A stretch of 64,000 bases of DNA, from NCBI RefSeq assembly GCF_003333305.1, contig NZ_QOLD01000095.1, positions 1 through 64,000 of the forward strand, written 5' to 3'. Every line of letters begins with the position of its first letter. Position 1 is the stretch's first letter. Position numbers and translations under genes: made by a program. The stretch comes from Candidatus Colwellia aromaticivorans. Its GTDB lineage: Bacteria > Pseudomonadota > Gammaproteobacteria > Enterobacterales > Alteromonadaceae. Below the pieces are notes generated by a model. The model searched no databases. It was not told where the DNA came from and saw nothing but the letters and a program-made list of their open reading frames with translations. Below are positions 1 through 64,000 of the stretch, in pieces.

Positions 1-238
<238 letters not shown>

Positions 239-406
239 TACAACACCCAAGTGGTTTTGTAGTTAAGACTGACATTTATAGAAAACATCACGTACTAACG
301 TGTTACTTGACATTTCTTTTGTAAAATAAGCTTTGTAATATTTATATCAAATTTCCAAGATTGCTAATTACTACTTACCAAAGGTAAGCGAGTGATTAAA
401 AGTTTT

Positions 407-523
407 TGTTTAGCGACAATAGCACTGTAGCCCCACCTGATCCCATTCCGAACTCAGAAGTGAAATGCAGTAGCGCCGATGGTAGTGTGGGAGTTCCCAT
501 GTGAGAGTAGGACATTGCTAAGC
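407..523 (+). rRNA. rrf: 5S ribosomal RNA
   Basis: This is a complete 5S rRNA of about 117 nt. It contains the conserved CCGAACTCAGAAGTGAAA loop and the GCGCCGATGGTAGTGTGG stretch. The ends pair (TTTAGC near the start with GCTAAG near the end), giving helix I and setting the limits. It is the last gene of the rrn operon; no tRNA is visible between 23S and 5S or after 5S. Confidence 0.97.
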
Positions 524-535
524 TTCTATTTAGAA

Positions 536-565
536 AAGCCCGCAACATTGTTGCGGGCTTTTTGC
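536..565 (+). terminator. rrn operon intrinsic terminator
   Basis: A 10-bp perfect GC-rich stem (AGCCCGCAAC / GTTGCGGGCT) with a 3-nt loop is followed by a run of T. It lies 13 bases after the end of 5S rRNA, so it terminates the rRNA operon. Confidence 0.93.
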
Positions 566-577
566 TGTCTGGTGTTT

Positions 578-760
578 GACCCTTCGACCCTTCGACGAGC
601 TCAGGATAAACGAGCTCAGGATAAACTAGCTCAGGATAAACTAGCTCAGGATAAACGAGCTCAGGGTAAACGAGCTCAGGATAAACTAGCTCAGGGTAAA
701 CGAGCTCAGGATAAACTAGCTCAGGATAAACTAGCTCAGGATCAACGAGGATAGGGGAAA
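578..760. repeat. CCTTCGAC-type repeat with ten 15-bp tandem units
   Basis: Ten consecutive 15-bp units occupy 597-746 with consensus (G/T)AGCTCAGG(A/G)TAAAC. They are bounded on the left by CCCTTCGACCCTTCGAC and on the right by GAGGATAGGGG. The flanks and unit match the unexpanded element at 821-847 (CCTTCGACGAGCTCAGG followed by ATGAACGGGGATA), so the array looks like an internal expansion of one such element. The only changes between units are at the first base (G or T), at position 10 (A or G), and a single C in the last unit. The frame stays open because 15 is a multiple of 3, but nothing suggests translation. The rest of the gene-free stretch 566-1047 holds the second copy and otherwise nothing recognisable. 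Confidence 0.93.
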
Positions 761-820
761 TGTGAATACTCAGGTGCGCTAATGGGTAGTGTGACTTATG
801 TGGCAGTAAAGCCCATGTGA

Positions 821-847
821 CCCTTCGACGAGCTCAGGATGAACGGG
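821..847. repeat. CCTTCGAC...GATGAACGG dispersed repeat, single copy
   Basis: An unexpanded copy of the element that also occurs at 578-760, 29539-29603, 47594-47770 and 55736-55773. Its core reads CCTTCGACGAGCTCAGGATG followed by AACGGGG. Confidence 0.85.
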
Positions 848-1047
848 GATAATGGAGAAGCTTCACTTAAGAAAAGCCACCTTCATATTATAATAAAAAG
901 CGAAAGTAACGGACTTTTTGCTTTCTAGCCTTGGGTGAAAACGAAACCCCTTAGTTTTACCACTTGTTTTTATTGTTTGTTTCTAGAAAGCACATTAGTG
1001 CCAACGCTAGTTGTTCATGTAAGATTGAGTCGGGGTGTTATTGGTTT

Positions 1048-1449
1048 TTACCCACCAGTCATTTTTACTTTGAACCCCGCTTTCTCAAGTGACGCTTTAA
1101 TCTCTTCACGTTTATCTCCCTGAATTTCTATTATTTCCCCGATAACACTTCCGCCAGTACCACATGTTTTTTTTAGTTTTTTAGCTAATTCTTTTAGTGC
1201 CTTACTATCAAGTCCTAAACCGGTGATTGTAACGACACCTTTACCTTTTCTGCCTTTGGTTTCACGGCGAATTCTAGCAAAGCCATCAGTGGGAGTAACT
1301 TTGGATTCCTTTTTCGTATGTTTTATACGACCACTATCGGTAGAATACACCAAGGACTGGTCATCACTTTTTGCCACTGTTGATGTGCTACTGGCATCTC
1401 TTCCAAAAGCATGGGCTAAGTCGCTGAGGCTGGATAATTTTTCTTTCAT
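1048..1449 (-). CDS. yciH: YciH, SUI1/eIF1-family translation factor
   Basis: A 133-residue protein of the bacterial SUI1 (eIF1-like) family. The SUI1 fold covers roughly residues 60-130, with the family hallmarks GKGVVTITGL, the basic KKLKKTCGTGGSV stretch and EIIEIQGDKRE. The N-terminal third is low-complexity and polar, as in other YciH proteins. Family members can influence fidelity of start-codon selection in vitro; the physiological role in bacteria is poorly defined. The gene lies downstream of etfBA on the same strand but is separated from it by a terminator hairpin at 1509-1537, so it is probably transcribed on its own. Confidence 0.93.
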   Translation of the reverse strand: MKEKLSSLSDLAHAFGRDASSTSTVAKSDDQSLVYSTDSGRIKHTKKESKVTPTDGFARIRRETKGRKGKGVVTITGLGLDSKALKELAKKLKKTCGTGGSVIGEIIEIQGDKREEIKASLEKAGFKVKMTGG

Positions 1450-1508
1450 TATGCTATTACCTGAATTTTTGAGTGCATATCACGTTATGTTTGACGAAAT
1501 TTAAACAA

Positions 1509-1537
1509 AATAAAACCACTACGAGAGTGGTTTTATT
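1509..1537. terminator. etfBA terminator hairpin
   Basis: A perfect 12-bp stem (AATAAAACCACT / AGTGGTTTTATT) with a 5-nt loop lies between the etfA stop and the yciH start. Both arms end in A/T-rich runs, so it can work in either direction; the gene layout needs it for leftward transcription from etfBA. Confidence 0.8.
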
Positions 1538-1590
1538 ATAGCAATATAAAGTTTAGCTTAAAACTTATAGAGAAACTTTCTAGCTGTAAC

Positions 1591-2517
1591 TTATAACTTA
1601 CTTTCAAGCTCTGGTAAGGCATCAAATAAGTCAGCCACAATACCGTAATCCGCTACTTGGAAGATTGGCGCTTCAGGGTCTTTGTTGATCGCAACAATGA
1701 CTTTAGAATCTTTCATACCAGCAAGATGTTGAATTGCGCCACTAATACCAACGGCGATATATAAATCAGGAGCAACAATTTTACCCGTTTGACCAACTTG
1801 CATATCATTTGGTACAAAGCCAGCGTCAACAGCAGCGCGAGATGCACCAATAGCAGCGCCAAGTTTATCTGCTATTCCTTCAAGTAATTTGAAGTTGTCA
1901 CCATTTTGCATACCTCGGCCACCAGAAATAACAACACCTGCGGCGCCTAAATCAGGACGTTCAGATACAGTTAGTTCATCACTTACATGAGCAGAAATAC
2001 TTGCATCGGTTGCTATATCTAAAGTAACTATTTCAGCATTACCATCGGTTGCTACTGCATCAAAACCAGTGGCACGTACAGTAATTACTTTTTTGCTATC
2101 TAAACTTTGCACTGTGGCAATAGCATTACCTGCATAAATAGGGCGTACAAATGTATCACTACTTTCAACAGCGATAATATCTGATATTTGGGTTACGTCT
2201 AATAAAGCAGCTACGCGCGGCATAAAGTTTTTGCCAGTAGTTAATGCTGTTGCAATAATATGTTCGTAATCACCAGCTAACTCAAGAACCAACAAACTTA
2301 CATTCTCAGCTAGTTGATGCGCATAAACTGCATTATCTGCAGCTAATACTTTACTTACACCGTTTACTTTACTTGCTTCATCAATAACACTTTGACAGTC
2401 ATGCCCTGCAACTAATAGTGTAATATCGCCACCGATGGCTTGTGCTGCGGCAACGGTCTTAAGAGTTTCAGCTTTTAACGTGCTGTTATCGTGTTCGGCA
2501 AATACTAAAATACTCAT
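1591..2517 (-). CDS. etfA: Electron transfer flavoprotein, alpha subunit
   Basis: A 308-residue EtfA of normal length. The C-terminal FAD-binding half (about residue 190 on) carries the family sequence [11 protein letters not shown], then [13 protein letters not shown], then [18 protein letters not shown], which form the FAD site. With EtfB it makes the soluble cytoplasmic heterodimer that collects electrons from acyl-CoA dehydrogenases and hands them to ETF:ubiquinone oxidoreductase, encoded just upstream on the other strand. Its ATG overlaps the last codon of etfB (ATGA-type overlap around 2514-2517), so the two are translationally coupled. Confidence 0.97.
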
Positions 2518-3266
2518 GAGATCACCTTGGCTTCATTTTTTAATTTTTCTACTAATTCTTCAATTGTTTCAACAACAATACCCGCTTGACGTGTTGCTGG
2601 TGGTGTTACTTTTACAAGTTTAGTGCGTGGTGCTAAATCTAGTCCAAAATCCGCGGCGGGTTTCACTACTAATGGTTTACGTTTAGCTTTCATGATATTT
2701 GGTAAAGAAGCATAACGAGGTTCATTTAAACGCAAATCAGTTGTAACAATAGCGGGTAAGTTAAGCGCTATTGTTTGTAAGCCGTCATCAACTTCACGAG
2801 TAACATTAACTTTATCGCCTTCAACTTTTACCATCGAAGCAAAGGTACCTTGTGGCATACCTGTTAATGCAGCAAGCATTTGGCCTGTTTGGTTATTATC
2901 GCTATCGATAGCTTGTTTACCTAAAATCACTAATTGTGGTTGTTCTTCTTCAACAATTTTTTGTAAAAGTTTGGCAATATTTAATGAATCTAAGTTTTCA
3001 TCAGTATCAATTTGAATTGCGCGATCTGCGCCTAGCGCTAGTGCTGTACGTAACTGTTCTTGGCAAGACTTGTTACCAATTGACACGGCAATAATTTCAG
3101 TTGCAGTGCCAGCTTCTTTCAAACGAACTGCTTCTTCTACTGCTATTTCACAAAACGGGTTGATTGCCATTTTTACATTAGCAAGATCAACATCGGAGTT
3201 ATCGGGTTTTACACGAACCTTGACGTTATAGTCAATTACACGTTTTATCGGAACTAATACTTTCAT
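2514..3266 (-). CDS. etfB: Electron transfer flavoprotein, beta subunit
   Basis: A 250-residue EtfB, starting [20 protein letters not shown] as the family does. The AMP-binding region with [19 protein letters not shown], the ALGADRAI stretch and the [15 protein letters not shown] motif are all present. It is the first gene of the etfBA pair, reading away from the ETF:ubiquinone oxidoreductase gene across a shared 331-bp control region that holds two PsrA-like palindromes. That arrangement suggests fatty-acid-responsive control of both units. This is inference for etfBA, since the palindromes lie closer to the other gene. Confidence 0.97.
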
Positions 3267-3526
3267 CGTCGCCTCTGGGTATGTTTTTTATTGAGTAATT
3301 ATTGATTAATTTAGTTGATAGTCAAAAGACTACCTTTACTTTACGTGAACGTCAACTTAATAAAAACTTTCAAACTGCTAGCTAATACCTATTTATATCG
3401 TTAATTGGTAGTATTGTTTAAAACAGGTTGCTTATAAAGCTATAGTATTGACTATTAATATAACCTTGATCACTATGCTATTGTAGAAAAATACTGACTT
3501 GCTTGGCAACCACTAATAAGATACTA

Positions 3527-3561
3527 TCAAACACCTGTTTGAATATCAAACAACTGTTTGA
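3527..3561. promoter_or_regulatory. Two tandem PsrA-type operator palindromes
   Basis: Two 16-bp palindromes, TCAAACACCTGTTTGA (3527-3542) and TCAAACAACTGTTTGA (3546-3561), have perfect 7-bp arms and lie 19 bp apart centre to centre. They fit the known PsrA recognition pattern CAAAC-N(2-4)-GTTTG. The second ends 36 bp before the ETF:ubiquinone oxidoreductase ATG, so a bound repressor would block the promoter or its early transcript. PsrA is the fatty-acid-oxidation repressor in several gammaproteobacteria, which agrees with the target gene. Confidence 0.82.
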
Positions 3562-3597
3562 ATCTTTTTGTAAATAAAATTAATATTTGGAGATACC

Positions 3598-5247
3598 ATG
3601 GAACGCGAATCGATGGAGTTTGACGTAGTAATTGTTGGCGCAGGCCCTGCAGGCCTATCAACTGCTTGTCGTTTAATGCAACTAGCACAAGAAAAGCAAC
3701 AAGAGCTTATGGTGTGTGTTGTTGAGAAAGGCTCAGAGGTCGGTGCGCATATTCTTTCGGGTGCGGTTTTCGAACCAAAGGCACTGAATGAGTTATTTCC
3801 TGATTGGAAAGATATAGGTGCCCCGGTCACCACCAAGGTAACTGGAGATGATATTTATTTATTAAATAGCGACAGTAATGGTATTAAATTACCCGGCTTT
3901 TCTGTACCGAAAACTATGCATAATGATGGTAACTATATTGTTAGTATGGGTAATATTTGTCGTTGGTTAGCTGAACAAGCTGAACAATTAGGTGTTGAAA
4001 TATTTCCTGGTTTTCCTGCGCAAGATGTTATTTATAATGATGATGGTAGCGTTGGTGGAATTATAACTGGTGATATGGGCTTAGATGCTAACGGCAAGGA
4101 GAAAGACTCTTTTATGCCAGGTATGGAGCTGCGTGCCAAATATACGGTTTTTGCTGAAGGTTGTCGTGGTCACTTAGGTAAAGAGCTTATTGCTAAATTT
4201 AATTTAGATTCAAATTCTTCTCCACAACACTATGGATTAGGTTTTAAAGAAATTTGGGATATAGACCCTGCTAAGCACCAAGAAGGTTTAGTTGTTCATA
4301 CGGCGGGTTGGCCATTGGATAAAGATACAACAGGTGGCGGTTATTTATATCACGCTGAAAACAATCAAGTGTTTGTCGGGTTGATTGTCGATTTAAATTA
4401 TAGTAATCCGCACTTGAGTCCGTTTGATGAATTTCAGCGTTATAAGCACCACCCAAAAATTAGTCAATACCTTGAAGGTGGTAAACGTGTTTCTTATGGT
4501 GCTCGTGCTATGGCAAAAGGTGGTTTCAATTCATTGCCTAAAATGACTATGCCAGGTGCACTATTAGTCGGTTGTGATGCTGGTACGATTAACTTTGCTA
4601 AAATCAAAGGTAATCATACCGCGATGAAATCTGGTATGTTAGCAGCGGAAGCCATTGTTGACGCGCTAATCATTAACGACGAAGGCAAACAAGACTTAAT
4701 CTCGTATACTGATAAATTCAAAGATTCATGGTTGTATGATGAGCTATATAATACCCGTAACTTTGGTCCGGCTATGCACAAATTTGGTACTATGCTAGGA
4801 GGCGTTTACAATACAATAGATCAAAACTTTTGTGGTGGTAAACTACCGTTTAATTTTAAAGATGACAGTGTAGATTATGATCAGCTTAAGCTCGCATCAG
4901 AAGCGGCAGTCATTAACTATCCTAAACCGGATAGTAAATTGAGTTTTGATAAACTATCTTCAGTGTTTATTTCTAACACTAATCATGAAGAAGAACAGCC
5001 GTGTCATCTAAAGCTTGCAGATAGCAATATTCCAATAACTGTAAACTTAGTTAAATATCTTGAGCCGGCACAGCGTTATTGCCCTGCAGGTGTTTATGAA
5101 GTAGAACATACAGAGGAAGGTGATAAGTTTGTTATTAATGCTCAAAACTGTATTCATTGTAAAACTTGCGATATTAAAGATCCAAGCCAAAACATTACTT
5201 GGGTTACCCCTGAAGGAACAGGTGGTCCAAATTATCCTAATATGTAA
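3598..5247 (+). CDS. Electron transfer flavoprotein:ubiquinone oxidoreductase
   Basis: A 549-residue membrane-associated flavoprotein that passes electrons from reduced ETF to ubiquinone. The N-terminal dinucleotide-binding motif VVIVGAGPAGLSTA (about residues 10-23) binds FAD. The C-terminal ferredoxin-like part holds the [4Fe-4S] cysteines: CPAGVYE, then NCIHCKTCDIKDP, followed by the usual end TWVTPEGTGGPNYPNM. GGAG at 3589-3592 is a well-placed ribosome-binding site for the ATG at 3598; a second ATG at 3613 is possible but less well placed. It is divergent from etfBA and preceded by two PsrA-like boxes. A hairpin follows at 5266-5292. Confidence 0.97.
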   Translation: MERESMEFDVVIVGAGPAGLSTACRLMQLAQEKQQELMVCVVEKGSEVGAHILSGAVFEPKALNELFPDWKDIGAPVTTKVTGDDIYLLNSDSNGIKLPGFSVPKTMHNDGNYIVSMGNICRWLAEQAEQLGVEIFPGFPAQDVIYNDDGSVGGIITGDMGLDANGKEKDSFMPGMELRAKYTVFAEGCRGHLGKELIAKFNLDSNSSPQHYGLGFKEIWDIDPAKHQEGLVVHTAGWPLDKDTTGGGYLYHAENNQVFVGLIVDLNYSNPHLSPFDEFQRYKHHPKISQYLEGGKRVSYGARAMAKGGFNSLPKMTMPGALLVGCDAGTINFAKIKGNHTAMKSGMLAAEAIVDALIINDEGKQDLISYTDKFKDSWLYDELYNTRNFGPAMHKFGTMLGGVYNTIDQNFCGGKLPFNFKDDSVDYDQLKLASEAAVINYPKPDSKLSFDKLSSVFISNTNHEEEQPCHLKLADSNIPITVNLVKYLEPAQRYCPAGVYEVEHTEEGDKFVINAQNCIHCKTCDIKDPSQNITWVTPEGTGGPNYPNM

Positions 5248-5265
5248 ATAACCTTAATGAGTTAC

Positions 5266-5304
5266 GACGTTGCGAAGAAAATTCGCATCGTCATACATTT
5301 TTTG
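5266..5304 (+). terminator. Probable terminator after the ETF-QO gene
   Basis: GACGTTGCGAA (5266-5276) pairs with TTCGCATCGTC (5282-5292) with one mismatch and a 5-nt loop, followed by a T-rich stretch. It lies 19 bases after the stop codon. Confidence 0.65.
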
Positions 5305-5448
5305 CTTTTTCATAACTCGTTTAGCGTTAGTTTACGTTAATTCGTTTCTATTAAATTAATTGAACATTGCTCGGCTTGAGTATTAATAATTGGTCAGTTC
5401 AATAGTGTAAAAATAAGCGCGAAGTAAGTGTTTTTGCCATGGTTAAAG

Positions 5449-7137
5449 CTATGTATTAACAATAGGGGTAATGTGAATCTTTCTTTCTTTGTATATCATT
5501 CTGCTAGGGCCATATTCACGGCGTGATCTATCGTTAAAACCATCAATAATTAGCTGAACACCATGATATAACTTCTCCGTAGCTTCGACATATACGCTTT
5601 CCATATAATCTTGAGTAGTTTTTTCCAGCGCTTTTTTTTCTAATAGAGCTTCACTCATACGTTTTGCGTGAAATTGATAAGTAGAAACAACTTTTGTTAG
5701 CATCTCTGGTTTTATTTTATCTTTGGGTAATTTTTTTAATTTATTTGTTGCAGCTTTTAACTCGTTAGTTTTAGTTGAGTCGAGTTTCAATCTTAACTCA
5801 ATGTCTTGCATTTGTTCTTTGAGTTTTCTAATTTCATGCTCAAAATGAAAAACAGTATTACTACCCGCTGTTGCCCCAACTATTCCGGCTGTAACAAAAG
5901 TGCCAACTTTAATATTACCACCAATCAGCTTGCCGTCAGATTTTTCTTCGGTACCAACTTTTAGTCCACCTTGAATATTCAGCAAACTATGTAGCAGTTG
6001 CCTTTCAATGCGTACATCTTTTGAGCAACTTATTTCAGCATATTGACAATATTTGGCATAAATACTGCCTTTGGCGTTGACGCTAACACTCATTTTTACA
6101 TCGGTGATGTTGGTTTTTTCAACATCATGTTTTCGACCAATGATGCCGCCAGATATTGTGATATCACCACCGGCTTCAATCATAGCTGACTCAACAAAGC
6201 CACCAACAGTGACATCACCACTAGCAATTACCTTCATACCTTCGTTTACGTCACCGTCGATAATGACACTACCAGTAAAGTTGATATTACCAGTAGCAAC
6301 AGTCACACTTTTAATTTTGTATATTTCATCGACTTCCATTCCATTAGCAATTACTTTTGGTAAGCCAACTTTTTCTGAGATTAACATATTTTGGTTGCTG
6401 GAACTGATGGCGGTGCCTTCACCAGAAACCAAAGATACATCATTGCCGGGCTCTGGAGCAAGTAAAGTAGCGGTTACGGTATAGCCTTTTGTTCCTGCAG
6501 TTAAAGGGATTTTTTTTACTAAAGGATCACCAACTTTTACACAAATAATATCGCCTAAATCACGCATATCAACGCTACCATCTTCTTTTCTTTTGGGACG
6601 TAAAATACGAGATTGAGCACTTTCAACAAGTGGTTTGATTTCAGCATCATTTCCATTTATAGCTAATTTTCCTGCTGCTATTTGTAGTGTTACGTGGTTG
6701 TTAGGTTTTTCTCTAGCGGCTAATTGAGCCAATTTTACCAACTCTTCTTTGCTAAACCCTTTTTTTACACCTGCCTCTTGGGCTGCTGTTAAAATCGCTT
6801 TCGCTGATAAATGTTTTCCGCCTTGTGCTGCGGTGATTTCAGCATTAGCACCCATTTCATCACCGTCAATGGTTATTGAAATAGTGGCATCTACTCGCTC
6901 TAAAATTTGATACTGTATTTCACGGCCTGTTTGTTTATCTAGTAAAGGTTTTAGTACATCATTTAACTCGGCAATGGCACTTTTTATATTGGCCGTATTG
7001 GGGCGTAATTTGGTATATTGAGACTCTGAAATTAGCTCAATAATATTCGCTTCTGTGATTGCATCTCCATTTTTGATTGGCATTAAATGCACATCAATAT
7101 TATTTTTGGCATTAGCAATTAAACTGACCTGAGTCAT
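5449..7137 (-). CDS. DUF342 / FapA-family protein
   Basis: A 562-residue cytoplasmic protein of the DUF342 (FapA, flagellar assembly protein A) family. Residues about 1-200 form the N-terminal FapA region. Residues about 240-400 are the repeating glycine-rich beta-helix segment (VTVATGNINFTGSVIIDGDV, then IASGDVTVGGFVESAMIEAG, then ISGGIIGRK). Residues about 430-520 are a Lys/Glu/Leu-rich coiled coil. Family members are tied to flagellar or surface-localised processes in Vibrio and Bacillus, but no precise activity is established. No flagellar genes are nearby. The small gene at 7218-7544 precedes it on the same strand and may be cotranscribed. Confidence 0.85.
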   Translation of the reverse strand: MTQVSLIANAKNNIDVHLMPIKNGDAITEANIIELISESQYTKLRPNTANIKSAIAELNDVLKPLLDKQTGREIQYQILERVDATISITIDGDEMGANAEITAAQGGKHLSAKAILTAAQEAGVKKGFSKEELVKLAQLAAREKPNNHVTLQIAAGKLAINGNDAEIKPLVESAQSRILRPKRKEDGSVDMRDLGDIICVKVGDPLVKKIPLTAGTKGYTVTATLLAPEPGNDVSLVSGEGTAISSSNQNMLISEKVGLPKVIANGMEVDEIYKIKSVTVATGNINFTGSVIIDGDVNEGMKVIASGDVTVGGFVESAMIEAGGDITISGGIIGRKHDVEKTNITDVKMSVSVNAKGSIYAKYCQYAEISCSKDVRIERQLLHSLLNIQGGLKVGTEEKSDGKLIGGNIKVGTFVTAGIVGATAGSNTVFHFEHEIRKLKEQMQDIELRLKLDSTKTNELKAATNKLKKLPKDKIKPEMLTKVVSTYQFHAKRMSEALLEKKALEKTTQDYMESVYVEATEKLYHGVQLIIDGFNDRSRREYGPSRMIYKERKIHITPIVNT

Positions 7138-7217
7138 AAAAGGTATACTCCGACATCATCATTAGAAAAGCTAATGAACTACTAGATGACTAAAAAGGGT
7201 AATTATATGTCACTAAA

Positions 7218-7544
7218 TTAAATGTAATTATCTTGGTGGACTCTAATAAAGTTTTTGGTGTCTATTTTACTATAGTCAACTTTATATTCTCTGCCATCTA
7301 GAGATTGCACAAATAATAAGGTCTTTTCTTCACCAAATATTTCACTAGATTCAATATAAACAACATCTTGATAAGCCTTTTTTGCAATAGAGCGCTTAGC
7401 TGGTATTTCACCCTTATATATACCAATACCTCGGTGACTTACTATCACCACAGGCTTTTCTCCATTAACAATTAATAAATCGAACTTTTTCATCTTATGT
7501 ATAATGGTATTTCGACCACTGGTTATAAAATTTTTCTCAACCAA
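7218..7544 (-). CDS. Conserved-looking hypothetical protein, 108 aa
   Basis: I do not recognise this protein. It has 108 residues, mixed charge, no signal peptide and no membrane segment. It reads like a small beta-rich cytoplasmic domain (FDLLIVNGEKPVVIVSHRGI, then VYIESSEIFGEEKTLLFVQS). An internal Met at residue 18 (MKKFDLLIVNG) is an alternative start. It sits 80 bp upstream of the DUF342 gene on the same strand, so the two may be functionally linked. Confidence 0.6.
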   Translation of the reverse strand: MVEKNFITSGRNTIIHKMKKFDLLIVNGEKPVVIVSHRGIGIYKGEIPAKRSIAKKAYQDVVYIESSEIFGEEKTLLFVQSLDGREYKVDYSKIDTKNFIRVHQDNYI

Positions 7545-7699
7545 AATAGACTCCGAAACTTAATGATTATTACTAACACTTAATTAGTTGCTTTGGTTAT
7601 TATAGCATTAGCGTAGTGGCATAAAAAATTTATGTCTTTAAATATATAAATTTTTTATGTACTTAGCAATGAGTTGTTCAAAAATACTTATTGGGGTAG

Positions 7700-8992
7700 T
7701 TAACTAAACTTTCGCTCAACAATATAATGTGGCGTTTGTGTGCTACTCATTAATTCTCGACGAATTAAATCTAAACCTATATTAGCGATATATTTTTGAA
7801 AGTAACTTCTTGGTAATGGCATTAATAAGCCTACCGTTTTTAAATTGTTTTTATGTCCCCAAGCAAGCCATACGGTGCCAACTGGCTTGTCTATGCTGCC
7901 ACCATCGGGTCCTGCAATACCTGATACGGCAATGACATAATCCGCAGAGGATATTTCTAAAGCACCTTTAGCCATTTCAATAACAACTTCTTTACTTACA
8001 GCGCCGAGATGATCTAATGATTTTTCGGTTACACCTAATAGTTTGGTTTTCATCTTATTACTGTAAGTAACAAAACCCGCTTCAAAACATGTTGAAGCAC
8101 CCGCTTCTTTTGTTAATAAGCTCGCTATCATACCGCCAGTACATGATTCTGCAGTGGTGACTTTTAAATTTTTATCTGATAATTCTAGTAAGATATGTTT
8201 TGCTAAAGATAAGGGGGTATCTTCAATTTTTGCTATGACATGATCGCCTAACACGTCTACTAATTTAGTATACCACTCTGTTTTTATATTATGGCCTTCT
8301 TGGCTCGTTGTAGTGAGTTTTACTTCTAGTAACGGCATACCTGCTCTAAAGCCTAAATCAATACTTTCTGGCCAATTTGGTAGTTGTTCATCTATCATTT
8401 TTTGTAACGTTGATTCCCCTAAACCAAATACTTGTAATCGAGTTACATCGGTGATTAATTCTTTAGGAAGTTTTTTAGCTATGTCAGGTATTATTTGTTC
8501 GGCCAACATGGTTTTTAGTTCCCTTGGAACACCGGGAGTACAATAAATATCACAGGCCAGATGAATCATTTTGAAACCTACAGCGCTGCCTTCTTTATTG
8601 GCTATTATGGCGCACCCCTGTGGTAATATGGCTTGCTTTAAATTAGGAGAGTTTAATTTAGCACCGCGTTTCTTACACCAAGCCGTAATATGTACCAATG
8701 CTTCATTATGTTCAGCTAATTCTACTTGGGTTGCTTTTGCTAAAGCTTGAGCAGTTAAATCATCAATGGTAGGACCTAAGCCACCGTTAATAATTAAAAT
8801 GTCGGCCTGTTTGGCGAGTTGGTTAATTTCATTTACTAATGCCGATAGGTTATCTGCAATGGTTACTTTACGAGAAATGTCTAATCCTAACTCTTTAAAC
8901 TGCTGTGCTATCATGGCTGAATTGCTGTCAACAATATCACCAGTCATTAATTCATTGCCAGTTAATAATAATTGTACGTTAGGTTTAAACAT
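7700..8992 (-). CDS. cinA: CinA-family protein (NMN deamidase-related)
   Basis: A 430-residue two-domain CinA. The N-terminal MoaB/MogA-like domain (about 5-170) carries LLLTGNELMTGDIVDSNS and GGLGPTIDDLT. The C-terminal amidase domain (about 260-425) carries TTAESCTGGMIASLLT with the catalytic serine and VSGIAGPDGGSIDKPVGTVW. The C-terminal domain of the family hydrolyses nicotinamide mononucleotide in pyridine nucleotide salvage; the N-terminal domain may act as an ADP-ribose pyrophosphatase. The name comes from competence-inducible operons in Gram-positives, but no recA is adjacent here. It is a single gene, divergent from the hypothetical gene at 9248. Confidence 0.93.
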   Translation of the reverse strand: MFKPNVQLLLTGNELMTGDIVDSNSAMIAQQFKELGLDISRKVTIADNLSALVNEINQLAKQADILIINGGLGPTIDDLTAQALAKATQVELAEHNEALVHITAWCKKRGAKLNSPNLKQAILPQGCAIIANKEGSAVGFKMIHLACDIYCTPGVPRELKTMLAEQIIPDIAKKLPKELITDVTRLQVFGLGESTLQKMIDEQLPNWPESIDLGFRAGMPLLEVKLTTTSQEGHNIKTEWYTKLVDVLGDHVIAKIEDTPLSLAKHILLELSDKNLKVTTAESCTGGMIASLLTKEAGASTCFEAGFVTYSNKMKTKLLGVTEKSLDHLGAVSKEVVIEMAKGALEISSADYVIAVSGIAGPDGGSIDKPVGTVWLAWGHKNNLKTVGLLMPLPRSYFQKYIANIGLDLIRRELMSSTQTPHYIVERKFS

Positions 8993-9247
8993 GAATTTTT
9001 CTCAATGGAGTGACGTTTTTTATGTCACATAATTTAACCCTTTTTATCACCAGTTACATCTTATTATTTTAAACAGACTCAGCTGGAAACGTGGTTTATG
9101 ATTTATTTAGTTGCAATGCGTAAAAATAAATAATTTATTCAGATTGGCATAAGTTGCTTTTACATTTAAAATAGACACCATCTTACTGTGTTAAAGTGGT
9201 ATTTTTAATTTTATTTATAGCATAAAATAAAGGAAAAATGTGTCGAC

Positions 9248-9628
9248 ATGAATTATAACCGAGCGCTTTTGTTTGGCCGTTGGTATCGAAATGACATCGA
9301 CGCACAGGATCGACAAATTGTGGAGTATGCTGAATTAAGTGCTGATGGCAGCTTTGAATTTACTTTTGTATCAACAGATCAAGAAACAAATGTTACGGAA
9401 CAAATTGTTGAACTGGGTGATTGGGGCTTAGTGGGTAATGTTCATTTTACTATCACAAAAAGTGAATTGATCGATCAACAACTGTATGCGGCAGATCTTA
9501 ATGATAGTGATAATTATCATGCTTATAAAGTACTTCAGTTAGACCATCAGACCTTTAAATATCAACATATTGAAACAAAAGAAATTTTTATAATGCGTAA
9601 AATAACTGATAATATTGGTCACTGTTAG
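9248..9628 (+). CDS. Hypothetical protein, 126 aa
   Basis: I do not recognise this protein. It is an acidic 126-residue cytoplasmic protein without a signal peptide. Regular beta-strand-like alternation (FGRWYRNDID, SADGSFEFTFVS, LGDWGLVGNVHFTITKSE) resembles lipocalin-like or copper-resistance-type small beta barrels, but this is only an impression. An AGGA at 9231-9234 lies 13 bases before the ATG, farther than usual. It precedes dapA by 64 bp on the same strand and may share its transcript. Confidence 0.6.
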   Translation: MNYNRALLFGRWYRNDIDAQDRQIVEYAELSADGSFEFTFVSTDQETNVTEQIVELGDWGLVGNVHFTITKSELIDQQLYAADLNDSDNYHAYKVLQLDHQTFKYQHIETKEIFIMRKITDNIGHC

Positions 9629-9692
9629 TTAATGTTAATAACGCGCGTCTATTTGTCCATTTTAATTAGAATACTAGAAAATTAGGAACATA

Positions 9693-10601
9693 ATGAAACG
9701 ATTGAGAGCAGCAAGTTTAATTACCGCAATTAAAACCCCATATAATGCAGCGGGCGAAGTTGATTTAGCCACTTATGATAAATTGGTAGCTAAACAAATA
9801 GCTGCAGGAGTGGATGGTATTGTTGTTGGTGGCACTACCGGTGAAGGACACTTGTTATCATGGGAAGAGCATTTAATATTAATTGCTCACAGTGTGCATA
9901 AATTTGGTGAAAAGTTGTTAATTATTGGTAATACCGGTAGTAATAATACCAGTGAAGCGATAAAAGCAACTGTGAATGGCTTTGCTGCGGGAATGGATGC
10001 TACTTTACAAATCAACCCCTACTATGGAAGAACATCAACGGCAGGGGTTATGGAGCACTTAACGCGTACATTAGATATTGGCCCTGCTTTTATTTACAAT
10101 GTACCGGGACGGTCTGGTCAAGATCTTACTCCTGATATCATTGAACCACTATCTAAACATAAAAACTTCATTGGTGTGAAAGAATGTGGTGGTAACGATC
10201 GTATCGCGCATTATGAAAAACAAGGTATTGCTTGTTGGTCGGGTAATGATGATGAAAGTCATGATGGGCGACATCTACATGGCTCCCATGGCGTTATTTC
10301 AGTTACTTCAAATATTGTACCGAGTTTGATGCGACAATTAATGGATAATAAAAACACAGAACTTAACAATAGCTTGCAAGATTTAATGCAATGGTTGTTT
10401 TGTGAGCCAAACCCTATTGGTATTAATACTGCGCTGATGATGACAGATGCAGTATTACCTAATTTCCGTTTACCTTATAAAGCCTTAAATAAAGCACAAC
10501 GTCAACAAGGTTTAGAGTTAATAGCCGTGCTAAATTCAGATGATATAGTAGGAGATTCATTATCTTTACTAGACGATAGTGACTTTAAATACTGCGTTTA
10601 G
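9693..10601 (+). CDS. dapA: 4-hydroxy-tetrahydrodipicolinate synthase, plant-like type
   Basis: A 302-residue DHDPS, which condenses pyruvate with aspartate semialdehyde in the first step of lysine/diaminopimelate synthesis. The Schiff-base lysine is in GVKEC, the catalytic tyrosine in FIYNVPGRSGQD, and the GGTTGEG loop is present. The protein reads closer to plant chloroplast DHDPS than to E. coli DapA: LITAIKTPY, VGGTTGEGHLLSWEEH, IGNTGSNNTSEA, INPYYGRTS, CWSGNDDESHDGRHLHGSHG, VISVTSNIVPSLMRQLM, WLFCEPNPIGINTAL, FRLPYKAL. The Trp in SWEEH is at the lysine-inhibition site where E. coli has His, as in plants. The usual DapA neighbour bamC is absent, so this may be a second copy. A terminator follows at 10629. 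Confidence 0.92.
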   Translation: MKRLRAASLITAIKTPYNAAGEVDLATYDKLVAKQIAAGVDGIVVGGTTGEGHLLSWEEHLILIAHSVHKFGEKLLIIGNTGSNNTSEAIKATVNGFAAGMDATLQINPYYGRTSTAGVMEHLTRTLDIGPAFIYNVPGRSGQDLTPDIIEPLSKHKNFIGVKECGGNDRIAHYEKQGIACWSGNDDESHDGRHLHGSHGVISVTSNIVPSLMRQLMDNKNTELNNSLQDLMQWLFCEPNPIGINTALMMTDAVLPNFRLPYKALNKAQRQQGLELIAVLNSDDIVGDSLSLLDDSDFKYCV

Positions 10602-10628
10602 TTGATCGCAAAGCTTACTGCCTAAATA

Positions 10629-10658
10629 TCACCAAAAAAGCATCTACTTTTTTGGTGA
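10629..10658. terminator. Bidirectional terminator between dapA and the ligase gene
   Basis: A perfect 12-bp stem (TCACCAAAAAAG / CTTTTTTGGTGA) with a 6-nt loop sits between two convergent genes. The stop codon of the minus-strand ligase gene (10644-10646) lies in the loop. Confidence 0.85.
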
Positions 10659-12329
10659 TAAAATATTATCTTTCCAGTTTTTTCGTTGAGGATAAGTTTG
10701 CTTAGCTTCTATAAGTAATTGTTGATGCTCAGCATCTTTGTTTAATATGCTAAGCGCTAAAAGCAGATTTGCGTACACGCTTTCTCTAGGCATGTATTTT
10801 ATTCTCTGTTGAGCCCAAGCAATATATCGCTCTAATTTCTGACTGTCTCTGTCTATTAGCCCTGAAACTAAAATATGGGCATAAACCGCCGCATCTAATC
10901 TATTTTGCCAAGCAATAGGGTTGATAATATCATTCAATTTTTCTATTGATTGATAGCCGTTTTTTTCATGATCAACCAAAATGTTGGCAGTGTGTAAACT
11001 TGTGGCTAAAAAAGGTACAAAAATCGCTGGAATCAATAGTGCAATAAAGCGTAATAAGAACGTATTAGTACACTTAAACGATAAACTATTTTTTGAGTTT
11101 TCAGTATCAGTTAACCAAAGTATAATTAGAAAAACTAAAAAGTGGCTTACAGAGCTATAGAAAGGAAACTCCAGTTGGCTGTGTAGTAAAATGGGTAACA
11201 GTAAGGCAAATAAGGCTAATGCTTTGCGTCTACTAATGTTAAGCCAAGTTGTAATGTAAGCTATGGTGAATAACATAAAAGCTAATAAGGCTACAATTCC
11301 CCCTTCAACCACCCAAAAGAGCACTTCATTATGAGGGTGAGATAAGCGTTGTATGGTATTGCCCACTTCAGGGTGTTCTATCGCATACTGATTAAAATGG
11401 TCAATAAAGCTCCGTTCAAAACCGCCATAGCCATAACCAAATAATGGTTTAGCTTTGAACATATCAATACTTACTTCATAGATAACGCTTCGTGAACCTA
11501 TAGACTGGTATACTTCACTGCCTCGTTTATGAACGTCAGAAAATTTAAAACTCACCACGGCAGTAATCAGGGCTAAAGTTATGATAATAACGTTAATCGA
11601 TAGCTGTTTCCGACTTTTCTGATATAAATAAGGAGCGATAAGAGCTAAAATTAGTAAAGCACTTAAATGGCCTGTTCTTGATTGTAATACCACCAGTAAA
11701 AAGCTAGTAGAGAACAATGTGAAATATATAAGACCTTTGAACGGAATAGAAAACCGAGATTTAACTAACGCAAGTTGAGTTGAGATAAAAAGGGCAATAG
11801 CCAAACCTGTTGCCATAAAGCTGGCCATCACATTGGGCTGTAAAAATACGCCATGCGGCCTGCTAATACCTACTTTATAACCACCCCAAAACCCTTCTTC
11901 AAAGAAAAAGTATTGTACCAAACCTAAACAAGACTCCAATGCTACGGCAATTAAAATCAGGATTAGTAGCTGGTCTTTATCTGATTGATTAACGGGAAAT
12001 TGATACAAACAAAACAACAACAGCAAACCGCCTGTTAGTGCTAAAAGACGTGGAATCGCATGATCTGTAAATTCAAAAGAATAGAAAGCAGAGACGAACA
12101 AACAAAGACAACCAACACTTAGCCAAACTAACATTTTGCTATAAACTATTTTTTTATTTAAAGTGACCTGCCAAAAACCAAGGGCAATTAATATCACTAC
12201 AAACAACCAAGCAATGATATTGAATGATAGATACAATCCAGTACCACCGGGAGTATCTAAAACAATATGCATACCAACGAAAAAATAGCTGACAAGAAAA
12301 AATTTAAAATAAGAAAAAGCTGACCACAT
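10644..12329 (-). CDS. PglL/Wzy_C-family O-oligosaccharyltransferase or O-antigen ligase
   Basis: A 561-residue polytopic inner-membrane protein with about ten to twelve predicted helices in the first 440 residues and a soluble C-terminal tail with repeat-like helices. The family loop is visible as RLSHPHNEVLFWVVEGGIVA, where the histidine is a key residue of O-antigen ligases and PglL enzymes, and a second conserved stretch is PLFGYGYGGFERSF. PglL enzymes transfer lipid-linked glycan to pilins and other periplasmic proteins. The gene is divergent from an MSHA-type pilin gene, which favours pilin glycosylation over lipopolysaccharide ligation, though sequence alone cannot decide this. Confidence 0.85.
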   Translation of the reverse strand: MWSAFSYFKFFLVSYFFVGMHIVLDTPGGTGLYLSFNIIAWLFVVILIALGFWQVTLNKKIVYSKMLVWLSVGCLCLFVSAFYSFEFTDHAIPRLLALTGGLLLLFCLYQFPVNQSDKDQLLILILIAVALESCLGLVQYFFFEEGFWGGYKVGISRPHGVFLQPNVMASFMATGLAIALFISTQLALVKSRFSIPFKGLIYFTLFSTSFLLVVLQSRTGHLSALLILALIAPYLYQKSRKQLSINVIIITLALITAVVSFKFSDVHKRGSEVYQSIGSRSVIYEVSIDMFKAKPLFGYGYGGFERSFIDHFNQYAIEHPEVGNTIQRLSHPHNEVLFWVVEGGIVALLAFMLFTIAYITTWLNISRRKALALFALLLPILLHSQLEFPFYSSVSHFLVFLIILWLTDTENSKNSLSFKCTNTFLLRFIALLIPAIFVPFLATSLHTANILVDHEKNGYQSIEKLNDIINPIAWQNRLDAAVYAHILVSGLIDRDSQKLERYIAWAQQRIKYMPRESVYANLLLALSILNKDAEHQQLLIEAKQTYPQRKNWKDNILSPKK

Positions 12330-12480
12330 AGGTTTAAATGATGTAAGTAAATTGACTTGTTTATCAGTATGAAATAAACAATAACTTACCCTTTATTGAT
12401 AAAATATTGTAAAGTATCATAACAGAGAAATAGTGTCTTTTATCTTGATTAATTAAAGTATTAGCACCAGAGAAAGTATA

Positions 12481-12942
12481 ATGAACAGTAAAGGCTTTAC
12501 CTTAATTGAATTAGTGGTGGTTATTGTTATTTTGGGTATCTTAGCGGTAACGGCTGTGCCTAAATATATTCATTTGCAAGCTGATGCTCAAACCTCAACA
12601 TTGGAGGGGGTAAAAGTTTCTATACAGGGAGCTTCGGCGCTGGCCTACAGTAGATCTCTTGTTGCAGGCAATCAAAAACTATCCACGGCAAGCGTTACTT
12701 TATCTGATGGTACTGAAATTGATGTTCAATATGGCTATCCAACGACAAACCTTTTAGACTGGCAAGAGGTTTTAGACTTAGACTCAAGTGACTTTGAAAT
12801 GGCAATTTCTAATAGCGTATTGATTATTTACCCTGTCTCATTAGGAGTAATTTCTTCACAAAGTGCTGATTGTATTGTGACTTATCAACCAGCAACGGCA
12901 ATGGGGGTTAAACCCATTATTACAGTGAACTCTTGTGTTTGA
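12481..12942 (+). CDS. mshA: MSHA-type major pilin (type IV pilin-like)
   Basis: A 153-residue prepilin. A four-residue basic leader ends in Gly just before FTLIELVVVIVILGILAVTA, the class III signal cleaved and N-methylated by prepilin peptidase. The next segment, PKYIHLQADAQTSTLEGVKV then SIQGASAL, is characteristic of MshA/MshB. Two cysteines near the C-terminus (SADCIVTY and VNSCV) can form the D-loop disulfide. It heads mshA-C-D-O-P-Q and is divergent from a PglL-like ligase. The ATG follows AGAGAAAGT. It could equally be named mshB, because the usual mshB-mshA pair is represented by one gene here. Confidence 0.88.
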   Translation: MNSKGFTLIELVVVIVILGILAVTAVPKYIHLQADAQTSTLEGVKVSIQGASALAYSRSLVAGNQKLSTASVTLSDGTEIDVQYGYPTTNLLDWQEVLDLDSSDFEMAISNSVLIIYPVSLGVISSQSADCIVTYQPATAMGVKPIITVNSCV

Positions 12943-12944
12943 TT

Positions 12945-13454
12945 ATGTACTCAGGTAAAAATAAACCCATTGAATGCAATGGCTTTACCATGATAGAACT
13001 TATTGTCGTTATTATGATGATAGCGATAATGGCAGTGACAGTATTGCCAAAATTTTTCACCTCTAACGGTTTCGAAGAATATACTTATCGTGATGAATTG
13101 ATTATCAAGTTAAGAGCTATTCAACTGCGCACAATGCAACAAACAAACAATGGCACATGCCGATTGATTCAGATCGATTCATCTGTCATTGGGTTGTTAG
13201 CGACAACTCCTAATGCCACTACATGTGAATCTAATTACGCAGGAAAATCAACCACAGTCACTATTAATGCCAATCATAATGTAAGTTTTACCAATTCTGA
13301 AGGACTATCAAGTTTTAACTTTTCTTCACTGGGAAGGCCAGAAGCTTTAGGGTGCGGCGATGCACTTACGCCATGTGAAATCACGTTGACAGTGGCAGGG
13401 GAAAGTTCATTAGCCATTAAAATAAACCATGAGGGCTATATTTATGCAAGTTAG
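12945..13454 (+). CDS. mshC: MSHA minor pilin MshC
   Basis: A minor prepilin of about 169 residues with the cleavage motif CNG/FTMIELIVVIMMIAIMA and a following PKFF, as in MshC. I start at the ATG at 12945, two bases after the mshA stop; the upstream in-frame TTG at 12933 lies inside mshA and would add four residues. Four cysteines in the globular part could form disulfides. It is transcribed with mshA and overlaps mshD. Confidence 0.85.
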   Translation: MYSGKNKPIECNGFTMIELIVVIMMIAIMAVTVLPKFFTSNGFEEYTYRDELIIKLRAIQLRTMQQTNNGTCRLIQIDSSVIGLLATTPNATTCESNYAGKSTTVTINANHNVSFTNSEGLSSFNFSSLGRPEALGCGDALTPCEITLTVAGESSLAIKINHEGYIYAS

Positions 13455-14010
13455 CCATTATTGTTCTCGTTTACAGCATAAAGGTTTCACCTTAATTGAA
13501 ACTATTGTTGGTATCGTTGTTTTAGCTATTTCTTTCTCTGTACTTACCTCTCTGATTTTTCCTATTGCACAACAAAGCGCTGAACAGCTACATCAAGTGA
13601 AAGCGGCAGAGTTAGCGCAATCAATGCTCAATGAAATTCAAAATAAAGCCTTTGATCAACATTCGGATATGGCAGGAGGTCGACTTCGATGTGGTGAAAC
13701 GGGGGCGCCTGCTTGTTCTACCGTTATGGGGGCGGAAACTGGAGAAAGTAGAGCCACTTTTAATGATGTTGATGATTATAATGGATTAGATTATAGCGCA
13801 GGGGAGATCAAGAACTCACAAGGGTTACCATTAGACTTATATATTGGTTATGCCATGCTTATTAGGGTTTGTAATGATGCTGATTATAGTGGGCCTAGTT
13901 GTGATGGTGCTTCGGATGCTAATATTTCAACAGCTAAGTTAATTGTAGTTACTATCACTACGCCTACCGATTTTTCAATGAGTTTTTCAACTTATAGAGC
14001 TAACTTTTAA
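13429..14010 (+). CDS. mshD: MSHA minor pilin MshD
   Basis: A minor prepilin of up to 193 residues with the class III signal HKG/FTLIETIVGIVVLAISF and the family region QQSAEQLHQVKAAELAQSML. The first ATG (13429) overlaps mshC by 26 bases; a second in-frame ATG at 13444 gives a shorter leader of 14 residues. Either start implies translational coupling. It has several cysteines (RLRCGETGAPACS, RVCNDADYSGPSC) for disulfide bonding. Confidence 0.85.
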   Translation: MRAIFMQVSHYCSRLQHKGFTLIETIVGIVVLAISFSVLTSLIFPIAQQSAEQLHQVKAAELAQSMLNEIQNKAFDQHSDMAGGRLRCGETGAPACSTVMGAETGESRATFNDVDDYNGLDYSAGEIKNSQGLPLDLYIGYAMLIRVCNDADYSGPSCDGASDANISTAKLIVVTITTPTDFSMSFSTYRANF

Positions 14011-14753
14011 TGAAACCGTTAATGAGAAATAAATCATCGGGTTTCACCCTTATTGAGCTGATAGTCGTTATTGTTATTTTAGGGGTGCTTGCAGCCTCAA
14101 TTAGTAGTTTTATAAAATTTGGTACACAAATTTATACTGAAACAACAGCCAGAGATCAATTAGTGTCATCAGCACGCTTTGCTATTGAACGTTTGAATCG
14201 TGAAGTTCGAAATGCATTACCTAATAGTTTAATAGTATCTGGTAATTGCTTGAAATTCACTCCTATTATTGAAAGCACTATTTACACAGATATACCGGTA
14301 ACCCCTGAAATAACAAGCGATACGATTAATGTTATCAGGTTTGATGAAGATATCGCTAACATTGGTCATTGGAAAGCCATTGTTTACCCATTAGCCCCCG
14401 ACGATGTTTACCCTATTATTACAAGTAATGACGATAAAGTGCATGATATTGCTAGTATAGTAACAATCGGTGATGAGTGGGTTATTACGTTAGAAAATGA
14501 CGTAGTATTTGCCGAAGACTCTCCAACTCAAAGAATTTACTTTATCAATGAAAGCGTCGAGTATTGTTTGCTAGATAATACTTTAACCAGAGACGGTACC
14601 AAAATGGCGCAAGATATTTATAATGCTAACCCTTTCGAGGTTATAGCCTCAACTTTACAGCGTAACGCCATGGTACAAATACATTTACGATTTGAAAAAA
14701 ACGGTGAGCAAGTCACTTTCAATAATGAAGTGCAGGTGTTAAATGTTCCATGA
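14010..14753 (+). CDS. mshO: MSHA minor pilin-like protein MshO
   Basis: A 247-residue prepilin-like protein with leader SSG/FTLIELIVVIVILGVLA, then FIKFGTQIYTETTARDQLVS and SARFAIERLNREVRNALPNS, the MshO/PilW-like signature. Its ATG overlaps the mshD TAA (TAATG), so translation is coupled. It is expected to be a minor component of the pseudopilus or pilus tip in the inner membrane before assembly. Confidence 0.87.
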   Translation: MKPLMRNKSSGFTLIELIVVIVILGVLAASISSFIKFGTQIYTETTARDQLVSSARFAIERLNREVRNALPNSLIVSGNCLKFTPIIESTIYTDIPVTPEITSDTINVIRFDEDIANIGHWKAIVYPLAPDDVYPIITSNDDKVHDIASIVTIGDEWVITLENDVVFAEDSPTQRIYFINESVEYCLLDNTLTRDGTKMAQDIYNANPFEVIASTLQRNAMVQIHLRFEKNGEQVTFNNEVQVLNVP

Positions 14754-15183
14754 ACTTATGGTAAAAAATAGAAGATTCAATAAGCAAAAGGGTAGTGCAC
14801 TCGTTATTGCTATTTTTATTATTGTTGTTATGACTTTGTTGGGATCGGCTCTTGTTAGGATGACCAGCTCTAATGCAGAAACAATCGCCTATGAAGTGAT
14901 TGGTACGCGAGCATTTCAAGCAGCTCAAGCGGGAGCACAAAAGAAATTAAGTGAAGTGTTTCCTTTATTACCTAATAATGGTTTGTGTCTAAGCGGTGTT
15001 GAATATGACTTTTCTACTATTAAAGGGTTAGAGAACTGTAAAGCTGTCAATGTAAAATGCACAAATGATACTGTTGCGCCTGTTAATGGTACTTCTTATT
15101 ATACCATTACGAGTACCGGTCAATGTAGTGTTGCGGGTGTTTTTACCTCAAGAAAAATTGAAATTAGAGCTAGGAGTTTATAA
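14743..15183 (+). CDS. mshP: MSHA biogenesis protein MshP (PilX-like)
   Basis: A 146-residue protein with the short basic N-terminus and hydrophobic helix KQKGSALVIAIFIIVVMTLL typical of MshP/PilX, followed by SSNAETIAYEVIGTRAFQAA. It lacks a canonical G/FTLIE site, as MshP does. The first ATG (14743) overlaps the mshO stop; 14758 is an alternative start. A hairpin with a T-run follows at 15242. Confidence 0.83.
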   Translation: MFHELMVKNRRFNKQKGSALVIAIFIIVVMTLLGSALVRMTSSNAETIAYEVIGTRAFQAAQAGAQKKLSEVFPLLPNNGLCLSGVEYDFSTIKGLENCKAVNVKCTNDTVAPVNGTSYYTITSTGQCSVAGVFTSRKIEIRARSL

Positions 15184-15241
15184 TTATATTTTTGGCATTT
15201 AGTATCTGATTTTTTTACATAATAGTGTAACACTTTATAAA

Positions 15242-15265
15242 CCTCGAAAATGCGGGGTTTTTTAT
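15242..15265 (+). terminator. Terminator after mshP
   Basis: ACCTCG pairs with CGGGGT (one G:U pair) around AAAATG, followed by TTTTTTATT. It separates mshACDOP from mshQ, which therefore either has its own promoter in 15266-15392 or depends on readthrough. Confidence 0.65.
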
Positions 15266-15392
15266 TGTCAAAAATTCATTTTAATCGGTAAATTCAAACG
15301 GCTTTATATTGCATATATAGGTACTTAGCGTTACCTTTGCTTTATTCATTACTTCGGTTACTTTTGACACCGTCAAAGCGAGTATTTATTAG

Positions 15393-18197
15393 ATGTTTAA
15401 AATTGTTGCTATGTTCGGATTTTTGCTTTTATTTAATAGCAATCAAATTTTTGCTGCCTGTTCACCTTTTGTTGGTGGTGCAACATTGAACGAGATTTTG
15501 AAAGAGCAGGGAAATGGTGATGCTTTTATAGAAATAGAGTTACTTGATAGTTCTATTTCTTCTACAACGTATAACCAATGGACTCTAAAATTTTGTCATG
15601 ACGAAGGGAACAATCAGAACCAGTCTTCGCAATGTAATAGTATTTCAGTTGCTGATATGAATGATGCCACTCAGTGGATATGGGCTGAAGAACCGATAAT
15701 AGATAAAGGCTTTATCGATTTTGACGCTGGTTTTGATCTTTCCTTACTGGATGAAAATCATCTATTTATTGATTATATTCAAGTTGATAATTATTCAGGC
15801 CAAGACTTTACATGTAGTTACCCTGAATTAGAGTATGTTTTTCCCATTCCTAATGACATTACCAATGGCACTAAAATACTGTTAAGAAAACCAAGTGGTA
15901 CGGGGGAATGGCTTGAATCTAAAAACCTAAATACATATCCGCCCACGCCTGGTGAAGGAAATGATGGCGATCCAATAATAGATCACTTTGAAATAATTCA
16001 TGATGGTCAAGGCCTTACTTGTGAGGCTGAAACGATAACTATTAAGGCCTGTGCTGACGCATCGTGTACAACATTAAATCATGATGCTACCGATGTACAA
16101 CTATCAATAAATGGTACGGTAAATAAAACAGTGACCGTAGTTGGCAGTACTGATACAAGTTTTGCTTTCACTACTGCAGGCACCGCTACTCTGAGCTTAG
16201 ATCAAACTTACGAATGTGAAAATGGTGCTTCTGATAGTTGTGTTGTTGTGTTTGATGATACAGGTTTCATTTTTGGCAATGATTCTAATTCTCTTCCTAT
16301 AATACCTACTCAGCTATCAGGTAAACCTTCTAATACAGGTTTTAATAGTGAAGAGTTCTTTTTACAAGCAGTAAAAACGGACGATAACACAGGCTCGTGT
16401 GTTGGCCTTTTCCCTGACGGTACAGATGTTCCAGTGAACCTTTCATATACTTGTCATGAAGATAGCAGTGCCTGCACTCGTAATATAACGCTTACCAATA
16501 ATGTTACTGAGATCAATTTAATGACAAGTGCTGTTGAGCATAACCTTCGGTTTAGTAGCGACTCTAAGGCCTATTTTTCTCTTAATTACCCAGATGCGGG
16601 TAAACTTATTGTTAATGCGCAAAAGGATATTGATGTTGATGGTTTAGGAGATATTAAAAGCTTTAGTGTTACATCAAATGCATTTGTTGTTCGTCCATTT
16701 GGGTTTCAATTAGATTTCAGCCAAGATGCGAATAGCGCCGACGCACTAGCCTCAACTGCGTTAGGTAGTGATTTTAAAAAAGCGGGCGAAACTTTTTCAT
16801 TAAGAGCTATAGCGAAGCAATGGGCAAATAACCAAGATGACGACAATGATGGTATTCCGGATAATTTTACGGATCTTAATTCTAATGCTATCGCAGGTAA
16901 TTTTGATGGTGAGCAATTAACGGTAACCAGCGAATTGTTTTTACCTGATCCACTAACCGCTAATTCAGGTGTGTTAACGGCTGAAACCAGCTATAGCTTT
17001 TCAGCAAGTATTTTAGATGATGATTACAACTTTTCTGAAGTGGGAATCATTCACTTATCCGCTCTGTTAACAGATAGTGATTATATAGGCGGCGGTAATA
17101 TACAAGGCTATATTGCCAATGTAGGTCGTTTTACGCCTGCTTATTTTATTCAAACTGTTGACGTTGATGTTGATCTTGGGGTTGATGGTAACGGTAGTTT
17201 AAATGCAAAACATTCATTATTAGGTACTTGTACCATAAAAGACTGGGCATATTCAGGTCAAGAAACTAATAGTGTAGGAACCATTACTTATGGCTTGCCA
17301 CCCGAGATATTAATAACTGCCTATAATACAGATAATATCATTACAAAAAACTATACAGAATCAGGTTTTATGAAGCTTTCGGCATCTGGTATCGTAATAA
17401 CGCCACCGACAGAAGACTTTGAAAAAGATCGGATTGATCCTATGGTTGTCGATGAAAAGGTCAAGATAAATTCAGTAATGACGCCAAGCTTAGATCTGAC
17501 AGTGGAGGAAGCTGGCGTGTTAAATTATGAGTTTAATTCCGCTGATCATTTCATTTATGAGCACAATACACATTCTAAATACGCACCTTTTCCAGCAAAA
17601 ATTCCCTTTGCTATAACACAAGTTCAAGATAGTGATCTAATCAATTTATATAGTGGCTCAGACCCAGATATTATCCCTACAGAGCAGGTGTTAACTGAAG
17701 GTATTGAAATTCGCTTTGGACGTTGGACTATCGACAATGCATTTGGGCCTGAAACGTCATTATTACCTATGCCCATGACTGTTCAATATTGGAATGGGAT
17801 TGAATTTGAAATTAATACTGATGACAATTGTACCGTGCCAAATATTGACGACGAAATAAACTCAGGCGAAATATGGGAAGGAGACTTAACTGATTGGCAA
17901 TATCGATTGTTAGATACTTCTACTGAGACGAATGAACCTATTACACCGGAAGATACACTCGCTACGGTACCTGACCCTTTAACTACTTTTAGTGATGGTA
18001 TATATCGAGACTTTATTTTTACATCTCCTGGAAATGGTAATAGGGGATCATTAAATCTTGAATATGAAGTGCCTGTTTGGCTTAAATATGATTGGCAAAA
18101 TAATGGTAACTTTGAAGACAACCCATCAGCTAAGGCTACTTTTGGTCTGTTTCGTGGTAACGACAGAATCATTTATCAACGAGAAGTTAATAATTAG
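15393..18197 (+). CDS. mshQ: MSHA biogenesis protein MshQ (DUF6701-type)
   Basis: A 934-residue secreted protein. It opens with a clear signal peptide (MFKIVAMFGFLLLFNSNQIF, cleaved near AACS) and is Cys-, Asp- and Thr-rich. A calcium-binding-like stretch DDDNDGIPDNFTDLNSN occurs near residue 490. The C-terminal portion (about 600-934), ending SPGNGNRGSLNLEYEVPVWL then KYDWQNNGNFEDNPSAKATF, is the MshQ/DUF6701 signature. It is the largest product of MSHA loci and a candidate tip or surface adhesin; its function is not established. It is the last msh gene here and is followed by mreB, as in other MSHA loci. Confidence 0.87.
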   Translation: MFKIVAMFGFLLLFNSNQIFAACSPFVGGATLNEILKEQGNGDAFIEIELLDSSISSTTYNQWTLKFCHDEGNNQNQSSQCNSISVADMNDATQWIWAEEPIIDKGFIDFDAGFDLSLLDENHLFIDYIQVDNYSGQDFTCSYPELEYVFPIPNDITNGTKILLRKPSGTGEWLESKNLNTYPPTPGEGNDGDPIIDHFEIIHDGQGLTCEAETITIKACADASCTTLNHDATDVQLSINGTVNKTVTVVGSTDTSFAFTTAGTATLSLDQTYECENGASDSCVVVFDDTGFIFGNDSNSLPIIPTQLSGKPSNTGFNSEEFFLQAVKTDDNTGSCVGLFPDGTDVPVNLSYTCHEDSSACTRNITLTNNVTEINLMTSAVEHNLRFSSDSKAYFSLNYPDAGKLIVNAQKDIDVDGLGDIKSFSVTSNAFVVRPFGFQLDFSQDANSADALASTALGSDFKKAGETFSLRAIAKQWANNQDDDNDGIPDNFTDLNSNAIAGNFDGEQLTVTSELFLPDPLTANSGVLTAETSYSFSASILDDDYNFSEVGIIHLSALLTDSDYIGGGNIQGYIANVGRFTPAYFIQTVDVDVDLGVDGNGSLNAKHSLLGTCTIKDWAYSGQETNSVGTITYGLPPEILITAYNTDNIITKNYTESGFMKLSASGIVITPPTEDFEKDRIDPMVVDEKVKINSVMTPSLDLTVEEAGVLNYEFNSADHFIYEHNTHSKYAPFPAKIPFAITQVQDSDLINLYSGSDPDIIPTEQVLTEGIEIRFGRWTIDNAFGPETSLLPMPMTVQYWNGIEFEINTDDNCTVPNIDDEINSGEIWEGDLTDWQYRLLDTSTETNEPITPEDTLATVPDPLTTFSDGIYRDFIFTSPGNGNRGSLNLEYEVPVWLKYDWQNNGNFEDNPSAKATFGLFRGNDRIIYQREVNN

Positions 18198-18255
18198 TAC
18201 AAATATCTCTTAAAAGCAACCGACACAATAGAATTGGTTGTAATACTCAGGTATG

Positions 18256-18286
18256 ATTGTTCGATCTGATAAAAGAACAATTTTTC
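18256..18286 (+). terminator. Probable terminator after mshQ
   Basis: ATTGTTC (18256-18262) pairs perfectly with GAACAAT (18275-18281) across a 12-nt loop, followed by TTTT. The stem is AT-rich, so termination may be partial before mreB. Confidence 0.5.
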
Positions 18287-18309
18287 GCGCTAACTATTTG
18301 CACTTATGA

Positions 18310-19383
<1,074 letters not shown>

Positions 19384-19385
19384 AA

Positions 19386-19503
19386 ACTGTGGCTTTTCAT
19401 TGCTATTTAATCCAATTACGTCGTTAAAAGTGCTCATTGACTAACGTCAACTCCGTGCTTTTTCCTTGTACTTGAATTAAATTTCTGCGAAAAGCCTACA
19501 GCT
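19386..19503. repeat. Imperfect inverted repeat between mreB and mreC
   Basis: CTGTGGCTTTTC near the left end matches the reverse complement of GAAAAGCCTACAG near the right end (one extra base), about 95 bases apart. Just downstream (19539-19570) is a run of near-repeats of AACTCGTAACTC. I cannot assign a function; the layout resembles the other small palindromic elements of this window. Confidence 0.5.
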
Positions 19504-19575
19504 TAGAACATTTATTTTATATGGTATAAAAGCCAAAACTCATAACTAGAAACTCGCAACTCGTAACTCTTTTAT

Positions 19576-20475
19576 ATGAACCCAATTTTTAAACATGGTC
19601 CATCCCCACAGCACCGACTTGTCTTGGTGCTGTTTTGTTCTGCCTTATTGATTTTTTTCGATCATAAAATGGCTAGCTTTGAATCAGTACGTGGTTATTT
19701 GCAATCGTTAGTAAGTCCATTGCAATATTTGGCTAATACCCCAAAGCAGTTCATGACATGGGCATCGACAAATCTTACTACCCGTGGACAGTTAATGACT
19801 GAAAATCAACAATATCGTTTAAATGAACTTGATTTTCACGAAGAAGCTATGCAGCTTGTTATCCTAAAGCAAGAAAATGCCCGGTTACGTTCTTTACTTT
19901 CTTCGCCTTTGCGCAGTGAAATAAAAAAAATGGTGGCAGAAGTTATATCGGTTGATAGTGACCCCTACAGCCTTCAAATAGTTATTAACCGCGGTGCTGG
20001 CGATGGTGTTTATGAAGGACAGCCTGTGCTTGATTCTGTTGGTATTGTTGGACAGATATTGCACGTAGGACAAACGAGTTCTCGGGTGATATTAATTACG
20101 GATATATCACATGCTGTCCCCGTTAGAGTTCAGCGTAATGGCTTAAGATTATTAGCCTCTGGAAGTGGCCAAATAGATCGATTAATTCATAATTTTGTTC
20201 CACAAAGTGCTGATATAAAAACAGGTGATTTATTGGTTACCTCAGGCTTAGGTGGCAAATATCCAGAAGGTTATCCTGTGGCTAAAGTTTCCTTTGTTAG
20301 TAACAATGAGTCTAGAGAGTTTGTTCGAGTATTTAGTACACCAGCTGCTCAAATTGATCGGTTACGATATTTATTATTATTATCAGAAAAAGAACCTCAA
20401 AATATTTTTGCTCCTAAAACGCATGGAAAAAACTCATCAACAAGTGACAAAGTTCAAGCAAAGGTTGCTAATTAA
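19576..20475 (+). CDS. mreC: Rod shape-determining protein MreC
   Basis: A 299-residue inner-membrane protein: a short cytoplasmic N-terminus, one membrane helix (LVLVLFCSALLIFFDHKM, about 16-33), a coiled coil (about 68-108) and a periplasmic double beta-barrel with VISVDSDPYSLQIVINRGAG, VLDSVGIVGQILHVGQTSSR and GLRLLASGSGQIDRL. It links MreB to the elongasome enzymes. Its stop overlaps the mreD start (TAATG). Confidence 0.96.
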   Translation: MNPIFKHGPSPQHRLVLVLFCSALLIFFDHKMASFESVRGYLQSLVSPLQYLANTPKQFMTWASTNLTTRGQLMTENQQYRLNELDFHEEAMQLVILKQENARLRSLLSSPLRSEIKKMVAEVISVDSDPYSLQIVINRGAGDGVYEGQPVLDSVGIVGQILHVGQTSSRVILITDISHAVPVRVQRNGLRLLASGSGQIDRLIHNFVPQSADIKTGDLLVTSGLGGKYPEGYPVAKVSFVSNNESREFVRVFSTPAAQIDRLRYLLLLSEKEPQNIFAPKTHGKNSSTSDKVQAKVAN

Positions 20476-20954
20476 TGTTTGCTCATAACGGTGTTATTAT
20501 TCTTTTCACGTTATTGATTGCTTTAATGGCAAGCATAATGCCGATGCCATTAAGTGCTGATGCATTTCGCCCTGATTGGGTGCTTATTGTTTTAATGTAT
20601 TGGTGTATGGCGCTGCCAGGGCGAGTGAATATTATCACTGCATGGGTAATGGGGTTTTTATTGGATGTGCTTTTGGGGTCAGTGTTAGGTGTCCACGCTG
20701 CAGCCATGGCAATGTCAATCTATATTATTGTAGAAAATCATCAAAAAATACGTAACTTTTCTATTTGGCAACAAGCATTGATCACGGGTGTATTAGCTGC
20801 TTTGTATCATTTAGTGGTTTTTTGGTTGCAGCGTTTTTTAATCGATGTCGTTTTTCTGCCCAATTACTTATATCCCGTGATAACAACCATTGTTTTATGG
20901 CCTTGGGTGTTTTATTTATTACGCAAAGTACGCCGAAATTTTTCTATCAAATAA
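20475..20954 (+). CDS. mreD: Rod shape-determining protein MreD
   Basis: A 159-residue polytopic membrane protein with five or six helices and the family motif PDWVLIVLMYWCMALPGRVN. Length and gene order are normal. It is translationally coupled to mreC and followed after 13 bases by maf. Confidence 0.95.
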   Translation: MFAHNGVIILFTLLIALMASIMPMPLSADAFRPDWVLIVLMYWCMALPGRVNIITAWVMGFLLDVLLGSVLGVHAAAMAMSIYIIVENHQKIRNFSIWQQALITGVLAALYHLVVFWLQRFLIDVVFLPNYLYPVITTIVLWPWVFYLLRKVRRNFSIK

Positions 20955-20967
20955 GTCGGGAATATAA

Positions 20968-21603
20968 ATGATGAAACAACTTATTCTTGCTTCGCAGTCA
21001 CCAAGACGAAAAACGCTCTTAGGGCAATTAGGATATCAATTTAGCACGTTAGTGGCAGACATTGATGAATCAGTATGTGATCATGAAAATGCTAAAGATT
21101 ATGTATTGCGACTCGCTCAAGAAAAAGCGCTTACTATTTTTCATACCTTAGCGCACGACCAACAAAAGCAATCGTTAGTACTAGGCGCAGATACTTGTGT
21201 AGTTATTGATGGCAACATATTAGGTAAACCAGCAAATGAAGCCGAATGTATTGAAACATTATTACGCCTTGAAAATAAACAACATCAAGTGTTCACCGCT
21301 ATTGCTGTAGCGGGCTATGAAGCAGTAGATAAAACTGATTTACGTAGTAAGATAATTGAGACTCAAGTAGGTTTTAAAGCATTAACGTTAAGTGAAATTA
21401 AACGCTATTGGCAAACAGGTGAACCCTGTGACAAAGCTGGTTCATATGCCATTCAAGGAATAGGTGGGCAATTTGTAACTACAATAAATGGTAGTTATTC
21501 TGCAGTGGTTGGTTTGCCTTTATATGAAACTGCACTGTTATTAGCTAATTCAGGTTTACCAACTACTATTCAATATAATGGTACTAATACCAGTACGCTA
21601 TGA
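20968..21603 (+). CDS. maf: Maf-family nucleoside triphosphate pyrophosphatase
   Basis: A 211-residue Maf protein. Family signatures are LILASQSPRRKTLLGQLG at the N-terminus, VLGADTCVVIDG with the catalytic aspartate, LGKP, and DKAGSYAIQGIGGQFVTTIN. It hydrolyses dTTP/UTP or modified nucleotides in the cytoplasm and is linked to septum inhibition when overproduced. The mreBCD-maf-rng order is conserved in gammaproteobacteria, and rng follows after 24 bases. Confidence 0.95.
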   Translation: MMKQLILASQSPRRKTLLGQLGYQFSTLVADIDESVCDHENAKDYVLRLAQEKALTIFHTLAHDQQKQSLVLGADTCVVIDGNILGKPANEAECIETLLRLENKQHQVFTAIAVAGYEAVDKTDLRSKIIETQVGFKALTLSEIKRYWQTGEPCDKAGSYAIQGIGGQFVTTINGSYSAVVGLPLYETALLLANSGLPTTIQYNGTNTSTL

Positions 21604-21627
21604 AAAATAGTAAGGATATAAAGCAAT

Positions 21628-23085
21628 ATGAGCAGTGAATTATTAATCAATGTAACGCCTAGTGAAACTCGGGTCGCTTTAATTGAGCATGGCTCTTTAC
21701 AAGAAGTTCATATTGAGCGTGAAGCCAAACGTGGCATTGTAGGGAACATCTATTTAGGCAAAGTTATTCGAGTATTACCGGGTATGCAAGCTGCTTTTAT
21801 TGATATTGGTTTAGATAAAGCTGCTTTTCTCCATGCATCAGACATTAATTCGAAACTCATTTTAAAAGAGGAAACGAAGCAAGTTCCTGATATTCGTGCT
21901 TTAGTCCACGAAGGCCAACATATTATGGTACAAGTGGTGAAAGACCCACTTGGTTCAAAAGGTGCACGTTTAACCACCGACATTACTATAGCCTCTCGTT
22001 ACTTAGTTTTAATGCCACATGCTACCCATGCCGGAATTTCTCAGCGTATTGAAGATGCACAAGAACGTAAACGTTTAAAAGAGATAGTTAGCCCTTATTG
22101 TGATGAGCATCAGGGCTTTATTGTTCGTACAGCAGGTGAAGGTGCAGATGAACAAGAACTTAAACACGATGCCGAGTTTTTACGCCGTGTTTGGAAAAAA
22201 GTACAAGAGCGTAAACAGCGTAAACAAGTCAATAAACCGTTATATCAAGATTTATCATTATCTTTGCGAGTATTGCGGGATTTTGTTGGCGTTGATTTTG
22301 AGCGTATTCGTATTGACTCTAAACTCACCTATGATCAATTAGTGATTTTTACCGAAGAATTTGTGCCAGAACTAACACAGGTAATGGAATACTATCCTGG
22401 TGAGCGACCTATTTTTGATTTGTTTTCAGTTGAGGTTGAAATACAGCGCGCCTTGCATCGTAAAATTGAATTAAAGTCGGGCGGTTATTTGATTATTGAT
22501 CAAACTGAAGCAATGACTACTATTGATATTAATACAGGTGCTTTTGTTGGTCATCGCAACCTTGAAGATACCATTTTTAGCACAAATGTTGAAGCAACCC
22601 AAGCGATTGCTCGACAGCTTAGGTTAAGAAATTTAGGCGGAATTATCATTGTTGATTTTATAGATATGCATGATGAAGATCATAAGCGCCGCGTGTTAAG
22701 TAGTTTAGACATGGCAATGTCTAAAGATAATGTTAAATTTAGTGTACAAGGTTTTTCTTCACTCGGCTTAGTAGAAATGACCCGCAAACGCACTCGGGAA
22801 AGTTTAGAGCATGTATTGTGTAGTGAATGCCCTATTTGTACTGGACGTGGTAATCTAAAAACGGTAGAAACTGTTTGTTTTGAAATATTGCGTGAAATTG
22901 TGCGAGTGAACCGTGCTCACGATGCAGATAATTTTATTGTTTATGCTTCATCTTCGGTCAGCGATTTTCTTGTCAATGATGAATTTCATAGCCTTGCTGA
23001 AGTTGAGGTGTTTATTGGAAAATCAATCAAAGTAAAAACAGAAACTATGTATTCTCAAGAGCAGTTTGATGTAGTGATGATGTAG
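21628..23085 (+). CDS. rng: Ribonuclease G
   Basis: A 485-residue RNase G, close to the 489 of E. coli. The S1 domain spans about 37-125 (GNIYLGKVIRVLPGMQAAFI, then DIGLDKAAFLHASDI). The catalytic aspartates lie in MTTIDINTGAFVG and GGIIIVDFIDM. The zinc-link motif is CSECPICTGRG. It is a single-strand endoribonuclease that matures the 16S rRNA 5' end and degrades some mRNAs. A hairpin overlaps its stop codon at 23080. Confidence 0.97.
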   Translation: MSSELLINVTPSETRVALIEHGSLQEVHIEREAKRGIVGNIYLGKVIRVLPGMQAAFIDIGLDKAAFLHASDINSKLILKEETKQVPDIRALVHEGQHIMVQVVKDPLGSKGARLTTDITIASRYLVLMPHATHAGISQRIEDAQERKRLKEIVSPYCDEHQGFIVRTAGEGADEQELKHDAEFLRRVWKKVQERKQRKQVNKPLYQDLSLSLRVLRDFVGVDFERIRIDSKLTYDQLVIFTEEFVPELTQVMEYYPGERPIFDLFSVEVEIQRALHRKIELKSGGYLIIDQTEAMTTIDINTGAFVGHRNLEDTIFSTNVEATQAIARQLRLRNLGGIIIVDFIDMHDEDHKRRVLSSLDMAMSKDNVKFSVQGFSSLGLVEMTRKRTRESLEHVLCSECPICTGRGNLKTVETVCFEILREIVRVNRAHDADNFIVYASSSVSDFLVNDEFHSLAEVEVFIGKSIKVKTETMYSQEQFDVVMM

Positions 23086-23102
23086 CGAAGCTACATGTTT
23101 TT
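23080..23102 (+). terminator. Hairpin over the rng stop codon
   Basis: ATGTAGC and GCTACAT form a perfect 7-bp stem with a GAA loop, followed by GTTTTTA. The rng TAG lies in the left arm. It may terminate or attenuate transcription into yhdP, or protect the rng 3' end. Confidence 0.6.
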
Positions 23103-23119
23103 AGGAAAAATGTATACAA

Positions 23120-26100
23120 ATGTCAATCGCAAGCGTCTCTAATCGTTGGTTAAACCGTCTTTATAAGATACTCGCTATTATGCTGGTATGCTTGGCGGTG
23201 CTCATTAGTGCTTTCCGTTTGTTATTACCTTATGTTGAACATTATCGTCAAGACTTTCAAAATTATATAAATAATAACAATCAAACAAATTTTGTTATTG
23301 GTGGTTTAGGTATGAGTTGGCGAGGCTCTGGCCCAACATTAATTGCTAATAAAGTAACCCTAATTGATACTGAAGATGCTCATATCACTATTGAACATAT
23401 AGAGATACAAGTCGATTTTTGGGAAACAATAATGACTCAGCAATTAATTTCAAGTAATTTGATTTTAGAGGGTGCGATAGTCAATGTTGATCAACGGGCG
23501 TGGAATTCGCAAGATAACAACAATATCAATTCACCACAGAAAAAATCTATCACGAAAATAAATGAACAATCGAGTGATTTTCAGGAAATATCAAATATTT
23601 TTTTGAATCGAATTAATCGATTCTCCTTACGAAATAGTCAAATATCAATCCATAATGATACGATTGAACGTAGTTTTCATATTAATAATTTACATTGGCT
23701 AAATGATGCCGCTAGACATCAAGCACAAGGTAATATCATTGTTAACGAGTTAAGTAGTAACAATCTTAGTTTACAGGTAGATATTAGTGGCACCTCATTT
23801 GATGACTTAAAAGGTTCAATTTATGTTGAAGCCAATCATCTTGATATTACCCCTTGGCTTGATAGTGTTTTAGTGCTTGATAATGATAACACTAAAGCGG
23901 ATATTGGTTTTTCTGCTTGGTTAAAAGTTAAAGCGGGTAGCATTGATCGCCTACAGGTTGCTTTGCATGAAAATCAGATCAGTTGGCAAGCCGCAGGTAA
24001 AGAGCATAAATTAGCATTAAGTGAAGGGCAGCTATTATTAGTTAAAGGTAAACAACCAGAAAGCTTTAAACTTTTTAGTACGCCGTTCTTATTGCAATTT
24101 AACAAACAAGAAAAACAAGAATATATTGTACAACTAAATAAAACAGCAGATGATTTTTCAGTTTATTTATCTGCTTTTGACCTCTCGTTAATTAGTCAAG
24201 TATCACCATTATTTATCAGTGAACAAGGGGGACGTGACCTTTTATCTGAATTAGCTATTCGTGGTCAGGCAAATGAAATATATTTCAAAAAAACAGCTGG
24301 TGGAATAAAAGCATTAGCAAGCTTCACAGACACATCAACTCAGTATAGCCAAGCTATTCCTGGCATAAAGAACCTATCAGGCCAATTAAGTTATACCCAG
24401 GAAAACTTGCATCTTAAATTAGCAGCAACACAAGGTGCTTTAGACTTTAACCAACACTTTATTGCGCCCATCCCTTACCAAACACTTAATGCTAGTGTTG
24501 ATTTATCTTTTGTTGAGCAAGGCTGGCAATTGGAGGTTAATGATATAGCGTTAAGCTCAAATGAATTAAACTTAACAGCTGATTTAGCGATAGAATCGCT
24601 TAAAAACACTGATATCAGTATGTCATTATTGGCGAATATTACCGAAGTCAATGTGAGTGAAATAGGACATTATTACCCATTAACTTCGATGAGCAGTGAT
24701 TTAGTTGATTATCTTAATAATGCGTTAATTGGCGGAAAAGCGACGCAAGCACAAGTCTTATTAAATGGACCGTTAGCTAGTTTTCCTTTTAACAATAATG
24801 AGGGCATCTTTGTTGTCGATGCAGAACTTGAAGACGCTACATTTAAATTTGATGAGCAGTGGCCGGCAATAACAACCTTTTCAGCAAACTTAAATTTTAC
24901 TAATAACAGCATGCTAATTACTGGCCGTTCAGGAAGTTTAGTCGGTCTTGATGTAAATGGTGTGCAAGCAGCTATTGATGATTTAGCTAACGAGCGAATA
25001 CTCGTGTTAGATACATTAATTAAGCCATCTCCTGCGATTATGGTTACAGACTTAATGACGCAAAGTCCATTGAAAGAGAGTGTTGGCACTGTTTTAGAGC
25101 AATTACAAGTGAGTGGCGATATTAATGGAGAGTTCCATTTAAACTTACCACTGAATGCTACGGAAAAAGTGCTTGCGAGTGGATTAATTAACTTTGTTGA
25201 TAATAACATTGCCCTGCAAACACCTCAGATGAATTTTAGTCAAGTAACTGGCCAGTTGAGCTTTGAGAATGAAAAGATAACGACTAAGGATTTATCCGTA
25301 AACTGGCAAGGTTTGCCGTTGAAATTAGCAATAAAGGGGATGGATAAAGCCGATTATTACGATACCAATATTGCTATAACAGCTGATTGGCAGCCTGATG
25401 CTTGGATACAACATATCCCACCGCGTTTGAAAAAATATTTTGATGGTCAATTACAGTTTCAAGGTGATTTATCATTATTTCAACATCATAATGGTGGTTT
25501 TTCATATCAATTTAATATTGACTCAAACTTACAACAGATACAGCTTGAGCTCCCACAACCATACAATAAAGTTCAGCAAATAAAAGTACCATTGAAAATT
25601 GCTGTAGCGGGCCAGTTAGAGCAATCAACTTTTAATGCCTTTTATGGCGATCAATTAAGATTTTTTGGTGTGTTAGAGCATGATGCTAGTCATTTTTCTC
25701 GTGCTCATCTTGTATTAGGTAATGAACAAATGCTTTTACCTACAGATGGCTTTCATATCACCACTAAACTTGCACAAGCAGATTTTAATGTCTGGCAACC
25801 TTTGATCAGCGATATTATTGATACTGTTTCTGCCGTTGATGAGCCTATAAATGATAAAGGGCTTGTAGAATACTCTCCTTCTTTGTTTTCAACACCTGAA
25901 CGTATTCGAGGAACCATCACGCAATTAGAGCTTTTAGGGCAAACATTAAATAATGTTTCTTTCAACTTATTAGATAAAACGCACTGGTGGCTATTACAGC
26001 TCAATGCTAAAGAAACTCGTAGTAGAATTAAATTTTATCCTGATTGGTTAGAGCAGGGGGTTGATATTAATGCTGATTTCATTCATTTAACCACTGAGGT

Positions 26101-27181
26101 TGAGAATAAGATAGCGACAGATACTCAAGAGATTATTGCTTCGTCAGATGATAGTATCTTTGATAATATGCCAAAAATTAATTTGCATTGTGACCGCTGT
26201 CAAATTGATGAATTAAATTTAGGACAAGTTAACTTATCTTTAACGCGCCGTGGGAAAGATGTTATTGAAATTGAGCATTTCAATGGTAAACGTGAACAAG
26301 CTCAATTTAGTGTATCAGGGCAATGGCAAAAAAATGACAAAGTAAATATTACTAACGTTACAGGTGAGTTAGCGTTAAAAGATATTGAATATGAATTAGA
26401 GCAATTAGGTTACGGATCCATCATTCGTGATAGTGGTGGTAAATTAAACGTTGATGTTAACTGGCAAGGTGGTCCGCATGACTTTAGCTTTACAAAGCTT
26501 AATGGTGAGCTTAATGCCAGAATTGATGATGGCTATTTAGCGGAAGTTAGTGACAAAGCACGTATCTTTTCAGTATTAAGTTTGCAGTCTATCGTGAGAA
26601 AGTTAACCTTAGATTTTCGAGATATATTTAGTGACGGTATGTTTTATCAAGAAATTAAAGGTGATTATAGTCTAGAAGAAGGGGTGTTATACACAGATAA
26701 TACCCGTATGAACGGTACGGCAGGTAATTTATATATTAAAGGCAATACCAGCTTTGCTACGAATATCCTTGATTATAAAATGTCGTATAAACCAAATCTC
26801 ACTTCAAGTTTGCCAGTATTGGCTTGGATCGCGACACTCAATCCAGTGGTTTTTTTAGCCGGAGTTGCTATTGATCAGGTTATAACTTCTCAAGTTGTTT
26901 CTGAATTTAATTTTGAGCTTACCGGCAATGCTAGCGAACCTAACTTTAGAGAAGTTAATCGTAAAAGCAGAGATGTGAGTGTTGGTCGCTCTACGCCACC
27001 AACGTTTGTTGATAATACTAAAAAAAACAATACTGAAAAAAACAATACTGAAGAAATAGATGACTTTGAGAAAAAAATGTTTGAGCAGTATTCACCACCT
27101 TTACAATATAATAAGCCTAAAGCAGATGAACAGGATTTTCTAAAACCAAGTACTCATCAAGGTGAACAAAACAATGGTTAA
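23120..27181 (+). CDS. yhdP: YhdP, AsmA-like envelope protein
   Basis: A 1353-residue protein of the YhdP/TIGR02099 family. One N-terminal membrane helix (ILAIMLVCLAVLISAFRLLL, about 19-38) anchors a very long periplasmic beta-groove. The conserved C-terminal part includes GKLNVDVNWQGGPHDFSF, IVRKLTLDFRDIFSDGMFYQ, and the membrane-proximal ATLNPVVFLAGVAIDQVITS. YhdP, TamB and YdbH move phospholipid from inner to outer membrane. The tail has short KKNNTEKNNTEE repeats and is variable. The end overlaps the nitrilase gene. Confidence 0.95.
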   Translation: MSIASVSNRWLNRLYKILAIMLVCLAVLISAFRLLLPYVEHYRQDFQNYINNNNQTNFVIGGLGMSWRGSGPTLIANKVTLIDTEDAHITIEHIEIQVDFWETIMTQQLISSNLILEGAIVNVDQRAWNSQDNNNINSPQKKSITKINEQSSDFQEISNIFLNRINRFSLRNSQISIHNDTIERSFHINNLHWLNDAARHQAQGNIIVNELSSNNLSLQVDISGTSFDDLKGSIYVEANHLDITPWLDSVLVLDNDNTKADIGFSAWLKVKAGSIDRLQVALHENQISWQAAGKEHKLALSEGQLLLVKGKQPESFKLFSTPFLLQFNKQEKQEYIVQLNKTADDFSVYLSAFDLSLISQVSPLFISEQGGRDLLSELAIRGQANEIYFKKTAGGIKALASFTDTSTQYSQAIPGIKNLSGQLSYTQENLHLKLAATQGALDFNQHFIAPIPYQTLNASVDLSFVEQGWQLEVNDIALSSNELNLTADLAIESLKNTDISMSLLANITEVNVSEIGHYYPLTSMSSDLVDYLNNALIGGKATQAQVLLNGPLASFPFNNNEGIFVVDAELEDATFKFDEQWPAITTFSANLNFTNNSMLITGRSGSLVGLDVNGVQAAIDDLANERILVLDTLIKPSPAIMVTDLMTQSPLKESVGTVLEQLQVSGDINGEFHLNLPLNATEKVLASGLINFVDNNIALQTPQMNFSQVTGQLSFENEKITTKDLSVNWQGLPLKLAIKGMDKADYYDTNIAITADWQPDAWIQHIPPRLKKYFDGQLQFQGDLSLFQHHNGGFSYQFNIDSNLQQIQLELPQPYNKVQQIKVPLKIAVAGQLEQSTFNAFYGDQLRFFGVLEHDASHFSRAHLVLGNEQMLLPTDGFHITTKLAQADFNVWQPLISDIIDTVSAVDEPINDKGLVEYSPSLFSTPERIRGTITQLELLGQTLNNVSFNLLDKTHWWLLQLNAKETRSRIKFYPDWLEQGVDINADFIHLTTEVENKIATDTQEIIASSDDSIFDNMPKINLHCDRCQIDELNLGQVNLSLTRRGKDVIEIEHFNGKREQAQFSVSGQWQKNDKVNITNVTGELALKDIEYELEQLGYGSIIRDSGGKLNVDVNWQGGPHDFSFTKLNGELNARIDDGYLAEVSDKARIFSVLSLQSIVRKLTLDFRDIFSDGMFYQEIKGDYSLEEGVLYTDNTRMNGTAGNLYIKGNTSFATNILDYKMSYKPNLTSSLPVLAWIATLNPVVFLAGVAIDQVITSQVVSEFNFELTGNASEPNFREVNRKSRDVSVGRSTPPTFVDNTKKNNTEKNNTEEIDDFEKKMFEQYSPPLQYNKPKADEQDFLKPSTHQGEQNNG

Positions 27182-28016
27182 ACTCAGCGCTATTCAACTT
27201 AATTCTACGCCAAATGTTGAGCAAAATATTGATGCTATTGCTAAGCAGTTGGCAAGGTTAACGCAAACATCAAACAGTGCTAATGTTGAGCATATTGTTG
27301 TGCTGCCAGAGTGTTGTTTGTTTTTTGGTGCTAGTGATCAGGCGCAGTTATCATTAGCTCAGCAATCAAAAAGTAGTTCAAAAGGTAATAATGAACTGCA
27401 GCTATCCTTAAGTCAGTTAGCCAAGCAATATAAAGTTACCCTTATAGGCGGAACCATTCCTATAGTCACTGAAGGTGGGGATAAGTTTACTAATACCTGC
27501 TGTGCTTATAATTCACTCGGTGAACTTATAACTAGTTATGATAAAATTCATTTGTTTGATGTGAATGTCGCAGATAGTGAAAAAACTTATTATGAATCCC
27601 GTTATACTCAAGCTGGCAATAAGGCTTGTATAGCAAAAACACCATTAGCGAATATTGGGTTGTCGGTATGTTTTGATATTCGTTTTCCATTATTGTATCA
27701 AAAGCTTAGAGAGTTAGGGGCGGATATTATCACCGTGCCTAGTGCCTTCACTCGTGTAACAGGTAAAGTACATTGGCAAGCACTGTTGCAAGTAAGAGCT
27801 ATTGAAAACCAAGTTTATATTATTGCTGCGGGACAAGAAGGTGTGCATGCTAACGGTCGAGAAACATGGGGGCATTCAATGATCATAAGCCCTTGGGGTG
27901 AAATATTGACCTGCCTTGAGCAAGGTGAAGGAATAGTTACATGTGATTATATTCCCTCAGAAATACAGAGAATACGAACAAGTATGCCATTAATACCAAA
28001 TGAAATAATGAATTAG
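27174..28016 (+). CDS. Carbon-nitrogen hydrolase (Nit-family amidase)
   Basis: A nitrilase-superfamily protein of 280 residues. The Glu-Lys-Cys triad is visible in VLPECCLFFG, YDKIHLFDV and GLSVCFDIRFP. The KIHLFDV and CFDIRFPLLYQKLRELGA sequences are typical of the Nit1/Nit2 branch, which repairs deaminated glutathione or acts as an omega-amidase. I start at ATG 27174, which overlaps the yhdP stop; an in-frame GTG at 27162 is an alternative. The yhdP-nit-tldD order recurs in gammaproteobacteria. Its stop codon lies in a long hairpin. Confidence 0.92.
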   Translation: MVKLSAIQLNSTPNVEQNIDAIAKQLARLTQTSNSANVEHIVVLPECCLFFGASDQAQLSLAQQSKSSSKGNNELQLSLSQLAKQYKVTLIGGTIPIVTEGGDKFTNTCCAYNSLGELITSYDKIHLFDVNVADSEKTYYESRYTQAGNKACIAKTPLANIGLSVCFDIRFPLLYQKLRELGADIITVPSAFTRVTGKVHWQALLQVRAIENQVYIIAAGQEGVHANGRETWGHSMIISPWGEILTCLEQGEGIVTCDYIPSEIQRIRTSMPLIPNEIMN

Positions 28017-28050
28017 TCAATTCATTATTTCATTTGGTATAAGGCATACT
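27981..28050. repeat. 70-bp long inverted repeat over the nitrilase-gene stop codon
   Basis: The two 22-base arms at 27993-28014 and 28019-28040 are perfect complements around a 4-nt loop (AGTC). A second pair outside them (AGTATGCC at 27981 and GGCATACT at 28043) is also perfect. The element covers the last twelve codons and the stop. The arms end in ATACCAAAT/ATTTGGTAT, resembling the ends of the 159-bp repeats. It lacks a T-run, so it is more likely a mobile palindrome or mRNA-end stabiliser than a classic terminator. Confidence 0.85.
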
Positions 28051-28079
28051 TTAATATCCAATTAAAAATCGAGTTTTAA

Positions 28080-29534
28080 ATGAATAATGTTGAGCAAGCC
28101 CTGTTAGCTGATAGCCACATCGATGATGCTATTTTATCTAAAACATTAAATAGCATGATGGGGAGACAAGTAAATTTTGCAGATTTATATTTTCAGTCTA
28201 GCCAACATGAATCTTGGATGCTTGAAGATGGCATTGTTAAAGAAGGCTCATATAACATGGAGCGAGGCGTTGGCGTACGTGCAATATCTGGCGAAAAAAC
28301 AGGTTTTGCTTATTCTGATGATATTTCTCCATTTGCGCTTCAACAAGCGGCAGATGCTGCCAAAGGTATAGCTGACAGTGGCAAAGGTGCACAAGTTAAG
28401 GCATTTAAACGCCAGTCACCAATTAAAATTTATCAAACAGTTGAACCACTTGGTAGCTTAACACAAGAACAAAAAATTGATTTGTTACATCAAGTTGAAG
28501 CACACGCTAGACAAATAGACAGCCGAGTCAGTCAGGTTATTGTAAGCTTATCTGGTGTGTATGAAAAAATATTGGTCGCTGCGAGCGATGGTACCTATGG
28601 TACTGATATCCGTCCTTTAGTGCGATTGAACTGTTCAGTATTAGTGGAAGAAAACGGTAAGCGTGAACGTGCAAGTGGCGGCGGCGGCGCGAGAACGGAC
28701 TATAGCTATTTCTTTGAATCAGAAAGTAATGGTTCTGGGCAAGGAAAAGCTCGTTATTTAACGTATGCTGAAGAAGCGGTGCGTCAAGCCTTAGTTAATT
28801 TAGTTGCCATTGATGCGCCGGCAGGAACTTTTCCGGTAGTACTTGGTGCCGGTTGGCCTGGCGTGCTATTACATGAGGCGGTTGGTCATGGTTTAGAGGG
28901 AGACTTTAATCGTAAAGGTTCTTCGGCTTTTTCAGGAAAAATCGGTCAACAAGTTACCTCAACACTTTGCACTATTGTTGATGATGGTACTTTGGAAAAT
29001 CGTCGAGGCTCGGTAAGTATTGATGATGAAGGAACACCGGGACAATATAATACATTGATTGAAAAAGGTATTTTAAAGGGCTACATGCAAGATAAGCACA
29101 ACGCGGAATTAATGGGCGTTAAACCAACAGGTAATGGTCGTCGTGAATCTTATGCTCATTTGCCTATGCCGCGTATGACCAATACTTATATGCTTGCAGG
29201 AGAGTCTAGCCCTGAAGATATCATTAAATCAGTGAAGAAAGGCATTTATGCGCCAAACTTTGCTGGCGGGCAAGTAGATATTACGTCGGGTAAATTTGTT
29301 TTTACTAGTTCAGAAGCTTATTTAATTGAAGATGGCGAGATTACTACACCAATTAAAGGTGCTACATTAATTGGTAGCGGTCCTGAGGCAATGAAAAAAG
29401 TCTCTATGGTAGGGAATGACCTTAAATTAGATGCGGGTGTTGGTGTGTGTGGTAAAGATGGCCAAAGCGTACCAGTAGGTGTTGGTCAGCCTACATTAAA
29501 AATTGATGAAATGACTATTGGCGGAACACAATAG
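28080..29534 (+). CDS. tldD: Metalloprotease subunit TldD
   Basis: A 484-residue TldD. The zinc motif [11 protein letters not shown] (HExxxH, near residue 263) is intact, as are the N-terminal region [14 protein letters not shown] and the C-terminal [17 protein letters not shown]. With TldE/PmbA it forms a heterodimeric protease that processes microcin B17, degrades CcdA, and trims peptides. The partner pmbA lies at 30225, with darP between on the other strand. Confidence 0.97.
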
Positions 29535-29538
29535 ACAC

Positions 29539-29603
29539 GTCCTTCGACAGGCTCAGGATGAACGGGAATGTCCGTCTGTCCTGAGTGCGAAGCAGCCGAA
29601 GGG
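29539..29603. repeat. CCTTCGAC-type repeat, inverted pair
   Basis: A head-to-head pair of the dispersed element: CCTTCGACAGGCTCAGGATG on the left and GTCCTGAGTGCGAAG followed by CAGCCGAAGG on the right. It fills the gap between the convergent tldD and darP stop codons and can fold into one hairpin, so it may serve as a two-way terminator. Confidence 0.85.
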
Positions 29604-30128
29604 TTAACTATTCTCTTTCAGGTAAGTGAATAAGTTACGGTAATGTTTCCCTAATTTTTCTGCTTTTTTCTCTTTAGCAGCATGACGAACCAACTGTTTA
29701 AGTTTTTGTCGCTCCAGTTGTTCAAACTCAGCAAGTAGTGCTTCAATAGCGTCATTTCCTTGCTCAATTAACTCATCTCTTAAGTTTTCTAAACGGGTAA
29801 ATTTGGCAGTTTCTTGCTGATGTTTATTTGCCATCACATCAATAGCTTGGTAAATAGGGGCAAGATCTGTTTCCACTAATATTTTAGCAATATGGCGGAT
29901 ATGACGACGTAATGCTTCATTTTTATTTCTAATTTTATCAGCAACAATCATCGCGTATTTCAAGTCATCGGTTAGTGGCAAACGACTACGTTGATGTTTA
30001 GACATTTCAATTAATTTTTGGCCGAAGTCCTGCAATTGATGCATTTCTTTTTTAATTTCGGTTTTACTCTTCAATTCTTGGTCTATTTCCGATGATAAGT
30101 CGTCGATATCGTTGGCTGACTGGGGCAT
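29604..30128 (-). CDS. darP: Ribosome-associated protein DarP (YjgA)
   Basis: A 174-residue, highly charged, helix-rich protein of the YjgA/DUF615 family (SKTEIKKEMHQLQDFGQKLI, LPLTDDLKYAMIVADKI, RRHIRHIAKIL, then KHYRNLFTYLKE). DarP helps late assembly of the large ribosomal subunit. Its neighbourhood with pmbA on the opposite strand is conserved in gammaproteobacteria. The start is 96 bp from the divergent pmbA. Confidence 0.95.
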   Translation of the reverse strand: MPQSANDIDDLSSEIDQELKSKTEIKKEMHQLQDFGQKLIEMSKHQRSRLPLTDDLKYAMIVADKIRNKNEALRRHIRHIAKILVETDLAPIYQAIDVMANKHQQETAKFTRLENLRDELIEQGNDAIEALLAEFEQLERQKLKQLVRHAAKEKKAEKLGKHYRNLFTYLKENS

Positions 30129-30224
30129 AATAGTTGTTAATATAAGTTAATTTAAATTAATGTCTTCATTATACGTAAAAATTAATAAAGTTGATATTTT
30201 AAACGCCGAAGTAGATAAAAAACT

Positions 30225-31604
30225 ATGAGCCAAGCAAAACAATTTAGTGATCCATTAATCGAACAACTTGACCAAGTAGAAGCAAGAGTTGCGCAAGTAC
30301 TTGAATTAGCTAAATCATTAGGAGCTGATGGCGCAGAAGTGGCCATGAGTCGGCAGCAAGGTTTGAGTGTGGGTACTCGCCTTGGTGAAGTAGAAAATGT
30401 TGAGTTTACTAATGATGGTGCTTTAGGTATTACGGTTTATCAACAAGGTCGCAAGGGTAGTGCATCGACGGCTGATTTATCAGAAAAAGCGCTTGCTCAA
30501 GCAGTAGAGGCGGCAGTGAATATTGCCAAGTACACGTCGGTTGATGACTGTTCAGGTTTAGCTGATAAGGCATTATTAGCGATGCAGCCAATTGATCTAG
30601 ATCTATATCACCCTAAAGAGCTAAGTACTGAACAAGCGATCGAAATTGCAAAAGAATGTGAACAAAGCGCATTAGACAGTGATACCCGTATTACTAATTC
30701 TGATGGTGCTAGTTTAGATTGTTTTTCAGGCTTTAAAGTTTACGGTAACAGTAATGGTCAGTTAGTGGGTTACCCAAGCTCTCGCCACAGTTTAAGTTGT
30801 GTGGTTATTGCTGGCAGTGACGATGATATGCAACGTGATTATGCTTATGATGTTAATCGTGACTTTGCCTTGTTAGATAGCGGTATTAGTATCGGCGAAA
30901 AAGCTGCTAGTGAAGTTTTATCACGTTTAAACCCTCAGAAACTATCCACTAGGAAAGTACCTGTATTGTTCCGCGCCGATATTGCGAACACTATCTGGGG
31001 GCATCTTATTGCTGCGATTAGTGGTGGTAATTTATATCGTAAATCATCTTTTTTACTTGATGCGATAGGAAAGGACATATTCCCTGACTTTTTAACTATT
31101 CAAGAACGCCCGCATATCAAAAAAGCCTTAGCAAGTAGTGCATTTGATAGTGAGGGAGTACTTACTCAAGATCGAGATATTATTCTTGATGGCGCTTTAC
31201 AAACCTATTTGTTAACAAGTTACTCAGCCCGAAAATTAGGACTTACGACAACGGGTCACGCTGGCGGTATTCACAACTGGTTAGTTAAGGATAAAAATAT
31301 CCAAACTAAAGGGAGTGTGAATGCGGATTTTGATGCCATGTTAAAAACATTAGGGACAGGACTATTAGTCACTGAATTAATGGGCCAAGGTGTTAATGTT
31401 GTTAATGGTGATTACTCTCGTGGTGCAGCTGGTTTTTGGGTAGAAAATGGTGAGTTGGCTTATCCTGTCAGTGAAATCACTATTGCCGGTAATTTAACAC
31501 AAATGTTCAATGGTATTATCGCGGTAGGCTCAGATATTGATAAACACGGTAGTATTGCAACGGGTTCGATATTGATTGATGAAATGCAAATAGCAGGACA
31601 ATAG
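30225..31604 (+). CDS. pmbA: TldE/PmbA protease subunit
   Basis: A 459-residue PmbA (TldE), the partner of TldD. It has the family organisation with VEFTNDGALGITVYQQGRKG near the N-terminus and GNLYRKSSFLLDAIGKDIFP in the C-terminal half, but no HExxxH metal motif, as expected for the non-catalytic subunit. The C-terminus reads GSIATGSILIDEMQIAGQ. The gap to the convergent mgtE (31605-31715) holds an imperfect inverted repeat with AGTTACGA and TCGTAACT ends. Confidence 0.96.
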   Translation: MSQAKQFSDPLIEQLDQVEARVAQVLELAKSLGADGAEVAMSRQQGLSVGTRLGEVENVEFTNDGALGITVYQQGRKGSASTADLSEKALAQAVEAAVNIAKYTSVDDCSGLADKALLAMQPIDLDLYHPKELSTEQAIEIAKECEQSALDSDTRITNSDGASLDCFSGFKVYGNSNGQLVGYPSSRHSLSCVVIAGSDDDMQRDYAYDVNRDFALLDSGISIGEKAASEVLSRLNPQKLSTRKVPVLFRADIANTIWGHLIAAISGGNLYRKSSFLLDAIGKDIFPDFLTIQERPHIKKALASSAFDSEGVLTQDRDIILDGALQTYLLTSYSARKLGLTTTGHAGGIHNWLVKDKNIQTKGSVNADFDAMLKTLGTGLLVTELMGQGVNVVNGDYSRGAAGFWVENGELAYPVSEITIAGNLTQMFNGIIAVGSDIDKHGSIATGSILIDEMQIAGQ

Positions 31605-31715
31605 GACATAGAGTAGAGTGATTAGTATCGAGTTACGAACAAAGAAGTAATAGTGTCGAACAGTTATTTCTTTCTTCGCTACCCGAAACTTTTCTTGCTC
31701 GTAACTAAATTCTTG

Positions 31716-33074
31716 TTAAGTTAATAAAATAGTCGCGGTACCCAAAAAGGCAAAAATTCCTACAACATCAGTAACGGTAGTAATAATAACGCTACCAGCT
31801 AAGGCGGGGTCAATGTTAAGGCGTTTTAACATTAACGGTATCGATACACCTGCTAAGCCTGCGGCAGTCATGTTCATTAGCATGGCAAAGGCTATCACGC
31901 CGCCTAACATTAGATCTTGCTTCCAGATGGAAACAAATGTGGCTATTAATAGTGCCCAAATTACGCCATTAAGAAAACCAATAGCGACTTCTTTGTTAAG
32001 TAATGCTCGAGCGTTACTATCTCCTACATGACCTAGCGCCATACCACGGATAACCAGTGTTAACGTTTGATTTCCGGCAACACCACCCATACTTGGCACC
32101 AGTGAGTTTAATACCGCTAAAATAGCTAACTGTTGAAAAATCCCTTCAAACATACTGGTAACCGCTACGGCTAATAAAGCGGTGATTAGATTTACGCCTA
32201 ACCATAATGAGCGTTGTTTAGTACTTTGTATTACTGGGGCAAAGGTATCTGCTTCATCATCTAAACCAGCCATACTCATCATAGAATGTTCAGCATTTTC
32301 ACGAATAATATCAATGACATCATCTATGGTTATACGGCCAAGTAAATGCCCACTTTGATCAACAATAGGGGCTGAGAACCAATCATGGCGTTCAAATAAT
32401 TGCGCTACTTCTTGTTCATCCATATCGGCTTGAACCGCTTCTACTTCTGCGTTAATCAGGGTTGAAATGATGATGTTTGGCTGGGCGGTAATTATGGCTG
32501 CTAATGATACAGCACCAATAAAAAAATTATTTCTGTCAACAACATAAAAAGAGTCAGTCGCTTCGGGTAATTGTCCTTTTAAACGTAAGTAACGTAATAC
32601 TACATCAACACTAACTTCAGGGCGTAATGTAATGGTATCAGTATTCATGATACCACCGGCGGTGTCTTCTTCAAAAGACAGTGCCGTTTCTACTCTACTT
32701 CTATCTTGCGAGTCCATTGAGTTAAGAACTTCGCGGTAAACACCATTGGGTAGAGTACGTAATACTTCGGCAATATCATCGACATCCATGCCTTCAGCAA
32801 CAGCGGCCAGCTTTTCTGGTCGCATACTTTGTAAAATACCTTTACGTACTTCTTCATTGAGTTCTTCTAACACTTCACCGTGATGTTCTATATCGATGAG
32901 TTGCCATAAAACAGGACGACTTCTAGCGGTTGAAGATTCAAGCATCAAAGCTAAATCATACGCTGACATGCCTTGGAGTAATTTACGTACATAAACAAAC
33001 ATACCACTATCAAGGGCTTCATTGACTTGATGTAGTGTTTGATGAATGTTTTCTTGTTCTAAAATTTCAGACAT
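31716..33074 (-). CDS. mgtE: Magnesium transporter MgtE
   Basis: A 452-residue MgtE channel of usual length. It has an N-terminal superhelical domain (about 1-130), paired CBS domains (about 135-255, with TAGGIMNTDTITLRPEVSVD and GRITIDDVIDIIRENAEHSM) and five C-terminal membrane helices, including LNSLVPSMGGVAGNQTLTLV and ITTVTDVVGIFAFLG, which form the selectivity region. Cytoplasmic Mg2+ binding to the acidic CBS/N domains closes the pore. I found no magnesium riboswitch in the short 5' gap. Confidence 0.96.
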   Translation of the reverse strand: MSEILEQENIHQTLHQVNEALDSGMFVYVRKLLQGMSAYDLALMLESSTARSRPVLWQLIDIEHHGEVLEELNEEVRKGILQSMRPEKLAAVAEGMDVDDIAEVLRTLPNGVYREVLNSMDSQDRSRVETALSFEEDTAGGIMNTDTITLRPEVSVDVVLRYLRLKGQLPEATDSFYVVDRNNFFIGAVSLAAIITAQPNIIISTLINAEVEAVQADMDEQEVAQLFERHDWFSAPIVDQSGHLLGRITIDDVIDIIRENAEHSMMSMAGLDDEADTFAPVIQSTKQRSLWLGVNLITALLAVAVTSMFEGIFQQLAILAVLNSLVPSMGGVAGNQTLTLVIRGMALGHVGDSNARALLNKEVAIGFLNGVIWALLIATFVSIWKQDLMLGGVIAFAMLMNMTAAGLAGVSIPLMLKRLNIDPALAGSVIITTVTDVVGIFAFLGTATILLT

Positions 33075-33171
33075 AAATATTACGTAAATTGGCTGTGTTT
33101 ACATGGGAAGTAGCTTAACGTTAAGTTTATCGTAACTTAGTGGTTATAGCAGCATTTTTGTTACTTTGTCG

Positions 33172-33471
33172 TTACTCCCCTTCATCAAATTTATCAGAAA
33201 TCAACTGGCTTATGGCCTGTAATGCTTGTGGAGCATCGACGCCTTGGGCGGTGACTTTTACCGTTTTTCCTTGCCCACCAGCCAATAGCATAATAGCCAT
33301 TATACTGTTGGCATTTGCTTCTTTTTCTTCTAATTCTAGGGTGATAGTTGCGGTGAATTGTTGGCAAAGCTGCGCTAATTTACTGGCGGCACGGGCATGT
33401 AGGCCTAACTTGTTAATAATCGTCAATTCTTTAGTGACCATTATAGAGTCATTGTTTTTTTTAATGTTCAT
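33172..33471 (-). CDS. ptsO: Nitrogen-PTS phosphocarrier NPr (HPr family)
   Basis: An HPr-fold protein of up to 99 residues. The phosphorylated histidine is in NKLGLHARAASKLAQ, and the second signature is EANANSIMAIMLLAGGQGKT. It passes phosphate from EI-Ntr to EIIA-Ntr (ptsN, nearby) in regulation of nitrogen, potassium and sigma-54-related processes. The ATG at 33471 overlaps the rapZ stop (ATGA). An internal ATG at 33441 would place the histidine at position 15, as in canonical HPr, so the true start is uncertain. The rapZ-ptsO order is as in E. coli. Confidence 0.94.
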   Translation of the reverse strand: MNIKKNNDSIMVTKELTIINKLGLHARAASKLAQLCQQFTATITLELEEKEANANSIMAIMLLAGGQGKTVKVTAQGVDAPQALQAISQLISDKFDEGE

Positions 33472-34334
33472 AACGTCGGCAACTGTTTTGTTTTATCAAG
33501 ATCTCGATGATGTGTTTGTACGTCTTTTTGCTCTTTACGAAAGTTATCTGCTAACAACTCGGCGATATAAACTGAACGATGTTTACCACCGGTACAACCA
33601 ATAGCAATGGTGACATAACTACGATTATTACGTTCTAAATGTGGTAACCAAGTCATCATAAAGCTATTAATTTGCCAAATAAATTTGGTTACAATAGATT
33701 GCCTGGCAAGAAAGTCTTTTACCGGTTGCTCCAAGCCGGTATAAGGTTTGAGCTCTGTCTCCCAAAAGGGGTTTGGTAAAAATCGCGCATCAAAAACATA
33801 ATCAGCATCGGCAGGTATACCATGTTTGAAGCCAAATGATTCGAACACTAAAACCATGGCACCCGTTTTTTTGCCTAAAATACGCTCTCTAACTAAGTCA
33901 GCTAATTGATGTGGACTTAATTGGCTGGTATTAATGTATAAGTCAGCGTTGATTGAAATAGGCACTAATAATTCTTTTTCTAAAGCAATCGCTTGATCAA
34001 GCGGTATATTTTTTTTAATTAAAGGATGTAAACGGCGAGTTTCGCTAAATCGACGAATAAGGTCGTTATCATCGGCATCTAAATAAAGCGTGGTAACATC
34101 TACTGCACTAGGAAGGTATTCAATGATTTCAGGTATATCTTTGGGATCTTTTGGTAGGTTACGTACATCTAAGCTTACGGCAACATTTTCATAGTCATTA
34201 ATGACGGTGTGAGTTAATGCAGGCAATAAATTAATGGGTATGTTGTCTACACAGTAATAGCCTAAATCTTCTAATACTCTTAACGCGACTGATTTACCTG
34301 AGCCAGAGCGACCACTAACAATAATAAGTTTCAT
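33468..34334 (-). CDS. rapZ: RNase adapter protein RapZ
   Basis: A 288-residue RapZ. The N-terminal kinase-like domain begins MKLIIVSGRSGSGKSVALRV with the Walker A motif. The C-terminal RNA-binding domain carries VLVFESFGFKHGIPADADYV, VFDARFLPNPFWE, GCTGGKHRSVYIAELLA. RapZ controls glmS through small RNAs and RNase E in enterics. It lies in the ptsN-rapZ-ptsO block. A 193-bp repeat element separates it from ptsN. Confidence 0.97.
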   Translation of the reverse strand: MKLIIVSGRSGSGKSVALRVLEDLGYYCVDNIPINLLPALTHTVINDYENVAVSLDVRNLPKDPKDIPEIIEYLPSAVDVTTLYLDADDNDLIRRFSETRRLHPLIKKNIPLDQAIALEKELLVPISINADLYINTSQLSPHQLADLVRERILGKKTGAMVLVFESFGFKHGIPADADYVFDARFLPNPFWETELKPYTGLEQPVKDFLARQSIVTKFIWQINSFMMTWLPHLERNNRSYVTIAIGCTGGKHRSVYIAELLADNFRKEQKDVQTHHRDLDKTKQLPTL

Positions 34335-34398
34335 ACGTTTAAGTTTCCGAGTCGCGTATTAATAGTGTCGAGCAATGCTAGATTATCATCTTATCATT

Positions 34399-34591
34399 AT
34401 ACCCGATCCACTTGAACATGCTCGTTTCAGGAAGTCTGAGTCGCTCAGCCTTCCCCAAGGGGCTGGTTTAGAAACGCTTTAAGCTGCGTTATTGATTTCG
34501 ATAAGGAGACAACCATTCTCATCAATCAATGCCTTGCTTAAAGACGTTTCTAATTCCAGCTGAATCATGCATCTTCAAGTGGAACGGGTAT
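34399..34591. repeat. 193-bp MITE-like element between rapZ and ptsN
   Basis: The ends are 18-bp inverted repeats with one mismatch: ATACCCGATCCACTTGAA on the left and TTCAAGTGGAACGGGTAT on the right. The interior holds GCGTTATTGATTTCGA, then ACAACCATTCTC, then AATCAATGCCTTGC. These core sequences also occur in the 312-bp element at 45119-45430. Its right end is nearly identical to the 45-bp palindrome at 55795-55839. No open reading frame is convincing, so it is a non-autonomous element. Confidence 0.88.
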
Positions 34592-34604
34592 ATATGCTCA
34601 TAAT

Positions 34605-35057
34605 TTAATTATTTTGTTGGATAAAGTTGAACAGTTGTAGGTTGTTAGTACATTTACGTACTTGTTTTGCTGTTTTTCTATCACTGAATAGTTGCGCAAT
34701 ACTTTGTAAGGTATTTAGGTGTTCTTGGGTACTATTTTCAGGGACAAATAAGCAAATAAAAATATCAACGGCTTTGTTATCTATAGCGTCAAAATCAATG
34801 GCTTTTTCAGTTGTTAATAAGACAGCCATCGCTTTATCGGTGTCACTTAATCTACCATGGGGTATTGCAATACCATTACCTATGCCAGTACTACCCATTT
34901 TTTCTCTATTAAGTATGCTATCTAATAAGTCACTTGCACTACAGTTGCCTATTTTTTCAGCGGCGACTAGACAAATTTGTTCAAGAATGCGTTTTTTGCT
35001 GCTAGCAGGAACTGCACATTGAGTGCAGTCCAAGGTTAAGATGTCTTGTAGTATCAT
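34605..35057 (-). CDS. ptsN: Nitrogen regulatory EIIA-Ntr
   Basis: A 150-residue PTS EIIA domain of the mannitol/fructose type. The phosphorylated histidine is residue 67 in GIGNGIAIPHGRLSDTD. It is the output protein of the nitrogen PTS, adjusting potassium transport and stress responses by its phosphorylation state. Gene order rpoN-hpf-ptsN-rapZ-ptsO is the standard one; the hpf-ptsN spacing is 26 bp. Confidence 0.97.
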   Translation of the reverse strand: MILQDILTLDCTQCAVPASSKKRILEQICLVAAEKIGNCSASDLLDSILNREKMGSTGIGNGIAIPHGRLSDTDKAMAVLLTTEKAIDFDAIDNKAVDIFICLFVPENSTQEHLNTLQSIAQLFSDRKTAKQVRKCTNNLQLFNFIQQNN

Positions 35058-35083
35058 AATTTTCTATGGTGTTTGTTGTGGTG

Positions 35084-35371
35084 TTAGTGTTGCGAAATTT
35101 TGCCTTTGTATTTGAGTACCTGTCGATCTAATTTATCAACTAAGGTATCAATAGAAGCGTACATATCATTATTCGTTGAAGAGGCAAAAACTTCTGTGCC
35201 ACTCATATGGACAGTTGCTTCGGCTTTTTGGTTCAATTTTTCTACCGTTAAGACAACGTGCACATTATTGATATGATCGAAATGTCGTTCTAGTTTGGCA
35301 AATTTAGTATCAACGTATTCGCGTAATGATGAAGTAACGTCTACATGGTGGCCGGTAAGATTAATTTGCAT
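35084..35371 (-). CDS. hpf: Ribosome hibernation promoting factor (short HPF)
   Basis: A 95-residue short HPF/YhbH: MQINLTGHHVDVTSSLREYV at the N-terminus and LNQKAEATVHMSGTEVFASS then DMYASIDTLVDKLDRQVLKY. It binds the 30S decoding region and promotes 100S dimer formation in stationary phase. AAGGAA lies seven bases before the ATG at 35371; the ATG at 35377 would be only one base from it, so I prefer the downstream start. It follows rpoN by 28 bases. Confidence 0.96.
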   Translation of the reverse strand: MQINLTGHHVDVTSSLREYVDTKFAKLERHFDHINNVHVVLTVEKLNQKAEATVHMSGTEVFASSTNNDMYASIDTLVDKLDRQVLKYKGKISQH

Positions 35372-35399
35372 ATGCATGTTCCTTATAGGGTATAAAATT

Positions 35400-36914
35400 T
35401 TAAAGTAAACTTTTACGTTGATTAGACGGTGGAATAGACAAAGATTCTCTATATTTGGCTATCGTACGTCTAGCAACGTTAATTCCCTGCTCAGCCAATA
35501 ATGTGGCCATTTTACTATCACTTAGCGGTTTAGCAGGTATTTCCGCTAAAATGAGTTTCTTAATGAGTGATCGAATCGCAGTGGATGAACATTCACCACC
35601 ATTTTCGGTACTTACATGACTCGAGAAAAAATATTTTAATTCAAAAATTCCTCTTGGCGTATGCATATACTTATTAGTTGTTACGCGTGAAATGGTCGAC
35701 TCATGCATATCTACTGCTTCAGCAATATCATTTAATACCATCGGGCGCATTGCTTCTGCCCCATGTTCTAAAAAGCCTTGTTGGCGTTGTACAATACAAT
35801 TTGATACTTTTAGTAAAGTATCATTGCGTGACTCTAAGCTTTTTATAAACCATTTGGCTTCTTGTAAGTTTGCTCGAATAAACTGTCCGTCACCACTAGA
35901 TGACTTCGTTGTTTTTGTCATGGCAGCGTATTGTTGATTGATGGATAACTTGGGTGCTGTGTCTGAGTTTAATTCTACAATCCAACGACCATTTTTCTTC
36001 TCAACGGTAACATCTGGAATGACATATTGATCATCGCTCTTAATTACTGCATCACCGGGACGAGGGTTTAAACTTTGAATTAAGCGCATTACTTCGCGTA
36101 ATTGATCTTCTTTAATACGCGTTTTACGCATAAGTTGGCGGTAATCGCGATTACCTAGCAAATCAATGTGCTCGCTGATTATTAATTTACTTTCTTTTAA
36201 GAAAGGTGTGTCAGAGTCAAATTGGTTTAGCTGAATTAACAAGCAATCAGCAATAGATGGCGCGGCAACACCGATAGGATCAAAAACATTAATGCGTTTT
36301 AATACCGCTTCTACTTCATCCAATTCAAGGTTTTCAATACCGACACTTTCTAAAATATCTTCACATGATACGGTTAGGTAACCCGCATCATCAACGGCTT
36401 CAATAATGGCAATGGCGATGGTTCTATCAGTGTCAGAAAACGGCGTTAATTCCATTTGCCAAAGTAAGTGATCTTGAATTGAATCGGTGGTTTCACCTTG
36501 GTAGGTGTAATCTTCACTTGGGCTACTAACAGCACCCGTATTAGATACACCTGTGCTATAGCTGTCTTCCCAAGTAGTGTCGATGTTTAACTCTTCAGGA
36601 ATGTCATTTTTTTCCATCGCTTCAGTCGTACTTATTTCATCAATGGTTGCCGTAGCGTCTTCTGTGCCATCAGTGACTTCTTTTGGCGTTTCAGTTGCGG
36701 TTGCTGAAAAAGCTTCTTCTAGATTATCAGCAGAATTATTATCTGAATCAGCCGTTTTATCTTCGTTAACTTCAAGCAAAGGGTTACTTTCAAGGACTTC
36801 TTGAATTTCTTGTTGAAGTTCTAACGTTGACAACTGCAAAAGCTTGATCGCTTGTTGCAGTTGTGGCGTCATTGTTAGTTGTTGTCCTATACGGAGTTGC
36901 AGAGTTGGTCGCAT
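35400..36914 (-). CDS. rpoN: RNA polymerase sigma-54 factor
   Basis: A 504-residue sigma-54. Region I is [20 protein letters not shown] (about 5-24), responsible for activator response. Region II is acidic (about 55-125). The core-binding domain and helix-turn-helix follow, and the RpoN box [12 protein letters not shown] sits near the C-terminus. It directs transcription from -24/-12 promoters together with enhancer-binding ATPases. It is followed by hpf, ptsN and rapZ, and preceded by lptB on the same strand. Confidence 0.98.
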
Positions 36915-37008
36915 CTACCTTATATATATCCTATTCGTTTTATTGCTTTTATTAACTTTGCTCGCTTAATAAATTAAGCATAGCCTAAGTTGCTAGTGTA
37001 TGTGCTAA

Positions 37009-37794
37009 CTATAACGTGAATTGTTCACCTAGGTATACATCTCTTACCTTTTGATTCGCTAGAATTTGATCCGCATCACCCTCTGCGATTATTTCGCCAT
37101 GACTGACAATATAAGCATGCTCACAAACATCCAGCGTTTCACGAACGTTATGATCGGTGATGAGTATACCGATGCCACGCTCTTTGAGGTGAATAATTAT
37201 TTTTTTGATGTCACCTACAGAGATAGGATCAACACCAGCAAAAGGTTCATCTAGCAATATAAATTGTGGCTCTGCTGCAAGAGCTCTGGCAATTTCTACT
37301 CGGCGTCTTTCACCACCCGATAAACTCATACCTAAGTTGTCTTTGATATGGCTGATATTAAATTCTTCTAAAAGGTGTTCTAACTTTTCTTGTCTTTCTT
37401 GCTCATTAAGGCTTTTTCGCGTTTGTAAAATAGCCATAATATTGTCGGTAACGGTAAGTTTTCTAAATATTGATGCTTCTTGTGGCAAGTAGCCAATACC
37501 TTGACGTGCTCGTTCGTGCATAGGGGCAAGTGTGACATCTTCGTTATTGAGGATTATTTTGCCATTATCATTGGGTACTAGCCCGACAATCATATAAAAA
37601 GAAGTGGTTTTACCTGCGCCATTTGGACCTAATAAGCCAACTATTTGGCCGGCGCTAACGGATAAACTGACGCTTTTCACTACTTGTTTACTTTTATATG
37701 ATTTTGATAAACCTTGAGCAATTAAAGTTGATTTCGACAAATCATCATCATTATTGGTGATCGTATGATCGGCGTTATTTGTTGTCACTGTCAT
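37009..37794 (-). CDS. lptB: LPS export ABC transporter ATPase LptB
   Basis: A 261-residue ABC ATPase. Walker A is [17 protein letters not shown], the signature is [18 protein letters not shown], and Walker B is [16 protein letters not shown]. It powers extraction of lipopolysaccharide from the inner membrane through LptFG and on through LptC and LptA. The N-terminal 20 residues are an Asn/Asp-rich extension longer than in E. coli. It overlaps the lptA 3' end. Confidence 0.97.
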
Positions 37795-38362
37795 TCGCTT
37801 TCTTTTTTTTAAGTTCAGAGCTATCTTGTTGGGCTTTTATTTGGGCAGGTTGTAAAATAGTGGTAACGTGTTCATTGCTATTACTTTGTCCCTCTAACTT
37901 TTCGCTCAAGGTGTTGTAAGTGATGATATCACCATTCATTTTACTGCCGGCTTGTTTTACCTGAGCATTTCCTGAAACGGTAATGATATATTGATCTGGT
38001 TGATATTTGATTTCATTGGCTTGCAAGCTAATTAAACTACCATCTTCTAATTGTTGTTTAAAAATAGCAGGCTTGCCCTTTGCAAGGTAAGTATCAGACT
38101 TCTTACCCGTTTTATCATTAACGTTACTATAAACTTGAACTATATCAGCAATAATAGAAATAGAGCCTTGGCTGATACTAACATCATCTAAATAACTGGC
38201 TATTTTGTTTTTTAAGTCAGCAGATTGACGTTTAGACTTAATAGTGATTTCTTGGTTAAGATCTTTTTTGGCGGCAATAGCAGGCGCTGTTAGGCCTAAA
38301 ATTAGCGAGGTAAAAAATATACCAGTAGTGAATTTTTTTATTGTCATCTTGAATTTAGGCAT
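37775..38362 (-). CDS. lptA: LPS transport periplasmic protein LptA
   Basis: An OstA/LptA-fold periplasmic protein of about 195 residues. A signal peptide follows the ATG at 38362 ([20 protein letters not shown], then AA). The body holds the family beta-jellyroll, including [20 protein letters not shown] and [18 protein letters not shown] start it at 38362, because the longer reading to 38404 lies inside lptC and spoils the signal peptide. It bridges LptC and LptD across the periplasm. Confidence 0.92.
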
Positions 38363-38369
38363 TAAGGGA

Positions 38370-38969
38370 TTAGCTATTATTTTTTTTATAAATTGTGCGT
38401 ACATGCTCAGTCAGTGTCATTTGTTTGGTGTTTAAGTCAATTATCAAGCCCGAGCCATACATTGTGAAGTCTTTCCCTTGCACCATCACTGTTTGATCTG
38501 AGCTGATAATATTAGTATTTAAATCTAATTCTAAATATTTACAATGTATTTCTTGTATCAAACTATTTTCATCAGTAGACGTTAAGTGTACGCGATGATT
38601 CAAAATAACCCTATTGTTTTTATACAATGTTGCTTCTTTTGCACTAAGTTTCCATGGATAATTCTGTTTTTTAGTCGAAGAATTTTTTGACTGACTATTA
38701 TTTGTTGGATATAAAATGTAATTTGGTAATTCAAAGTGGGTAACTTCAAGTTTAGCGTAATGCTCCATACGATCTGCGACGACTGAGTGGGATAGTTGAC
38801 CTAATTGAGTATAAATATCGCTATTAAGAGCTTCGGCAATAAAGTCGGGGGTTAATTCACTTTCAATACTTTCGCCAGGCGTTTTTTGCGCGTAACGCCA
38901 TTCAATAATGGCATAAGCCATACCTCCTAATAAGAGAATTAATAAGGCTAAAAAGTTGAGCCTTGTCAT
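38370..38969 (-). CDS. lptC: LPS export protein LptC
   Basis: A 199-residue bitopic protein: a membrane helix at about 4-22 (LNFLALLILLLGGMAYAII) and a periplasmic LptC jellyroll, with VVADRMEHYAKLEVTHFELP, then YPWKLSAKEATLYKNNRVIL. It accepts lipopolysaccharide from LptB2FG and passes it to LptA. It overlaps kdsC by four bases. Confidence 0.95.
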   Translation of the reverse strand: MTRLNFLALLILLLGGMAYAIIEWRYAQKTPGESIESELTPDFIAEALNSDIYTQLGQLSHSVVADRMEHYAKLEVTHFELPNYILYPTNNSQSKNSSTKKQNYPWKLSAKEATLYKNNRVILNHRVHLTSTDENSLIQEIHCKYLELDLNTNIISSDQTVMVQGKDFTMYGSGLIIDLNTKQMTLTEHVRTIYKKNNS

Positions 38970-39535
38970 ACACTAGCGCCTGTCGTGCCATCAAGTGAAC
39001 CTTGACATTGCATGATTAAATCACAAACTTCTCTGACGGCACCAAAACCTCCTCGAACAAAGGTAGTGTAATCGGCTTTTGTGATAACCATCGGATGTGC
39101 ATCCTGTACAGCAATCCCTAAACCTACTTGCATGATACAAGGCAAGTCGGGCATGTCATCACCAATGTAGGCTATTTCGTTGATACTTATCGCCAGCTCT
39201 TTTGCTAACGTAAGTAAGGCCGGAAGCTTGTCTTCTTGCCCTTGAATTATGTGTTTAACATTAAGGGTAGCCATACGTTTAGCAACAATGGCTGAACGTC
39301 GGCCGGTAATAATGGCGACAGCGACACCACTACTACCAAGTGCTTTTATGCCAAAGCCGTCTTTGGTATGAAACGCTTTTAATTCTTCACCGTCATTGCC
39401 TAAGTATATTCTGCCATCGGAAAAAACGCCATCTACATCACATACTAAGAGTTTAATTTTTTTAGCTTTTACTAAGATGCTTTCGTTCACCATACCATAT
39501 AAGGTATTTGGGCTAGAATTCAATACACTGTTCAT
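38966..39535 (-). CDS. kdsC: KDO 8-phosphate phosphatase KdsC
   Basis: A 189-residue HAD-superfamily phosphatase without a cap domain. The catalytic motif is LLVCDVDGVFSDGRIYLGND, motif II TGRRS, and the metal site YIGDDMPDLPCI. It makes 3-deoxy-D-manno-octulosonate for lipopolysaccharide inner core. It overlaps the kdsD stop by one base and precedes lptC, in the usual kdsD-kdsC-lptC-lptA-lptB order. Confidence 0.96.
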   Translation of the reverse strand: MNSVLNSSPNTLYGMVNESILVKAKKIKLLVCDVDGVFSDGRIYLGNDGEELKAFHTKDGFGIKALGSSGVAVAIITGRRSAIVAKRMATLNVKHIIQGQEDKLPALLTLAKELAISINEIAYIGDDMPDLPCIMQVGLGIAVQDAHPMVITKADYTTFVRGGFGAVREVCDLIMQCQGSLDGTTGASV

Positions 39536-40500
39536 TAAAGTACCCCTGAGCTAAGTAAATCATGCATATTCATTGCACCAATGGGTTGCTGTTTCTCATT
39601 AACAATAATTAAGCCGTTAATTTTTTTGTCTTCCATTATGTTCAGTGCTTGTGCTGCTAACATATTACTTTGTGCGACTGTTGGTGATGTTGTCATTACA
39701 GAGGAGATTATGTCTTGATGAATATCTATTCTTTCATCTAAAATACGGCGTAAGTCCCCATCGGTGAATAAACCAACCAACTCTTTATTATCATTAACAA
39801 TAGCGGTCATGCCTAAGCCTTTTAGTGACATTTCTACTAGCGCTTCTTTGATTAGTGCTTGTTCGTGTACTACGGGTAAGCGTTCACCCTGATGCATGAT
39901 ATCCTTCAAGCATAATAATAAGCGTTTTCCTAAGCTCCCACCAGGGTGCGATAAAGCAAAGTCATCGGCGGTAAAATCTCGAGCATTAAGCAGAGCAACG
40001 GCAAGTGCATCCCCCATAACAAGCGTGGCTGTAGTACTTGACGTAGGTGCTAACCCTAACGGGCAAGCTTCAGTCGATACTTTTATGCAAACATGAGTGT
40101 CGGCTAATTTAGCTAAGGTAGACGTGGTATTACCCGTCATCGCAATAAGCTTAGCGCCGATGCGTTTGATTACTGGAATAATAGCTAAAACTTCACCAGT
40201 TTCACCAGAATTAGAAATAGTTAGTACTACGTCATCTTTGGTGATCATACCTAAGTCACCGTGGCTAGCTTCGCCGGGGTGAACAAAAAATGCGGGAGTT
40301 CCTGTACTGGCTAATGTGGCGGCTATTTTACCGCCGATATGGCCAGATTTACCCATACCAATAACGATAACGCGACCTTTACAGTTAAACATCAACTGGC
40401 AGGCATGTTCAAAACTGTCGTCAATATATTGCAATAACTCAGCAATTGCTTGTTGTTCAATGTTAATGACGTTCTTGGCAAGTTGTTTAAAATTTTTCAT
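39535..40500 (-). CDS. kdsD: Arabinose-5-phosphate isomerase KdsD
   Basis: A 321-residue protein with an N-terminal SIS isomerase domain (about 30-180: VIVIGMGKSGHIGGKIAATL, HPGEASHGDLGMI, LTISNSGETGEVL) and two C-terminal CBS domains (about 205-318). It converts ribulose 5-phosphate to arabinose 5-phosphate, the KDO precursor. Four genes downstream continue lipopolysaccharide production and export. Confidence 0.97.
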   Translation of the reverse strand: MKNFKQLAKNVINIEQQAIAELLQYIDDSFEHACQLMFNCKGRVIVIGMGKSGHIGGKIAATLASTGTPAFFVHPGEASHGDLGMITKDDVVLTISNSGETGEVLAIIPVIKRIGAKLIAMTGNTTSTLAKLADTHVCIKVSTEACPLGLAPTSSTTATLVMGDALAVALLNARDFTADDFALSHPGGSLGKRLLLCLKDIMHQGERLPVVHEQALIKEALVEMSLKGLGMTAIVNDNKELVGLFTDGDLRRILDERIDIHQDIISSVMTTSPTVAQSNMLAAQALNIMEDKKINGLIIVNEKQQPIGAMNMHDLLSSGVL

Positions 40501-40528
40501 GGCTCTAATTAATTAAATAAATAAGTGG

Positions 40529-41515
40529 TTAGCTAAAAGTGGTTTGGCTAAAAAGTAATATTTGATAAGCAATAAAGCTTACTAATAAGAGTGCACCTTT
40601 TGCGCGAGTAAGTCTAAAGTATCCGGATTTTCGACTAAAACATAATAGAAATAGTAAACCAGTAATGGCAATCATTACAGGGGCATCTCGAAAAGAGGCT
40701 TCTGGGTTTATCTGCCCAGGGGCTATTAAACCGGCGAAAGGTAGTACCGCTAATATATTAAATATATTAGAACCAACAATATTCCCCATGGCTAAATCGT
40801 CTTCTTTTTTCATTACACTGGCAATACTCGCTGCCAATTCGGGTAAACTTGTCCCTATGGCTATAACCGTTAAGCCGATAACTAAATCGCTAATGCCGTA
40901 TGCTTTAGCGATAAATATAGCGGAATCAACAAGAAAGTGCGCACTTGAAACTAACAGACTGATACCGACAATAAGCCAGAAAATAGATTTTACGGTACTC
41001 GTTGCTTCAGGTATTTCGTACTCAGCTTCAATAATCATCGGATCGTCAAGGCTATTATTATTTCGCTGCTTTATAGCTTTTATTAATAGAACAGAAATAA
41101 AAGCAAAAAAACCGACCATTAATATGAGACCTTCAGTAAAGCTAAAAAAGTCGTCTGAAAGCATCCAGTAGGCAAGTATCGTCAATATAAGTAACAGGGG
41201 TAGTTCTTGTTTAATTGTTGAGGAGGAAACCACTAAAGGTTTTATCAAAACGGTAAGTCCAAGCACTAGGGCAATATTTGTAATGTTAGAGCCAATAGCA
41301 TTACCGATGGCAGTATTAGGATTACCCTGAAGTGAAGCTGCTGCTGCTACCATCATTTCTGGCGCTGATGAGCCCATAGCAACTATAGTTAACCCTATAA
41401 TCATTGGAGAAATCCCAAGGTTTCTTGCTAAAGAGGAAGCCCCTAAAACAAACTTATCAGCACTCCAAACAAGTACTACAAGGGCAATTAATAAAATAAT
41501 AACGTGTTCTAACAT
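40529..41515 (-). CDS. yrbG: Calcium/sodium antiporter YrbG
   Basis: A 328-residue inner-membrane exchanger of the CaCA family with about ten helices. The inverted alpha-repeats are clear: GSSAPEM plus GNAIGSNITNIALVLGL in the first half and GTSLPELAASI plus MGNIVGSNIFNILAVL in the second. The gene opens the yrbG-kdsD-kdsC-lpt run, and is divergent from mlaF, exactly as in E. coli. Confidence 0.96.
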   Translation of the reverse strand: MLEHVIILLIALVVLVWSADKFVLGASSLARNLGISPMIIGLTIVAMGSSAPEMMVAAAASLQGNPNTAIGNAIGSNITNIALVLGLTVLIKPLVVSSSTIKQELPLLLILTILAYWMLSDDFFSFTEGLILMVGFFAFISVLLIKAIKQRNNNSLDDPMIIEAEYEIPEATSTVKSIFWLIVGISLLVSSAHFLVDSAIFIAKAYGISDLVIGLTVIAIGTSLPELAASIASVMKKEDDLAMGNIVGSNIFNILAVLPFAGLIAPGQINPEASFRDAPVMIAITGLLFLLCFSRKSGYFRLTRAKGALLLVSFIAYQILLFSQTTFS

Positions 41516-41547
41516 CTACAACTCCAATTAATATACCTAAATAACTT

Positions 41548-41864
41548 TAGGGTCTGTTGATCTTTCGATATTGTTTTTGCAGCTATTTATTGGGTCTTTA
41601 TACAAGGCAGAGCCTTTGTCATGTGGTGGTTCAGGACAATATGCTCCTGCATTGTCCATATAAGCTACATCCATGTAGCGTCACATAAAAAGGCGATAAC
41701 GCCGTAAAAATGACCAACAAACGCTGTCCGAAGGATTCGGCTAAAAGCGTTTTACTCTTTGTTGAGTAGTATTTGCTTAGAGTGACTAGGCTACACACCA
41801 CTCGCCGCGATTAAAATGCTTTTATCTCGAACAAAATTTAACCTCGAAAGGTCAACAGACCCTA
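41548..41864. repeat. 317-bp MITE-like element between yrbG and mlaF
   Basis: Near-perfect 21-bp inverted ends (one mismatch) begin TAGGGTCTGTTGA and close TCAACAGACCCTA. The interior has no convincing gene. It contains, at 41631-41680, a two-hairpin module with the palindrome GCTACATCCATGTAGC, which occurs in the opposite orientation inside the unrelated 312-bp element at 45300-45348. The rest of the 658-bp gap (41865-42173) must hold the mla promoter; I could not define its -10/-35 boxes. Confidence 0.88.
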
Positions 41865-42173
41865 GTGTAAAATATGAGGAATCTTAAGTTACTTGGCACA
41901 ACAAGTTAAATTGTCGCTGTTTGAGAGAGAAAAACAAAGTAATTAATGACTTCAAAGAGAAAATAGTTTGAGTTTGGTGTAATTTTATTCACTAGTTGAA
42001 AGAAAACCTAAGAAAAGCCCCTCTCTTAGGTTAGCTGACAAGTTTTTTTCTTTTAATTATTAATTTTTAGTGAACAATGATAAGTGCTCAGGTAAAATCC
42101 CTTTCTATTTTGAAGAAGCATCTTCTGTAATTCTTTTTAATAATAAATTAACCAACACCATTGATGTTATAAA

Positions 42174-43019
42174 ATGACGCTATCAGTAACAACGCCAGAA
42201 AACCTAATTGAAATTGAAAACCTTACCTTTTCAAGGGGTGAGCGTATTATTTATAATGATATTAGTTTATCTATTCCCGCAGGAAAAGTAACTGCGATTA
42301 TGGGACCAAGTGGTATTGGTAAAACGACATTATTACGTTTGATTGGCGGACAAATTAAACCGGACAGTGGTAAAATTTTATTATCAGGTAAAGATATTCC
42401 TAGTTTATCTCGTCATGAGCTATATGAAACACGTAAACGTATGAGCATGTTGTTTCAAAGTGGTGCGCTTTTTACCGATATGAGTGTTTATGACAACATC
42501 GCTTTTCCTATTCGTGAACATAGTAAGTTGCCAGAAAATATTATTGAAAAAATAGTATTGATGAAACTCGAAGCGGTAGGGTTACGTGGAGCTCGGTTTT
42601 TGCAACCTAGCGAACTCTCTGGGGGGATGGCACGCCGTGTGGCACTTGCGCGCGCAATTGCGCTTGATCCTGAAATAATCTTATACGATGAACCTTTTGC
42701 AGGTCAAGATCCCATTTCAATGGGAGTGATTGTCAGTTTAATTCGCTCACTTAGTGATGCTTTAGGATTAACATCTGTTGTCGTATCGCATGATGTTCCA
42801 GAGGTGATGAGTATTGCTGATTATATTTATATCGTTGCGGAACAAAAAATTATTGGTCATGGAACACCGGATCAAATTAGGCAAGATGACTCTGAATTAG
42901 TAAAACAATTTGTGCAAGGTAGAGCTGATGGCCCTGTACCATTTCATTATCAGGCGCCGAGTTATCAAAACGAACTTATTAAATTGTCACCCACTGCACA
43001 TACACGAGGGAAGGTATAA
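42174..43019 (+). CDS. mlaF: Phospholipid ABC transporter ATPase MlaF
   Basis: A 281-residue ABC ATPase with Walker [16 protein letters not shown], signature [20 protein letters not shown] and Walker [14 protein letters not shown]. It drives the MlaFEDB inner-membrane complex, which moves phospholipids between the membranes to preserve outer-membrane asymmetry. Its stop overlaps the mlaE start. The 5' leader lacks an obvious Shine-Dalgarno sequence. Confidence 0.97.
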
Positions 43020-43795
43020 TGGGGCAGTTACAATTATTAGGGCGAAATACCTTAGCACTGATAAGCGGCTTAGGGCGTGCGGTTATTGTGTTACTTTCAG
43101 CTTTATTACATAAGCCAAATCCACGCAAAGGTATTCCGTTATTATTACAGCAACTTTATAGCGTTGGTGTGATGTCATTGATTATTATCGTGGTGTCAGG
43201 TGCTTTTATCGGCATGGTGTTGGCATTGCAGGGCTACACCATCTTGGTTAGTTATGGCGCTGAAGCAAGTTTAGGCCCAATGGTAGCATTATCATTATTA
43301 CGTGAATTAGGTCCTGTTGTTGCGGCATTATTATTTGCTGGTAGGGCGGGCTCAGCGCTAACAGCTGAAATTGGTTTAATGAAAGCGACTGAACAATTAT
43401 CTAGCTTAGAAATGATGGCTGTTGATCCACTACGCCGTGTAATAGCACCGCGCTTCTGGGCTGGTTTTATTAGCTTACCTCTGTTGGCTGCTATTTTTTC
43501 TATGGTAGGTATTCTCGGTGCACATTTGGTTGGTGTTGACTGGCTAGGTGTTGATGGAGGAACCTTTTGGTCAGTCATGCAAGATCAAGTCGATTTTAAT
43601 AAAGATATTTTAAACGGCATTATTAAGAGTGTTGTTTTTGCGTTTGTAGTGACTTGGATAGCGGTATATAAAGGTTATGATTGTGAACCCACCTCTGAAG
43701 GTATTTCTCGGGCGACTACCTCGACTGTGGTACAATCATCGTTATTAGTTTTAGCATTAGATTTTATTTTAACGGCATTGATGTTTGCAAGATAA
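43019..43795 (+). CDS. mlaE: Phospholipid ABC transporter permease MlaE
   Basis: A 258-residue permease with five or six helices and family sequences [40 protein letters not shown] and [20 protein letters not shown]. It is the membrane channel subunit of the Mla complex. The start overlaps mlaF (TAATG). The gap to mlaD carries a 14-bp tandem repeat. Confidence 0.97.
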
Positions 43796-43807
43796 AGATA
43801 AGCTAAT

Positions 43808-43844
43808 AGTTTTGAGTTCACAGTTTTGAGTTCACAGTTTAGAG
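43808..43844. repeat. 14-bp tandem repeat between mlaE and mlaD
   Basis: AGTTTTGAGTTCAC occurs twice in tandem (43808-43821 and 43822-43835), then a degenerate partial unit. It is upstream of the mlaD ribosome-binding region. I see no function. Confidence 0.75.
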
Positions 43845-43878
43845 TTTAAGAAAATTTATAAGGCGTTTGGTGAAAGGC

Positions 43879-44358
43879 ATGATGTCAAAAAAAATAGAAT
43901 TAATGGTCGGTGTTTTTGTTGCTTTAGGTATTGCAGCATTACTTATGTTATCACTGAAAGTCGCTAATACAGGTATTACAGGTGGAGGAGAAAGTTATAA
44001 TTTATTTGCCAAGTTTGATAACATTGGTGGTTTAAAAGTACGCTCACCAATAAAAGTGGGTGGTGTTGTTGTTGGCCGTGTTAGTGATATAACCCTTGAT
44101 GAAGAAGATTACACGCCAGTGGTTACTATGAAAATATATAGTGAATACAACCAGTTTTCAGAAGCAACATCCGTCGCTATTTTAACCGCAGGCTTATTGG
44201 GTGAACAATACATTGGTTTACAGCCAGGCTTTATGGATGAGTCATTGGAAATGGAAATTTTACAACCAAATGATTTTATTGAAGATACCAAACCTGCTTT
44301 AGTGCTGGAAGAATTAATAGGACAGTTTTTATTTAGCCAAGGGAGCGGTGATGAGTAA
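43879..44358 (+). CDS. mlaD: Phospholipid transport protein MlaD (MCE domain)
   Basis: A protein of about 159 residues with one membrane helix (ELMVGVFVALGIAALLMLSL) and an MCE domain (about 35-115): YNLFAKFDNIGGLKVRSPIK, VGGVVVGRVSDI, AGLLGEQYIGL. It forms the hexameric periplasmic ring of the Mla complex. Two ATGs (43879, 43882) follow GAAAGG; upstream in-frame TTG and GTG codons at 43867 and 43870 are less likely. It lacks the long C-terminal tail of the E. coli protein. It overlaps mlaC (TAATG). Confidence 0.95.
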   Translation: MMSKKIELMVGVFVALGIAALLMLSLKVANTGITGGGESYNLFAKFDNIGGLKVRSPIKVGGVVVGRVSDITLDEEDYTPVVTMKIYSEYNQFSEATSVAILTAGLLGEQYIGLQPGFMDESLEMEILQPNDFIEDTKPALVLEELIGQFLFSQGSGDE

Positions 44359-45113
44359 TGAAAATGAAACATTTAAATAAGATAAAGTTAATGAATCCAT
44401 CATTATTGATATTAGCTATAGTGGCAAGCTTATTCAGCGTTAGTCTATTTGCGTATGATGAAGCACAAGCCGATAAATTATCTGAGGATACAACACAGCA
44501 ATCGACAAGTACTGCTCGTATTTATGTTGATAAAAAAGATCCTTATTTAATGATTAAAACTGTTGCCACTAAAACGTTTAAACGTTTTGCTGATGAACAT
44601 CAAGCAATTCAAGTTAATCCAAACATACTTAAAAATATAGTTCGAGAAGAACTAATGCCATATATTAATTATAAATATTCCGCATTTAAGGTGATTGGTA
44701 AGCATTTAAAGAAAACAACAGCGCAAGAGCGCAAAGACTTTGTGCCAGTATTTCGAGATTATTTAGTGACCTCATATGCGCAAGTGTTCACCTTATATGA
44801 TAATCAACCAGTTGAATTTGCACCGGCAAAGAACTTTAGCGATAAAAAAATTGTTGCTGTAAATACCCGTGTTATTATGCAAGGAAGAGATAACATTGAT
44901 GTCTCTTTCAAAGTAAGAAAAAATAGAAAAACTAATGAGTGGAAAGCATTCGATATGGTTGCTGAGGGAGTCAGTTTACTTGACAGTAAACAAGCAGAAT
45001 TGGGCGGTGTGATTCGTCAAAAAGGTCTTCCTTATGTGACTGAATTATTAAAGAAAAAAAGTGAACGCGATATAGTTTTTAAAACTAAATCAGTGAAAAA
45101 CAAATCGGGTTAA
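44358..45113 (+). CDS. mlaC: Phospholipid-binding periplasmic protein MlaC
   Basis: A 251-residue secreted protein. A signal peptide spans about 10-32 (NPSLLILAIVASLFSVSLFA). The MlaC/Ttg2D fold follows: DPYLMIKTVATKTFKRFADE, then ARKD-like basic helices and WKAFDMVAEGVSLLDSKQAE. It ferries phospholipid between MlaA-OmpC and MlaD. In this genome a 312-bp element lies between it and mlaB. Confidence 0.95.
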   Translation: MKMKHLNKIKLMNPSLLILAIVASLFSVSLFAYDEAQADKLSEDTTQQSTSTARIYVDKKDPYLMIKTVATKTFKRFADEHQAIQVNPNILKNIVREELMPYINYKYSAFKVIGKHLKKTTAQERKDFVPVFRDYLVTSYAQVFTLYDNQPVEFAPAKNFSDKKIVAVNTRVIMQGRDNIDVSFKVRKNRKTNEWKAFDMVAEGVSLLDSKQAELGGVIRQKGLPYVTELLKKKSERDIVFKTKSVKNKSG

Positions 45114-45118
45114 GGTAC

Positions 45119-45430
45119 ATACTCATAATACTTCAAAATGTCTGTTTCAGGACGCTTGAGCGACTCATGATCAAGGCGCTTGTTTTTATTAATGGTTGCT
45201 CCCTTAAAAAAAGGAGCAACGATGAGCGTGATTTGCTCATACGTCCCCGCAGGGCGAGTTTAAAAGGCTTATATGCGACGTTATTGATTTCGACAATGGC
45301 GCTACATGGATGTAGCTTACTAGAGAATGCAGGAGCACATTCTCCTGAACAACCATTCTCTTTAATCAATGCCTTGCCTCTAAGCCTTTTAATTCTCGCT
45401 GAAACGAGTATTTCGAGGTAATATGAGTAT
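45119..45430. repeat. 312-bp MITE-like element between mlaC and mlaB
   Basis: The ends are imperfect inverted repeats of about 32 bp, starting ATACTCATAATACTTCAAAA on the left and finishing GAGGTAATATGAGTAT on the right. The centre has ACGTTATTGATTTCGA and, further on, ACAACCATTCTC and AATCAATGCCTTGC, shared with the 193-bp element at 34399. Between them is a nested two-hairpin module (45300-45348) with GCTACATGGATGTAGC. It fills the whole mlaC-mlaB gap. Weak reading frames on both strands of the element are not believable genes. Confidence 0.88.
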
Positions 45431-45439
45431 ATTGAACGT

Positions 45440-45736
45440 ATGACAATAATATCCTTAAATATCACTACTACGCCAGTTGAACTTAGTGGTGAGTTAACCC
45501 GACATTCTATTATGCAAATAACAAAAGAAAGCATTAAAGCCTTATTTTTACCCTCATCAACTACACTTGATTTAGCACAAATAACGCGAATAGACACCGC
45601 TGGATTAGCTTGGCTTTTCTATTTATTAGAACAAGCAAATATTGAGGGCTGTCAATTATCTTTTGTTAACATACCCACTAAACTAGATAAACTCATTCGC
45701 TTAAGTGGCGTTGAGGGCTTTTTGCCAGTTCAATAA
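45440..45736 (+). CDS. mlaB: STAS-domain protein MlaB
   Basis: A 98-residue STAS protein with the motif LDLAQITRIDTAGLAWLFYL. MlaB binds MlaF and is needed for stability and activity of the ABC complex. Its ATG lies ten bases after the right end of the 312-bp repeat element and has no strong Shine-Dalgarno site, so expression may have been changed by the insertion. Confidence 0.93.
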   Translation: MTIISLNITTTPVELSGELTRHSIMQITKESIKALFLPSSTTLDLAQITRIDTAGLAWLFYLLEQANIEGCQLSFVNIPTKLDKLIRLSGVEGFLPVQ

Positions 45737-45738
45737 TA

Positions 45739-45897
45739 ATACCAATTAAATTAATTAAGGGGTCAAATTTTAATGAAGATAAATTTTCAAGAACAAGGCG
45801 CTTGATTGACCAATAGCTGGCTATTGGGATTGAAAGCAACAATGTTATTGGATATTTAGACCATTTAAAAAGATCACTTAGTTAGTTTGATTGGTAT
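45739..45897. repeat. 159-bp MITE-like element, copy 1
   Basis: Inverted ends are ATACCAATTAAA and TTTGATTGGTAT (11 of 12 match). The whole sequence is nearly identical to 53821-53979, which is exactly the same length. It fills the gap between the mlaB stop (45736) and ibaG. A short palindrome (CAAGTGATTCATTAATTCAC, then TTG) follows directly. Confidence 0.93.
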
Positions 45898-45954
45898 AAG
45901 ATCAAGTGATTCATTAATTCACTTGGTGTAAATAACCAGATTGAGGAACGACTC

Positions 45955-46206
45955 TTGGAAGTACAAGAAATTGAAAAACTAATTAACGACGCACTAACGC
46001 TTGATGAACTTCAAGTTAAATTCGACGGTTCACAATGTAGTGTTGTCGCGGTAGCTGATATGTTTGGTGATTTATCACGTGTTAAACGTCAACAAGTGGT
46101 ATTTGCAACGTTAGCAGATGCTATTAAAGACGGAAGTATTCATGCTGTTACAGTAAAAACCTTTACTAAAGCACAATGGCAACGTGATAAATTGTTTAAT
46201 ATGTAA
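45955..46206 (+). CDS. ibaG: BolA-family protein IbaG
   Basis: An 83-residue BolA-like protein with FDGSQCSVVAVADMFGDLSR, then VKRQQVVFATLADAIKDGSI, then HAVTVKTFTKAQW. The conserved Cys and His can share an Fe-S cluster with a monothiol glutaredoxin. The start is TTG at 45955, preceded at about eight bases by TGAGGAA; there is no in-frame ATG that keeps the family N-terminus. It lies between mla and murA, as in E. coli. Confidence 0.94.
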   Translation: MEVQEIEKLINDALTLDELQVKFDGSQCSVVAVADMFGDLSRVKRQQVVFATLADAIKDGSIHAVTVKTFTKAQWQRDKLFNM

Positions 46207-46226
46207 AGGCATGTAATACTGGTTAT

Positions 46227-46266
46227 ACTCAAGTTACTTCAAAATGCATTTTGAAGTAGCTTGAGT
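46227..46266. repeat. 40-bp near-perfect palindrome between ibaG and murA
   Basis: The 20-base half ACTCAAGTTACTTCAAAATG is followed by its own reverse complement with a single mismatched pair. The half-site matches the terminal repeat of the 312-bp element at 45119, so this looks like a solo or internally deleted form of that family. It could also act as a hairpin in the ibaG-murA transcript. Confidence 0.9.
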
Positions 46267-46309
46267 CTATATAGTCAATTTATTTTATTCATTTATAAGT
46301 AAGAAGTAA

Positions 46310-47593
<1,284 letters not shown>

Positions 47594-47770
47594 TGCTTCG
47601 ACTGCTCATACTTCGCGCTCAGCATGAACGGCGGTGTATATCTGTTCGGCTGTATATATTCCGTTTACCTGTGCATATTCCGTTTGCCTGTGCATATTCC
47701 GTTTGTCCTGAGCCGGTCGAAGGAAGCTTGTCGCCCTTCGACTATTCGTTCCTCATGCTCAGGATGAGCG
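47594..47770. repeat. Cluster of CCTTCGAC-type repeats with a 19-bp tandem array
   Basis: Three copies of the dispersed element lie after murA: one at 47596-47632 (CTTCGACTGCTCATACTTCG), one inverted ending in TCCTGAGCCGGTCGAAGGAA, and one at 47729-47768 (CCCTTCGACTATTCGTTCCT). In the middle, a 19-bp unit (TATTCCGTTT(A/G)CCTGTGCA) occurs twice plus a partial third (47657 onwards), made from the CCGTTTGTCCTGAG edge of the element. The gap runs to 47955; its last part holds the putA control region. Confidence 0.88.
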
Positions 47771-47889
47771 GATATTTTTCATTTGTCACCTTTTTGATAG
47801 GCTAAATTGCCCAAAATAACCAGCACACTCTGCCTACTTCAAATTAAAATTCCTGCTCAAACTTATCATTAAAATAAAGCTAACTATAA

Positions 47890-47936
47890 TAACTACAGAT
47901 AGTATTAGTTTGAATAACTACAAATAGTACTAGTTT
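47890..47936 (+). promoter_or_regulatory. Direct 22-bp repeat upstream of putA, possible operator
   Basis: Two copies of TAACTACARATAGTAYTAGT followed by TT, at 47890-47911 and 47915-47936, have a 25-bp period and two differences. They end 19 bp before the putA ATG, overlapping where the promoter or leader must be. Because this PutA has no DNA-binding domain, another regulator should control the gene, and this repeat is a candidate site. That is inference. Confidence 0.55.
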
Positions 47937-47955
47937 TCACTTTTGAGGATTCTCC

Positions 47956-50900
47956 ATGCTTTTCACTGGCTCGTTAACTACTGATTGCCCTATTCGTCAA
48001 AAAATCCGTGAATTTTATCGTATTGATGAAAATGTTGCTGTTGATCATATTCTTCCTTTTGCTGAGATAAATGTTAGTGCTAGAAGCCGTGCTTGGGAAC
48101 GCGCGCGTAAAATAGTTTTACAAATCCGTGATGATCAATCAGGCAATGGCGCTATTGATGCATTATTAAATGAATATTCACTGTCTACAGAAGAAGGCGT
48201 GGTATTAATGTGTTTAGCTGAAGCTTTGTTACGTGTACCTGATAAGCACACACAGGATGCGTTAATACGCGATAAAATTTCTCACGGTCAATGGAGTACA
48301 CACTTAGGCTCCAGTGATTCTCTTTTTGTTAATGCTTCCTCATGGGGGTTATTGATTACTGGCTCTATGGTTGATTATGCCGACAAACGTAAACAAGATA
48401 GGTTTGGTTTATTGAAAAAAACACTCGGTCGATTAGGTGAGCCTGTTATTAGAAAGTCGATGAACTATGCCATGAAAATTATGGGTGAGCAGTTTGTTAT
48501 GGGAGAAACTATTGATGCGGCAACTAACCGTGCGGCAACAAAAGAGCAACAAGGTTATGTTTATTCTTATGACATGCTTGGCGAAGGCGCTCGTACCATG
48601 GCTGATGCAGATCGATATTTAAAATCCTACCAAGACGCTATTAAATCTATAGGTCAGGTAGCTTTGGCATCAGGTAAAAATGATCCCCGTCGAGTGCCAG
48701 GCATTTCAGTAAAATTATCGGCTATCCACCCACGTTATGAATTTACCCATAAATCACGAGCGATGGCTGAAATAGTCCCTAAATTGAAAGCTCTTTGTTT
48801 GCAGGCCAAGCAGTATAATATTGGTCTAACGATTGATGCTGAAGAATCTGAGCGTTTAGAACTTTCATTAGATATTATTGAAGCCGTTTTTACTGATACC
48901 GATTTAGGCGATTGGCAAGGCTTTGGAATGGCACTACAAGCGTATCAAAAACGTGCCATGTTTGTCGTTGAATGGCTTCGAGCACTAACGCTACGAACTA
49001 ACCGTCGTATGATGGTACGGCTAGTAAAAGGTGCTTATTGGGATACTGAGATTAAAAATGCCCAAAAAGATGGTATGGCTCATTTCCCTGTATTTACCCG
49101 TAAATCATCCACTGATGTTTCTTATCACGCCTGTGCCAATAAGCTACTTGATTATCGCGATAGTATTTATCCGCAGTTTGCTACGCACAATGCCTATACC
49201 GCCGCCACTATAGTTGAGTTAGCGGGTGATGATAAGCAAGGTTTTGAATTTCAATGTTTACATGGAATGGGAGATTCCTTATATGATCAAATTGTTGCTG
49301 GTGAGGGTATTCAATGTCGTATTTATGCACCTGTGGGGCATCATGAAGATTTACTGGCTTACCTAGTACGTCGGCTATTAGAAAACGGAGCTAACTCTTC
49401 ATTTGTTAATGCCATTGTAGATGAAGCGAGACCGGTGGAGTCGTTACTTGAAGATCCCGTTGAGAAAACCCAGCGCTTGAAAATAAAATATAATAAGCAA
49501 ATTATCATGCCTATTGATTTGTACCGTGATGAAAGTAAGCGTAGTGAGTGTGATGTTTTAGCAAGTAGAGATAATTCAAAGGGTTTAGATTTAACTGATA
49601 TTAACGAAATAATGCCTTTAAAGTCAGCGTTAGATAATTGGTTTGTTGGTCATTTACTTAATAAAAATGAAGTACCAGAGGGCGCTAATGCTGTAAAAAA
49701 CCCTGCCAAGCATAGTGAAATAATAGGCTTTCATTATCATCACTCTGAAGATGATATACGGTCTTTGATAGACAAAGCTGAGAGTGCTTTTACTTCATGG
49801 TCAACAACATCTGTGAATGAGCGAGCGGCTTTGCTGTATCGTATCGGTGATATTTTAGAACGTCATATGAATGAGTTAATTGCCCTTTGCATTAAAGAAG
49901 CGGGAAAAACGGCTCAAGATGGTATTGATGAAGTACGAGAAACAGTTGATTTTTGCAGATATTATGCTGCGCGTGCCATTGAATTAAGTGCAGATGAAAG
50001 GATAGAAGCCCGTGGTGTAGTCTTATGTATTAGCCCATGGAATTTTCCGTTAGCGATATTTTTAGGGCAAGTGGCAGCCGCTATTGTTACCGGTAATACG
50101 GTAATAGCAAAACCAGCAGAGCAAACTGGGCTAATTGCTTTACGCGCTATTGAGTTGATGCACTCGGTGGGTTTACCGATAAATGTAGTGCAAGCGGTCA
50201 TTGCGCCAGGACGTGTTGTTGGCTCGGTCATTGTGCCAGATGAACGTGTTGCTGCAGTAATGTTTACTGGCTCTACTGAAACAGGAACCCGTATTTCACA
50301 ATCCTTAGCTAAGCGCGGTGGTGATCAAGTGCCATTCATCGCTGAAACAGGTGGCCAAAACTGCATGATAGTTGATTCAACGGCTTTACCTGAGCAAGTA
50401 GTCGATGATGTTATCTCATCGGGCTTCCAATCAGCAGGCCAACGATGTTCAGCATTAAGAGTATTATTTCTACAAGAAGATATTGCCGATAAAGTTATTA
50501 CAATGCTTAAAGGCGCCTTAGCTGAGTTACACGTTGGTGATCCTGCAAGATTAAGTACTGATATTGGCCCGGTTATCGATCAAAAAGCCCTTGATGCCCT
50601 TAATGCTCACAGTGATTATATGCAAACCAATGGCAAGTTATTGTATCAGTGTGCTTTATTTGATGGCAAAGCTGATGAAAATAATACTGATAAAGATGGT
50701 CACTTCTTCTTTGCCCCACGTTTGTATGAAATTAGTGATATTGATGTATTAACTAAAGAGGTTTTTGGTCCTTGCGTGCATATTGTTCGTTTTAAAGGCA
50801 ATGAAATTGAACAAGTTGTTGAAAAAGTTAATGGCACAGGTTTTGGTTTAACGATGGGTATTCATACGCGTATTGAACACCGAGCTATAGAATTAGCTAA

Positions 50901-51825
50901 ACTATCACGTGCGGGAAATGTATACATAAACCGTAACATGATTGGCGCTATTGTGGGTGTGCAACCCTTTGGCGGTCGTGGTCTTTCGGGTACTGGTCCT
51001 AAAGCAGGAGGACCAAATTATTTAACACGTTTGGTCAAAGAAAAAGTCACGACAAATGAAGAACAGTTTAACTTTTTACCTTCGCAAGTGATTACTTTAA
51101 CGGGTGATAATAGCGCACAGCGAGAAGCTAAACGACTAATGAATCAGGCAGAAAAATCAGAAAAAAAATGGCGTGTAAGCGAGATAAATACGCGTATTTC
51201 TTATGTCCGTCAGTTATTAGCTAAAATTGCTCATGTGGAAATTGTAGATGATCTGGCCGATGATCTAAATCGCACGTTATCTTCGGCACGTGATCAGTTA
51301 ATTAATATTGAAAAATGTCTTAAAAAACCGAAGATATTACCCGGGCCGACTGGTGAATCGAATAGACTTTATTTAGAAAATAGAGGGGTAATCATTTGTT
51401 TTGCTGATGAAAAGGTTAGTTTTCATTTTTGGGTAATGTCATTAGTGACTGCATTAGCGACGGGTAATAGTGTGGTAACCGTTGTGACTGATTTGTTTTA
51501 TGAAGAAGCGTTAGCGTTTAGAGATAAATTTATATCGACAGGCGCTGATCAGGGAGTATTTCAAGTAGCTAAATCAGGCCACTTAGAAACGATGCTAGCG
51601 CACTCTGCATTAGCGGGCGTTGTGGTTGAAAGCCATTGTGACCGTAAACATTACATGAGTGAAAAATTAGCGCAACGTAGTGGTGCTATATTACCTGTAA
51701 TAACCTCTGAATATTTTGATAAGCTAATTCAGCGATTGCTAACAGAGAAAACTATTAGTATTGATACCACCGCATCTGGCGGTAATACTTCGTTAATGAC
51801 GCTAGTTGAAGAAGAGGAAGTGTAG
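47956..51825 (+). CDS. putA: Bifunctional proline dehydrogenase / P5C dehydrogenase PutA
   Basis: A 1289-residue PutA that oxidises proline to glutamate. The FAD proline dehydrogenase barrel is at about 180-490 (VPGISVKLSAIHPRYE, IGLTIDAEESERLELSLDI, RMMVRLVKGAYWDTEIK, ATHNAYTAATI). The aldehyde dehydrogenase is at about 560-1035, with AETGGQNCMIVDSTA and catalytic Cys in SAGQRCSALRV. A degenerate aldehyde-dehydrogenase-like C-terminal domain follows (1060-1289). The N-terminal ribbon-helix-helix domain of trifunctional PutA is missing, so it is not its own repressor. GAGGA lies eight bases before the ATG. Confidence 0.96.
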   Translation: MLFTGSLTTDCPIRQKIREFYRIDENVAVDHILPFAEINVSARSRAWERARKIVLQIRDDQSGNGAIDALLNEYSLSTEEGVVLMCLAEALLRVPDKHTQDALIRDKISHGQWSTHLGSSDSLFVNASSWGLLITGSMVDYADKRKQDRFGLLKKTLGRLGEPVIRKSMNYAMKIMGEQFVMGETIDAATNRAATKEQQGYVYSYDMLGEGARTMADADRYLKSYQDAIKSIGQVALASGKNDPRRVPGISVKLSAIHPRYEFTHKSRAMAEIVPKLKALCLQAKQYNIGLTIDAEESERLELSLDIIEAVFTDTDLGDWQGFGMALQAYQKRAMFVVEWLRALTLRTNRRMMVRLVKGAYWDTEIKNAQKDGMAHFPVFTRKSSTDVSYHACANKLLDYRDSIYPQFATHNAYTAATIVELAGDDKQGFEFQCLHGMGDSLYDQIVAGEGIQCRIYAPVGHHEDLLAYLVRRLLENGANSSFVNAIVDEARPVESLLEDPVEKTQRLKIKYNKQIIMPIDLYRDESKRSECDVLASRDNSKGLDLTDINEIMPLKSALDNWFVGHLLNKNEVPEGANAVKNPAKHSEIIGFHYHHSEDDIRSLIDKAESAFTSWSTTSVNERAALLYRIGDILERHMNELIALCIKEAGKTAQDGIDEVRETVDFCRYYAARAIELSADERIEARGVVLCISPWNFPLAIFLGQVAAAIVTGNTVIAKPAEQTGLIALRAIELMHSVGLPINVVQAVIAPGRVVGSVIVPDERVAAVMFTGSTETGTRISQSLAKRGGDQVPFIAETGGQNCMIVDSTALPEQVVDDVISSGFQSAGQRCSALRVLFLQEDIADKVITMLKGALAELHVGDPARLSTDIGPVIDQKALDALNAHSDYMQTNGKLLYQCALFDGKADENNTDKDGHFFFAPRLYEISDIDVLTKEVFGPCVHIVRFKGNEIEQVVEKVNGTGFGLTMGIHTRIEHRAIELAKLSRAGNVYINRNMIGAIVGVQPFGGRGLSGTGPKAGGPNYLTRLVKEKVTTNEEQFNFLPSQVITLTGDNSAQREAKRLMNQAEKSEKKWRVSEINTRISYVRQLLAKIAHVEIVDDLADDLNRTLSSARDQLINIEKCLKKPKILPGPTGESNRLYLENRGVIICFADEKVSFHFWVMSLVTALATGNSVVTVVTDLFYEEALAFRDKFISTGADQGVFQVAKSGHLETMLAHSALAGVVVESHCDRKHYMSEKLAQRSGAILPVITSEYFDKLIQRLLTEKTISIDTTASGGNTSLMTLVEEEEV

Positions 51826-51868
51826 TTATGTTACGCACTCAAGTGTAAGCATGATTTAGTCGTTGGCA

Positions 51869-52237
51869 TCATAAAATTATTATAAGTCTCTGTTTGTCTG
51901 TTTGTCTGTTGGCGAAAGTGTGCAAAGCGCTAGGGTTCTCTTCATGAATATTTGAAGTATCGCTTGAACTTGGCTGCATATAAATATCAAACATTTTTTG
52001 CTGTTGCTGGTCATAGGCATGGGTTAAGTCCATATCTTTTGTCGCTTGGTAGCTAAATTTTATATTCTCAGCCTGTTCAGCAAGTTTTGCATTCACTTGA
52101 TCATGTAAGGTATTTGTTTGTTCTTTTGTTAGTCAATTATTTTTATCCATATTCTCGATAATTAAGTTGGCAAATTTGTTCTGTTGCATTGAACTGTAGC
52201 TACTAGTCGTTGTTGAAGTTACACGTTGAATTGTCAT
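51869..52237 (-). pseudogene. Small gene with an in-frame TGA (122 codons, unknown function)
   Basis: A frame opens at ATG 52237 after AAGGCTAAGAGA, reads MTIQRVTSTTTSSYSSMQQN to residue 34, meets TGA at codon 35 (52135-52133), and continues open in the same frame for another 87 codons, including LTKEQTNTLHDQVNAKLAEQ and QQQQKMFDIYMQPS. No frameshift is involved. I do not recognise the protein: it is polar, glutamine-rich, without a signal peptide. The simplest reading is a recent nonsense mutation. The stop is followed by CTA. It lies between the convergent end of putA and cca. Confidence 0.6.
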
Positions 52238-52370
52238 TCTCTTAGCCTTCTGGTAATAATTTATATTGCTATATTAACTGAAAGAAGAAAGGTAACTGTG
52301 TCACTTTGTAATGAATAAGTTATGAAATGTTAGTGGCGTAAATTGGTAATAACATCTAGTTCACATTATC

Positions 52371-52450
52371 GTGTAATTGGAAGTAATTGGAAGTAATTGG
52401 AAGTAATTGGAAGTAATTGGAAGTAATTGGAGGTAATTGGAGGTAATTGG
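52371..52450. repeat. Eight tandem 10-bp repeats abutting the cca stop
   Basis: Unit AAGTAATTGG: one variant unit (GTGTAATTGG), five exact units and two AGGTAATTGG units. The array ends at the base before the cca stop codon (52451-52453), so it forms the immediate 3' untranslated region of cca. It looks like slipped-strand expansion. Confidence 0.95.
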
Positions 52451-53788
52451 TTAATCTATTTGGTATTGTTGTTTCACTTCTTTAATGGCATGTAAACGTG
52501 CTTTTTCCATTGCTTCTTTAATTGCTATTCCCTTTAGGCCTTGCTCCACAAAGGCTTTTGCATTGACCTTCGTTGCCGCTTGCGCAGCGTCTTTTAAGTA
52601 TTGCTCTTGTGGATAAGGTTTATTTTCAAAACCAAGACGACCAAGAAAATCACTTTTACAGGCGATTAGGAAATCATCAAAATCTTGAGGTTTACGCCAA
52701 ACATCTAACTGATTAAATATTCGTAGTAAGGTGCTAGATTTTAGTTGAAAAGCCTTATGACAATGTAAATGATGCTCACATACTTTTAAGGCGAGTTGCT
52801 TACAGTAAGTCGGCACTTTCAGTTGTTCAGAAATTTTCTCTACTAAAGGAAGACCAGATTTTTCATGCCCGCGATGACTCGGCCACTGATCGCTCATAGT
52901 TAACCCTTTGCCAAGGTCATGGCACAAAGCGGCGAAGCGAATAGCTATTTTATTTTTATGATTAGCGGTTAGTAAAACGGCTTGCTGTAATACCATCATG
53001 GTATGATCACCGCTACAAATTTCAGGATGCCATTGTGCAGGGTTAGGAACTCCCCATAAAATATCAAGTTCAGGCCATAGCGCTTTCAGTGCTTGGCATT
53101 GGTGCAATACTTGAAAGAATATTTCAGGGTGTTGTTCATTGGCAGTTTCTTCAGCTTCTCCCCCAGCACTTCCTTCATCGTCGTCTTCAGATAGGGCACG
53201 CTGCATTTCTTGCCATACTCGCTCGGCGCTTAAAGTGGCTAGTTCGCCGCTATTACTAATTTGTGTCATTAAGATAAGTGTTTCAGCTGCGATGGTAAAA
53301 CCATCGTTGTGATAACGGGCAGCAAAGCGCGCGACACGTAATACTCTTAGAGGATCTTCAATAAAAGCATTACTTACGTGGCGTAATATCCTATTTTCTA
53401 AATCTTTTTTTCCATGGTAGGGATCGATGATAGTACCATTTTTACTCATTGCCATAGCATTAACAGTAAGATCTCGTCGTAACAAATCTTGTTCAATAGT
53501 TACATCGGGTGCTGCGTAACAATCAAAACCTGTGTAGCCTTGTCCTTGCTTACGTTCAGTACGAGCTAGTGCATATTCTTGTTTGGTTTTTGGGTGTAAA
53601 AAAACAGGGAAATCTTTGCCTACTTGCTTAAAGCCTAGCAACAACATTTGTTCAACGGTTGCGCCAACAACTAAATAATCATTATCTTTTACTGCTCTAT
53701 TTAATAGTTTGTCACGGACAGCACCACCCACAAGATAAATATCGAGAGTTGATGTGTCTGTTGCTAAGTGAGTAGTATTAGTTGACAA
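52451..53788 (-). CDS. cca: CCA-adding multifunctional tRNA nucleotidyltransferase
   Basis: A class II tRNA nucleotidyltransferase with C-terminal HD domain. Motifs are IYLVGGAVRDKLLNR, KDNDYLVVGA, RRDLTVNAMAMS, DPLRVLRVARFAARYH, and in the HD domain CSGDHTMMVLQQA and ALCHDLGKG. It builds or repairs the tRNA 3' CCA end. I start at TTG 53788 (446 residues), six bases after AGGA; the longer frame to 53827 begins inside a repeat element. An acidic linker, EDDDEGSAGGEAEETANEQ, near residue 205 appears to be an insertion. Confidence 0.94.
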   Translation of the reverse strand: MSTNTTHLATDTSTLDIYLVGGAVRDKLLNRAVKDNDYLVVGATVEQMLLLGFKQVGKDFPVFLHPKTKQEYALARTERKQGQGYTGFDCYAAPDVTIEQDLLRRDLTVNAMAMSKNGTIIDPYHGKKDLENRILRHVSNAFIEDPLRVLRVARFAARYHNDGFTIAAETLILMTQISNSGELATLSAERVWQEMQRALSEDDDEGSAGGEAEETANEQHPEIFFQVLHQCQALKALWPELDILWGVPNPAQWHPEICSGDHTMMVLQQAVLLTANHKNKIAIRFAALCHDLGKGLTMSDQWPSHRGHEKSGLPLVEKISEQLKVPTYCKQLALKVCEHHLHCHKAFQLKSSTLLRIFNQLDVWRKPQDFDDFLIACKSDFLGRLGFENKPYPQEQYLKDAAQAATKVNAKAFVEQGLKGIAIKEAMEKARLHAIKEVKQQYQID

Positions 53789-53820
53789 AAATATTCCTAA
53801 AATATGTACTGAATTAAGTG

Positions 53821-53979
53821 ATACCAATTAAATTAATTAATGGGTCTAATTTTAATGAATATAAATTTTCAAGAACAAGGCGCTTGATTGACCAATAGCG
53901 GGCTATTGGGATTGAAAGCAACAATGTTATTGGATATTTAGACCATTTAAAAAGATCAGTTAGTTAGTTTGATTGGTAT
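53821..53979. repeat. 159-bp MITE-like element, copy 2
   Basis: The second copy of the element at 45739-45897, same length, same orientation relative to the + strand, with a handful of base changes (for example GCGGGC for GCTGGC). It has ends ATACCAATTAAA and TTTGATTGGTAT. It lies in the divergent gap between cca and the GspA-like gene, so it may carry or displace their promoters. Confidence 0.93.
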
Positions 53980-54098
53980 AAAAGTTTATCACAACTTTTG
54001 ACTAAGTATGAGCGTAATTCGTAGACATACCTTCAGCAAAAGGTTAGTTTCATAAATAGCACTTTTTACACTTCACCTTTGAGCAATAACGTCGCTTT

Positions 54099-55643
54099 AT
54101 GTATACAAATTTTTTTTCGTTAAGTGAGTTACCTTTTTCAATCGCGCCCGATCCTAAATACTTATTTATGAGTGATCGGCATCGTGAAGCGCTGACACAT
54201 TTAACTCATGGTTTGGGTGGCTCTAATGTCAGTAGTAATGGTGGTTTTGTTTTACTAACGGGTGAAGTGGGAACGGGTAAAACGACCGTGAGTCGTTGTT
54301 TAATGGCTGATTTACCTGAAAACACACAATTAGCATTCATTTTAAATCCAACTTTATCAAGCCAAGAATTACTGGCAACCATTTGTGATCAGCTAAAAAT
54401 CCGTTATCGTAAAACAGGTGCTACGTTAAAAACATTAACGGATAAAATTTCTGAAAAATTACTGAAAAATCATGTTGATGACATCAATACTTTATTGATT
54501 ATTGATGAAGCACAGCACTTAGAGCCGCAGGTATTAGAACAATTGCGCCTGTTAACTAATTTAGAAACAAATACAAACAAATTATTACAAGTGATTCTAA
54601 TTGGGCAGCCTGAACTTCAACAGTTACTGAAACGTCGTGATTTACGACAATTAGCGCAACGAATTACAGCGCGTTATCACTTACTGCCCCTAGACAAAAA
54701 TGAGTTAGCTTTGTATATCAAACACCGTTTATCAGTGGCTGATTGTCATAGAGCTCTTTTTAATAAAAGTGCTATTGCTGCTATTCATCAATTATCGCAA
54801 GGCATTCCAAGGTTAATTAACTTGATTTGCCATAGTGCCTTGATGGAGGCATACAATAGTAATAATGCCGTGATTGATAAAAAAATAGTACTTAAAGCAG
54901 CAAGTCAGGCTTTAGGGGATGATTTTTTGCCGCCTATTTGGTGGCAGCATAAAAATATGAAGACAGCCTTGATTACTAGTATGTTATTTGTGGTGTTGAT
55001 AACGGGATTTTGGCTTGGACAAACAGAACTATCGTTGGTAGCTAATAGCGAGTTACCCAAAAAGGCAGCAGAACAAGTAATCCCTGTTAAGGTTGAACCA
55101 CAAAAAATACAACAAGCAGCGCTGAAAAATGAACCAGAAGAAATAGTAACTGCTTTGAATTCAAATAATAAAGTTATTGTGCCAATAACAGAAACGCTCG
55201 TTAAAAAAGAACCGGAACAAAAAGTTGTTTCAGCAGAGCTAAATACAACCGTGACACATGAAGCTAAAGTAGATGATAACTATCAAATTGAAGCCGTTAA
55301 AGGTGTTTCTGATGACTTGTTAGCGCGTTTTCAGATGGCGATGGATGAAACCAAAGATCAGCCAGTTTTATCCCAGAAAGCTGAAGTAACCAATAGCGTT
55401 GCTAGTGAAGTTCAGTCACTAACACAAATGCCTGCATGGGTACAAAATGGTGTGCCGAGTTTACATGTAGAACAGCATATTTATGCATCAAATGGTCAAG
55501 GATGGGTAAATGTAAATGGCAGAGATAGATATCAAGGGGATATGATAACGGCAGAGCTACAACTGACAGAGATATTACCTCAACAAATTATTTTGAAATA
55601 TAGAGGTGAAGTATTTAGCTTACCAGCGCTGACTAATTGGTAG
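54099..55643 (+). CDS. GspA/ExeA-type ATPase fused to a GspB-like C-terminal domain
   Basis: A 514-residue protein. Residues 1-270 are an ExeA/GspA AAA+ ATPase: FFSLSELPFSIAPDPKYLFM, Walker A LLTGEVGTGKTT, Walker B TLLIIDEAQHLEP, and QGIPRLINLICHSALMEAY. One membrane helix follows at about 287-306 (TALITSMLFVVLITGFWLG). After a variable linker, the last 70 residues (MPAWVQNGVPSLHVEQHIYA, then GWVNVNGRDRYQGD and LPQQIILKYRGEVFSLP) resemble the GspB C-terminal domain. GspA and GspB help the type II secretin through peptidoglycan. There is no separate gspB and no peptidoglycan-binding domain. No other gsp genes are near. Confidence 0.85.
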   Translation: MYTNFFSLSELPFSIAPDPKYLFMSDRHREALTHLTHGLGGSNVSSNGGFVLLTGEVGTGKTTVSRCLMADLPENTQLAFILNPTLSSQELLATICDQLKIRYRKTGATLKTLTDKISEKLLKNHVDDINTLLIIDEAQHLEPQVLEQLRLLTNLETNTNKLLQVILIGQPELQQLLKRRDLRQLAQRITARYHLLPLDKNELALYIKHRLSVADCHRALFNKSAIAAIHQLSQGIPRLINLICHSALMEAYNSNNAVIDKKIVLKAASQALGDDFLPPIWWQHKNMKTALITSMLFVVLITGFWLGQTELSLVANSELPKKAAEQVIPVKVEPQKIQQAALKNEPEEIVTALNSNNKVIVPITETLVKKEPEQKVVSAELNTTVTHEAKVDDNYQIEAVKGVSDDLLARFQMAMDETKDQPVLSQKAEVTNSVASEVQSLTQMPAWVQNGVPSLHVEQHIYASNGQGWVNVNGRDRYQGDMITAELQLTEILPQQIILKYRGEVFSLPALTNW

Positions 55644-55735
55644 GTGTTAGTTACAAGTAGATAAGTAGATGAGTGATGAATAAGAGTGCTCTGATTATCA
55701 CCGTTCATGAGGGTGTAAATTAAACTGTGTAAATA

Positions 55736-55773
55736 CCCGTTCATCCTGAGCGCGAGGCACGAGCAGTCGAAGG
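55736..55773. repeat. CCTTCGAC-type repeat, minus orientation
   Basis: Reads CCCGTTCATCCTGAGCGCGA on the + strand and finishes CAGTCGAAGG, the long variant of the dispersed element with an internal hairpin. It lies in the convergent gap between the GspA-like gene and leuD. Confidence 0.85.
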
Positions 55774-55794
55774 ACAACTCGTAACTCAATACTT

Positions 55795-55839
55795 ATACCC
55801 GTTCCAGCTGAATCATGCATCTTCAAGTGGAGCGGGTAT
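55795..55839. repeat. 45-bp palindromic element after leuD
   Basis: ATACCCGTTCCA at the left pairs with TGGAGCGGGTAT at the right (11 of 12). The interior GCTGAATCATGCATCTTCAAG is identical to the right end of the 193-bp element at 34399-34591, so it is a solo-end version of that family. It begins four bases from the leuD stop and may act as its terminator or 3' stabiliser. Confidence 0.88.
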
Positions 55840-55842
55840 ATG

Positions 55843-56454
55843 CTACTGCCAGCTTGGCATTTTACTTTCAAAAGCTTCGATGGTCTCAAGCTTATTTAAT
55901 GTCCAACCGACACTATCAACACCTTCTTCTAGACAATACTTGTGAAACTTACCTAGTTCAAAGCTAAAGCTAACTTTAGCGCCACTTTCATTAATGAAAG
56001 AAACGTTATTATTTGCTAAATCAACCGTTAAGTTTAGTTTTGCACCTTGAGCTTGAGCGAATAATTGATCAATTTCATCTTCGCTTAATTTAATCGGTAA
56101 AAGACCAATGTTAATACAATTCCCGTAAAATATATCAGCAAAGCTAGGTGCAATAACGATTTTAAAGCCAAATTCTTCTAATGCCCAAGGTGCATGTTCA
56201 CGACTAGAGCCACAGCCAAAATTTTCACGAGCAAGTAAGATACTAGTGCCTTTATATTCAGGTTTGTTTAATACAAACTCAGGATTTGGCTCTTTGCCAC
56301 TGTGATCAAGATAACGACTATCGTGAAATAAATGTATACCAAAACCAACACGTTCAGTTTTTTGTAAAAATTGCTTTGGAATGATTTGATCGGTATCGAC
56401 ATTAGCGATATCTAATGGCACAACCAAGCCAGTATGTGTGGTAAATTTTTCCAT
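55843..56454 (-). CDS. leuD: 3-isopropylmalate dehydratase, small subunit
   Basis: A 203-residue LeuD (E. coli has 201). Signatures are [15 protein letters not shown] near the N-terminus and [20 protein letters not shown] with the swivel-domain substrate loop. It pairs with LeuC to isomerise 2-isopropylmalate to 3-isopropylmalate. It is the last leu gene; the leuC-leuD gap holds an inverted repeat pair. Confidence 0.97.
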
Positions 56455-56478
56455 GATGGAACCTTTAATTATTTGCTT

Positions 56479-56555
56479 GTCATCCTCGAGGTGTCTTAAT
56501 CGGGGATCCAGTTTTTAAATCGAGATTCCGGCTTAAGATACAACCGGAATGACGG
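56479..56555. repeat. GTCAT...ATCC inverted repeat pair between leuC and leuD
   Basis: The left member (56479-56510) starts GTCATCCTCGAGGTG and ends GGGGATCCA. The right member (56524-56555) is an inverted copy starting GATTCCGGC and ending CCGGAATGACGG. Both match the elements in the leuA-leuB gap. Confidence 0.8.
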
Positions 56556-56560
56556 TTCTT

Positions 56561-57985
56561 TTATTTATTTAAATCGACAAAATGACCGGCAATCGCTGCT
56601 GCTGCTGCCATTTCTGGGCTGACTAAGTGAGTACGACTTCCGCGTCCTTGTCGACCTTCAAAATTACGGTTACTCGTTGAAGCACAACGGTCACCTTCTT
56701 CAAGTACATCGTCGTTCATACCTAAACACATTGAACAACCTGGTAGGCGCCACTCAAAACCAGCATCAGAAAATACTTTATCTAAGCCTTCGTTTTCTGC
56801 CTGCGCTTTTACGCGATATGAACCAGGAACAACAATAGCATCTATTGAACTTTGCACACTTTGGCCTTTGGCGGTGTAATCTTTAACAACACTTGCAGCA
56901 GCTCTAAGATCTTCAATGCGTGAGTTAGTACAAGAGCCGATAAAAACTTTGTTAACGCTAATATCTGTAATTTTAGTACCGGCGATTAGGTCCATGTAAG
57001 CTAAAGCGTTTACACATGACTCTTTCTCAGTAGGGTCATTAAAATCATCAGGAGAAGGGACAATACCATCGATACTAGTGACTTGTCCGGGGTTAGTACC
57101 CCAGGTAACTTGTGCTTTAATATCTTTCGCTTCAAGCGTGATAATGCTGTCGAATATGGCATTATCATCTGATTTTAGTTGCTTCCAATCATTAACCGCT
57201 TGTTGCCAAATATCGCCTTTCGGGGCATATTCTCTACCTTCAACATAATCAAACGTGGTTTGATCAGGGGCAACTAAACCAGCTTTTGCGCCAAACTCTA
57301 TGCTCATGTTACATACAGTCATGCGTTCTTCCATACTTAATGCTTCAATAGCTTCACCGCAATATTCAACTACATAACCAGTTGCGCCAGCACTGCCAGT
57401 TTTGCCTATGATGGCAAGAATAATATCTTTTGCGCTTATTCCTTTGCCAACATTGCCTTTTACTTCTACCTTCATGGTTTTAGCTTTTGTTTGACGCAAG
57501 GTTTGTGTAGCAAAAACATGCTCAACTTCAGAAGTACCAATACCAAAAGCTAATGCGCCAAATGCACCATGAGTTGCGGTATGAGAATCACCACAAACAA
57601 TAATAGTACCAGGTAAAGTTAAACCAAGCTCAGGCCCCATAACATGAGCGATACCTTGGTTTTTATGTCCCATACCAAATAACTCAATGCCAAAGTCTTT
57701 ACAGTTTTTTTCTAGCGCGCGTAATTGATTAGCAGCGCCTTCACCAGCAGCATCAATTTTGATAGAGCGAGTTGAAATATTGTGATCCATGGTCGCTATC
57801 GTACGCTCAGGATGGCGCACAGGACGATTATGAAAACGCAAATTAGCAAAGGCTTGCGGTGAAGTTACTTCGTGAATTAAATGACGGTCAACGTAAAGCA
57901 ATGGTGTTTCACCTGCTTTTTCTTCTACTAAATGCGTTTGCCATAATTTTTCATATAATGTTTGTGGTGCAGTACTGGTTGTCAT
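56561..57985 (-). CDS. leuC: 3-isopropylmalate dehydratase, large subunit
   Basis: A 474-residue LeuC beginning [20 protein letters not shown]. The [4Fe-4S] cysteines lie in [17 protein letters not shown] and [13 protein letters not shown] start at ATG 57985, one base after the leuB stop; the reading frame runs upstream to 58072, but that part is inside leuB and lacks family similarity. It acts with LeuD in the second step of leucine synthesis. Confidence 0.97.
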
Positions 57986-57986
57986 G

Positions 57987-59105
<1,119 letters not shown>

Positions 59106-59131
59106 TTAATTTTAAATTTATTACAAAAAAC

Positions 59132-59205
59132 GGATCTTCGATCAGGCACTTCGAAGATGACAACAGTAAAGCCGTCATTCCCGTGGTGTTTTAATCGGGA
59201 ATCCA
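59132..59205. repeat. GTCAT...ATCC inverted repeat pair between leuA and leuB
   Basis: The left member (59132-59161) runs GGATCTTCGATCAGG to GAAGATGAC, and the right one (59174-59205) runs GTCATTCCCGTGGTG to GGGAATCCA. They are inverted copies of one another and of the pair in the leuC-leuD gap. Each can fold, and together they may stabilise parts of the leu mRNA. Confidence 0.8.
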
Positions 59206-59218
59206 TTGTTTTTGTTTG

Positions 59219-60781
59219 TTATTTTTCTGCTTTCAATTCTGCAATAGTCATGGCGCGGCGGATGCTATTCAAGGCATGAATAAGTGCTTGTCCTGATGCT
59301 TCAATAACATCGGTTTCTAAACCATAGCCATGGAAGTTTCTGCCTTGCCAAGTGATAACTAAATCAGCTTGACCTAAACCATCTTCACCTGAGCCTTTAT
59401 TTGATATTTTATAATCACTTACGTCGAACTCAATATCAACAGTTTGCTTGATAGCTTGATATAAAGCATCAACTGGTCCATTGCCTGTAGCAGCGTGAAC
59501 TTTACTTTCTTCAGTATCACCAGAGATTAATTTAATACTCGCAGTAGCAAAATCACCATCACCACATTGCACTTTTATATTTTCCAAGCGGTAATAATCT
59601 TTCAAATCTTTTTGTTGTAATTTAAAGACTAACGCTTCTAAATCATCATCGAATACCTGGCCTTTTTTATCTGCTAATGCTAAAAAATCAGCGTAAAGTT
59701 CTTCGATATCATAATCATTTTCTTTATAACCTAAACTTTCCATTCGGTGGTTAATTACATGGCGACCACTGCGTGAGGTAAGGTTTAATTTTGTTTTAGC
59801 AATACCGACACTTTCAGGCGTCATTATTTCATAAGTATTACTGGCTTTTAACATGCCGTCTTGATGAATGCCTGATGAGTGGCTAAAAGCATTTCCACCA
59901 ACAATGGCTTTATTTAATTGCACGGGCATATTGCATAACGTACTGACTAACTTAGAGGTACGAGCAATCTCTTGATGGTTAATATTAGTATTTACGCCTA
60001 ATAATGCCTGGCGAGTTTGCATGATCATTGCTACTTCTTCTAAAGAACAATTACCAGCACGCTCACCAATACCATTAATTGTACATTCAATTTGACGAGC
60101 ACCCGCTTGTACTGCCGCCATAGAATTAGCTACGGCTAGCCCTAAGTCGTTATGACAATGTACAGAAATAATTGCTTTATCAATATTAGGTACGCGGTTG
60201 AATAAGTTGGTGATAATGCCTTGGAATTCAAATGGCAAAGTATAACCGACCGTATCTGGAATATTTACGGTCGTTGCACCTGCATCAATGGCTGCTTCAA
60301 CCATACGACATAAATTATCAATTGGCGTTCGACCCGCATCTTCACATGAAAATTCCACATCGTCAGTAAATCTACGTGCATATTTTACCGCGTGCACAGC
60401 CATGGCTTGTACATCAGAAAATTCTTTTTTTAATTTTTGCTGTACATGAACATCAGAAGTAGAAATAAAAGTATGAATACGAAATTGATCAGCTACTTTT
60501 AATGCCTGTGCACACGCATCAATATCAGCTTCAACGGCACGTGCTAAGCCACAAACACGGGCATTTTTAATGGTACGGGCAATTTCCTGTACTGACTCAA
60601 AGTCACCGGGTGAAGATACTGGAAAGCCAACTTCCATAATATCAACGCCTAAACGCTCAAGTGATAAAGCTATTTGTAGTTTTTCATGTACTGATAAGCT
60701 AGCGTTTAATGCTTGCTCGCCATCGCGCAAGGTTGTATCGAAAATAATGACATTGTCATTTGTTGCTGCTTTATTACTCAT
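59219..60781 (-). CDS. leuA: 2-isopropylmalate synthase
   Basis: A 520-residue LeuA. The catalytic barrel (about 1-390) has [20 protein letters not shown] and [20 protein letters not shown]; the regulatory C-terminal domain (about 390-515) binds leucine for feedback inhibition. It catalyses the first step of leucine synthesis. It is first in leuABCD and preceded by a leader peptide and an attenuator. Confidence 0.98.
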
Positions 60782-60849
60782 TTGCTTATCCTTTATATGC
60801 CTAATTGTTGTTTGCTAATTATGTATTGAAGCTAACTAACGCATAGACG

Positions 60850-60885
60850 TAAAAAAACCCGCGTTAATTAGCGCAGGTTTCATTT
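60850..60885 (-). terminator. leu operon attenuator hairpin
   Basis: On the minus strand, AAACCTGCG and CGCGGGTTT form a stem around CTAATTAA, followed by a run of T. Its 5' arm (AAACCTGCGC) can instead pair with GCGCGGTTAGGTTT just after the Leu codons of the leader peptide, so terminator and antiterminator are mutually exclusive, as in classic attenuation. Confidence 0.85.
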
Positions 60886-60940
60886 GAATATCTTATTTGT
60901 TTATCTCTAATAAATGAAGTAATTAAATAAGCAATAAAAC

Positions 60941-61000
60941 CTAACCGCGCATGATGAGTGCGAGGAGGTTGAATGTAGAGTGCTTTATTAATTTTATCAT
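60941..61000 (-). CDS. leuL: leu operon leader peptide
   Basis: A 19-codon frame reads MIKLIKHSTFNLLALIMRG. It has consecutive leucine codons CTC CTC, then GCA CTC, just before the stop. The stop codon lies within the antiterminator arm: a ribosome finishing the peptide would cover it and allow the terminator, while one stalled at Leu codons would leave it free. The start has no clear Shine-Dalgarno site, which lowers confidence a little. Confidence 0.78.
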   Translation of the reverse strand: MIKLIKHSTFNLLALIMRG

Positions 61001-61042
61001 TTTATTGGGTAAACTATCTGTTCAAAAATTACTATGTACATA

Positions 61043-61072
61043 TTAATAACGCATATGCTCTAACACTGTCAA
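61043..61072 (-). promoter_or_regulatory. Likely leu operon promoter
   Basis: On the minus strand a perfect -35 box TTGACA (61072-61067) is followed after 18 bases by TATTAA (61048-61043), a four-of-six -10 box. Transcription would start near 61036, about 36 bases before the leader peptide. With leuL and the attenuator, this accounts for the 339-bp gap 60782-61120. Confidence 0.65.
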
Positions 61073-61120
61073 ATGAAATATTATTAAGTGCTAGATAAAT
61101 TAGTTATATGTCGCTTAATA

Positions 61121-62632
61121 CTAGAGATTATACTCAACCATAAAAGAGGCATTGAAATCTGTTTCATCACTAATATCATTATCAAAAGTTGACTGGCTTA
61201 TCTCTGCGGCTAAGGTAAAACGCCAGTTTTTATAATCATGCAGAACACTACTTGATACCATCCAAACTTGTTCGGCAATACTGGTCACGGTATTGCCAAT
61301 GATTGGGTTGTCAGGGGCTTTGTCTTGATTATCATAATTTAAATCTAAATAACGTATTTTGGTAGTGAGCCGCGTATTTGTATCGAGCTGAGAAAAAGCG
61401 CCTAACACATAGGTTTTCGCATCGTTCTCATAAGTGCTACCAATAGTACGGCCATTATAACGCATACCTGTTTGATAACTTGAGTGCTCATAATAACAAT
61501 CACCAATATTATCTCTCTCTCCACAATCAGCCAAACTATCAGCTAATTCGATAAATATGGTGCTTGGCTTGCCAAAAATAGCTAAATGAGCGTCAAAGCC
61601 AACTTGGGGTTGTGCTTTGGTAACATATTTTAGCGTGCCTTCAGCACCGTCTTCGGCAAATTTTTGTCCGTAAACGCTCATCGGAATATTAAACAAATTA
61701 AAACTATAACGTAAATCATAGCCTGCTTGTTGATTCGCAGGGTTTGGCGTGTTTTCATTACAAACTACATCATCAATACCACAGTTAGTTTTACCAAGCA
61801 GTACATCGCCAAAAGTTGATAAACTTTGAGAACGACCATCGCCACCCCATTGCGCTAAGCGAGTAATGCCTAATTCTAAATTTTTAAACGGCTTTAAATT
61901 TAATCTAAACCCCCACAATAAGGTGTTTTTAACTACACGTTCATCATCCATTTTTCCCATAAAACTGGTTACAGTCCATGGAATATCAAATTCAGTAAAA
62001 GGCACAATAAATGGTTCGGCTGATTTACGTGAAATCGCGAGTGCCGTAATTGGGCGAGCATTATTGGTTAAGCTTAAACTCGTATCCCAAGTTGGACCAT
62101 ACCAGCGATTTTGTCGCCCCAAAGAAATTACCCAATTACCAACAAATGCGGCAATATAGCTTTCATCTAAACGGGTCTTTTCGCCATCAATAGGATCATG
62201 GGTATAGCTTGGAGCAAACTTAGCAGCAAAATTTTCGAACAGTATACTTGAGTGTACACTGGCACTATTTTTATCGCTGACTTGATCGCCAAAACTGGTA
62301 AAACGCTTATTTTCAACACCTACTTGCGCTTTTAAACGTGTTTGGTTGCGATTGGCTAGCTTAAATTGATGATTAATATAATGATAAGCGCTTTGCTGAT
62401 TTGAACTTAAATTATCGAGGGCGATACTTTTAATATCGCGAATAATATCGTTCCACATTAACGGGTAAGTAGTTACTGGAGTAATGATATGACCAGTGTC
62501 AGCAAGTAGTTGAATATTAGCTTTTAAGTAAATGTCTGAAGTGTCTATCCAAGGTTCAGCTAAAGAGTGCGTGCTTAAGGTTATACCTGCCGCTAAAATT
62601 AGCGCAGTAAAGAGTGAGTTAGAAGATAGCAT
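61121..62632 (-). CDS. Wzi-family capsule assembly / outer-membrane barrel protein
   Basis: A protein of about 503 residues with a signal peptide (MLSSNSLFTALILAAGITLS, then THSLAEPW) and an outer-membrane beta-barrel of the Wzi/Caps_assemb_Wzi type, with NWVISLGRQNRWYGPTWDTS as the clearest family stretch. Wzi anchors capsular polysaccharide to the cell surface. I start at ATG 62632, since the upstream ATG at 62728 would bury the signal peptide behind 32 unrelated residues; neither start has a good ribosome-binding site. It lies at the edge of a probable surface-glycan locus. Confidence 0.85.
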   Translation of the reverse strand: MLSSNSLFTALILAAGITLSTHSLAEPWIDTSDIYLKANIQLLADTGHIITPVTTYPLMWNDIIRDIKSIALDNLSSNQQSAYHYINHQFKLANRNQTRLKAQVGVENKRFTSFGDQVSDKNSASVHSSILFENFAAKFAPSYTHDPIDGEKTRLDESYIAAFVGNWVISLGRQNRWYGPTWDTSLSLTNNARPITALAISRKSAEPFIVPFTEFDIPWTVTSFMGKMDDERVVKNTLLWGFRLNLKPFKNLELGITRLAQWGGDGRSQSLSTFGDVLLGKTNCGIDDVVCNENTPNPANQQAGYDLRYSFNLFNIPMSVYGQKFAEDGAEGTLKYVTKAQPQVGFDAHLAIFGKPSTIFIELADSLADCGERDNIGDCYYEHSSYQTGMRYNGRTIGSTYENDAKTYVLGAFSQLDTNTRLTTKIRYLDLNYDNQDKAPDNPIIGNTVTSIAEQVWMVSSSVLHDYKNWRFTLAAEISQSTFDNDISDETDFNASFMVEYNL

Positions 62633-62797
62633 GCTAGGAAATACCCATTTAATAATTTTACAATTCCATTTGATTTCATCATGGAAATATACATTAACGC
62701 AGAAAAACTGGATTATACGTGTTTTCATCGCTGTTATATAGAGGTAAAATGGTGATAATTAACAGGTCTTTATTTCATTAGATAAGTTGAATGTTTC

Positions 62798-63841
62798 ATG
62801 TCTGCAAAACGCTATTTGTTTTATATTTCTCAAAATTACTCTTATGCTATTTTACGACCTTTGCAAAATATTATTTTAGCGAGAGGCGATCAAGTTGCTT
62901 GGTTTTTAGAGGGCAAAGAAGTTAATGCGAGTTATTTATTAGCAAATGAAATACAGCTTAAGTCGGTAAACGCAGTACAGCAATATAAAGCCGATGTGGT
63001 CTTTATTCCGGGAAATGTGGTACCTAGTTTTATTTCTGGCATTAAAGTAGGTGTATTTCATGGATTTAATTCTGGAAAATTAAATAGACGCGGTTTTGAA
63101 GATCACTTTAATATTCGTGGATGTTTTGATTTATATTGCACTCAAGGCCCTAACACTACCTTACCTTTTATTGAGCTTGCAAAACAACATCAACACTTTT
63201 CAGTGAAGCAAACGGGTTGGCCAGCTTTAGATCCTTTATTTGATTTAACCAATGTTAGTAAAGGGGCGAAACCAATCATTTTAATGTGTTCTACTTTTTC
63301 TAGAGCATTGACTTGCGCACCTCACTTGTTTGAAACCGTCAAACGTTTAAGTGAAAGTGGTAAATGGCAATGGCTGATCCAGTTTCATCCTAAAATGCCA
63401 AAAGAGATTATTGAGCAATATAAAAGCCTCGAAAGTGGAAGCTTATCCTTTATTGAAACTGATAATGTTATTCCTTTATTACAACAAGCAGACGTAATGG
63501 TTTGTGATACCTCATCTGTATTAATGATGTTTTTAATGTTGAATAAACCCGTGGTAACTTTTAATAATATTTCACCACAAGATTATATGGTTGATATTAA
63601 TGATGAAGATAAATTAGAAGAAAGCATTGAATATGCGCTTTCTTATCCTGCTGAATTAAAAGCTAAAGTTGAGTGCTTTATTAAGGACACTCATCCTTAT
63701 GTTGATGGCGAATCCTCACAACGAGTGTTAGCAGCTGCTGATGAGTTGTTAGCAGGGCAAAATGTGGCGGTAAAAAATAAGCCGCTAAATTTATTAAGGC
63801 GTTTTAAAATGCGTAAAAAGTTAAAATATTGGCAATTGTAA
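62798..63841 (+). CDS. CDP-glycerol glycerophosphotransferase-like protein (TagF/TagB type)
   Basis: A 347-residue GT-B-type transferase. The family traits are VGVFHGFNSGKLNRRGFEDH, VKQTGWPALDPLF, WQWLIQFHPKMPKEIIEQY, and the C-terminal nucleotide site ADVMVCDTSSVLMMFLMLNK followed by PVVTFNN. In Gram-positives such enzymes polymerise or prime teichoic acids; in Gram-negatives related genes occur in capsule and O-antigen loci. The substrate here cannot be told from sequence. It is divergent from the Wzi gene and convergent with a glycosyltransferase. Confidence 0.82.
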   Translation: MSAKRYLFYISQNYSYAILRPLQNIILARGDQVAWFLEGKEVNASYLLANEIQLKSVNAVQQYKADVVFIPGNVVPSFISGIKVGVFHGFNSGKLNRRGFEDHFNIRGCFDLYCTQGPNTTLPFIELAKQHQHFSVKQTGWPALDPLFDLTNVSKGAKPIILMCSTFSRALTCAPHLFETVKRLSESGKWQWLIQFHPKMPKEIIEQYKSLESGSLSFIETDNVIPLLQQADVMVCDTSSVLMMFLMLNKPVVTFNNISPQDYMVDINDEDKLEESIEYALSYPAELKAKVECFIKDTHPYVDGESSQRVLAAADELLAGQNVAVKNKPLNLLRRFKMRKKLKYWQL

Positions 63842-63849
63842 ACCTAGGA

Positions 63850-64000
63850 TTATTTTTTAATCAGACTTAAAAAATATTCTTCCATATTAATAACTGTTTT
63901 AGTATGAGACATCTTGTTCGTAATTACGTTTGTGGCGTTATTAGTAAGTTTTTTTAATGTTGCTTTATCGTTATAAAGTAATCTTATTTTTTCGGCAATA
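63850..64000 (-). CDS. Probable glycosyltransferase, C-terminal end (partial)
   Basis: The minus strand from the window edge reads open to a TAA at 63852-63850: IAEKIRLLYNDKATLKKLTN, then NATNVITNKMSHTKTVINME, then EYFLSLIKK. A helix ending in nA...v...ms..ktv..mE.y is typical of the C-terminus of GT4/GT1-family glycosyltransferases. The rest lies outside. This agrees with a polysaccharide locus. Confidence 0.6.
   Translation of the reverse strand, partial: IAEKIRLLYNDKATLKKLTNNATNVITNKMSHTKTVINMEEYFLSLIKK

Follow-up and report, generated by a model that had tools for sequence, protein, structure and literature searches.

The window, that is, the whole stretch of DNA analyzed here, comprises bases 1-64000 of contig C10 in a 3.75-Mb draft genome of 101 contigs. 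As listed in Table 1, it contains two long repeats, three solo palindromes, and two further MITEs. A preliminary description had singled out four of these repeats, and all four are real, with boundaries one or two bases off from the earlier positions. The longer repeat, described at first as a 312-bp element, measures 310 bp between its flanking dinucleotides and has TIRs of 32 nt that are 78% complementary; placed from the consensus fold (see below), its left hairpin spans about 45150-45246 and its right hairpin with the cassette about 45254-45400. The second, described as a 193-bp element, measures 191 bp between its dinucleotides and has TIRs of 33 nt that are 85% complementary. The proposal that the two long copies share a core was borne out by blastn alignments of 80% over 56 nt and 75% over 69 nt.

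Table 1. Repeat features of the 64,000-bp window
Feature	Position	Strand	Basis
Full-length element, TACTCA end class, 48-bp-type cassette in right-hairpin loop	45120..45429	+	TIRs, consensus fold
Double-hairpin cassette, 47 nt plus one ambiguous base, at right-hairpin tip (entry L091 2101)	45300..45346	-	
Solo palindrome, 42 bp, end to end	46226..46267		Inverted-repeat search: 46224-46269, 91% complementary
Element, TACCCG end class, most of left hairpin missing; right hairpin without cassette	34400..34590	+	
Solo, 43 bp, TACCCG class; left end fused to right arm at TTCCA	55795..55837	+	
Further solo, 46 bp, TACCAAATG end class, at stop codon of upstream frame	27994..28039		
157-bp MITE, TACCAATT ends (IS630-type end class), no family core	45740..45896		
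MITE of another family, ends AGGGTCTGTTGATC (read by eye), cassette at 41633-41680	41549..41863	-	

Three observations concern the surroundings of these features. The 157-bp MITE is present in genome G034 and absent in G016 and G036. A CATCCTGAGCGCGAGGCACGAGCAGTCGAAGGA stretch at 55737-55790 adjoins the 55795 solo, has a diverged form in G034, and may be another repeat. Near the site of the 46226 solo, L096 (from G016) and L097 (from G024) carry the end of a small gene followed by duplicated pieces of itself, upstream of a gene that we take to be murA-like.

The element family and its folded core

Both long repeats, of 312 and 193 bp, are members of a single MITE-like family of high copy number. 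From this genome we extracted 91 complete, TIR-bounded copies and 16 cores without an end pair, and the total of element copies in the genome is well over 100. The core pattern GCAAGGCATTGATTGAAGA, at up to 2 mismatches, gave 85 + 88 matches in this genome and 0 in the control, while a looser core pattern gave 200 matches against 54 in its control. Across the order, GCAAGGCATTGATTGAAGA was matched in 45 of 247 genomes and 24 of 87 genera, mostly with few matches each; outside the genus, seven genomes had 9 to 15 core matches, mainly variants such as GCAAGGCATTGATTGCAGT. Copies fall into discrete length classes of about 262, 311, and 359 bp. Among 90 copies (L003, whose ends are weak, was left out of the counts of length, TA flanks, and end agreement), 50 measured 259-264 bp, 30 measured 308-312 bp, and 6 measured 358-363 bp, with single copies of 164, 191, 245, and 414 bp.

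We also scanned for end-paired elements in a 464-kb sample made up of the window and 20 stretches of 20 kb chosen by position. The scan returned 34 elements, compared with 5 in the reversed sequence and 2, 0, and 1 in Markov sequences. In G009, a single-contig genome of which 800 kb of 5.4 Mb was scanned, 40 end-paired elements were found, 23 of them with the core, against 10 in the reversed control; one of three matches below 70 bp there had family ends. When the gene context of 35 elements was inspected, 31 lay between two genes and 3 overlapped a predicted frame of at least 120 aa. The intergenic elements occupied 17 co-directional, 10 divergent, and 4 convergent gaps, as against 144, 54, and 44 such gaps overall, with no clear bias by raw counts. 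A search of the window with Rfam 15 at the gathering score matched 23S and 5S rRNA only, and no described RNA family for the elements. The literature on MITEs and repeats in Colwellia, Pseudoalteromonas, and Shewanella/Vibrio yielded no such elements by title or start of abstract, in a coverage that mostly excludes subscription journals; PMC4853749 contains the words Colwellia and miniature inverted-repeat.

The consensus fold, derived from 120 distinct copies (87 from this genome and 33 from other genomes of the genus), is a three-way junction of a terminal stem, a left hairpin, and a right hairpin. Before folding, we removed 3 of the 90 copies of this genome that were below 255 bp, 4 of 40 relatives' loci lacking an end pair, 2 loci from outside the genus, and one further row. 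In alignment columns, the terminal stem pairs 1-30 with 234-263, the left hairpin occupies 31-127, and a 2-bp stem precedes the right hairpin at 135-233; 93.1% of the cells in the 100 pairs are paired. Compensatory change, defined as at least 3 double-sided changes, was seen at 58 of the 100 pairs, compared with 16-24 for slid partners and a mean of 26.7 (maximum, 31) after shuffling, a comparison that favors the fold over the controls because it was tested on the alignment from which it was deduced. At least two Watson-Crick types occur at 20 of 26 pairs in the terminal stem, 28 of 36 in the left hairpin, and 9 of 36 in the right hairpin. Selection acting on a folded strand, or replication that corrects palindromes, may maintain such pairing.

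We considered whether a strand preference marks the elements as RNA. G-U cells outnumbered A-C cells in the left hairpin (225 versus 65) and in the right hairpin (149 versus 77), compared with 97 versus 120 in the terminal stem, and one pair per hairpin (43-115 and 162-204) supplied 93 and 108 of those cells. Counted by pairs, the ratios were 19 versus 10, 4 versus 9, and 7 versus 13 for the left hairpin, right hairpin, and terminal stem. We make no RNA claim, since single pairs dominate the cell counts and the by-pair counts differ.

Insertion at TA and candidate transposases

TA flanks both sides of 70 of the 90 copies and at least one side of all 90. Five of the window's core elements and solos (two long, three solos) were aligned, and each has empty orthologous sites in close relatives. 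The site is empty in G034, G016, and G024 for the 312-bp copy, in G034 and G016 for the 191-bp copy, in G034, G016, G024, and G036 for the 46226 solo, and in G034 for the 55795 solo. At the latter two sites, the empty form has one dinucleotide, which reads CA in G034, and the filled form has two TAs. The family thus has the matched TIRs and the TA target duplication of MITEs of the IS630/Tc1-mariner kind. The 27994 solo is common to G016 and absent in G034, G024, and G036; in the present genome, the frame at whose stop codon it lies reads on for a few codons to TAG.

The preliminary description had called for a transposase recognizing ATACCCG or ATACTCA ends. Matches to PF13358 (IS630 family) numbered 45, in 14 of the 39 genomes of the genus. 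G021 has several IS630-family copies of about 1.1 kb with TACCAATTCCGATAATT ends, and contig C31 of the present genome has a frameshifted 984-bp copy with TACCAATTACATTAATT ends. TA stands on both sides of the C31 copy and on one side in the listed G021 pairings with family-type ends. These IS630 copies have ends of the type that the window's 157-bp MITEs carry, close to those of core elements in the TACCAA class, which makes them candidates for the cognate transposase of that class, their ends being of the same type and not identical over the entire repeat. Neither 30 of the 45 IS630 loci nor 1.59 Mb of retrieved loci, counted with their overlaps, yielded a transposase with TACCC or TACTC ends. 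The search was thus answered for TACCAA ends only, and for the TACCC and TACTC classes, both long copies of the window among them, we infer the IS630 assignment. One locus, L264, was taken up as a 2.1-kb TACCC-ended element and turned out to hold two copies with ordinary reading frames between them: two diverged full elements (248-556 and 2070-2376) with a duplicated flank enclose unrelated frames, and their right hairpins are unlike the core of this genome on both arms.

Taken together, these data point to non-autonomous MITEs that insert at TA and were, with good probability, moved in trans by IS630-family (Tc1/mariner-like) transposases. Such transposases would bind TACC/TACT-type terminal repeats, and the end classes described below would be lineages matched to different transposases.

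End classes and solo palindromes

The long forms had been described as a two-family system with different ends. Instead, one core bears at least six end classes, namely TACCCGYTCC, TACCCATGAT, TACCCAAnnn, TACTCATGAT, TACCCGTGAT, TACCCGTAAT, and several TACCAA types. When these were mapped on a tree of the interior, from which the ends had been excluded, 13 changes were required, compared with a minimum of 8 and a shuffled mean of 52.1. The end classes follow the interior tree and are therefore lineages that have diverged, with ends swapped in a few cases rather than exchanged freely. Left ends agreed with the right ends of their copies at 1767 positions, compared with 1353 when the right ends were shuffled, and none of 2000 shuffles was as high, an agreement inflated by the picking of end pairs for complementarity.

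Long and solo forms make up one system, as had been suggested, and the 55795 palindrome does correspond to the ends of the 193-bp element (97.5% over 40 nt with its right end). The 46226 palindrome had likewise been derived from the terminal repeat of the 312-bp element; it is of the same end class but is not that element's own end, with which it agrees at 76% over 42 nt (E 0.009). The two have TACTCA and ACTTCAAAATG in common, and the block between differs (AGTT versus TAAT). Only two end-to-end palindromes of the 46226 kind occur in the genome.

The sequence of the 55795 solo records how it arose. Its left end, TACCCGTT, runs into the right-arm foot, CCAGCTGAATC, so that the foot CCAGC of the right hairpin is retained without its partner; the join lies at TTCCA, which is found in both arms of full copies. 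Because its halves differ by this orphan piece, the inverted-repeat search gave no pair at 55795. This solo thus descends from a full element that lost its interior through a deletion at a 5-base microhomology shared by the two arms. Deletion of the core, the proposed origin of solos, is borne out for 55795, with its orphan foot and microhomology junction; a descent of 46226 from its 312-bp neighbor is not supported. Deletion may also have given rise to the 191-bp form and the remaining solos.

The 55795 solo gave 87 matches in 18 of the 39 genomes of the genus (hand count), of which 58 were right ends of full copies, 57 starting with CTAATTCC and one with CAAATTCC. The fused junction [CT]CCG[CT]TCCAGCT accounted for 19 of the 87 matches, in 9 of the 39 genomes, with 5 in the present genome; 3 others (G011, G012, and G018) had a different junction, CCCGTTCCACTT, and 7 were variants of uncertain type. 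Since the same fused junction stands at 19 places, at some of which the flanks were checked, in nine genomes, the 43-bp deletion product has multiplied and is a self-spreading element. The solos hint that about 42 bp is the smallest size at which such a transposase can still move an element. As to whether solos are commoner and older than the long forms, they are not commoner: the 34 end-paired elements of the 464-kb sample comprised 15 core copies, 5 solos below 70 bp, and others of intermediate length or from other families, in a scan whose threshold the 46226 and 55795 solos fall under. They can nevertheless be old, given the one lineage in nine genomes.

Two other readings of the palindromes were weighed. 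If solos were ancestral, the long forms would have grown by the addition of hairpins at palindrome tips, as cassettes are added today, and both the presence or absence of cassettes exactly at hairpin tips and the nearly perfect end-to-end palindrome of the 46226 solo fit such growth. The unpaired right-hairpin foot of the 55795 solo, on the other hand, makes sense only as a remnant, and the 464-kb sample includes shorter forms of 156-219 bp, three of them with the left-hairpin motif and no core; we consider growth unlikely. The palindromes could also be REP-like units moved by a Y1 transposase, with the long forms as mosaics. Palindromes and mosaics are typical of REP/BIME sequences, and Y1 (PF01797) matches occur in 27 of the 39 genomes of the genus, four of them in the present one. 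REP sequences with a RAYT, however, are short hairpins without TA duplication that are accompanied by a RAYT gene, whereas here the matched ends are long and TA stands on both sides in most copies. The RAYT once suggested as a mover also found no counterpart at the loci: no family ends were seen at 30 of 61 Y1 matches, in a scan aimed at cassette hairpins with family ends judged from the flanks of 11 loci, and a single weak match to the cassette hairpin (3 mismatches, L243) was recovered. We regard a REP/RAYT origin as very improbable and retain that of TA-inserting MITEs with solos formed by deletion.

Loop cassettes and comparison with known systems

The cassette is a 47- to 48-nt unit, AGGASAATATGCTCCTGCATTSTC-TAATAA-GCTRCATCCATGYAGCG, that forms two hairpins. 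It sits at the tip of the left or right hairpin of core elements (the loop being assigned by reading the flanks) and also in other families, such as the MITE at 41549-41863. We list 47 cassettes, 46 from this genome and one from G038. Their orientation is constant wherever the host hairpin is recognizable by eye, and TC precedes every one, a feature partly built into the search pattern. The varying pair of the first stem is G-C in 27, C-G in 9, and T-A in 7, with one mismatch and 3 unreadable; that the cassette was copied from the host stem was rejected, as host and cassette stem types do not go together by eye. An identical 47-mer occurs in the left loops of L020, L003, and L194 and in the right loop of L031; the window MITE and L152 have a 48-mer in common. 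In public records the exact cassette hairpin was found in 71 stretches, mostly from Colwellia, Litorilituus, or Alteromonadaceae, the others being one unplaced Gammaproteobacteria MAG (several stretches) and one Aliivibrio MAG. A second cassette type, made up of an ATCCAT-loop hairpin and a larger one, adjoins GCAAGGC in two or more MITE families (L225 at ~15620, L229 at ~6421, and L231 at ~5298).

Cassette presence is unlinked to the ancestry of the elements. On the tree of 87 copies from this genome, for which cassette detection missed at least one 312-bp row, the 14 left-loop carriers required 13 changes (13.3 when shuffled), the 23 right-loop carriers 21 (20.7), and the 6 carriers of the second type, at a third site, 6 (5.9). 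In G009, cassettes occur in 5 of 22 core copies, and the long-length label (4 of 22 rows, a small sample) required 4 changes against 3.8 shuffled; the nearest pair of different length there differs at 15 of 260 positions. In the present genome, L155 matches L161 at each of their 262 shared bases and lacks one further base, and only L161 has the cassette. Within a clade of 11 near-identical copies, 5 have no cassette, 2 a left one, and 4 a right one, and the cassettes differ in sequence and leave no scar; misassembled repeats in the 101-contig draft could mix such states. No direct repeats were seen at the cassette borders, which makes precise loss through slippage unlikely. The routes left are insertion, conversion from one copy to another, and single-strand transposition, and the 48-bp cassette would enter separately from the element.

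Gene conversion or template switching among copies, with covarying stems produced by quasi-palindrome correction, could account for both gain and loss of the cassette. In its favor, L090 1581 is a chimera of half a core element, the cassette, and half an element of the 41549 family with AGGGTCTGTTGATC ends; L228 6479 is another chimera; the cassette of L161 has mixed arms; and in L047 a base ~25 nt past the cassette is changed to a form common in other classes, as expected of a conversion tract. Set against this, identical cassettes stand in left loops, in right loops, and in another family with little flank in common, and a donor for L161 had to be identical to L155 at all 262 shared bases. 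We give conversion slightly less than an even chance. The cassette might instead be a mobile unit of its own, with single-stranded hairpin loops as its target, a single orientation, no target duplication, and a scarless exit. It does show the scarless insertion without target duplication of IS200/IS605-type mini-elements, and no Y1 transposase with its ends was found at the 30 loci scanned; a Y1/IS200 partner, sought among 30 of the 61 Y1 matches (2 of the 4 in this genome), was rejected on the one weak match. We view an independently mobile cassette as possible but rather doubtful. If it were so, these would be two-tier transposons, with TA-inserting hosts and loop-inserting guests, and the cassette would be a parasite of MITEs. 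The near-identical copies with and without it let one ask directly what enters hairpin loops and whether single-stranded DNA is what it targets.

As a MITE family with solos derived by deletion, the elements are of a known kind; what is unusual is the loop cassettes. The common view of bacterial MITEs is that of simple ISs with internal deletions; in this case, a single genus has a large MITE set with several end classes, a compensated folded core, self-spreading 43-bp solos, and guest cassettes. The literature on inserts and hairpin loops yielded no such elements by title or start of abstract. For the cassette alone, the nearest likeness is to PATEs, which derive from IS200/IS605 and share with it hairpins, the absence of target duplication, a fixed orientation, and scarless presence or absence. 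It differs from them in being only 48 bp long, in having the hairpin tip as its site, and in the lack of a matching-end Y1 transposase at 30 loci.

As far as their descriptions in the cited sources go, three further systems are comparable. The Correia elements or NEMIS of Neisseria are likewise folded, with long and short forms that differ by a 50-bp internal sequence (PMC2229807), whereas the 48-bp Colwellia cassette occurs in two loops and several families, with a second cassette type at a third site. BOX elements of Streptococcus pneumoniae are also modular repeats with a variable inner part, in which the number of inner modules varies between loci and strains (PMC3049150), but they are tandem boxB arrays with other ends, and the Colwellia cassettes are single inserts at hairpin tips. 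The nearest precedent is RUP of S. pneumoniae, a 107-bp element of 108 copies with TIRs and TA, for which movement in trans by IS630-Spn1 was proposed from TIR similarity (PMC2229807). The likeness lies in small TIR elements at TA with an IS630 acting in trans (PMC2229807, PMC3049150); the difference is that RUP is a simple 107 bp, the account in PMC2229807, as far as it is accessible, mentioning no two-hairpin core, end classes, or loop cassettes of the kind that mark the Colwellia family.
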